From NCBI GenBank assembly GCA_945870885.1, contig CAMBTR010000003.1, positions 1 to 40,526 on the forward strand: a DNA stretch of 40,526 bases, read 5' to 3'. Of the stretch, positions 1-40,526 are shown piece by piece (positions within the stretch are counted from its first letter, which is position 1; each line of letters opens with the position of its first letter). Origin of the DNA: Chryseobacterium gleum (lineage in GTDB: Bacteria > Bacteroidota > Bacteroidia > NS11-12g > UBA955). The notes under the pieces were generated by a model. That model was not told the DNA's origin and did not search any database. It saw nothing but the letters and a program-made list of their open reading frames with translations. The position numbers were made by a program, and so were the translations under genes.

Positions 1-3
1 ATT

Positions 4-675
4 GTGAGTGGGATGGCCTATGGGGTTGATGCAATCGCCCACAGAACGGCATTGGAAACGGGACAAAAAACATGGGCTGTGCTTGCACACGGCCTTGAAA
101 AAATATACCCCGCGGCCCACCAGACATTTGCGCAGCAAATGCTGGCCGGCGGCGGGGGCCTAATATCCGAATTCCCCGTCGGCACAAAAATGCACCCCGA
201 CTATTTCCCCAAAAGAAATCGAATTGTTGCCGGCCTATGCGACGCAATCCTTGTCACCGAAAGCGGCATCAAAGGTGGATCCATGATTACAGCACGCATC
301 GCACATGGATATAATCGCGACGTATTTGCCGTCCCAGGAAGACCATCAGACCTTGCCTCCATCGGATGCAATTTTCTCATCCAAAAAAACATGGCCCAAA
401 TCACCACAAACGCCACTGATATTGGAGAAGCTATGAATTGGGAAAACAAAAACCCCAGCTCAAACGGAAATAATAATCATCAATTAAACCTCTTCCAACA
501 GTTAAACCCCATAGAAAAACAAGTCATGGAATGGCTGATGGAAGGAATTAACCACCCAAACAAAATGCTCGAAAAACAACAATGGGCAGCGGGCAAAATC
601 TCAATGGCACTGCTCGATTTAGAACTAAAGGGTCTGATTTGCGCTACGGGGGGCAATAACTACCGTCCGAATTAG
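4..675 (+). CDS. dprA: DNA-processing protein DprA, C-terminal part (5' end outside window)
   Basis: Rossmann-like DprA core: SGMAYGVDAIAHRTAL, LAHGLEKIYP, ISEFPVGTKMHPDYFPKRNRIVAGL, VTESGIKGGSMITARIA, VFAVPGRPSD; C-terminal winged-helix-like tail. Confidence 0.93.
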   Translation: MSGMAYGVDAIAHRTALETGQKTWAVLAHGLEKIYPAAHQTFAQQMLAGGGGLISEFPVGTKMHPDYFPKRNRIVAGLCDAILVTESGIKGGSMITARIAHGYNRDVFAVPGRPSDLASIGCNFLIQKNMAQITTNATDIGEAMNWENKNPSSNGNNNHQLNLFQQLNPIEKQVMEWLMEGINHPNKMLEKQQWAAGKISMALLDLELKGLICATGGNNYRPN

Positions 676-723
676 AAAGGAAATTATTTCCTCACAATCT
701 TGATCCCTAAGAAATTTGTCGGC

Positions 724-2568
724 TTAACGCTTTTTACCCTTTGGGGCGGAATTGGCGCGCTGCTGACTCGCCTTCATCGCATCTTCCATACGTTGCTGGA
801 ACTTGGATTTGGTAGCGGGTTTCTTGCGATTCTCCGCAATTTGCGCATGCAATTTGGTGTCGTCAACCGTTCTGCGAATCACCCATTGCTGACCAAACGT
901 GATCATGTTACTCACAAAATAATACCATGTTAATCCCGCTGCATAATCGTTCAAAACACCCAAGAAAATCACGGGCATGAAATATCCGATATACTTCATC
1001 TGACCTGTTACACCCGACAACTGATTGTTAAAGTGGGTATAAATCAAGGTAGAAACGGTCATCAAAATAGTAAAGAAACTCACGTGATCACCATAGAAAG
1101 GAATGGTGAATCCCAAATGCGGACCATCGTACTGACTCAAATCTGTAGCCCACATAAATGCTTTCTGTCTAAGCTCAAACGCATTTGGAAAGAACTGAAA
1201 CATCGCGAATAATATTGGCATCTGCAATAAAACAGGAACGCAACCACTCATCGGACTAACGCCCGCCTTGCGATACAACGCCATATTTTCCTGCTGCATT
1301 TTCTGCATATCGCTACCGTGCTTTTCCTTAATGACATCAATTTCTGGCTTGAGGATACGCATTTTGGCTGTACTGATATACGACTTGTAAACCAATGGCA
1401 ACAAGGCTGTTTTGATGATCACCGTAAGGAGCAAAATGATAATACCCATACTGCCTATCACACCATCCAAAGCATGAAAAACAGGAATCACCGCATAACG
1501 ATTCACCCAACCAAAGATCCCCCATCCCAAAGGAATGATGCTCTCTAGACCCGCATTTGGCATACCCAATTGCGCATCCTTCATCGTATAAAACTGGTTT
1601 GGGCCAAAATAGTAGCTAAATCCGTATGATTTCAGGGGCTGACGTTCGAAATCGACGTATACTTCAGCGTTTAAATCTTTGATCCGGTTCGCATCTTTCG
1701 TTTCTTTCCAAGCAATTTTCGCATCGCTCGAGAATCCGGAATCGGCAACCATCATCACAGAAAAATATTGCTGTTTAAAGCCAAACCAATCCAAATTATT
1801 CTTCAGTTCCTCACTCGCTGGGCTTGCCAAATCCAACTTATCCGCATCCTCACCATGCAATCGGTAAACAACAGTGGTATTCTGCGTTTCCCACTTCATG
1901 TCCTTCTCTTGCTTTTGCAATTGTGCCCTCCAAGTAATTTTGATACCCGAATTGCGCGATTTCACGATTTCATCGATGCCCTTGAGCTTCAATTCATGCT
2001 TTACAGTAAAACCATCCGCCGCCAAAGAATAAATCTGGTCGATGTATCTAGCCGAATCCCCCAAACGCAATGTCACTTGGTTCTCAGTTTGAGAAACAAC
2101 GTTCCAATAAAAATCGGCGCTATTCAAAGGGCCGTTGGCCGTGTAAAGTTCAAATGCCCATTGGTTGTCGTTCACTTGATTTGACAACAATTCCAACACG
2201 CTAGAATCGGAACGACGGTGATTGTTAAGGACAACGCGACCAATATTTCCACCTTTGGTGCGAATATCGATGCTCAATTCCTTGCTTTTTAGCTGAACTA
2301 AGCCTGGTTTGCCTTGCAATTGCGATGCAAATCCTCCGATTGTGCTCAACAAGGCGGAATCTTTTACGGGCGATGCCGTTTCAGAAATTGCTGCGCTACC
2401 TAATTTAGAAGGCGTTGGAGAAGTCACTTTCGCGGCCTCAACCCTTGCTACGCTATCGCGCTGACGTTGAAAAATTGCTTGTTCCTCCGCGGTGGGAGCC
2501 GTGTACCAATAGTATCCTATTAAGATTAGGAAAATGAGCGAAAAACCGGTAATTGTATTGCGATCCAT
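724..2568 (-). CDS. yidC: Membrane protein insertase YidC
   Basis: N-terminal TM MDRNTITGFSLIFLILIGYYWY, periplasmic domain, C-terminal insertase core (GIIILLLTVIIKTALLPLVYKSYISTAKM; YRKAGVSPMSGCVPVLLQMPILFAMFQFFP). Confidence 0.97.
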   Translation of the reverse strand: MDRNTITGFSLIFLILIGYYWYTAPTAEEQAIFQRQRDSVARVEAAKVTSPTPSKLGSAAISETASPVKDSALLSTIGGFASQLQGKPGLVQLKSKELSIDIRTKGGNIGRVVLNNHRRSDSSVLELLSNQVNDNQWAFELYTANGPLNSADFYWNVVSQTENQVTLRLGDSARYIDQIYSLAADGFTVKHELKLKGIDEIVKSRNSGIKITWRAQLQKQEKDMKWETQNTTVVYRLHGEDADKLDLASPASEELKNNLDWFGFKQQYFSVMMVADSGFSSDAKIAWKETKDANRIKDLNAEVYVDFERQPLKSYGFSYYFGPNQFYTMKDAQLGMPNAGLESIIPLGWGIFGWVNRYAVIPVFHALDGVIGSMGIIILLLTVIIKTALLPLVYKSYISTAKMRILKPEIDVIKEKHGSDMQKMQQENMALYRKAGVSPMSGCVPVLLQMPILFAMFQFFPNAFELRQKAFMWATDLSQYDGPHLGFTIPFYGDHVSFFTILMTVSTLIYTHFNNQLSGVTGQMKYIGYFMPVIFLGVLNDYAAGLTWYYFVSNMITFGQQWVIRRTVDDTKLHAQIAENRKKPATKSKFQQRMEDAMKASQQRANSAPKGKKR

Positions 2569-2652
2569 GAATAAAGTGTGCGAAGTTACAAAAAAAGTAG
2601 ACGGGCATTCTATGAAAAAATTGAAGTTCTAATAAATAATGATGGAAACCCC

Positions 2653-4209
<1,557 letters not shown>

Positions 4210-4217
4210 TTAAAGAT

Positions 4218-4448
4218 ATGTTTGTAGAAGTATTAACTCCAGATAAAACCTTATTCAGCGGAGACGCCGAAGTGATTACATTGCCTGGTGTAAACGGAAG
4301 CTTTCAGATCCTCGACAACCACGCACCTATGATTGCAAACTTGAAATCGGGGAACGTGGAAATCAAAAGCAGTACTCAAACCGAAACCTACGAAGTCAAA
4401 AGTGGATTGGTTGAAGTGCTGAAGAACAAAGTCGTTGTATTGGTTTAA
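4218..4448 (+). CDS. atpC: F0F1 ATP synthase subunit epsilon, short form
   Basis: MFVEVLTPDKTLFSGDAEVITLPGVNGSFQILDNHAPMIANLKSGNVEI; 8 nt downstream of atpD; only the beta-sandwich domain is present. Confidence 0.95.
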   Translation: MFVEVLTPDKTLFSGDAEVITLPGVNGSFQILDNHAPMIANLKSGNVEIKSSTQTETYEVKSGLVEVLKNKVVVLV

Positions 4449-4499
4449 TCGCCTTTGATATCCCACTCACAATTCGAGTCGGTTTAGATTAACAACATA

Positions 4500-4554
4500 T
4501 TTTCACAAAAAGCGAGAGGGCTCCCAGTGGGAGCCCTCTCGCTTTTTGTGAAAA
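4500..4554 (+). terminator. Rho-independent terminator after atpDC, 27-bp perfect arms
   Basis: TTTTCACAAAAAGCGAGAGGGCTCCCA-G-TGGGAGCCCTCTCGCTTTTTGTGAAAA; the right arm contains a T5 run. Confidence 0.88.
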
Positions 4555-4811
4555 ACCAATACCATCCTCACAATTATAAAATTTCATCGACTGGCAGAAG
4601 GTACAAGAAAAAGCAATCAAACGAAAATGAACATAACTAAAAATCACAAAACCCCACAGAATACCAATTGTTCAACTTATCCACAAAATACATCAACAAT
4701 CCAAGTCAAAATACCGTGCAAATAATTGATAATCAATAAGTTAAATAAATACACCCGGCAACAATTCGTTATTTTGTTTAACTTTATAACGACATTTCTT
4801 GTACAAGAAAA

Positions 4812-4843
4812 TTTGATTAAACTTAAACAAAATACCATCTTTG
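4812..4843 (+). promoter_or_regulatory. Possible promoter of the ECF sigma gene (TTTG-N20-CATCTTTG)
   Basis: TTTG at 4812-4815, 20-nt spacer, CATCTTTG at 4836-4843 (one mismatch to TAnnTTTG); ORF starts at 4858. Confidence 0.4.
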
Positions 4844-4857
4844 TATAAGATATCCGT

Positions 4858-5391
4858 ATGAGAATTATACAAAATGATTTCGACAAGAAAATAGCAGGGG
4901 AATTGCTTCCGCTAAGAAATTATGCATTGTCGCTCACCCACGACATGGACGACACCAAAGATTTAGTGCAAGACACAATCCTTAAAGCTTACAGATATCA
5001 GAGTAAATTCCAAGAAGGCACAAACCTTCGCGGTTGGCTTTATACCATTCTCAAAAATAGTTTCATCAACAACTACCGTCGTGACATGAAGCGTAATACA
5101 TTCTTGGACAGTACAGACAATTCATATTTTATTGATTTGCCGTCTCACAAAATCGACAACGATGCAGAGACTAAATTTATCCGCCAAGATCTGGAAGCTG
5201 CAATTGATGAACTATCCTTCGATTTAAGAGTGACGTTTAAACTAAATACCGAAGGTTACAAATACCACGAAATTGCCGAAGAAATGCAAATCCCAATTGG
5301 CACCGTAAAAACCCGCATATTTGTCGCCCGCCGTATTCTTCGCGAACGTCTTAAAGAATATGCTGTAGTTTACGGTTTACAAATGGCGTAA
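4858..5391 (+). CDS. ECF-type RNA polymerase sigma factor
   Basis: Region 2 DDTKDLVQDTILKAYRYQSKFQEGTNLRGWLYTILKNSFINNYRR; region 4 LRVTFKLNTEGYKYHEIAEEMQIPIGTVKTRIFVARRILRERL. Confidence 0.93.
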   Translation: MRIIQNDFDKKIAGELLPLRNYALSLTHDMDDTKDLVQDTILKAYRYQSKFQEGTNLRGWLYTILKNSFINNYRRDMKRNTFLDSTDNSYFIDLPSHKIDNDAETKFIRQDLEAAIDELSFDLRVTFKLNTEGYKYHEIAEEMQIPIGTVKTRIFVARRILRERLKEYAVVYGLQMA

Positions 5392-5407
5392 ATTTGAGGT
5401 ATTCTTT

Positions 5408-6109
5408 ATGATACCCGATCACTTAACATACTTATTCTTGAATCTCGTCACGATTGCTGGCCCTTTAGCGCTATCATTCGACAAAAAAGTGGCATTCTAC
5501 AAGAACTGGAAACCGTTTACGCTATCTATGCTTGCAACGAGCACTATATACGTTGTATGGGATATCTGGTTCACCAAATCAAACGTATGGTTATTCAATC
5601 CGCAATTCGTATGCGGAAAATGGCTTGCTAGTCTCCCATTAGAAGAATACGTCTTCTTTATTATCATCCCATATGCCTGCCTTTTCATATATTCCTGCCT
5701 CAAGGCCTATCTACCTAACTTCTCGTTAAACAAAGCGCTCAAACCCATAGTGATTTCTCTAATGGCTATAAGCCTCATCGCAATAGCAATTAACCCGAGT
5801 CATTTATATACGACAATAACGTTTGGATTTTTATTCATCACACTGTTGGTGTTACTTCTCACCCGCTACACAGTGCATTTATCACACATCATTCTCGCTT
5901 GGATCATCGCTTTGCTCCCAATGGCATATGTCAATGGCATACTAACCAGCAAACCCGTATTGATTTACAACAACGCTCAAAACCTGGGAATTCGCATTGG
6001 CACGATACCTGTAGAAGATTTTTTCTATAACATGGTTTACATGCTATGGATGATTACGGTTTATGAAATCCTAAGAAGGAAAAATACAACTACTCCAAGC
6101 GAATCCTAG
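5408..6109 (+). CDS. Carotenoid lycopene cyclase, fused two-domain membrane type (CrtYc/Yd-like)
   Basis: Two lycopene-cyclase-like repeats, with PLEEYVFFIIIPY in the first and PVEDFFYNMVYM in the second; about 6-7 predicted TM segments. Confidence 0.85.
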   Translation: MIPDHLTYLFLNLVTIAGPLALSFDKKVAFYKNWKPFTLSMLATSTIYVVWDIWFTKSNVWLFNPQFVCGKWLASLPLEEYVFFIIIPYACLFIYSCLKAYLPNFSLNKALKPIVISLMAISLIAIAINPSHLYTTITFGFLFITLLVLLLTRYTVHLSHIILAWIIALLPMAYVNGILTSKPVLIYNNAQNLGIRIGTIPVEDFFYNMVYMLWMITVYEILRRKNTTTPSES

Positions 6110-7080
6110 TGCCAAATCGCAGTATCAGCCAAACTCTTTTTCTTGGCCTTTTTGCGTTGACTTTTTGTTCCGGGTACAGGAATATACTTTTCAGGGTATT
6201 TCTTCAAATCCAGCATAATACTCTGCAATTGCGCATTGCTATTTCTAATATCAGCATATAGGGCTTCATCCTTAAGCAACTTACCCATACTACCCTTCCC
6301 CTGATTCAAATCATCCAATAAAAGAGCCAATTTTTCACTACTGGTAGATAAATTGTTTAACAACGACGCGATACGAACAGAATCCATCTGACGTCCAGCT
6401 TTATTGAAATGCTCCAATCCTTCACGTAACTGCCGATCATATTCCGGCAAATTACTCGAGAACGAACTCAAACTCCCTGATGTCTGTTTCAAAGCCGGTT
6501 CCAATGCAGCAATAGTTTTTCGAATTTCAACAATCGTAGCCGTTAGCTCATGCAATACTACAGGCACACTATTCACAGCTTCATTCAACTCTTGTTTATG
6601 TAGGAAAGCATTCAAAGTACCAAAAAGAGAATCCGCACTATTTGTAACATTCACGACTTTAGTGTTGATCATTCCAAATACGTCCTTAGAATAGTCAGGC
6701 TGTAAAACATCGCCATCTTCTGCTAAATCTTTAGAATTCCCCTTCAATAATTTCAAAGTTACCCCCCCAAGCAATTGTGCCTCAATTTTAATTTTAGAAT
6801 CCTCCGGAATATTCATATCCGAACTCACTTCAACAATTGCCACAATTTTCTGATTTTCATCCATCTTAAGACTCCGAACCATACCAATCTTAAAACCATT
6901 GTACATGAGTTTTGTACCAACCGACAACCCTTGGGTATTATCGTAATACACTTTAAAACTCCTACCACGATCAAACAGATTATCTCTGCCCATCATGAAA
7001 TTGTAGCCTAACAAGAGAATGCAGATCGACACAATGGCGAGCACCCCAACTTTGAATTCGTTTGATAGTCCTTTAAACAC
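6106..7080 (-). CDS. MCE family (MlaD-like) substrate-binding protein; GTG start at 7080 preferred over the ORF-track start at 7161
   Basis: (V/M)FKGLSNEFKVGVLAIVSICILLLGYNFMMG TM anchor followed by MCE domain (FKVYYDNTQGLSVGTKLMYNGFKIGMV). The longer ORF start lies inside a terminator hairpin. Confidence 0.88.
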   Translation of the reverse strand: MFKGLSNEFKVGVLAIVSICILLLGYNFMMGRDNLFDRGRSFKVYYDNTQGLSVGTKLMYNGFKIGMVRSLKMDENQKIVAIVEVSSDMNIPEDSKIKIEAQLLGGVTLKLLKGNSKDLAEDGDVLQPDYSKDVFGMINTKVVNVTNSADSLFGTLNAFLHKQELNEAVNSVPVVLHELTATIVEIRKTIAALEPALKQTSGSLSSFSSNLPEYDRQLREGLEHFNKAGRQMDSVRIASLLNNLSTSSEKLALLLDDLNQGKGSMGKLLKDEALYADIRNSNAQLQSIMLDLKKYPEKYIPVPGTKSQRKKAKKKSLADTAIWH

Positions 7081-7131
7081 AGTAAATACGTTATTCAAAA
7101 ATAAGTAAAAAATACAAAGCTTATAAAAAAA

Positions 7132-7159
7132 GAAAGGCCCCGCTTTCGCGGGGCCTTTC
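7132..7159 (-). terminator. Rho-independent terminator downstream of the large T9SS gene (GAAA tetraloop on the minus strand)
   Basis: GAAAGGCCCCGC-TTTC-GCGGGGCCTTTC; minus strand reads GAAAGGCCCCGCGAAAGCGGGGCCTTTCTTTTTTT. Confidence 0.92.
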
Positions 7160-7177
7160 ACTATGAAATCTTAATGA

Positions 7178-10100
7178 TTAGTGTTTAACTACAACACGCT
7201 TAGTAACAGTTTCACCGTTGTTGGTCAAGTTCACGAAGTAGATACCTTCGCTTACGTTGCTCAAGTCGATTTGAGTGTTACCAAATCCACCTTGCAAGTT
7301 ATCCAACTTAGATACAACTGCACCGAATGCATTCGTAACTACTACGTTCAAAGGTTGGTTGTTGGTTAAGTTATAACCTACAGTCAACAATCCAGTAGTT
7401 GGGTTAGGATGAACAGAAACTGCATCTTGCAATTTCGCGCTCTCAGTTCCCATGTAAGTATTGAAGCAATTTGGTGGGTAAGCAACATATACTGGACGAG
7501 AAACCGCAGTTGCTTCGTTTCCACTAGGATCAACCAATGAATAATTGATATAGTAAACACCAGCCTCCATTACGTTCACGTTATGTCCCAATACTTTAAC
7601 CAAAGGCATCAAATCACCAGAAGAATAGTAGTTGTCACGTACAATCAAACCAGACATTGCCCAGAAAGGAGTAGCGATACATACAGAGATTGCAGGTGCA
7701 GTGATGGTAGGAGAAATCCTATCAACAACTTTGATGAAACGCTGCTTAGTTGTAACGTTTCCGCTACCGTCAGTTGCAGTGAATGTTTCAACATAAGTAC
7801 CCAAAGTATAAGCATCTACTTTACCAATCTTAGTAACTGAAAGTTGAGACTTAGAGTAAAAATTATCCGTTACAGTTACTGAACGTGAATAGTAAGAGTT
7901 GTTTACATCATGTAAAACAGTATCACTAGTATTCAATTCAATTTCTGGAGCAATATAATCGTCAACACGGTAGTTCAATACGAAACCATATTCAGTTGCT
8001 TTGTTACCAGAAGGATCAACTGCTTTATAAGTCACAGGGTATGTCGCACGGATGTTAGTGTTAACAGGACCGTTGAAACCTGGATTCTTAGAAACAAAGA
8101 TTGAACCGTTACAAGGATCCATTGAATAAACATCATCAACGAATACACCACCAATTTGAACATTGATAATTGTACCATCTACGATTGCCTTAGATAATTT
8201 CAAGATGCTAGGAACTTTAGTGTCTTTTACAACAACTACACGCTTGATAGAGATAGCATTCTTTTGTGCATCAGATACTGAGTAAACCAAAGTATAAACA
8301 CCTACAGTTCCAGCATCAACTTTACCAGCAATTTTGATTGCAGAAGTCAAGTTACCATCGTTAGCATCAATCGCTACAGCACCTGGCTCAGTGTAGGTAT
8401 CACACTGCTCCAACACCATAGTGTCTTTGCCATTCAATGTCAACTTAGGAGCAGTTTTGTCCAAAGCAACAATTACAGTACGGAATTTAGAAACAGCATT
8501 GTTTCCAGATGCATCGCGTAAATCAAATTGGAAACTGTAAATACCAGGAGCTGAACAGTCCAAGTCAGTTTTAACAACTACAGAAGAAGTCATATCACCT
8601 TGAGTTGCATCATTTGCCTTAAAAGTAGTTCCTGCGATTTCAGCATAGCATGCAGTCTTAGTTGCGGTTTTTTCAACACGTACAGTGTCTCCACCTATCA
8701 ATGTAATAACTGGAGCCTGACCATCGTTAGCCAATGTCAACACATAGTCCTCAAATTCACCTACAGTGTTAATTCCACAGTATGTATTTGAGAATCCACT
8801 GTAAGAAACACCAACACGCATACGGGTGTTACCTTCAAATGAATTAGAGATATCAGGTACAGTAAACTTACCACTCGCAGATGCGCCAGCAATTGTTCCG
8901 CTGCTATAAACTTCTTCACCAGCATCAGCAAAGTCACCATCGATATTCCAATCGACCCAAGCTTTGTAATTTACAGAGTTAGAAATTGTGTTACGTCCAA
9001 CAGTCAAGTCGTAAGTACCACCATAAGTCAATTTAGCCGGAGCCACTTTATCAGCGAAATTGGTGTAGTAATCAATACCTGAATTCGAAGTGTTATTAAT
9101 CAACTCAGTGCTACCAGACTTAACTGTTACATTATTGATTCCAACGTCAGCAGACATCAAATCAACCAAAGGAATACAATAGTCCAAACAAACAACATAT
9201 TTGTTTTTGATCAATTTTTTCTCTGTTGCAGTTTTTCCAGCTACAGAATTGTAAGCACTCAAAGTGAAAGTGTAAGCACCACCCTTTTGGAATTTCAACT
9301 GTGGGTTTTGGCTATTCTTATCTGTACCATTTTCATAAGTGAAAGAAGTAGGGAAAATGCTCCACTCGAAAGTGTTTGCATAGTCAGTCTTTGTAGTGAT
9401 TGTAATTACATCACCAATGTTAGGACGTACGTTGCTCGCAGTGTAATCCAAATAACCAGGAGCAGTTGGAGTGTTGATTGTGATTGATTTGCAGAATGTA
9501 TCAACACCTGTACAAGTCAAAGCAATCAAACATACCTGATAGCTACCATCTGTGTAGAAGGCACGGGTAAAGTCCGTAGTACTAGCCTCAGGGTTGCCAT
9601 CGACCTGCCACTCAAAAGAAGGAAGACCTTTTGCATTGCCTGTAGCATTTACAAAATTTACATTCAAACCATTTGCAGCTGGGTTGTAATCAGTTGTCCA
9701 TTTGGCTGAAGGCTTAACCGCTGGAGCCAATACAGACACCCAGTTGATGATGAAACCATTATCTGTTCCAGAACCGTTAGATTCAAACGTGATATACACA
9801 GCACCGCTTGTAGTTACGATTTTAGAAGTGTCATAAGCTGTAAAGTTATTCCCGTCAATTGTAGCAATCAACTTACTTGGAGTTGCCTCTTTCGCATCAT
9901 AAATACGCAAGATGTCACCATTATCTTTCAATTTCAATTCGCCAAAAGACAAAGTGATTTTGGTTGCTCCACAAGGAATGATTTTAAAATAGTCAATTGA
10001 AGTCTTACGACCGTTTCCATAAGGCGCCGTTGGACCACCGTTGTCATACAAACGACCTGCCTTAGATTGAGCCTCTTTAGAAGGTCCCATGTAATACTCA

Positions 10101-11263
10101 GTTGGAGCAATACACTCTACGTAGCGATCTTTACATAATTTACTTGACGGACCGATATCATTTGACGATGTCAAACAAACTTTATACCATCCTAATTCAC
10201 TTAAAGTAAATTTAGGATTTTGAGCAGTAGAAGTCTGATCATCAACACCGGTAGGTGATGTCAATTCCCAACTGTAACTATAAGCTCCGTTGTTACTCAA
10301 ATCATACATGGTAACATCATAATAAATTTCAGATTCGTTTGTAGAAGCTACGAAATCTGCCTTAGGAACAGCAGTAGGCGCTACAATCTTAACCGTCTTG
10401 GAGGCAGAATCTGCCAATCCACAATAGTTAACAAGCATTTTAACATCATACGTACCGTCAGATGCCCATTTGGCCGCTCCTTTATCTGTTTTATCACTGT
10501 AACCAACGTATGGAGGCGCAACTGCTTGGTCAAATGTCCACTTGTAAGAATAACCATTACTTGGATTAACTGCACTAAATTTCACATTCGTCTTTACATA
10601 GTTTGTACCTGTAGGAACGATAAAGTTTGCAGTAGGAGTTGCTCCCAATTTTAAATTCAATTCCAAATCAAATACGTTACCGTAAGTCTGTGCCTGTCCG
10701 CAACCATTCGATGCAGACATAGTGTAAACCTGAGCACCGCCACGAATACGCATATAACTTAACCCCGTAGAGGTCCAGCAAGGCATTTTGAGCGTGTAGG
10801 TTACCTTACCAGATGCGGTGTTTGAGCTAGGATCTACCACGCACTCAGATGATGAAAAACTACCATCGCGGTTTGCATCAATCCAAATACCGCAACGAGA
10901 TCCCCATGACTGAGTGGCCCATGTTCCACCGGTTACAGTAACGGTGATTGTCTCACTGGCAGTAACGTCAAATCCTTTGCCAGAGTTCAAGATACCCCTG
11001 TAAGCATTTGCACCCGATGAAGAAGTACATCCAAGACCAGTATAAGAAGCCAAAGTTGTTCCTTTTGCGTTCTTAACCTCTACGTCTAGGATGTCACCAG
11101 GTGATTCGGTAGGGTTACCGGTACCAAGAATGGACCCACCACATCCCCAGGAAGTAGTTCCCGAACATGGCGTTTGCGCTTTCAAAGTACTCGAAGTGAA
11201 TAATCCACCCACGAGAACCCCTAAAAATGCAAGCTTTTTGAGTTGTGTAATTGTTGATTTCAT
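7178..11263 (-). CDS. Large secreted multidomain T9SS type A sorting-domain protein (two GEVED-like, PKD, CUB-like and DUF5011/HYR-like repeats)
   Basis: Signal peptide; GEVED-like domains near N-terminus and mid-protein (WIDANRDGSF...; WVDWNIDGDFADAGEEV...VGEFEDYVLTL); repeated DxTAPxxTLNGxDTxxxE...DxxGN modules; C-term VHPNPTTGLLTVGYNL...GIYFVNLTNNGETVTKRVVVKH. Confidence 0.92.
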   Translation of the reverse strand: MKSTITQLKKLAFLGVLVGGLFTSSTLKAQTPCSGTTSWGCGGSILGTGNPTESPGDILDVEVKNAKGTTLASYTGLGCTSSSGANAYRGILNSGKGFDVTASETITVTVTGGTWATQSWGSRCGIWIDANRDGSFSSSECVVDPSSNTASGKVTYTLKMPCWTSTGLSYMRIRGGAQVYTMSASNGCGQAQTYGNVFDLELNLKLGATPTANFIVPTGTNYVKTNVKFSAVNPSNGYSYKWTFDQAVAPPYVGYSDKTDKGAAKWASDGTYDVKMLVNYCGLADSASKTVKIVAPTAVPKADFVASTNESEIYYDVTMYDLSNNGAYSYSWELTSPTGVDDQTSTAQNPKFTLSELGWYKVCLTSSNDIGPSSKLCKDRYVECIAPTEYYMGPSKEAQSKAGRLYDNGGPTAPYGNGRKTSIDYFKIIPCGATKITLSFGELKLKDNGDILRIYDAKEATPSKLIATIDGNNFTAYDTSKIVTTSGAVYITFESNGSGTDNGFIINWVSVLAPAVKPSAKWTTDYNPAANGLNVNFVNATGNAKGLPSFEWQVDGNPEASTTDFTRAFYTDGSYQVCLIALTCTGVDTFCKSITINTPTAPGYLDYTASNVRPNIGDVITITTKTDYANTFEWSIFPTSFTYENGTDKNSQNPQLKFQKGGAYTFTLSAYNSVAGKTATEKKLIKNKYVVCLDYCIPLVDLMSADVGINNVTVKSGSTELINNTSNSGIDYYTNFADKVAPAKLTYGGTYDLTVGRNTISNSVNYKAWVDWNIDGDFADAGEEVYSSGTIAGASASGKFTVPDISNSFEGNTRMRVGVSYSGFSNTYCGINTVGEFEDYVLTLANDGQAPVITLIGGDTVRVEKTATKTACYAEIAGTTFKANDATQGDMTSSVVVKTDLDCSAPGIYSFQFDLRDASGNNAVSKFRTVIVALDKTAPKLTLNGKDTMVLEQCDTYTEPGAVAIDANDGNLTSAIKIAGKVDAGTVGVYTLVYSVSDAQKNAISIKRVVVVKDTKVPSILKLSKAIVDGTIINVQIGGVFVDDVYSMDPCNGSIFVSKNPGFNGPVNTNIRATYPVTYKAVDPSGNKATEYGFVLNYRVDDYIAPEIELNTSDTVLHDVNNSYYSRSVTVTDNFYSKSQLSVTKIGKVDAYTLGTYVETFTATDGSGNVTTKQRFIKVVDRISPTITAPAISVCIATPFWAMSGLIVRDNYYSSGDLMPLVKVLGHNVNVMEAGVYYINYSLVDPSGNEATAVSRPVYVAYPPNCFNTYMGTESAKLQDAVSVHPNPTTGLLTVGYNLTNNQPLNVVVTNAFGAVVSKLDNLQGGFGNTQIDLSNVSEGIYFVNLTNNGETVTKRVVVKH

Positions 11264-11377
11264 AGTTTTAGTTTAAGTATATTTTCACAAATGACGCGAA
11301 AAAGTCAATTGGTTGCAAGAAAATTGATAAAAAAATTAATTTTTTTTACTTCTAATCGATTGTATTCAGCCCGAACT

Positions 11378-12217
11378 TTATTTCCCGTTCACGGAATTTA
11401 GCAATTCCAGCGAATTTTTATACTCCCGCACCGCCCTAAAAATGCCCAACGCAATCTTTTGCTGACCATCATTTGACTTCAAACTAATACGGTCCGTAGC
11501 GTTGGTTAAAAAACCGGTTTCTACCAAAACACTTGGCATCGAAGTTTGCCATAAAACCAAAAAGCCCGCTTGCTTTACACCTCGCGTTTTTATGGGACTT
11601 AATTTGCTTGTATGACTTTCAATTCCACTAGCCAATTTCAAGCTTTGTTTCATAAACGCATTCTGCACCAAGCTGAATATAATATGTCCTTCTGGCGAAT
11701 CCGGATCAAAGCCGCCATACCTGGTGTTTTCCTTATAATCAGACTCATAGGTGATTACGGCATTTTCACGCTTGGCGACCTCTAAATTTCCTTCAGACTT
11801 GTGTAACCCCATAAAATATGTTTCACTACCCGCAGCTGCCTTGTTGGGATTGGCGTTGCAGTGAATTGAAATAAATAAATCCGCCTGTCTATCATTCGCC
11901 AAATTGGGTCTTTCCCACAGTTTTAACGATTTGTCTGTGGTTCTAGTAAATAAGACTTTTATCGATGGCAAACTGTCTTTCAAGAGTTTTCCCAATTTCA
12001 AAGCCACACCCAATGTCACATCCTTTTCAAAAATCTCGTTGTTGCCATTGCAACCCGGATCCAATCCACCATGACCCGCATCAATAACCAATGTATTCAC
12101 AGAATTGCTTACCCTCACCTTTTTGGCGGCGGGTAAACATATCAAAAGTCCCAACGACAAACAAAAATGCATCGTTTGTTGAAGGCCTCTCCGCATGAAT
12201 TTTAACATTTGTTTCAT
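11378..12217 (-). CDS. N-acetylmuramoyl-L-alanine amidase (Amidase_3); start at the internal Met is inferred, ORF extends to 12295
   Basis: VIDAGHGGLDPG, FTRTTDKSLKLWERPNLAND, DLFISIHCNAN, SVLVETGFLTNATD motifs. Confidence 0.93.
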   Translation of the reverse strand: MKQMLKFMRRGLQQTMHFCLSLGLLICLPAAKKVRVSNSVNTLVIDAGHGGLDPGCNGNNEIFEKDVTLGVALKLGKLLKDSLPSIKVLFTRTTDKSLKLWERPNLANDRQADLFISIHCNANPNKAAAGSETYFMGLHKSEGNLEVAKRENAVITYESDYKENTRYGGFDPDSPEGHIIFSLVQNAFMKQSLKLASGIESHTSKLSPIKTRGVKQAGFLVLWQTSMPSVLVETGFLTNATDRISLKSNDGQQKIALGIFRAVREYKNSLELLNSVNGK

Positions 12218-12273
12218 TCTTTCCTGTTGCATAACGCAATCATGGCAAACTTTTTGCCGAAATTCGCTGAAAT

Positions 12274-14880
12274 TTGTTAAACCGCGAACATTCATATCAC
12301 CATAGATGCCTACAACAATTGTTAACAGTTGTATTCGCGCTTTGCTTGGGCAACCTCAATCCTCTGTCAGCGCAAGGAATCACGACAGCGTCCACAAAAA
12401 AAGACAGCGTAAGCAATCCGTCTCCCGCCAAAAAGGCCATTAACAACCCTATCCATTACGAAGCCTCAGATTCCATTATTTTAAGAATGGAGAACGGGAA
12501 AGCCTTGCTATATAATAAAGCAAAGGTAGATATGGATGAAACCGAACTAAACGCCAACTATATAGAGGTAGCCTTTGCCAGCAAAACCCTTTTCGCAAAA
12601 GGAAACATCGACTCAACTGGCAAGTACATCAATCAACCAATCTTTAAAGATGGGAACGATGCTTATACTTCCGATAGCTTGCGATACAACAACGAATCAA
12701 AAAAAGGAATGGTGTATGGCTTATCGCTGACCCAAGACGAGGCCCATGTCCAACTCAAACAGGTGATGAAGCAACCCGATGGAAGTTTGATGGGCAATTC
12801 CGGGAAGATTAGCACTTGCTCCGACCCCCACCCCCATTTTTACCTGAACGCATCAAAAATCAAAGTCATTCCCAACAATAAAGTACTTTTTGGCGCCGCA
12901 AACCTCGTCCTGGCCGATATCCCTACGCCCCTCGCGCTTCCATTTGGTATTGCTCCCATGAAAAAAGGACAGCGCAATGGCCTCATTATGCCAAACCCGG
13001 GCTTTAACAATAGTAACAATAGCTTTTTTCTATCCAACTTAGGTTACTATCAAGGCTTGGGAAAATTTGCCGATGCGCAGGTGAATTCAGACCTCTATTT
13101 CAATGGAGATTTCCGTATGGGCGTTACAACCAATTTTATCAAACGATATAAATACAGCGGCGCCCTTGCAATAAACATGAGTCGCTTCGGCAACGGAACA
13201 GACCGTGCCAGTCCATTTTTCTCAAAAACGAACGATTTTTCCATCAATTCTCGATTTGGACTCGACCGCAAATTGCTTCCCGGTGTAACACTCAACGGAA
13301 ACATCAACATCGTTACAGGAAATTACAACAAACGAAATTCAAAAGACATTCAAACACTGTCGAAAAACGAATTTGTCTCCAGCGTAAATTATGGACAGAG
13401 CTTCCTAAAAAACAAGGTCAATTTGTCGGCCTCTGCCCGCCACACCCAAAACGTTCAAACCCACGATTTTCGATTGGAATTACCCAACGTCAACGTTGGG
13501 GTATCGAGCTTAACACCCTTTGCAAAAAAGAATGGATCAAATACAAAATGGTTCGAACAACTTAGACTATCGTATAATATGAATTTCACCAATTCATTGA
13601 ATACAAAAGATACATTAATATTTAGTGATAAATACAAAGACGTTCTCGCCACGATACAATCGGCCGTGAAACACTCAATACCCTTGAGCACAAATATAAA
13701 ATTGTTCAAAGGTGTACTCAACGTAACCCCATCGGCTAACTACCAAGAGAAATGGCTATTTAAAGCAAACACTAAATCCATTGATCCATTAACAAAGAAA
13801 TTAGTATCAAAAGATACTAGTGGATTTTTTAGATTAAATAATTATAGTTTTTCTACCGGATTAAGCACCAACATTTATGGCACTTTTACGAATTTAAACT
13901 TGGGCAAAGTTCGATCAATTAGGCACACAATAACTCCCAATGTGAACTTCAATTATCGTCCGGAAATTGATGGATATGAAAGGGGTTGGAATCGGACTTA
14001 CATCGACACATCTGGCAAGAAAATTGGCTATAGTTTGTTCGAAAAATATGGCGGTTCTGATTATGTGCAACGAAAAGGGGGCGCGATTGGATTTTCGCTG
14101 AGCAACAACCTGCAGGCTAAAAAAGTAATCGGAAAAGACACCACAGGAAAAGAGAAGTTGGAGAAAGCGAATCTAATCGACCAACTGATGATTAGTGGGA
14201 ACTACGATCTAGCGGCGGACAGTTTACAATGGAGTGATATCAACCTGGGATTTAACACCGTAATTGCAAAACAGATTCGGATTGGAATCAACTCTGGCCT
14301 TAGCCCCTACTCATATGTGAATGGGCGCAAAATCAATACATTTTCGGCCGCCAACGAAGGTCCATTATTACGATATCGCGGGGTAGATTTAAGCATCAAT
14401 TCACGCATCACCCCGGAATTATTTGGCGGGAAAAAATCGACAGAAGATGTATCGTCTAAACTCACGAATCCACTAAAAACGGATGAAGCCGAATTGAGAA
14501 TGGTACAATCTCAGCCTTGGAATTATTTTGATTTCAGTATTCCCTGGTCGATGAATCTCACCTACAATGTTGGCTACAATAATGAAATCGCAATTGCCAA
14601 TAACAAGCTAACGAATCACAGGGTTTCAATCAACGGCGACATCAGCATCACCCAGGAATGGAAGATTGCATATAGCACCGGTTATGATTTAAAAAGGAAT
14701 ATGATGGCCGGAAGCGAATTTTCGGTAGTAAGAAACCTTCACTGCTGGCAATTGGAATTTAAGTGGATCCCGAGCGGATATGCCAAAATGTGGCTATTTA
14801 CACTAAGACCCAAGAGCCCATTATTACAAGATTTGAAGTTAAATAAAAAGGTATTTAGCAATCCCGTATTGTTTCAATAA
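12274..14880 (+). CDS. LptD/OstA-like LPS-assembly outer membrane protein (probable TTG or alternative start)
   Basis: Signal-like N-terminus (LLTVVFALCLGNLNPLSAQ); OstA-like ENGKALLYNKAKVDMDETELNANYIEVAFASKTLFAKGN; ADIPTPLALPFGIAPMKKGQRNGLIMP; long beta-barrel-like C-terminus. Confidence 0.85.
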   Translation: MLNREHSYHHRCLQQLLTVVFALCLGNLNPLSAQGITTASTKKDSVSNPSPAKKAINNPIHYEASDSIILRMENGKALLYNKAKVDMDETELNANYIEVAFASKTLFAKGNIDSTGKYINQPIFKDGNDAYTSDSLRYNNESKKGMVYGLSLTQDEAHVQLKQVMKQPDGSLMGNSGKISTCSDPHPHFYLNASKIKVIPNNKVLFGAANLVLADIPTPLALPFGIAPMKKGQRNGLIMPNPGFNNSNNSFFLSNLGYYQGLGKFADAQVNSDLYFNGDFRMGVTTNFIKRYKYSGALAINMSRFGNGTDRASPFFSKTNDFSINSRFGLDRKLLPGVTLNGNINIVTGNYNKRNSKDIQTLSKNEFVSSVNYGQSFLKNKVNLSASARHTQNVQTHDFRLELPNVNVGVSSLTPFAKKNGSNTKWFEQLRLSYNMNFTNSLNTKDTLIFSDKYKDVLATIQSAVKHSIPLSTNIKLFKGVLNVTPSANYQEKWLFKANTKSIDPLTKKLVSKDTSGFFRLNNYSFSTGLSTNIYGTFTNLNLGKVRSIRHTITPNVNFNYRPEIDGYERGWNRTYIDTSGKKIGYSLFEKYGGSDYVQRKGGAIGFSLSNNLQAKKVIGKDTTGKEKLEKANLIDQLMISGNYDLAADSLQWSDINLGFNTVIAKQIRIGINSGLSPYSYVNGRKINTFSAANEGPLLRYRGVDLSINSRITPELFGGKKSTEDVSSKLTNPLKTDEAELRMVQSQPWNYFDFSIPWSMNLTYNVGYNNEIAIANNKLTNHRVSINGDISITQEWKIAYSTGYDLKRNMMAGSEFSVVRNLHCWQLEFKWIPSGYAKMWLFTLRPKSPLLQDLKLNKKVFSNPVLFQ

Positions 14881-14902
14881 ATCTATTTTTACTTCCAATT
14901 GT

Positions 14903-14910
14903 TAACTTTG
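14903..14910 (+). promoter_or_regulatory. -7 box TAACTTTG close to the peroxiredoxin start
   Basis: TAACTTTG at 14903-14910; likely ATG at 14917. Confidence 0.5.
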
Positions 14911-14916
14911 CACATT

Positions 14917-15384
14917 ATGAGCATTCAAATAGGATCAATAGCCCCCGATTTCACATTATTCAACAGTGAAAAACAAGAAGTTACGTTGTCTCAATACTTA
15001 GGCAAATCTGTAGTATTGTTGTTCTACCCCCAAGCATTTACTGGTGTTTGCACAACTGAGCTTTGCGATATTCGCGACAACCTCAATGTATACAGCACCT
15101 TAAACGCTGAAATCTTGGCCATTTCTGTCGATTCCGTTTTCACATTGGAAAATTGGAAACAACAACAAGGTTTTAACTTTCAAATGTTGAGCGATTTCAA
15201 CAAAACGGTGAGTATAGCGTATGAGACCATTTATGAAACCTTTGCATTTGGTATGAAAGGTGTTTCTAAAAGATCTGCGTTTGTTGTTGACCCAAAAGGC
15301 GTTTTACAATACGTTGAAATCTTAGATAACGCAGGCGAAATTCCAAACCTTGATAAAATCAGAGAGGTTTTAGCCACTTTGTAG
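14917..15384 (+). CDS. Peroxiredoxin (AhpC/TSA-redoxin family); start at MSIQIG preferred over the ORF start at 14899
   Basis: MSIQIGSIAPDFTLFNSEKQEVTLSQYLGKSVVLLFYPQAFTGVCTTELCDIRD with peroxidatic Cys context. Confidence 0.93.
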   Translation: MSIQIGSIAPDFTLFNSEKQEVTLSQYLGKSVVLLFYPQAFTGVCTTELCDIRDNLNVYSTLNAEILAISVDSVFTLENWKQQQGFNFQMLSDFNKTVSIAYETIYETFAFGMKGVSKRSAFVVDPKGVLQYVEILDNAGEIPNLDKIREVLATL

Positions 15385-15405
15385 ATTTAAAGTTAAATTT
15401 GAAGA

Positions 15406-16701
15406 ATGCGAACTCGCATTCTATTTTCCTTTTTCATTTTCCTCATTGGCGGCAATCTTTGGGCACAACGCACCGCGCATCCGGAGTTTTTGATGAAATA
15501 TTATTTCACCGCCAATGAGCCTATTAAGCAAAGTGTAACACCGAGTACTTTTATTAGTGAGCACTCCACGATGCGCTTTTTCAGTTTCCGATGCTTCCCA
15601 AGTCCAAAATTCGAAATCAATGGCAGAGAAAACGCCATGCCCTATTTGGAGTATCTATCCACGCCTCAACTGGGATTTGATACGATTTTACCCATCGAAG
15701 AACGACTCGCTTGTGGCCCCTTTATGTCGGCCAGAACAGAAATAACGAATGCCGAATACAAGGAATTTTTGATGGATTCCGAATGGATGAAATTGAACGG
15801 TTATAACATCGGCCAGCTGTATCCGGATACCCTAGTTTGGAAAGATATTCCAGCCACCGCCGAACGCAGCAGTGTAAAAAACCCCTTCCGTAATTATTAT
15901 TTCCAGTCCACCAATTTCCATAATTACCCGGTGGTTGGAATTAGCCAATTGCAAGCCAAAGCTTATTGCGCATGGCTCAAAACTAAAATCGAACAGAATG
16001 CGAGTAAGCCCTATCAGCAGTGGTTATCAGCCCTCGACAAGGAAGGAATAACCTTTGAAATTGATTTGCCAACAACAGCAGAATGGATTTATTTATACAA
16101 ACAAGCCATCGAATTTCCATTTGAAGCTCGGAGTTTTCAATCCCGAAATAGCGGAAAAGTCAAAAAGAAGAATGCGGAAGCCACGCAGCGACTCTCGGGC
16201 ATCCTTTTTTCAAAGCCCAATATCGGAAACGCATTGCTGGATTTTGTCCTTAACAAACCCCACGGAAGCCAACCCGTTGTATATCAAGGATTATTTACCA
16301 ATCGCGGTTACCAAATATCGGAAATCCAAAATGCCAATTTGAGTCGTCCCATGGCCGTAAATGCGAAACCCGCAAATGCAACCGAGCAAATTTCGCACTT
16401 GTTAGGGAACGTATCTGAATGGACATCCACATCGGCTTATGGACACCTTTATAATAGCAACACAACCATTCTAAATACGAATGGCCAACTCATTCCAAAC
16501 CCTTATCAGCAACCAAACGTATTCGACTTAAGAGGTTATTTGGTTGATGAAACCGCGTTACAATCCCACTTCGCAATCAAAGGTGGATCGTGGGCACAAG
16601 AGTTTCATTATTTGGACCCATCCGCGGTGCAATTTATGCAGTCCAACCACAGTAGTAATTATGTAGGGTTTCGCCCGGTGATACGTTTTTACAAAAAATA
16701 G
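15406..16701 (+). CDS. FGE-sulfatase-fold (SUMF1-like) secreted protein, probably noncatalytic
   Basis: CGPFMSARTEITNAEYKEFL, VVGISQLQAKAYCAWL, FEIDLPTTAEWIYLY, LLGNVSEWTST, IKGGSWAQE...NYVGFRPVIRF. Confidence 0.85.
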   Translation: MRTRILFSFFIFLIGGNLWAQRTAHPEFLMKYYFTANEPIKQSVTPSTFISEHSTMRFFSFRCFPSPKFEINGRENAMPYLEYLSTPQLGFDTILPIEERLACGPFMSARTEITNAEYKEFLMDSEWMKLNGYNIGQLYPDTLVWKDIPATAERSSVKNPFRNYYFQSTNFHNYPVVGISQLQAKAYCAWLKTKIEQNASKPYQQWLSALDKEGITFEIDLPTTAEWIYLYKQAIEFPFEARSFQSRNSGKVKKKNAEATQRLSGILFSKPNIGNALLDFVLNKPHGSQPVVYQGLFTNRGYQISEIQNANLSRPMAVNAKPANATEQISHLLGNVSEWTSTSAYGHLYNSNTTILNTNGQLIPNPYQQPNVFDLRGYLVDETALQSHFAIKGGSWAQEFHYLDPSAVQFMQSNHSSNYVGFRPVIRFYKK

Positions 16702-16793
16702 TTCACAAATCGTCAATTTGACACTTTTTCGTAATTGTATAATTGACACTTCTTTATTTTTTAATTATATTGCCGACCTATTATTAATAGCCT

Positions 16794-19688
16794 ATGTATT
16801 CAATTATACAAAAACAAAAAAAGCCAGCCCTTATATTGATTGCCTTCTGGGCCTCAATATCGGCTTTTGCCCAAACAGGTTCTACACCCAAAGTCACTGC
16901 GGAAGACACTAGTATTTCTAGCGTTGGAGACGTGGTAATTGTTGGTTACGGAAGACAAAGTCGTAGAAATTTGGTAGGTTCAATCTCCACCGTTAGTGGA
17001 AAGGACATAACCGACATGCCTGCGCCGTCCTTTGAAGCAGCATTGCAAGGTAAGGCAGCTGGTGTCCAGGTTATTGTAGGTAGTGGTATGGCTGGATCAG
17101 CATCGTTGATCCGTATTCGTGGCGCTTCTTCAATTTCTGCGGCGGGCGACCCATTATACGTAGTTGATGGGATCCCGATTTCGCAAGATTATTTCATGAA
17201 CCGCGCAAATGGTTCAAACTATGGCGCTGGGTTCAACAATAACCCTCTGGCAAGCATAAATCCAGACGATATCGAGAATATTGAAATCTTAAAAGATGCT
17301 GCCGCAACTAGTATTTACGGCTCACGCGGTGCCAATGGGGTAATCTTAATCACCACCAAACGCGCCAAGAAAAAAGGACTAAAATTTGATGTCAGCGCGC
17401 GATGGAGTAGTTCTAGCCCTACCAAAAAGCCTGATTTTGTCAATGCAGACCAATGGTTACAATTGTATCAAGAAGCTTGGCAAAACGATGGCAAAACGGG
17501 CACGCCTGATTTGAGTGCGAGCGGAATCCGAATGTCGTGGGCGCAAGCAAACGACCCAAAAAATCATACGAATTGGATCGACCAAGTAATTGGCAACGGT
17601 TTCAAGCAGAATTATAACTTATCGGCGAATTACATGGGTAAGAATTTCGCTTTAAAAGGGATTCTATCCATGGACGACAATGGTAGTTTCATCATTGGCA
17701 ATAAATACAACAGGGTATCTGAAAGGGTAAATATGGATTTTAGGCCGATGAAAGGCTTGGATATTCAGGTTTCTCAGTCATTGAGCAGAGGCACAAATAC
17801 ACGTGTAGATGCATCTTGGGCTGGCGGATTGGGCAGCGCGATGAGCACAATGCTTCCGATATACCCCTTGGAACAACTCTATGATAGTGCGAGTAAATCT
17901 TATATCACACCCGTAGGACTCCAAACCATTCGTAACTTAAAAAATTGGAGAACGGTTGAATTACGATCCATCAATAACGTAAGCGTAAGCTATGAAGTCA
18001 ACAAGAATATCCACTTAAACTACAGCACAAGTGTAGACTACATGGATTATAACGAACATCTGTATGAGCCTGCCTCGTTAATTAAATTATACAACAGCAA
18101 CTACAAACAGAATGGTGCTGCAAAATGGTTCCCTAGCTGGACGATGAATAGAAACCAATTCTTCACCGCTCAGTATGAAAAGCAATTGAGTCGCAACCAC
18201 AACATCAGCTTCATGGGTGGAACTGAGTCGCAGCACAGCATCACACATAGTAAATATGTAGAAAATTTTGACGCAACGGGCCCTATCGATCAAGTTGCCA
18301 TTCCTGATACCGCAAAAATCTCCAACAGCAAAACTCCATACGAATGGGCTTTCATTAGTTATTTCGGTCGATTCAACTATAGCTTCAAAAACAAACTTAA
18401 TTTCCAGCTCACCAGTCGTTGGGATGGAAGTTCACGCTTTGGCAGAAACAACAGATACGGATTTTTCCCAGCTGCTGCCGTTGGATACATCCTCTCAGAA
18501 GAGAAATTCATGAAACAATACAAATGGATCAACTTCATGAAACTTCGTGCAGGAATGGGCAAGAGCGGAAATGCGAACTTCGACAACTATGCGCGTTGGG
18601 GTACGATTACACCATCGGGAAATTTACCAAATTATAACGGCCAACCTCAATTGGCACCTGCCCGTTTGGAAAACCCCAATTTGCGTTGGGAGAGCACTGT
18701 AAACTTTGATGCAGGCGTTGAAATGGCCTTCATGAAAGGCAGAATCAGCACTGAGATTACTTATTATAGCAAAGTGACTAGCGATGTGATTATGAATGTT
18801 TCAATTCCAGTATCTACAGGGTTTGGTAGCTTTTACGATAACGTAGGTGGTATCACGAACAAAGGATTAGAATTTTCTTTGAAGACAGTAAACATCCGTC
18901 AGAAGAATTTCAATTGGACTACGAATTTCAGCGTAGCTAAAAACGTAAATAAGATCACTAGTATTGGCGTTTACTCACCCGACGCAATTGGTGGTGGAAC
19001 AAATGATACCCGTGTTGTACTAAACCAACCTGTTGGTACTAACTTCTTGGTAAGATTCTCCCATATCGACAAAGCCACAGGCGCGCCAGTGTATTTAGAC
19101 ATCAACGGCAAAGAAACTTCCAAATGGGATCCTGCAAATCGCGTGGCGGTTGGAAATGTATTGCCTAAAGCCTTCGGAAACTTGGCCAACACAATCACCT
19201 ACAAAAGTTGGGAATTGAATGCCAATATTTACTTCAACTATGGTGGAAGCATTTTTGAAAGCTCTGTAAAACGTCAGCTCAGCTTAATGACTGATTGGAA
19301 CATGGACACGCGTGTTATGGACCGTTGGCAGAATCCTGGCGACGATGCTTTGTATCCTAAAATGACATTGAACACATTCAATCATGGCGCTACTACCCCA
19401 TGGATCAATACAGATCTTTGGTTGCAAGATGGAAGCTATGTAAGATTGCGAAGTGTAAACATCGGCTATCGATTACCTAAAAAATGGTTAGCAAAATCCA
19501 AGTTCGATGCCGCCAAGGTAATGATCGTGGGGACCAACTTACTAACTTGGACTCGCTATACTGGTATCGACCCAGAAATTGCCCGTGACTTTGAAAACGC
19601 CACAGATAGAAACATGAGTGGTAGTATTACTTACTTAACAACGCCTCAAGAAAAGAGCGTCAGTCTGGCCTTTAACTTCAGCTTCTAA
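16794..19688 (+). CDS. SusC/RagA family TonB-linked outer membrane protein lacking the usual N-terminal carboxypeptidase-regulatory-like domain
   Basis: VVIVGYGRQSRRNLVGSISTVSGKDI; PSFEAALQGKAAGVQV; IRIRGASSISAAGDPLYVVDGIPIS; DIENIEILKDAAATSIYGSRGANGVILITTK; C-terminal SVSLAFNFSF. Confidence 0.97.
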   Translation: MYSIIQKQKKPALILIAFWASISAFAQTGSTPKVTAEDTSISSVGDVVIVGYGRQSRRNLVGSISTVSGKDITDMPAPSFEAALQGKAAGVQVIVGSGMAGSASLIRIRGASSISAAGDPLYVVDGIPISQDYFMNRANGSNYGAGFNNNPLASINPDDIENIEILKDAAATSIYGSRGANGVILITTKRAKKKGLKFDVSARWSSSSPTKKPDFVNADQWLQLYQEAWQNDGKTGTPDLSASGIRMSWAQANDPKNHTNWIDQVIGNGFKQNYNLSANYMGKNFALKGILSMDDNGSFIIGNKYNRVSERVNMDFRPMKGLDIQVSQSLSRGTNTRVDASWAGGLGSAMSTMLPIYPLEQLYDSASKSYITPVGLQTIRNLKNWRTVELRSINNVSVSYEVNKNIHLNYSTSVDYMDYNEHLYEPASLIKLYNSNYKQNGAAKWFPSWTMNRNQFFTAQYEKQLSRNHNISFMGGTESQHSITHSKYVENFDATGPIDQVAIPDTAKISNSKTPYEWAFISYFGRFNYSFKNKLNFQLTSRWDGSSRFGRNNRYGFFPAAAVGYILSEEKFMKQYKWINFMKLRAGMGKSGNANFDNYARWGTITPSGNLPNYNGQPQLAPARLENPNLRWESTVNFDAGVEMAFMKGRISTEITYYSKVTSDVIMNVSIPVSTGFGSFYDNVGGITNKGLEFSLKTVNIRQKNFNWTTNFSVAKNVNKITSIGVYSPDAIGGGTNDTRVVLNQPVGTNFLVRFSHIDKATGAPVYLDINGKETSKWDPANRVAVGNVLPKAFGNLANTITYKSWELNANIYFNYGGSIFESSVKRQLSLMTDWNMDTRVMDRWQNPGDDALYPKMTLNTFNHGATTPWINTDLWLQDGSYVRLRSVNIGYRLPKKWLAKSKFDAAKVMIVGTNLLTWTRYTGIDPEIARDFENATDRNMSGSITYLTTPQEKSVSLAFNFSF

Positions 19689-19690
19689 TC

Positions 19691-21073
19691 ATGAAAAAGA
19701 CATTAACACAATCCATAGCCATCGTCGTAGCATTATTTGCCGCGGCTAGCTCATTTACTGGTTGTCAAAGCATTGAAACGCCCCCACCCAATGAATTATT
19801 GGTGGATGATGCAATCAAAACCACCGACGATTTGCAGCGTTTGCTCAATGCGAGCTACAATGAGGTCGCCAACACCTTCGGAGGATTTGCATCGATGATG
19901 AGCGAAATGCAATCGGACAACTTGAGTATGCCAAACAACAATGACTTAAGGGAATTATACAGTCATAACGTATTGTTTTTCAATACAACCAGTGGTAGTT
20001 TTTACTCAATTCTCTATAGAGCGATTTTCCGTGCCAACTTCGTACAAGACAATATGGATAAGGTGGCTGACTTGTCTATTGCCGACAGGAATAGACTACT
20101 GGGCGAAATCAAGTTCATTCGCGGACTTTGTCATTTCACTGCAGTGAAAATGTTTGCCCAACCCTATGGCTTTAGTGCAAAAAATGAGCACCCTGGGATT
20201 GCCATTGTTACTAAATCTTCAACAAAGCCAAACCCTCGTTTATCGGTTGGTGAGGCTTACGATGCGATTTTGTCCGACTTGAAAGATGCGGAAGGATTGT
20301 TACCCGCAGAAAATGGCAATTATGCCGATAAGATGAGTGCAACTGCATTGTTGGCGCATGTCTACTTCCAAATGGGTAAATACACTGATGCCGCAACGTA
20401 TGCATCAACCGTAATCGATTCAAAAAAATACACTTTAAGCGATACAGTAAACTTGTTTACCCCAGCGGCAAGCGGCGAATATATTTTCAAGATTGTAAGC
20501 ACAGGTGTAAACGACAAACGAAGCGGTGGTTACTCAGACAATTACTCCCCAGGAAATCCAACGTGTCAACTATCAAAACAGCTGTGGGAATCTTTCAAGG
20601 TAGATTTGGCTATTGATAAACGGTTGAAATTGTTGACTGTTGTTAACGCGGGTGCACAAAATGAATTCATCAAAAGCGAAATGTTCAATGCCCCCTATTT
20701 TAACGTCCCTGTTTTGCATTTAACTCAAATGCATCTGATACGAGCTGAGGCTTTGGCAAAATCGGGTGGCGACTTAGCCATCGCAACCAGTGACATTAAC
20801 GCAATTATAACACGCGCTTACACAGACAGCAGCAAATTGGTTGCTTCCGGTTCTACGGCACTTCAAATCATTGATGCTACACGTAGCCAAAGAAGAATCG
20901 AATTGCTATTCCAAGGTGACCGTACAAATGAAATCAAACGATTGGGAGCCATAGAAAGTCAGAACATTTACGTTCGCGGTCACAGATGGGATTGCGAAGG
21001 ATTTGTTTTGCAATTCCCAATCACAGAAAAGACTAGCATATTTGAAATTAACCCAACAGGAGGTTGTAACTAA
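19691..21073 (+). CDS. RagB/SusD family nutrient-uptake outer membrane lipoprotein
   Basis: Lipobox FTGC; LLVDDAIKTTDDLQRLLNASYNEV; GEIKFIRGLCHFTAVKMFAQPYGF; C-terminal RSQRRIELLFQGDRTNEIKRLGA. Confidence 0.95.
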   Translation: MKKTLTQSIAIVVALFAAASSFTGCQSIETPPPNELLVDDAIKTTDDLQRLLNASYNEVANTFGGFASMMSEMQSDNLSMPNNNDLRELYSHNVLFFNTTSGSFYSILYRAIFRANFVQDNMDKVADLSIADRNRLLGEIKFIRGLCHFTAVKMFAQPYGFSAKNEHPGIAIVTKSSTKPNPRLSVGEAYDAILSDLKDAEGLLPAENGNYADKMSATALLAHVYFQMGKYTDAATYASTVIDSKKYTLSDTVNLFTPAASGEYIFKIVSTGVNDKRSGGYSDNYSPGNPTCQLSKQLWESFKVDLAIDKRLKLLTVVNAGAQNEFIKSEMFNAPYFNVPVLHLTQMHLIRAEALAKSGGDLAIATSDINAIITRAYTDSSKLVASGSTALQIIDATRSQRRIELLFQGDRTNEIKRLGAIESQNIYVRGHRWDCEGFVLQFPITEKTSIFEINPTGGCN

Positions 21074-21570
21074 TGAAAAAGACAATTCAAATCGCCGCAT
21101 TATCTATCCTACTTTGCGGAGCAATGATAGGCTGCAGGCCAGAGAAAAAGACTTTAGGCCCTAAACCAAGTCAAACTGAAGGCATTTCCAATACCGGTTG
21201 GATTCTATCACGCGTGGATCAAATCGATGTCAATGTTCAGTTGGCTTTTGTGGAAAGTGATACTTTGTTGAATGTTACAGAAACCTTCATCGAGGGAACA
21301 CCTATGGAATTCGGTTTCACAAAAGACGGTTCTTATACGATCACAAGTGGCTCAGGAAGTCAACTATTTAAGATCAACGCAGGATCTTGGAAATTCGACA
21401 ACGCCGATTATCCAAGTAAAATCATTTTTGATGATGGGACAGCAGGCGCAAACACACTAAGCATGATGCGACCCGTTCGCCCTCAAGACAATTATTTAGT
21501 ATTAAAATACAATAAAATTTGCGGCGGCAAGCGCACCGTGAGTTATCACTTAACCTTTAGCAGAAAATAA
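21073..21570 (+). CDS. Hypothetical lipoprotein (possibly DUF5004-like), coupled to susD
   Basis: Lipobox CGAMIGC; start ATG shares its A with the susD TAA stop. Confidence 0.7.
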   Translation: MKKTIQIAALSILLCGAMIGCRPEKKTLGPKPSQTEGISNTGWILSRVDQIDVNVQLAFVESDTLLNVTETFIEGTPMEFGFTKDGSYTITSGSGSQLFKINAGSWKFDNADYPSKIIFDDGTAGANTLSMMRPVRPQDNYLVLKYNKICGGKRTVSYHLTFSRK

Positions 21571-21576
21571 TTTGCC

Positions 21577-22434
21577 ATGAAAAAAATTCTATTATTCAGT
21601 TTGGTTTTCATTTTTGGTTTGGCAAAACTACAGGCACAAAAAGCTTGGGCCACACCAGACCCAATTAACCCCAATGATTCTATCACAATTTGGGTAGATC
21701 TAAAAAAGTGCGACCGTCAGCAATTAGCGGGGACTACGGACCCAATATATATGTGGACATGGTCGCCAAACGAGCATGCTGTTGGACATCCGTTGAACAA
21801 CGGAACATGGCTAGCCAGTAACGATGCATTGCAAATGCGTTCTGCGGGCAATGATTTATACTTCTATCGTATGATTCCAACGTCTTTCTACGAGGTTACA
21901 GCAGCTGAATTGTATAACAACGATATTAGTTTATTGTTAAAGAAAAAAGACGGTACGGGCACTGCCGCTGGAGAAGACAAAACCGAAGATTTAAAAATCG
22001 ATTTCGCACCTCCAGTTTCAGGACCTCAGAAGGTATCCCCCTTCCCTCGTTTGGCGAAAAAAGACACGTTGAGCATTGGCGCAACTGATGTATTAACCAT
22101 TTTCTACGATCGCAATTTGGAGACGAAGGACACTTTAAAAAACAAAGAGGACTTCTACTTATATCTTAGAGCTAGGACTGGCACAGGATTGACCGATTTC
22201 ATTCAGTTTGTTCCAATCACTAAGGTTGCGACTGAGCCTAAATTGGCCATGAAAAATCTAGGTGGCGGCAAATTTTCTTTGAGCATGATACCCAATAAGT
22301 TCTTTGCCTCCGTAAACCCTTCGAATCAAAATATTTTATCGGTGCAATTTCAAATTGTTCGAGGCAAAATCAGAAACTCAAACGACACCGTAGATGGCAC
22401 GTTTGAGTATTTCTTAAACCAGAACTGCGAATAA
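21577..22434 (+). CDS. Hypothetical secreted protein of the SusCD operon
   Basis: Signal peptide MKKILLFSLVFIFGLAKLQAQ; 6 nt after the preceding gene, same strand. Confidence 0.7.
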   Translation: MKKILLFSLVFIFGLAKLQAQKAWATPDPINPNDSITIWVDLKKCDRQQLAGTTDPIYMWTWSPNEHAVGHPLNNGTWLASNDALQMRSAGNDLYFYRMIPTSFYEVTAAELYNNDISLLLKKKDGTGTAAGEDKTEDLKIDFAPPVSGPQKVSPFPRLAKKDTLSIGATDVLTIFYDRNLETKDTLKNKEDFYLYLRARTGTGLTDFIQFVPITKVATEPKLAMKNLGGGKFSLSMIPNKFFASVNPSNQNILSVQFQIVRGKIRNSNDTVDGTFEYFLNQNCE

Positions 22435-22436
22435 GG

Positions 22437-23678
22437 TTAGCTGAAAAGCCCTTCGATTTCGATCTCGTTGCGGATCAAATCAGCCAACTCCTCCCGTTTG
22501 CGAATCAAATAGGCTTTACCTCCCTTAACCAATACTTCTGGGGGTCTGAGTCTAGCATTGTAATTATTACTCATGGAGAAGCCATATGCACCTGCATTCC
22601 TAATCCTTAAAACATCGCCCTCTCTAACCTCCGTTAGTTTGCGATCATAGCCCAAGGTATCCGTTTCGCAGATATATCCCACTACACTGTAGAGTCGTTG
22701 TGTGCCTTCTTCATTGGAAATATTCTCAATGAAGTGATAGGCATCGTAAAACATCGGTCGAATCAAGTGGTTCTGGCCTGAATCAACACCCACAAAAACG
22801 GTAGATGTTGTTTGTTTGATTACGTTTGCTTTCACCAACAAAGAACCCGATTCACTCACGATGAATTTCCCAGGTTCAAACCACAATTCCAATTCTTTCC
22901 CATAATCCTGACAAAACAATTTAAAGGCAGCCGCAATTTTATCTCCAATCTCCTCAATTTCTGTTACGATATCATCGGGTTTATACCCCACTTTAAAGCC
23001 ACTACCAAAATCCATAAACGCTAAATCTTTGAAATCCTTGGCTGCGTCAAAAAGTAACTCCGCACCGCGCAAGAAAACATCACCGTCCAAAATATCACTT
23101 CCCGTATGCATGTGCAATCCATTCACTTTGATTTTCAGGGACTCCACCACACGCAGAACATGTCTCAACTGATAAATTGAGATTCCAAACTTAGAATCAA
23201 TATGTCCCACCGAGATATGACTATGTCCACCAGCCATGATATGCGGATTCAACCGAATACAACACGGAACGGTATTCCCATATTCGCTGCCAAACTGCTC
23301 TAAAATGGAAATATTATCGATGTTGATATGGACACCTAGTTCAACCGCCGCTTTAATTTCATCAAAGTGCACGCAGTTGGGCGTATACATGATTTCATGG
23401 GGAGCAAACCCTGCTCTCAAGCCCAATTGTACTTCCTCTATTGAAACGGCATCTAAACCAGCCCCTTGAGATTTTAACAATCGCAAAATATTGACATTAT
23501 TTAGGGCTTTCAGTGCATAATGCAACTTCACTTTTACCCCAGGAAAGGCGCTGAGTAATCGTTTATACTGTAATTCGATTTTTTCGGCATGGTAAACATA
23601 AACCGGAGTGCCAAATTCTTCAGCAACCTGTCTTAACATTTCATTCGACAATCCAATTTCCATTTTTCTCTTGCTCAT
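22437..23678 (-). CDS. lysA: Diaminopimelate decarboxylase
   Basis: FGTPVYVYHAEKIELQY, VKLHYALKALNN, GAGLDAVSIEEVQLGL, GLHMHTGSDI, MDFGSGFKVGY, WFEPGKFIVSESG, CETDTLGYDR, NAGAYGFSMSNNYN. Confidence 0.95.
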   Translation of the reverse strand: MSKRKMEIGLSNEMLRQVAEEFGTPVYVYHAEKIELQYKRLLSAFPGVKVKLHYALKALNNVNILRLLKSQGAGLDAVSIEEVQLGLRAGFAPHEIMYTPNCVHFDEIKAAVELGVHINIDNISILEQFGSEYGNTVPCCIRLNPHIMAGGHSHISVGHIDSKFGISIYQLRHVLRVVESLKIKVNGLHMHTGSDILDGDVFLRGAELLFDAAKDFKDLAFMDFGSGFKVGYKPDDIVTEIEEIGDKIAAAFKLFCQDYGKELELWFEPGKFIVSESGSLLVKANVIKQTTSTVFVGVDSGQNHLIRPMFYDAYHFIENISNEEGTQRLYSVVGYICETDTLGYDRKLTEVREGDVLRIRNAGAYGFSMSNNYNARLRPPEVLVKGGKAYLIRKREELADLIRNEIEIEGLFS

Positions 23679-23752
23679 ATTATTTAGTTTTATTCTTTTT
23701 GATTTTAATTATTCTATTTTTTGATTTGATATTCGCTCACTGAACCATAACA

Positions 23753-23785
23753 AAAAAGGCGGGGTGAATATCACCCCGCCTTTTT
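23753..23785 (-). terminator. Rho-independent terminator after secDF
   Basis: AAAAAGGCGGGGTGA-ATA-TCACCCCGCCTTTTT; minus strand gives a 15-bp stem with a T run. Confidence 0.9.
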
Positions 23786-23802
23786 AAAAGTTCGAAGTGT
23801 TA

Positions 23803-26800
23803 TTATTGAATCTGTTTCTTCTTAGAAGAAAAGTCAACTACGATTGGTGTTGCAATACATATTGAAGAATAAGTACCAACGACTACACCAATCAACAAAG
23901 CCAATGAGAAGCCTTTCAACGCGTCTCCACCAAATAGGAACAATATCAAAACAACTACAAATACGGTAGCTGAAGTAATAATGGTACGACTCAATGTATC
24001 GTTAATCGCAGTATTGATTAACGCTTCATCGTTGCGATCTACACGTTTAGATGTCAAGAATTCACGAATACGGTCAAATACAATTACCGTATCGTTAATT
24101 GAATATCCTAACAAGGTCAACAATGCAGCAATCAAATTCTGGTCAAAGTCTGTTGGGAAAGGAACCACACCATCCAAAATGGCGAAGAATGACAATACCA
24201 CCAATACGTCGTGAATCAAAGCTACTGTTGCACCCATACCATAAGCTATGCTTCTGAATCGGAATACAATATATAAGAAAATACCTACTACCGTTAAGAT
24301 TACCAAGAATGCACTCTTGTCACGAGTACTTGTAGCAATTGCAGCACCCACTTTTGAAGAACTTAAAATAGGATCGCCTTCTGCCAACTTAAAGCCTTTC
24401 AATGCCGTCAAAACAGCGGTACGAACTGAGTCGCGACCTTCCTGCCCTTGTGCATCAATCATATAGGTAGTAACCAAACGGAACTGCCCTTGGTTACCAA
24501 AAGTTTTTACTTCGTTACTTGACCCTTTCATGGCGTTATCCAAAGCCACCTTAATATCTTCTGTTTGATACTTCTTACTTGCATCAAATTGAACAACATA
24601 AGAATAACCCCCTTTGAAGTCAATACCAGTATTAATACCTCCTTTAGAAATAAATGCAATCAATCCAACCAATATAACAAACCCTGAAGCCATATAGTAT
24701 TTCTTTCGGTTTGATACGAAATCAATATTAGAATTCTTTAAGAAGCTCTTGTTCCACGGTGCGTCAAAACTAATTTCTAAGCCCTTATCAGCACGACGAT
24801 CCAACAACAAACGAGTGATGAACAACGCCGTAAACATTGAACTAAAGATACCAATTACCAAGATAATCGCAAATCCATAAGCAGGACCCGCACCGGCAAA
24901 TGTTAGAATGAATCCGGCCAACAAAGTAGTAATGTTAGAATCCACAATGGCACTCATCGCATGTTTAAATCCATCTGCAATGGCTGTTTTCATTCCTTTA
25001 CCAGCAGCCAATTCATCTTTAATACGCTCGTAAATCAACACGTTGGCATCAACCGCCATACCCACAGTTAAGATAATACCCGCCATACCAGGCAATGTCA
25101 ATGCTGCACCCATACTGGCCAATACCCCCATAATCAAGAATACGTTACCCAATACCGCAACAATTGCCATCCAACCCGCACGGCTGTAATACAACACCAT
25201 GAATAGAATAGTAGTAATAAACCCGAACAATAGTGAATTCAAACCACGGTCGATAGAATCTTGACCCAATGACGCACCCACTTGTTCGCTCGCTACAATT
25301 TTCGCAGGAGCAGGCAATTTACCCGCCTTCAAAACGTTTGCCAAATCATTGGCTTCACGGATATCAAAGTTTCCGGTAATTTGACTGTTACCACCGCTAA
25401 TTTTTTGATTTACTACTGGGGCAGAGTATACGCGCTCATCCAAAACAACCGCAATGTATTTGCCGATGTTTCTTCCTGTTACTTGCGCCCACTGTGTTCC
25501 TGCCTTAGAGGTCATTTCCATAGAAACTTCCAATTCACCGGTTGGTGAAGTATTTACACGCGCATCAGAAATAATATTATCATCTTCAGCTGAAAGCGCA
25601 GCGTTTCCGTCGCGATCCAACTTTAAGAAATAAACAAAATACTCATCTGAATTCACTGCTTCTTTTCCATCGGCATTGAAATCACGAGGTTTTGCACTGT
25701 AAGCCACTTTTGCATTTTCAATTCTCAAAACGGCAACATAACGCTCATCTTCCAACATTTTGCCCAAAACTGCACGATCTGCCTTTTTTACAACTGCAAT
25801 CGCTGAACCTGGACCATCGTTTCCGAAAGACTTTAATACTTTAGCTAAAGGACTTCCGTTTGCTTCGTCCTTCTTTGCATCTTTTTTCTTGTTGTCTGCA
25901 ACTTTAGGACTATCGGCAACTGCCGCAGTCGTTGTTGTCGCTGGGGTAGTCGCTACCGCCGAAGCAACCGGTGCCGCCGTTGCATTCACTACGCCAGAAT
26001 CCATAGAGGCTGAATCAGGAACTTCGGTAATAGGCGCAGCCGACATTTTGCTCGCTTTGTATAAGGCATTTAATATACGAGTACCGTCTCTACGCTGACC
26101 GTCGTTTCCGTATACTTCATAAAACTCCAATTTGGCACTCTTTTCCACCAATTCTTCCATTCTACGTGGGTTGTCGACACCAGGTAATTCTACACTGATA
26201 CGACCACCATCGATTTTCTGAATGGTAGGCTGAGTAACGTTTGATTGGTTGATACGTTTTTCAACCACTTCGTATACGCGATCAACCGCACTTTTGGTTT
26301 CAACATCCAAGTAATTCAAAACCTCGCCTTCAGAACTATTGCTCTGAATTACACCTTTGTTGCCTTTGGCAAACAAATTGGCCATATTTCTGCTCGGGCT
26401 GTTTTTCTTAAAACTGGCAACGAATGCTTTTACGAAATCTGCACCATTGTCACGAACTGCAACATTGGCTTCATCAATCGCACGGTTTAAATCGCGATCC
26501 TTTGAATCGTTGGAAAGCACCTTAACAACAGCGCCTTTATCCACTTCCAAGATTACGTTCATTCCACCGCGTAAATCCAAACCTAAGTTGATTTCACGCT
26601 GTTTACATTCAAAGTAGGTGAACCCTGCGATTCCCACACTATAAATTTCTTGATTGCCTAAACTGTCGATGTAACGGCGATAAGCTTCTTTGTTATCTCC
26701 ACCTTTTTCAGCAGCTTTTGCGGCAAATGCTTTTGCCTCTTTTTCAAATCCTTGGGCTTTCCAAGTAAACGACAACTGGAACAAACACGCGAGTGCTAGA

Positions 26801-26841
26801 ACAATCGAAAATCCTACAATAGTTTTATTGGTTTTCATCAC
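23803..26841 (-). CDS. secDF: Fused protein translocase subunit SecDF
   Basis: GLDLRGGMNVILEV, VEKRINQSNVTQPTIQKIDGGRISVELPGV, LTLPGMAGIILTVGMAVDANVLIYERIKDE (SecD); GIDFKGGYSYVVQF, LTLLGYSINDTVIVFDRIRE (SecF). Confidence 0.98.
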   Translation of the reverse strand: MMKTNKTIVGFSIVLALACLFQLSFTWKAQGFEKEAKAFAAKAAEKGGDNKEAYRRYIDSLGNQEIYSVGIAGFTYFECKQREINLGLDLRGGMNVILEVDKGAVVKVLSNDSKDRDLNRAIDEANVAVRDNGADFVKAFVASFKKNSPSRNMANLFAKGNKGVIQSNSSEGEVLNYLDVETKSAVDRVYEVVEKRINQSNVTQPTIQKIDGGRISVELPGVDNPRRMEELVEKSAKLEFYEVYGNDGQRRDGTRILNALYKASKMSAAPITEVPDSASMDSGVVNATAAPVASAVATTPATTTTAAVADSPKVADNKKKDAKKDEANGSPLAKVLKSFGNDGPGSAIAVVKKADRAVLGKMLEDERYVAVLRIENAKVAYSAKPRDFNADGKEAVNSDEYFVYFLKLDRDGNAALSAEDDNIISDARVNTSPTGELEVSMEMTSKAGTQWAQVTGRNIGKYIAVVLDERVYSAPVVNQKISGGNSQITGNFDIREANDLANVLKAGKLPAPAKIVASEQVGASLGQDSIDRGLNSLLFGFITTILFMVLYYSRAGWMAIVAVLGNVFLIMGVLASMGAALTLPGMAGIILTVGMAVDANVLIYERIKDELAAGKGMKTAIADGFKHAMSAIVDSNITTLLAGFILTFAGAGPAYGFAIILVIGIFSSMFTALFITRLLLDRRADKGLEISFDAPWNKSFLKNSNIDFVSNRKKYYMASGFVILVGLIAFISKGGINTGIDFKGGYSYVVQFDASKKYQTEDIKVALDNAMKGSSNEVKTFGNQGQFRLVTTYMIDAQGQEGRDSVRTAVLTALKGFKLAEGDPILSSSKVGAAIATSTRDKSAFLVILTVVGIFLYIVFRFRSIAYGMGATVALIHDVLVVLSFFAILDGVVPFPTDFDQNLIAALLTLLGYSINDTVIVFDRIREFLTSKRVDRNDEALINTAINDTLSRTIITSATVFVVVLILFLFGGDALKGFSLALLIGVVVGTYSSICIATPIVVDFSSKKKQIQ

Positions 26842-26893
26842 TATATAAAAGTATCCAAATTATGGAAGCGCGAAAATAAGGAAAAAAAACAAG

Positions 26894-28003
26894 TTAATGA
26901 CCTCCCAACGAATTGGCTTGCAATTTTTGCAACAATAATTTTATTTCTTGGGCCGAATAACCCTTCATGCAACGAAAATGGCCCTGCGGACAGGCATCAA
27001 AACCCAACTTTGAACAGGGATGACAGGACAAATCCTTAGGCAGAAGATGTAATACGTTTTTATTTTTGTATCCCGCAGCAAATCCCAACCCAGGATCAGT
27101 GCTTCCCCAAATTACGAGCAATGGTTTATTATATTTGGCCGCAACATGACTAAAACCTGTATCGCCACCTATCACAAAATCACTCAAAGCAATGCATCGT
27201 GAAGATGTTTCCAAATCAAAAAGGCCCACCCCATCAAATAATCGATTACCAAACTCCGCAACCAACTCCACCGCCAACTCATTTTCGTTGGCACCACCAA
27301 TTAAATACCAGTTATTATTGTCCTGACTAAAAATATCCTGCCACACCGATTTCGTTATCTTCTTGGTTTCATAGGTGCCACCTAGAATTGCAACGCCATA
27401 ACTACCATGGAAATTCGCTTCACCAAAGGTTGAAATATCACCCGGAACAACCCTCTGAGAATCTTCTGAAAATCCGGAATATACAGGAAGTCCAACCGAC
27501 CAATCCCTGATTTCAATTTCCCCGTAACCAAGACGTTTCATTAACTGATTGGCCGCATCCAAATAGCGCTCTTGCACGTGAGATACTTTAAATTGAGGCG
27601 ATTTGGTTTTCACATAAAGCCATCGAGTAAAACGCTTCTTTTCATAGCCTTGCACTTTTAACATTTTCGATCCTCCAGACGCAAAGGAACCTCGAATCAA
27701 TAATGGAATGCCATTTAAAAAGGAAGCCAAAAACAACACCAACCGTACACCATACGATCGCAAATTGCAATGCAAATCCAATATCCCGTCATATTTTTCC
27801 GCTTTCAGCTTATCGAACAAACTTGGATCTCCCCATGTAAAAAACTGGTCCGCCGCCTCGCCACCGTGTAACAAGTCACCCATCTTGGGCTTGGTATGCA
27901 AATGGACTTCCACCCCTCGCTGCTTCCGCAATGCATACAAAATTGGCGCGGTAAGAACCACATCGCCCAAGCTGCTCAAACGGATGACTAAAATTTTCTT
28001 CAT
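26894..28003 (-). CDS. Glycosyltransferase family 9 / heptosyltransferase-like protein
   Basis: MKKILVIRLSSLGDVVLTAPILYALRKQ; C-terminal DFVIGGDTGFSHVAAKYNKPLLVIWGSTDP. Confidence 0.93.
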   Translation of the reverse strand: MKKILVIRLSSLGDVVLTAPILYALRKQRGVEVHLHTKPKMGDLLHGGEAADQFFTWGDPSLFDKLKAEKYDGILDLHCNLRSYGVRLVLFLASFLNGIPLLIRGSFASGGSKMLKVQGYEKKRFTRWLYVKTKSPQFKVSHVQERYLDAANQLMKRLGYGEIEIRDWSVGLPVYSGFSEDSQRVVPGDISTFGEANFHGSYGVAILGGTYETKKITKSVWQDIFSQDNNNWYLIGGANENELAVELVAEFGNRLFDGVGLFDLETSSRCIALSDFVIGGDTGFSHVAAKYNKPLLVIWGSTDPGLGFAAGYKNKNVLHLLPKDLSCHPCSKLGFDACPQGHFRCMKGYSAQEIKLLLQKLQANSLGGH

Positions 28004-28019
28004 GATGCGATGCGTTCGA

Positions 28020-29771
28020 TTAACGGCTTACCTTTTTCCGCTTTGCAAGATACGCTTCAAATTCAACCAAATTCAATGCGTTCAGCGTCTGCGAAGTTTG
28101 CAATCCGCCTTTTTGTCCGCTCAAAACCCCAAAATGCATATCCAAATACCCCCTTTTCTCATGGGCATCGGGGTTTACAGAAACCATAACGCCCTTCTCC
28201 ATCGCATAGTCGATGTATCGCCAATCTATATCTAAACGATACGGATGCGCATTCAACTCCAAAGCCACCCCATTCGCAGCACAAGCATCAATCACCTTGT
28301 GATGATCAATTGGATAACCTTCTCGCATCAGCAACAATCGCCCCGTAGGATGCCCCAATATCGTAGTATATGGATTTTCGATGGCGCGCAGCAAACGGTC
28401 CATCGACTTGTCTAGTGTCATATTGAGGTTGCTATGCACGGATGCCACCACCAAATCAAACTGACGTAAAATCTCGGGTTCATAATCCAAATCGCCATTG
28501 CCTAAAATATCACTTTCAATTCCCTTAAAAATCTTGAATGGACAAAGCTGTTGATTCAATGTATCAATCTCTTCAAATTGCTGCAACACCCGCTCCACCT
28601 GCAATCCACGAGCATATCCCGCTGTTTTGGAGTGGTCACAAATACCCAAATACTCCATTCCGATTTCCATGGCAAATAGCGCCATTTCCTCCACCGAATT
28701 GAGTCCATCCGAATAAGTTGTATGGTTGTGCAACACCCCTTTGATGTCGGCATATTTTAACAACGATGCTTCTTCTACCGGTCTTTCCATTTCACGATGT
28801 CCTTCGCGGCGACTCGGCACCACAAAACCAACCCCCTTAGAAGCATAAGTTTCGCGGTCGTTTCCTTTCCAATCTGAAGAAGTATACTCCAACAACTCAA
28901 GGTGCCTGGCCGCCGCGCCGCGCTCAAACAACATCCGATCAAAATCCGAGTGCATCACGACCTCAATTTCCATCACAAACCCTTGTTCGTGCCTCAGAAC
29001 ACCGGCCTCTTCATCCATCGTCCATCCTTCAAAAGGGTCAATTCGAGTTTGATTACCAACGGGAACTGAATCTAAATCGCTAGCAAATTCGACGCTATTG
29101 CCGCCGCCTGCGGCGGCGACCTCCTCCCACTCCGCTGAAGAAATCCCACTCATTTCCATCGCCGTGGTCAGCAGCACCAACCGTTCTATCACATCACTTT
29201 TGCGATAATAATCGCCCGTAAATTCATGTCGCTCATCGCCAAAAACCAATCTCATCCCCGCCAAAAACGACTCCGCATAGGGCATCACTCGGGCCAAATG
29301 GAATTTCCCTCGCGCGCCGTATGAAAACTCAATGGCAGCCATAATCGTTTGTTGCGTTTTGTAGCCAAAACCACTGACTTCCACCAAGCGATTCTGCCTG
29401 CATGCATCAAACAAATCCTCCACCGTATCAATCCCCAATTCCTGCCAAATCAGCCTCACTTTTTTTGGTCCGAGCCCCTTAACCCCCAACATCGCAATCA
29501 GCCCGTTGGGCGTAACTGCCAACAAATCCTCCAACGCCGGAAATCTCCTCGAAACACTATACTCTACAATCGCTTTGGCCACCGACTTCCCCACCCCCGG
29601 AATCAATAACAATTGCGATTCTTGCAAATCTGAAAGTGGCTCTTTGATTTTTCGCAAATTGAAAGCACCCGAAGCAAAGGCCTTATACTTAAAAGGATTC
29701 TCTTCATGCAATTCAGCCAAACTCGCATACAACTGCAAGGCTTTTACGATTTCATGATTATCCACCGACAT
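28020..29771 (-). CDS. PolX-like protein: HhH region, degenerate polymerase-X region, intact-looking PHP phosphoesterase domain
   Basis: HhH LLLIPGVGKSVAKAIVEY, LGVKGLGPKKVRLIW; PHP VLHNHTTYSDG, YLGICDHS, FKGIESDILGNGDLDY, VVASVHSN, ILGHPTGRLL, ELNAHPYRLD, SVNPDAHE. Confidence 0.9.
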   Translation of the reverse strand: MSVDNHEIVKALQLYASLAELHEENPFKYKAFASGAFNLRKIKEPLSDLQESQLLLIPGVGKSVAKAIVEYSVSRRFPALEDLLAVTPNGLIAMLGVKGLGPKKVRLIWQELGIDTVEDLFDACRQNRLVEVSGFGYKTQQTIMAAIEFSYGARGKFHLARVMPYAESFLAGMRLVFGDERHEFTGDYYRKSDVIERLVLLTTAMEMSGISSAEWEEVAAAGGGNSVEFASDLDSVPVGNQTRIDPFEGWTMDEEAGVLRHEQGFVMEIEVVMHSDFDRMLFERGAAARHLELLEYTSSDWKGNDRETYASKGVGFVVPSRREGHREMERPVEEASLLKYADIKGVLHNHTTYSDGLNSVEEMALFAMEIGMEYLGICDHSKTAGYARGLQVERVLQQFEEIDTLNQQLCPFKIFKGIESDILGNGDLDYEPEILRQFDLVVASVHSNLNMTLDKSMDRLLRAIENPYTTILGHPTGRLLLMREGYPIDHHKVIDACAANGVALELNAHPYRLDIDWRYIDYAMEKGVMVSVNPDAHEKRGYLDMHFGVLSGQKGGLQTSQTLNALNLVEFEAYLAKRKKVSR

Positions 29772-29797
29772 ATATTCTCAAATCAACCCAAAAGATA

Positions 29798-30937
29798 TCA
29801 AACCCCCAAATCCTTTTCAATCACTTGAATCACCTCATCGGCAACCCAAGAACTCAACGCAACACCCATACCGCCCATTCTCACCGCCAAACAAACCCTA
29901 TCACTATGCCATCCGATGATTGGATTCCTATTCTCATTCATCCCCATCACCCCAGACCATTCATAGTCAAACTCAACCGCGCGGCCCGGCAATACCACCG
30001 ATTCCAAATACGATTTTAAATACTCCCTAAATTGATGCGTAACCTCCATCTCCATCGTCTCCTCCCCCACAAAATCCAAATTCCGACCTCCGCCAATCAA
30101 TACCCGATCACCCCCCAATTCCCTAAAATAAATATATCCTTTGTCGGCATGAAAAATCCCCTCAAATGGCAACTTTCCCATCGATTTCGTCACAAAAACC
30201 TGACCTCTCGCCGGCGAAACGGCCAAATCAGGAATCAATCGCTTGCTAAAACCATTGGTACAAATCAACAACCTCGAACACTCCACCACCAACCCACTAG
30301 CCAACTGCAACCTCACAAAATCCGAACTTTCCTCCCAATCCAAAACACGCATCCCCTCATAAATTTCAACCCCGGCCTGCAAAGCATCTTCCCTCACCGC
30401 CTTATATAACAAATGACTCTGAAGTCCGCCCTCCAAAGGTGATAAAACACCCTCCTTCATCACGTTCATTCCCGCGGAAATGGTATCGCACAACTCAAAT
30501 GATTCTTTGCCATGAACCGGACGCAACATCGCATTCAAACCATTCAAATGATCAAAAACCCGAACTGCCTCCTCGGAATCGCTAGCAGAAAAAACCTCCG
30601 TCCCGCCAGTTGCCTGGAAACCAATCCTTGCAGCACCGTATCGACCCAACAATTTCTGAATCCCTAAATACCGCTTTTCATACAATCCAACCGCCTCCAA
30701 CTCGCTCGTCCGTGCGATTTCGTCCAGCATCTCCCCTGCACTGCCAAAACAAGCAAAACCGGCATTGCGCAAACTCGCCGCGTTACCCAAAGCATGTTCG
30801 TCCAACACCACAACCCTAGCAGCAGGAAAAGTTTCCTTAATCCGACGTGCACTTTGCAGCCCAACCAAACCCGCACCAATTATCACCCAATCAGCCTTGC
30901 CAAAGCCCTGTTGCTCCCAATAGCTGATTGTGTTCAT
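29798..30937 (-). CDS. FAD-dependent amino-acid-oxidase-type oxidoreductase (DAO family)
   Basis: ADWVIIGAGLVGLQSARRIKETFPAARVVVLDE; SLRNAGFACFGSAGE; C-terminal WSGVMGMNENRNPIIGWHSDRVCLAVRMGGMGVALS. Confidence 0.9.
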   Translation of the reverse strand: MNTISYWEQQGFGKADWVIIGAGLVGLQSARRIKETFPAARVVVLDEHALGNAASLRNAGFACFGSAGEMLDEIARTSELEAVGLYEKRYLGIQKLLGRYGAARIGFQATGGTEVFSASDSEEAVRVFDHLNGLNAMLRPVHGKESFELCDTISAGMNVMKEGVLSPLEGGLQSHLLYKAVREDALQAGVEIYEGMRVLDWEESSDFVRLQLASGLVVECSRLLICTNGFSKRLIPDLAVSPARGQVFVTKSMGKLPFEGIFHADKGYIYFRELGGDRVLIGGGRNLDFVGEETMEMEVTHQFREYLKSYLESVVLPGRAVEFDYEWSGVMGMNENRNPIIGWHSDRVCLAVRMGGMGVALSSWVADEVIQVIEKDLGV

Positions 30938-30949
30938 CGCAGCGCTACA

Positions 30950-33175
30950 TTAATTCAAATACGAAGCAATCACCTCATGATAAGGCGTTGCAAAAGTCTC
31001 CATCTCACCCCAATTCTCGCCGTTCACACCAATCACCTTATCCGCCAAAACCGTCCCTACATGCGTAGCAACTACCCCAGCTTCCGAAGCCAATTTCATC
31101 AAACGACCCAAACCATCCTGCGACACAGAAACCACAACCCTACTCTGACTTTCGCCAAATAATCCCGCATCCAAACGCAATCCATTTTCCGTACAAATGT
31201 CAAAACCTTTGCCTCCAGCCATCGCACTTTCCATGCAAGCCACAAACAAACCGCCTTCGCTGATGTCGTGCGCCGATGCAACCACTTGCTCCTTCGACAA
31301 AGTCTCCAACAACAAATGCAATGCGAATTCTTCGTCCAAATCAAAAGACGGACAAGGACTATGACTCACGCCTTTTACCTTGGCGATATACTGCGAACTG
31401 CCCAAATCGTTGCGGGTTGAACCCAACAAAACAATCGCATCGCCAGCCGCTCCAAAAGGAATGCTCATTCGATGTTCTGGCTGTTCGATGATTCCCACCA
31501 TACCAATCGTTGGCGTTGGATACACCGCTTGACCGTTCGTGCTCTGATTATAAAAACTCACGTTTCCGCCTGTTACCGGCGTATCAAATTTCCGACAAGC
31601 CTCACTCATCCCTTCGATGGCGTTTTTAAATTGATAATAAACCTCCTCGTTGTAAGGATTTCCGAAATTCAAACAGTTGGTAATCGCCGTTGGCACACCT
31701 CCAGTGCATCGAATATTCCGAGCAGCCTCAGCCACCGCAATCTGCGTCCCCTTATTGGGATCAGCAAATACATATCTACTATTGCAATCCACCGTAAGAG
31801 CCAAACTCTTCTCTGAGCCAACGATTTTCACAACCGCTGCATCCGATGGCAAATTGGTCGATTCGTTAATCGTCCCAACCATAGAATCATACTGCTCATA
31901 AATCCAACGCTTACTGGCGATATTGGGCTCATTACACAATTTAATGGCCGCATCTTTTGCTTCTGTTAAACTCAAATCCGCAACCGAATTCAAATCAAAC
32001 TTGGCAATTTCTTTCATATATTCAGGCTCAGTCCATGTACGACGATACACCGGAGCACCACCACCCAAGACCAATGATTCCGCAGGGATATCCGCCTCAA
32101 GCACATCGCCCATGAAATAACGGACATGCTTGGTATCTGTCACCATCCCAATGTGCGAATAGGTCAAATCCCACTTCTCCAACACCTTTTCTACTTCTTT
32201 TTCTCTCCCCTTTTCGATAATCACCAGCATGCGCTCTTGGCTTTCACTCAATAGCAACTCCCAACCTTTCATGTCGGGCTGACGCATAGGCACTTTATCC
32301 AACCAAACATCCATCCCCACATCGGTTTTCGCACTCATTTCACTGGTAGAGCAAGTAATTCCCGCCGCTCCCATATCCTGCATTCCAACTACAGCGCCCG
32401 TTTCGATAATCTCCATGCTCGCCTCCAAAATCAACTTCTCCCAGAAAGGATCACCCACTTGCACCGATGGCAAATCAGAAATACTATCTTCACTCATATC
32501 TTTCGATGCGAATGCGGCACCATGAATTCCGTCTTTACCCGTAGCAGAACCAAAGATATAAACTGGATTTCCCGCAGGACCTGCACCCGCTGAAATACTC
32601 TTCCCAACACCTACGATACCAACACTCATGGCATTTACCAAGTTGTTTTGCTCGTAACAATCATCAAAATAGACCTCACCACCCACGGTTGGAATCCCAA
32701 AAGCATTGCCATAATCACCGATGCCTTTTACCACACCTTTCACCAACCACTGCGTACGAGCTGTCGCGATGTTTCCAAAACGCAAAGAATTTAGCTGCGC
32801 GATAGGCCTTGCACCCATCGAGAAAATATCTCTATTGATACCACCCACACCGGTTGCCGCCCCTTGATAAGGCTCAATTGCACTGGGGTGATTGTGACTT
32901 TCTATTTTAAAACAACAGGCCAAGCCATCGCCAATATCTACTAAGCCCGCGTTTTCCTCACCCGCCTCGGCCAACATTTTAGAACCCGATTTGGGCAATG
33001 TCTTTAACCAAACGATAGAGTTTTTGTAACTGCAATGCTCGCTCCACATAACAGAGTATATGGAGATTTCCGTAAAATTGGGATGACGACCAAGGATGTC
33101 GCAAATCTTGTTGAATTCTTCTTCCAACAAACCCAATTGTTTGGCTTGTTCTAGTGTAGCGGGTTGATGTACCAT
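30950..33175 (-). CDS. purL: Phosphoribosylformylglycinamidine synthase II
   Basis: MWSEHCSYKNS, FKIESHNHPSAIEPYQGAATGVGGINRDIFSMGARPIA, VGIVGVGKSISAGAGPAGNPVYIFGSATGKDGIHGA, LNFGNPYNEEVYYQF. Confidence 0.98.
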   Translation of the reverse strand: MVHQPATLEQAKQLGLLEEEFNKICDILGRHPNFTEISIYSVMWSEHCSYKNSIVWLKTLPKSGSKMLAEAGEENAGLVDIGDGLACCFKIESHNHPSAIEPYQGAATGVGGINRDIFSMGARPIAQLNSLRFGNIATARTQWLVKGVVKGIGDYGNAFGIPTVGGEVYFDDCYEQNNLVNAMSVGIVGVGKSISAGAGPAGNPVYIFGSATGKDGIHGAAFASKDMSEDSISDLPSVQVGDPFWEKLILEASMEIIETGAVVGMQDMGAAGITCSTSEMSAKTDVGMDVWLDKVPMRQPDMKGWELLLSESQERMLVIIEKGREKEVEKVLEKWDLTYSHIGMVTDTKHVRYFMGDVLEADIPAESLVLGGGAPVYRRTWTEPEYMKEIAKFDLNSVADLSLTEAKDAAIKLCNEPNIASKRWIYEQYDSMVGTINESTNLPSDAAVVKIVGSEKSLALTVDCNSRYVFADPNKGTQIAVAEAARNIRCTGGVPTAITNCLNFGNPYNEEVYYQFKNAIEGMSEACRKFDTPVTGGNVSFYNQSTNGQAVYPTPTIGMVGIIEQPEHRMSIPFGAAGDAIVLLGSTRNDLGSSQYIAKVKGVSHSPCPSFDLDEEFALHLLLETLSKEQVVASAHDISEGGLFVACMESAMAGGKGFDICTENGLRLDAGLFGESQSRVVVSVSQDGLGRLMKLASEAGVVATHVGTVLADKVIGVNGENWGEMETFATPYHEVIASYLN

Positions 33176-33181
33176 GCGCTA

Positions 33182-33189
33182 CAAAATTA
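33182..33189 (-). promoter_or_regulatory. -7 box TAATTTTG (minus strand) just upstream of purL
   Basis: Plus-strand CAAAATTA at 33182-33189; purL ATG begins at 33175 on the minus strand. Confidence 0.45.
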
Positions 33190-33251
33190 CAACACCGCAA
33201 GCGGAGGATGAAATTACTTTTAGATTGTTTTAACCACTACTTACCCACTTT

Positions 33252-35378
33252 CTAGCGCATCAACATGATGGTACCAGAAATGGTTTTGCGACGAACGCGA
33301 TCACCGGTTTTTAATTCATACCGATATATGTATGTATAGAGACCTTCCTGACAAATATCATTCATGTAATAGCCGTCCCATTCATACACATTCTTTTCAT
33401 GGCTATCGAAGACTTTATCACCCCAACGATTGTAAACTAAAAACAAGATTGGAATTGCACCACGACCGAATATCTTGAAGCTCTCATTGCGATTGTCGCC
33501 GTTTGGAGTAAATGCTGTAGGGATAATTAAATCACAATCCCCCATCATCAAATTCACAGTCACATCATCTGTTGCACTTCCGCATGCATTTGTTAAAGTG
33601 CAAGAATATGTACCTGCCGAACTTACATAAATAACAGTATCACTTGAACCTGTACTCCATTTAATCGTAGTATTTGGCAAGAACGGAGCGACCAATTTCA
33701 CCATTGAACCATTGCACAAAACAGTATCCATCGGCAATGAAATTGATGGTGAAACATTAACTTTGATGTTGATTGAGTCTGAAGCCTTACATCCCGCATT
33801 ATCGACTACGGCTCCATAAGTACCTGGCAATGAAACGGTCTTAATATTTGCCGTAGATCCATCATTCCACAGAACTGTACCCGGAATCGAAACAGTAATA
33901 TCAGTACTTGCCCCATCACAAAGGGTAGTGTCCTTACCCAAATTCAAAATTGGCTTGGGCGTAATAGTAATGTCTGCAGATGAGGAATCAGGACAATTCT
34001 GGTCTTGAACCACGTATTTAATCGTCACCTTCCCCGTTTTGGTCGGATAGAAGCTGTTCCCCGTAAATGTCTCTCCCCTGAAAATACCTCCCGTTGTTTT
34101 TGGACTCAGCATAATGGCCGGACCACCTTGACATGCCGTTGCCGGCAAACCGGTAAATACTGGATCTACATTGGGTTTCACTTTAACGATAATTGTATCT
34201 TTTCCAGTACAGCCATCTACACTCGTGGCTTCGTGGATAATTGGATAATCTCCAATCGATGGAAACGATTTAGACACTGTTTTGGTAACTGCCGTTGAAC
34301 CACCGCCCAAATCCCATTTGAAACTTACCAATCCTGGAAACTTGTTATCAAAATCAAATATATTACCGGCCAAACACTGAATAGAATCATTCACCCAAAC
34401 GCCGGATGAAGGACTCGCAACTACCTTTACCCACATATTTGCAGTGTCTGTACAACCAGTCTGTTTGTTATCGTAAAGCGTTTCACTTTTGTAATGAATG
34501 CGATACCTACCCGGCGCCAAATAAGATTTCGTTGGATTAGGAATCGTAGCGCTGTCTTGGTCGTTGAAAAACCACGTCCTGATGTATGCGCACTTTGGAA
34601 TTTTCGCCAACTGAGTATTGTCATCAAAACGAAAAACGTGTCCGTCAAAACACTGAACTGTATCATTCGCCTTCTCAAACGGCTTACTCACCGGCCGAGG
34701 AACAATAAAAATTGCCTTAGGAGTAGTGGCGATATCTACACAATTCAATGCAGGAGAAGCAACCAAATTGACAGTAAAATTACCGCCTTTAACATATGTG
34801 TGTGTTGCATTCAACCCAGTATCCTGAGAACCATCGCCGTAAATCCATGTGTATTTAACCCAACCAAAATTGGCTGATTTGGTAGACGTATTGGTAAAGG
34901 TAATTTTATTCGATTTCTCACAACTGTCATTTGTTCCTTTGTGAGTAAATGCAACAGTTAACTTGTGTGTGGTGAAACTAACAGTAGCCGTTTTTGATGT
35001 CAAATAATCTGGACCCGTACCGTCATGCTCAAAAACAGTGACGTGATAAGTAGTATTTACTTTAAGATTTGTAACAATTACGCTGTTCGTGATATTATTG
35101 AAAACAGCAAAATTCCCAGTACCCAACTGCCCACCACTTCCAAAACTTGCATTTGCCGAATATGAACTACCGTCTGCAGGTGTAGCATCAACTGCTGCCG
35201 CCTCTTTTACTAATACCAAACGCCATGCTCCATTTCCGCTCGTCCAAGTAAGCTGCGCCGAGTTACACGTAATGGTTCCGGGCTTTAAGTTAGTAGCCGC
35301 TTGCGTAGGTTCAGCCGCCTTCAATTGAATTGAAAGGGAGAATATAACGCAGAGAATCAAAAGTACTTTTTTTACCAT
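33252..35378 (-). CDS. FN3-like/PKD-domain protein with gliding-motility-associated C-terminal (T9SS type B sorting) domain
   Basis: FN3-like N-terminus; PKD-like repeats (WIYGDGSQDTGLNATHTYVKGGNFTVNL); C-term IIPTAFTPNGDNRNESFKIFGRG...LFLVYNRWGDKVFDSHEKN...WDGYYMNDICQEGLYTYIYRYE. Confidence 0.93.
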   Translation of the reverse strand: MVKKVLLILCVIFSLSIQLKAAEPTQAATNLKPGTITCNSAQLTWTSGNGAWRLVLVKEAAAVDATPADGSSYSANASFGSGGQLGTGNFAVFNNITNSVIVTNLKVNTTYHVTVFEHDGTGPDYLTSKTATVSFTTHKLTVAFTHKGTNDSCEKSNKITFTNTSTKSANFGWVKYTWIYGDGSQDTGLNATHTYVKGGNFTVNLVASPALNCVDIATTPKAIFIVPRPVSKPFEKANDTVQCFDGHVFRFDDNTQLAKIPKCAYIRTWFFNDQDSATIPNPTKSYLAPGRYRIHYKSETLYDNKQTGCTDTANMWVKVVASPSSGVWVNDSIQCLAGNIFDFDNKFPGLVSFKWDLGGGSTAVTKTVSKSFPSIGDYPIIHEATSVDGCTGKDTIIVKVKPNVDPVFTGLPATACQGGPAIMLSPKTTGGIFRGETFTGNSFYPTKTGKVTIKYVVQDQNCPDSSSADITITPKPILNLGKDTTLCDGASTDITVSIPGTVLWNDGSTANIKTVSLPGTYGAVVDNAGCKASDSINIKVNVSPSISLPMDTVLCNGSMVKLVAPFLPNTTIKWSTGSSDTVIYVSSAGTYSCTLTNACGSATDDVTVNLMMGDCDLIIPTAFTPNGDNRNESFKIFGRGAIPILFLVYNRWGDKVFDSHEKNVYEWDGYYMNDICQEGLYTYIYRYELKTGDRVRRKTISGTIMLMR

Positions 35379-35394
35379 TATTGCAATTCTTCGT

Positions 35395-35426
35395 CAAAAA
35401 TACAATGTAAAGACATTGTAAACAAA
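35395..35426 (-). promoter_or_regulatory. Promoter TTTG-N20-TATTTTTG with internal inverted repeat TACAATGT-AAAG-ACATTGTA
   Basis: Minus strand: TTTG (35426-35423), 20-nt spacer, TATTTTTG (35402-35395); inverted repeat at 35401-35420. Confidence 0.6.
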
Positions 35427-35601
35427 GTTTTTGTTGTCTGAGGCGTTGAATAATAGGCCTGAAAGTTGATTCTAAACATCTATTTCATTGTTGAATGAAA
35501 AACCACTTTCGTCAGGTGTCTAAATATCCACGCATGCGGATAACTTTCAACATCAAAATCATGCAGATTTTCGCATCTTCGCACCATATCGCGCCCATCA
35601 T

Positions 35602-36474
35602 ATGTCGAATAAACGAAGAAAACCCAGCGCTTGGCCAAGCATCATTTCACTGTCTTCTGTGATGTTCATGCTAGGGCTGTTGGGATTTTCCATCGTAGGC
35701 TTTCAAGGATTAAGTCAGCATTTGATGGAAAGCAGCAGTATCGACCTCTATTTCGTTGATGGTAGCACCGAGGCACAAGTACGAAAAATCGAGCAATCCC
35801 TATTGCAGGAACCTTGGATAAAAACCACCAAATTCATTAGTCCCAAAGATGGAGTAAAGGAGATGAGTGAAAAATACGACCCCGAATTTCTGTCCTATGC
35901 AGAGTCAATCGCGTTGCCTTTAAGTTTAGAAATTTACCCAAAGTCGGATTATGCCAATATTCAGTTTATCGATCGCGAATCAAAACATTTGCGAACGTTT
36001 CCATTGGTTGAGGATGTTATTTACCAGCGGAATTGGGTAGAAAGTATGACAATGAATGTGCATCGCTTACAAATCGGTTTTGCGGCAGCCGCCATAATTT
36101 CATTGATTGTTGCGATTGCATTGATTCAAAGTGCGACGCGGTTAAGCATATTCGCAAATCGATTTTTAATCAAGAGCATGCAGTTGGTTGGGGCAACAAA
36201 TAAATTTATTGTTAGGCCCTATGTGATGGCTTTCGTTCGACATTCATTGATTGCCATGCCCATTGCGATGGGATTATTATTGATTATTTTTTACGGTTTA
36301 CCCTATATTTTTCAAGACTTTGCCATCATCAACGACTTCACGAAACACATTGGAGTTATGGCGTTGTTTGTAATTTGTATTTCTGTGTCGATATTTGGAC
36401 TGATTTTGGCCGTTTTTGGCAGTTGGTTGAGTACCCGTCGTTATCTTCGCACCAAGATCGAAAATTTATATTAA
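35602..36474 (+). CDS. ftsX: Cell division protein FtsX (permease)
   Basis: N-terminal TM, extracellular domain (IDLYFVDGSTEAQVRKIEQSLLQEPWIKTTKFISPKDGVKEM), C-terminal TMs with LIKSMQLVGATNKFIVRPYVM. Confidence 0.93.
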   Translation: MSNKRRKPSAWPSIISLSSVMFMLGLLGFSIVGFQGLSQHLMESSSIDLYFVDGSTEAQVRKIEQSLLQEPWIKTTKFISPKDGVKEMSEKYDPEFLSYAESIALPLSLEIYPKSDYANIQFIDRESKHLRTFPLVEDVIYQRNWVESMTMNVHRLQIGFAAAAIISLIVAIALIQSATRLSIFANRFLIKSMQLVGATNKFIVRPYVMAFVRHSLIAMPIAMGLLLIIFYGLPYIFQDFAIINDFTKHIGVMALFVICISVSIFGLILAVFGSWLSTRRYLRTKIENLY

Positions 36475-36478
36475 AACC

Positions 36479-36721
36479 ATGAGTTCAATCAAAAAGCCCG
36501 CCGCAAAAGCTGAAAGCAAGCCACAACAACCGATGTTGTTTGCCAAAGAAAACTACATACTAATCATCGCCTCATTGGTGATTCTTGTCATTGGATTCAT
36601 GTTGATGTCGGGCACAACCGATATTTACAACAGCACAAAGCTCACTGTAGCGCCCATCGTAGTCATTTTGGGCTTCATTTTGGGCATCGTTGCTATTTTT
36701 TACCGCAAGAAAACAGCATAA
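36479..36721 (+). CDS. DUF3098-family membrane protein
   Basis: LFAKENYILIIASLVILVIGFMLMSG...DIYNSTKLTVAPIVVILGFILGIVAIF; between ftsX and uppP. Confidence 0.85.
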   Translation: MSSIKKPAAKAESKPQQPMLFAKENYILIIASLVILVIGFMLMSGTTDIYNSTKLTVAPIVVILGFILGIVAIFYRKKTA

Positions 36722-36724
36722 TCC

Positions 36725-37498
36725 ATGACATGGATTGAGAATTTGATTCTCAGTGTGGTTGAGGGCCTCACCGAGTTTTTGCCTGTGAGCAGTACGGGTC
36801 ATTTAATGATCACCAGAGAACTCCTGGGCATGTCGCCCAGCGAACACGAAACCTACCTCATTGCCATTCAATTTGGCGCCATAGCCAGCGTACTTACTTT
36901 ATATTGGAAACGTTTCTTTTCAAAGGACGCTCTATGGGTCTATCCGATTTTGATCATGGGCTTTATCCCAGCGGCAATTTTGGGATTTTTATTTGATGAC
37001 TTGTTAGAGATGATGTTAAAAGCGCCTTGGATTCCGGGGCTCACATTGGTAATCTTTGGTGTTGTATTGTTATATATCGAAAAGATTTTTCCGCCTGGAG
37101 ATAAAAAAATATCTGACCTAAAATTTGCTGATGCAATTAAAATTGGGTTATTCCAGTGTTTGGCCATGATTCCTGGTGTAAGTCGTTCCGCTGCCACCAT
37201 AGCCGGAGGCTTACAGGGCAAGTTGACCCGTGCGGAGGCAACTGAATTCTCATTTTTATTGGCACTTCCTACCTTAGCGGCAGCGGGCGGATACAAGTTA
37301 TTAAAGCATTGGGAAGAGTTACAGCAGGGCAGCGAATTGGTCGACATAGCCATCGGCAATGTGATTAGTTTTATAACGGCTTATTTTGCGATTAAGTATT
37401 TCATTGGATATATTCAGCGGAAGGGATTTGCATTTTTTGGCTATTACCGAATTGTTATCGGATGCTTATTCTTGGCGTATTGGTTATTTTTGAAATAG
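36725..37498 (+). CDS. uppP: Undecaprenyl-diphosphatase
   Basis: VVEGLTEFLPVSSTGHLMI, AIQFGAIASVLTLYWKRF, MIPGVSRSAATIAGGLQGKLTRAEATEFSFLLALPT. Confidence 0.98.
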   Translation: MTWIENLILSVVEGLTEFLPVSSTGHLMITRELLGMSPSEHETYLIAIQFGAIASVLTLYWKRFFSKDALWVYPILIMGFIPAAILGFLFDDLLEMMLKAPWIPGLTLVIFGVVLLYIEKIFPPGDKKISDLKFADAIKIGLFQCLAMIPGVSRSAATIAGGLQGKLTRAEATEFSFLLALPTLAAAGGYKLLKHWEELQQGSELVDIAIGNVISFITAYFAIKYFIGYIQRKGFAFFGYYRIVIGCLFLAYWLFLK

Positions 37499-37589
37499 TG
37501 ATAGTAGGTTGAATCGATAAATGGTTTTGTCCCAGATTCAATTGCGATTGAAATATCTATAATAAATCTAACAAACTAAAATATTGAAA

Positions 37590-38282
37590 ATGCCTATCCC
37601 CTTGAAAATGCCCCGTCAATTATTGACGATTGCAATGGCTATAGGATTTCAGTTGATTGGCTTGCCCCGCGCAGCGGGGCAAGCCAATCAACTGAAGCTA
37701 TGTCGACTCAAATATAATGGCGGCGGGGATTGGTATAGTAGCAGAACAGCCTTGCCAAATTTGTCCCAATATGCAAATTCGCATATTGGGACAAATTTGG
37801 CGACCACCGAGGCGATAGCCGAGGTGGGGTCAACTGATATATACCGTTACCCTTTTTGCTTCCTTACCGGCCACGGAAACGTCGTTTTTTCAGACCAAGA
37901 AGCCAATAACCTAAGGGACTATCTCAAAGCCGGAGGATTCCTCCACATTTGCGACAATTACGGCATCGATCCGTTTATTCGCAGAGAAATGAAAAAGGTG
38001 TTCCCAGAACTCGCATTTCAGACAGTACCATTTAATCACCCCATTTATCATGGGCCCTACTCATTCAATAATGGCCTACCCAAAATACATCAACACGATG
38101 GAAAATCGCCAATAGGCTATGGCTTGTTCTGGGAAGGCCGACTCATATGTTTTTACGATTATGAATGCGACCTCGGCAATGGATGGGAAGATCCTGAGGT
38201 ATACAAAGACCCAATAGAAATCCGAGAAAAAGCGCTAAAAATGGGTTGCAATCTGATTTACCAAACTTTTATCGCTCAATAA
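37590..38282 (+). CDS. DUF4159 domain-containing secreted protein (ATG at 37590 or 37608)
   Basis: LCRLKYNGGGDWYSS, FLTGHGNVVFSDQEANNLRDYLKAGGFLHICDNYGIDPFIRREMKKVFPEL, FNHPIYHGPYSFNNGLPKIHQHDGK, GRLICFYDYECDLGNGWEDPEV. Confidence 0.9.
   Translation: MPIPLKMPRQLLTIAMAIGFQLIGLPRAAGQANQLKLCRLKYNGGGDWYSSRTALPNLSQYANSHIGTNLATTEAIAEVGSTDIYRYPFCFLTGHGNVVFSDQEANNLRDYLKAGGFLHICDNYGIDPFIRREMKKVFPELAFQTVPFNHPIYHGPYSFNNGLPKIHQHDGKSPIGYGLFWEGRLICFYDYECDLGNGWEDPEVYKDPIEIREKALKMGCNLIYQTFIAQ
37614..37628. repeat. Small perfect inverted repeat CGTCAAT-T-ATTGACG in the DUF4159 gene
   Basis: 7-bp arms, 1-nt centre. Confidence 0.75.
37648..37696. repeat. Perfect inverted repeat with 23-bp arms and 3-nt loop inside the DUF4159 gene
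   Basis: TTCAGTTGATTGGCTTGCCCCGC-GCA-GCGGGGCAAGCCAATCAACTGAA. Confidence 0.98.
37754..37801. repeat. Perfect inverted repeat with 21-bp arms and 6-nt loop inside the DUF4159 gene
   Basis: GCCAAATTTGTCCCAATATGC-AAATTC-GCATATTGGGACAAATTTGGC. Confidence 0.98.
37804..37827. repeat. Imperfect hairpin with GA/GA internal mismatch and GATA loop
   Basis: CCACC-GA-GGC-GATA-GCC-GA-GGTGG, starting 3 nt after the preceding palindrome. Confidence 0.6.
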
Positions 38283-38322
38283 GTCATACTCCGAATCTAC
38301 ACGAATTATACCGCAAAAAAGG

Positions 38323-38343
38323 CAATTTTAGGACCTAAAATTG
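38323..38343. repeat. Perfect inverted repeat downstream of the DUF4159 gene
   Basis: CAATTTTAGG-A-CCTAAAATTG; 10-bp arms; no U-tract. Confidence 0.85.
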
Positions 38344-38437
38344 GCGCAGAATTTAGAAGTTCCATTTGGGCCGCGAGGAATTCATCTTTAAAAAGCACGA
38401 ATCCGGCCAATCCGTTACGGAAAATAGCAACTTTAAA

Positions 38438-39805
38438 TTACTTCACCTCACGGATCCATACTTGTGGAACCGCAGATTCATAATAGAAAATCCCTTTATT
38501 CGCGTCTTTCTCCGAAGGAAAATCCTTCAAGAAAACATAATAACTCTTGTTGCTTGGGTCGTAGATTTTATAAGCAAAAACCCCTTTCTTGTAAAGATCC
38601 TTGATTTGCTTATTCGCCTTTGCCTCAAGACTATGTAAGCCGGCAACCAAATAGAATCCAGGTGATGGTTTCACTTTCTCAATTGGAGGTAATTTGATAC
38701 CTGAGGTATCCTTACCAGCTCCAAACGCTATCAAATCTTCCAAACTCGTAACCGTTACTTCCTTTTTATACGATGAACTATTCACATTAGCACCGCCTTC
38801 TGACTCACCATTCCCATTTTCACCAGAGCTGTTCAAATTTGCATCTCCTTCACCCTCTCCATCACCGCCATTGGAGCTATTTAAATCAGATCCATTTCTA
38901 GATCCGCCGCCCAATGCCGAAAACCCAATGTATGTGTGAAATTCATGTGAATTACCCAAAGCAATTCGTTGTGCACCTGTAGGCGTGTTATACGAGTACG
39001 ACACTTTAATGTCCGGCTGTGGTGAGAATCCAATATTACCACCAATCTGACCAATATCATTTCCGCCAATACCCATCCAGAATTTATCTTGGTAGTTAAA
39101 CGATGCATTATACTGGACCCTGTAATAATCAAAATTATAAGCCGATACATAAACCGATGGTTTCAACAAAATGTCATTCCCCAAATCAATATTGTATCCA
39201 AACAACAAACTCGCCTGCGATTGCATTTGATAAGATGCGGTGTAGTTATAATAGATATAGTCAAAACGAGGCTTACTCAATCGAGAAATCGCAAGCCCAC
39301 CAAACCACTTTTCTCCATTAATAAGAGCAGAAGCTCTCAAATCAGCACGAGTCACTGGGGGAGTTAACATCAACGATTTGATAATTGGGTCGTTGCCGCT
39401 AATGTAAACAGCCTTCGACATATCAAAGTTCTGCGACAATACGCCCACGCTCATTCCCAAATTCAAATTGGTAGTACTAGCCAAAGGCATGGAATATGCA
39501 TAGGTAGCATACGCATTGTGCATTTCTGAGAAGCCCACCCTTTCACGCATATAATACAAACCATACCCTGTATTCTTTGCAGGTACCGGCATCGCGATAT
39601 TCAACACCGTTGTTTGGGGACTACCCGGAACTGCAGAGAACATTTTATTGTACAACAAAGTAACATGTCCTTGTTCATGCGTATTCATGGCAGCAGGATT
39701 AATCATAGAATAATCCATGTAATACTGATCCAATTTCGCTCCCATTTGAGCGCTAACACTTCCAATGCACAAAGCAATGGCAGAAATGATGCTAATTTTT
39801 TTCAT
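38438..39805 (-). CDS. PorP/SprF-family T9SS membrane protein with C-terminal SPOR-like domain
   Basis: N-term AQMGAKLDQYYMDYSMINPAAMNTHEQGHVTLLYNKMFSAVPGSPQTTVLNIAMPVP...YGLYYMRERVGF; C-term SPGFYLVAGLHSLEAKANKQIKDLYKKGVFAYKIYDPSNKSYYVFLKDFPSEKDANKGIF. Confidence 0.9.
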   Translation of the reverse strand: MKKISIISAIALCIGSVSAQMGAKLDQYYMDYSMINPAAMNTHEQGHVTLLYNKMFSAVPGSPQTTVLNIAMPVPAKNTGYGLYYMRERVGFSEMHNAYATYAYSMPLASTTNLNLGMSVGVLSQNFDMSKAVYISGNDPIIKSLMLTPPVTRADLRASALINGEKWFGGLAISRLSKPRFDYIYYNYTASYQMQSQASLLFGYNIDLGNDILLKPSVYVSAYNFDYYRVQYNASFNYQDKFWMGIGGNDIGQIGGNIGFSPQPDIKVSYSYNTPTGAQRIALGNSHEFHTYIGFSALGGGSRNGSDLNSSNGGDGEGEGDANLNSSGENGNGESEGGANVNSSSYKKEVTVTSLEDLIAFGAGKDTSGIKLPPIEKVKPSPGFYLVAGLHSLEAKANKQIKDLYKKGVFAYKIYDPSNKSYYVFLKDFPSEKDANKGIFYYESAVPQVWIREVK

Positions 39806-39810
39806 CTGAA

Positions 39811-40526
39811 TTAACGAATTACTTGGATATAACCTCTAAACTCTTCGCCGTTAAAGCGATTTTTCATATAGTAAAAATAAATACCGGGCGTTAGATCTGT
39901 TCCGGAATTATCAACCGCCTTCCAATCATTTAAATAATTGCCGGTATAATAAACCAATTTGCCTTGTCGGTCACTGATGCGTATGTCGAACAAATATAAA
40001 TCCGCTAACTCACTCAAATCCCAAAAATCATTCTGCAAATCACCATTTGGAGTAATCAAATTCGGAATTCTAACCAACGGAGGATCAACCACCGTAACGA
40101 GAACAGAGTCATTGTCATCACAGCCGTTTGAGTCAGTGCCAGAAACATAATAGGTGCGCGTAGTTAACGGACGGGCAATAACAGAATCACCATTACCCCT
40201 ATTCAAAGTAGAACTATCAGTCCACCAATAATTGGTTGCACCAACCGCATGTAAATTCGCCTTTTTACCTCTGTAAATAGTGGTGTCACGATAAACAATA
40301 ATATTCGCCATCGGGAAAGCTTTTACTTGGACTGAATCAACGGCAGTACATATCCCAGACGTCGCTGTTACTTTATACCAACCCTTGCCGTATAATTTCT
40401 GGGTACGATTTGTGTCCTTCGCCCCAACCCAACGAATCGTATCTCCCCCACTCGCTGTAATATCAATTGAGTCGCCCTTACACAACGGCATACTTCCAAT
40501 AAACGAGAAGGAAACAACTGGCTTTA
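39811..40526 (-). CDS. Gliding-motility-associated C-terminal (T9SS type B) domain protein, 5' end outside window
   Basis: C-term RIPNLITPNGDLQNDFWDLSELADLYLFDIRISDRQGKLVYYTGNYLNDWKAVDNSGTDLTPGIYFYYMK...GYIQVIR; reading frame appears open to the window edge. Confidence 0.9.
   Translation of the reverse strand, partial: KPVVSFSFIGSMPLCKGDSIDITASGGDTIRWVGAKDTNRTQKLYGKGWYKVTATSGICTAVDSVQVKAFPMANIIVYRDTTIYRGKKANLHAVGATNYWWTDSSTLNRGNGDSVIARPLTTRTYYVSGTDSNGCDDNDSVLVTVVDPPLVRIPNLITPNGDLQNDFWDLSELADLYLFDIRISDRQGKLVYYTGNYLNDWKAVDNSGTDLTPGIYFYYMKNRFNGEEFRGYIQVIR

Follow-up and report, generated by a model that had tools for sequence, protein, structure and literature searches.

Two long palindromes lie within one protein-coding gene of an uncultured freshwater bacterium, and the chances are about even that they are DNA palindromes which recopy themselves over coding sequence and which, as we infer, are repeatedly opened or broken. 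Judged from genome sequence, hairpins of the loop type C(GNA)G number about a hundred per genome, are specific to a clade and are situated mostly within genes. This genome-wide class and its link to strand composition were both missed by an earlier note on this DNA. The window, i.e., the whole stretch of 40,526 nucleotides that was analysed, is one entire contig of a 1.82-Mb MAG (genome G000).

The gene (37584-38282, + strand) is full-length and in frame, with a TTG start at 37584 and an in-frame ATG at 37590. Its product matches the DUF4159 profile PF13709 with E = 1.2e-62, which agrees with the open frame and normal DUF4159 protein described in the earlier note. Palindrome 1 (P1, + strand) has a left arm of 23 bp (37648-37670) at the end of the signal-peptide region, a GCA loop (37671-37673) with a C-G closing pair, i.e., C(GNA)G, and a right arm of 23 bp (37674-37696) that matches the left arm perfectly, exactly as first reported. 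Palindrome 2 (P2, + strand) adjoins P1 and is without a GNA loop. Its left arm of 24 bp (37754-37777) encodes PNLSQYAN and its right arm of 24 bp (37778-37801) encodes SHIGTNL; the 24 pairs with a single mismatched pair near the centre equal the 21-bp arms and 6-nt loop of the original description. Family-invariant residues are carried by both arms (N59, L60 and N65 on the left, the near-invariant T70 on the right), and residue conservation leaves undecided which arm is the older template.

Apart from a terminator-like hairpin at an ORF edge (7132-7159), P1 and P2 are the sole coding stems of at least 12 bp in the window, the remaining long stems being intergenic. One of the intergenic palindromes, at 4500-4554, has 27-bp perfect arms, a 1-nt loop and a terminator-like position, and exceeds the coding palindromes in arm length. 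Two smaller hairpins, which the earlier note had grouped with the long palindromes into a cluster of four, were dropped. The 7-bp arms at 37614-37628, which G003 lacks, are at chance level, as any 40 kb should hold about 2.5 stems with a 1-nt loop of this kind; the GA/GA-mismatch hairpin (37804-37827, + strand) has an identical counterpart in G006, where P1 and P2 are both missing, and is judged to be outside the system.

The DUF4159 protein was matched in 13 of the 15 genomes of the genus. Both palindromes are present in G013 and G003; P2 is also present in G011 and G002, where contigs are broken or scaffolded at P1, and it is perfect in all four genomes. Records named among the relatives are Flavobacteriales bacterium Baikal-G1, a Loclat bin and UBA2234. 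P1 and P2 are absent from the other genus mates and from 74 other Bacteroidota orthologue loci. As the P2 region is equally long in outgroup orthologues, coding sequence was overwritten and nothing was inserted; with the unrelated arm sequences, this upholds the initial view that the repeats are not copies of an inserted element. Rickettsia palindromic elements, which likewise reside inside protein genes, are related inserted copies by which the protein is lengthened, whereas here the arms are unrelated, nothing is inserted and the pairing is renewed. The Rickettsia elements are described as decaying in PMC6649704.

Alignment of orthologues, suggested as a check in the earlier note, revealed that pairing is kept in sister species with compensatory changes. 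In P2, CAA/TTG is changed to CGA/TCG, AAT/ATT to AAC/GTT and TCC/GGA to TGC/GCA. In P1, where G013 and G003 retain the palindrome through a single compensatory pair, GGC/GCC is changed to GGG/CCC. Each of the paired changes listed is synonymous in one arm and an amino-acid replacement in the other, the usual pattern for compensatory changes in P1 and P2. Where this genome has GCA as its P1 loop, G013 and G003 have the exact inverse, TGC, and the loop was thus inverted in this lineage. Since the same palindromes occur with differing sequences in independent MAGs, they are not assembly artefacts. An origin by artefact or chance is scarcely credible, given that shuffles yield no such stems, even though some contigs do end at palindromes or fold back on them. 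One such contig, G011:C319 (L004:1-142), opens with a 71-bp perfect fold-back centred on P2 that extends beyond the conserved arms and is probably an assembly or amplification fold-back. Separately, a 48-bp perfect palindrome, GTTGTGCCCGAAACGGATATAAACGTTTATATCCGTTTCGGGCACAAC, is common to the starts of contigs C7 (L029:1-48) and C15 (L041:1-44) of G000, with differing flanks, and represents either the end of a repeated element or an assembly fold-back.

A palindrome scan of the host genome, also suggested at the outset, covered 1.09 Mb, of which 1.01 Mb is coding DNA. Nine coding stems scoring at least 14 were found, compared with none after codon shuffling, which bears out the claim that such long arms are beyond chance; one of the nine is probably a terminator beside a mis-called start. 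The count is 8 in 1.01 Mb here and 4 in 0.37 Mb of G003, while a total of 1.12 Mb from G004, G006, G007 and other Bacteroidota contains none. Further coding palindromes are found in a dnaE-type error-prone polymerase gene, hutI, a rhodanese-thioredoxin gene, a gene of unknown function, comEC and others. They are clustered, with three in dnaE, two in hutI and two or three in the L062 gene; the occurrence of two in one gene, considered striking at first, is therefore real but not unique to DUF4159. Four palindrome-bearing genes among about 14, namely those for ComEC, a Y-family polymerase, DprA and the dnaE-type polymerase (L076, L248, L249 and L028), have roles in recombination, translesion synthesis or the uptake of DNA; this is above expectation, as a post hoc observation. 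All genomes are MAGs with mechanically called ORFs, and loci within one gene are not independent.

The loops of these stems define a class. Among 3-nt loops of coding stems, 31 of 48 are GNA or TNC, where 6 are expected, and 26 of the 31 GNA-loop coding stems in G000 have a C-G closing pair. With synonymous shuffling that preserves protein and codon usage as the reference, perfect C(GNA)G coding stems with arms of at least 7 bp number 38 in 1.01 Mb as opposed to 2.4. For arms of 6, 7, 8, 9 and at least 10 bp, the observed counts are 13, 11, 9, 5 and 13, and the shuffled counts 4.8, 1.5, 0.6, 0.2 and 0.1; stems with the reversed loop, used as a control, fall off with arm length as chance predicts. 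P1 is the longest C(GNA)G example found, and the arms are otherwise arbitrary across the class. C(GNA)G stems of at least 7 bp were not found in G004, G006 or other Bacteroidota. The short pattern GGCC-GNA-GGCC occurs 150 times in twelve genomes of the genus, compared with 5 for the reversed control, and once each in G004 and G006. In G009, G010, G001 and other genera the class was checked by this short pattern alone; in genus g8 of the same family (G035, G036 and G037), 25 copies were counted versus 1 reversed.

In DNA, C(GNA)G minihairpins are extraordinarily stable (PMC4686876). In phage N4, the C:G closing pair and the loop G and A enable short hairpins to extrude at physiological supercoiling (PMC4496689). 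The N4 virion RNA polymerase promoter hairpins share the C:G-closed loop with 5′G and 3′A, features that P1 displays and P2 does not. The N4 hairpins, however, are phage promoters with partly fixed arms; here the arms are arbitrary and lie mostly in coding DNA, and membership in this promoter type is therefore not claimed.

Palindromes outside DUF4159 are also kept in relatives with compensatory changes. In 11 stems compared across as many as five species, Watson-Crick pairs make up 710 of 747 and 19 of 186 stem columns are compensatory; of the remaining pairs, 5 are G·U, 9 are A·C and 23 are of other kinds. Thus there is no G·U excess, which selection on RNA would tolerate, and this points to DNA. 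The bearing is on mRNA structure selected as an attenuator, RNase site or translation gate, a further suggestion of the earlier note. The fold of 37580-37840 is indeed very stable (12.7 s.d. below shuffles) and is early in the DUF4159 message, yet selection of this kind is highly improbable: besides the mismatch spectrum, GNA is on the sense strand in 22 and the antisense strand in 9 of the G000 stems, stems are located anywhere in genes, and an Rfam search gave generic hairpin matches only, far below threshold. Nor do the coding palindromes resemble Rho-independent terminators, as they are within genes, A/C-rich downstream and without a T tract at a transcript end.

Changes at several pairs are seen in dnaE stem 1, where four adjacent compensated pairs differ between G000 and G010/G012, and in stem A of the gene of unknown function; the GCA/TGC spacer inversion is found also at hutI stem 1 in G012. 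Template switching between arms is already known and leaves signatures like those found here (PMC8794818, PMC8604942, PMC7202029). These multi-pair changes, the spacer inversions and the DNA-stable loops support template switching, which had been the first hypothesis offered for the gene. Quasipalindrome correction likewise homogenises arms, produces paired changes of several bases, inverts spacers and is enriched for DNA-stable loops (PMC8794818, PMC8604942, PMC7202029). Its events are scattered and single, in contrast to the recurrent, long-lived set in one clade described here.

Coding palindromes of Nematomorpha mitochondria are a close parallel. As described in PMC6649704, they are perfect inverted repeats in protein genes whose arms both encode conserved residues; they are gained and lost between species, their pairing is actively maintained, and conversion by template switching has been proposed. 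The present palindromes are alike in having perfect arms in an intact conserved gene and pairing that is kept while the sequence changes. The Nematomorpha repeats reach 284 bp and belong to animal mitochondria, in contrast to arms of up to 24 bp on bacterial chromosomes. We know of no report of a constant C(GNA)G loop or a strand-composition flip for the Nematomorpha palindromes.

The strand-composition flip was first noticed in alignments: at coding stems the sense strand is G/T-rich on the 5′ side and A/C-rich on the 3′ side. Each strand is thus rich in G and T where it runs towards the hairpin. At DUF4159, the G/T-rich flank (36725-37647, + strand) spans the bacA gene and the start of the DUF4159 gene, and the A/C-rich flank (37802-39300, + strand) lies on the 3′ side. 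The flip is displayed at 13 of 13 coding stems in this genome and 5 of 5 in G003. Third-codon keto skew is +0.26 upstream and -0.18 downstream, in 12 of 12 genes (permutation p <= 5e-5). The flip decays over ∼1.5 kb on both sides and is superimposed on the background skew of each contig; the shift is mainly an increase in G with a decrease in C and A, and not purely C to T. It is far stronger at GNA-loop stems, intergenic ones included, than at other stems, and its size rises with arm length (0.02, 0.08, 0.11, 0.16, 0.18). As several tests were picked after the data had been seen, held-out C(GNA)G loci served as a guard, and 78 of 92 show the flip (45/53, 13/15, 5/5 and 15/19 in four genomes). 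It is absent in hutI orthologues without stems, and absent in two genus mates (G004 and G006) and other Bacteroidota, which also are without the hairpin class.

Elsewhere in the window, a gene at 29798-30937 has an extreme GC skew relative to its neighbours, -0.49 on the + strand, with a G-rich coding strand. The possibility that contig ends are hidden palindromes was rejected, as there is no composition flip at them; most assembly breaks thus have another origin, even if some contigs are indeed broken at such elements.

Template switching might also be the whole explanation, making and keeping palindromes whose birth is favoured by a pre-existing flip, with no breakage involved. It accounts alike for the perfect arms, the changes at several pairs and the inverted spacers (PMC8794818, PMC8604942), and skew switches do occur without palindromes. 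Composition alone, however, predicts equal numbers of palindromes at switches of the opposite polarity, from A/C to G/T, and there are almost no stems at these; base composition alone is therefore not the cause. The scaling of the flip with arm length and its absence from stem-free hutI orthologues are additional reasons to regard a purely mutational curiosity as distinctly unlikely. Template switching alone leaves the one-polarity placement of the palindromes unaccounted for.

The favoured reading, in which recopying is combined with breakage, would proceed as follows. A hairpin would extrude from the duplex or form in single-stranded DNA, and a polymerase would copy one arm from the other by template switching. 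A mutation in one arm would then be either copied to the other or erased, such that the palindrome stays perfect; amino-acid changes forced by the opposite arm would be a side effect. The extruded hairpin would be repeatedly opened or cut, for example by a nuclease of the Mre11-Rad50/SbcCD type, and during resection or repair the strand running 5′ to 3′ into the hairpin would be left single-stranded on each side. Mutations of the exposed strand from A to G and from C to T could over generations render both flanks G/T-rich on the strand pointing to the hairpin. The polarity of the flip, read from base composition, would fit a two-ended break that recurs and at which 3′ single strands are exposed or repair forks converge. 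It is possible, though somewhat unlikely, that the C(GNA)G hairpins of this clade in general are sequence-independent elements serving as recurrent and perhaps programmed sites of breakage, recombination or fork collision, each marked by a kilobase-scale flip and each with arms kept matched through copying of one from the other, with the protein code overridden.

A candidate nuclease is encoded in G000 at L068:11583-14941, where a divergent Mre11/SbcD-like phosphoesterase (388 aa) lies beside a Rad50-like ATPase (>732 aa), a pair that we take to be YhaO/YhaN-like. Strong matches to the phosphoesterase are found in most genomes of genus g1, and none in the hairpin-free G004 and G006 or in the 41 genomes that represent the family's other genera. 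A search with an SbcC model gave weak matches only. G010 has palindromes without a strong match to the Mre11-like gene; in G003, an assembly that is 73% complete, hairpins are present and no such gene was found. Genus g8 has its hairpin excess without an Mre11-like gene, which speaks against a simple nuclease link, and hence breakage is still something that we infer. The association between nuclease and hairpins, drawn from gene content, would at most be loose. Enzymes of the SbcCD type open hairpins, and SbcCD cleavage of chromosomal palindromes would correspond to the fate proposed here, namely opening, break and resection (PMC6265447). The engineered Escherichia coli palindromes are hundreds of base pairs in length, compared with the short arms and the divergent, putative Mre11/Rad50-like pair of this genome. 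Loss of exonuclease VII was rejected as a cause, as xseA is missing in most genomes of the genus both with and without hairpins. Of G000-G014, just G010, G012 and G013 yielded xseA, the gene for the large subunit of this enzyme; complete assemblies without it include G004 and G007.

The main rival to breakage is a selected recognition site: a clade-specific protein would recognise extruded C(GNA)G hairpins as programmed recombination, fork-stopping or DNA-processing sites, selection rather than passive conversion would keep the arms paired, and the flip would follow from the activity. A loop and closing pair that stay constant while the arms are arbitrary, the restriction to a clade and the repair and uptake functions of several host genes listed above are all in keeping with this, as is the retention of stems together with the flip from G000 to G007 at 70% DNA identity, in an orthologue comparison that offered few informative pairs. 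The arms also evolve slowly: stem sites change less than flanking third positions, 39-46% of which differ among G000, G003 and G002. Either a double coding constraint or selection that favours the element may lie behind such slow evolution. Recognition by a dedicated protein is nevertheless rather unlikely, as the stems of a given gene come and go between species, those of DUF4159 being confined to the G000 subclade, and the paired changes replace amino acids. Nor was any candidate for the recognising protein found. REP/RAYT and IS200/IS605 systems have small palindromes recognised as DNA hairpins, but these are mostly extragenic, related in sequence and served by a Y1 transposase, of which there is none in this genus; the REP/RAYT Y1 transposase (PF01797) was rejected as a candidate (0 of 15 genus genomes). 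The earlier proposal of cruciforms handled by a protein is supported in part, by the loop type and by the flip.

These palindromes provide natural, chromosome-wide evidence that a DNA hairpin, rather than an RNA one, can lock two coding stretches together over long evolution. As a caution, paired amino-acid changes can arise from DNA copying and not from adaptation. The flip would be a footprint, readable from sequence, of repeated DNA opening or breakage, and hairpin breakage in wild bacteria would thereby become testable from sequence.
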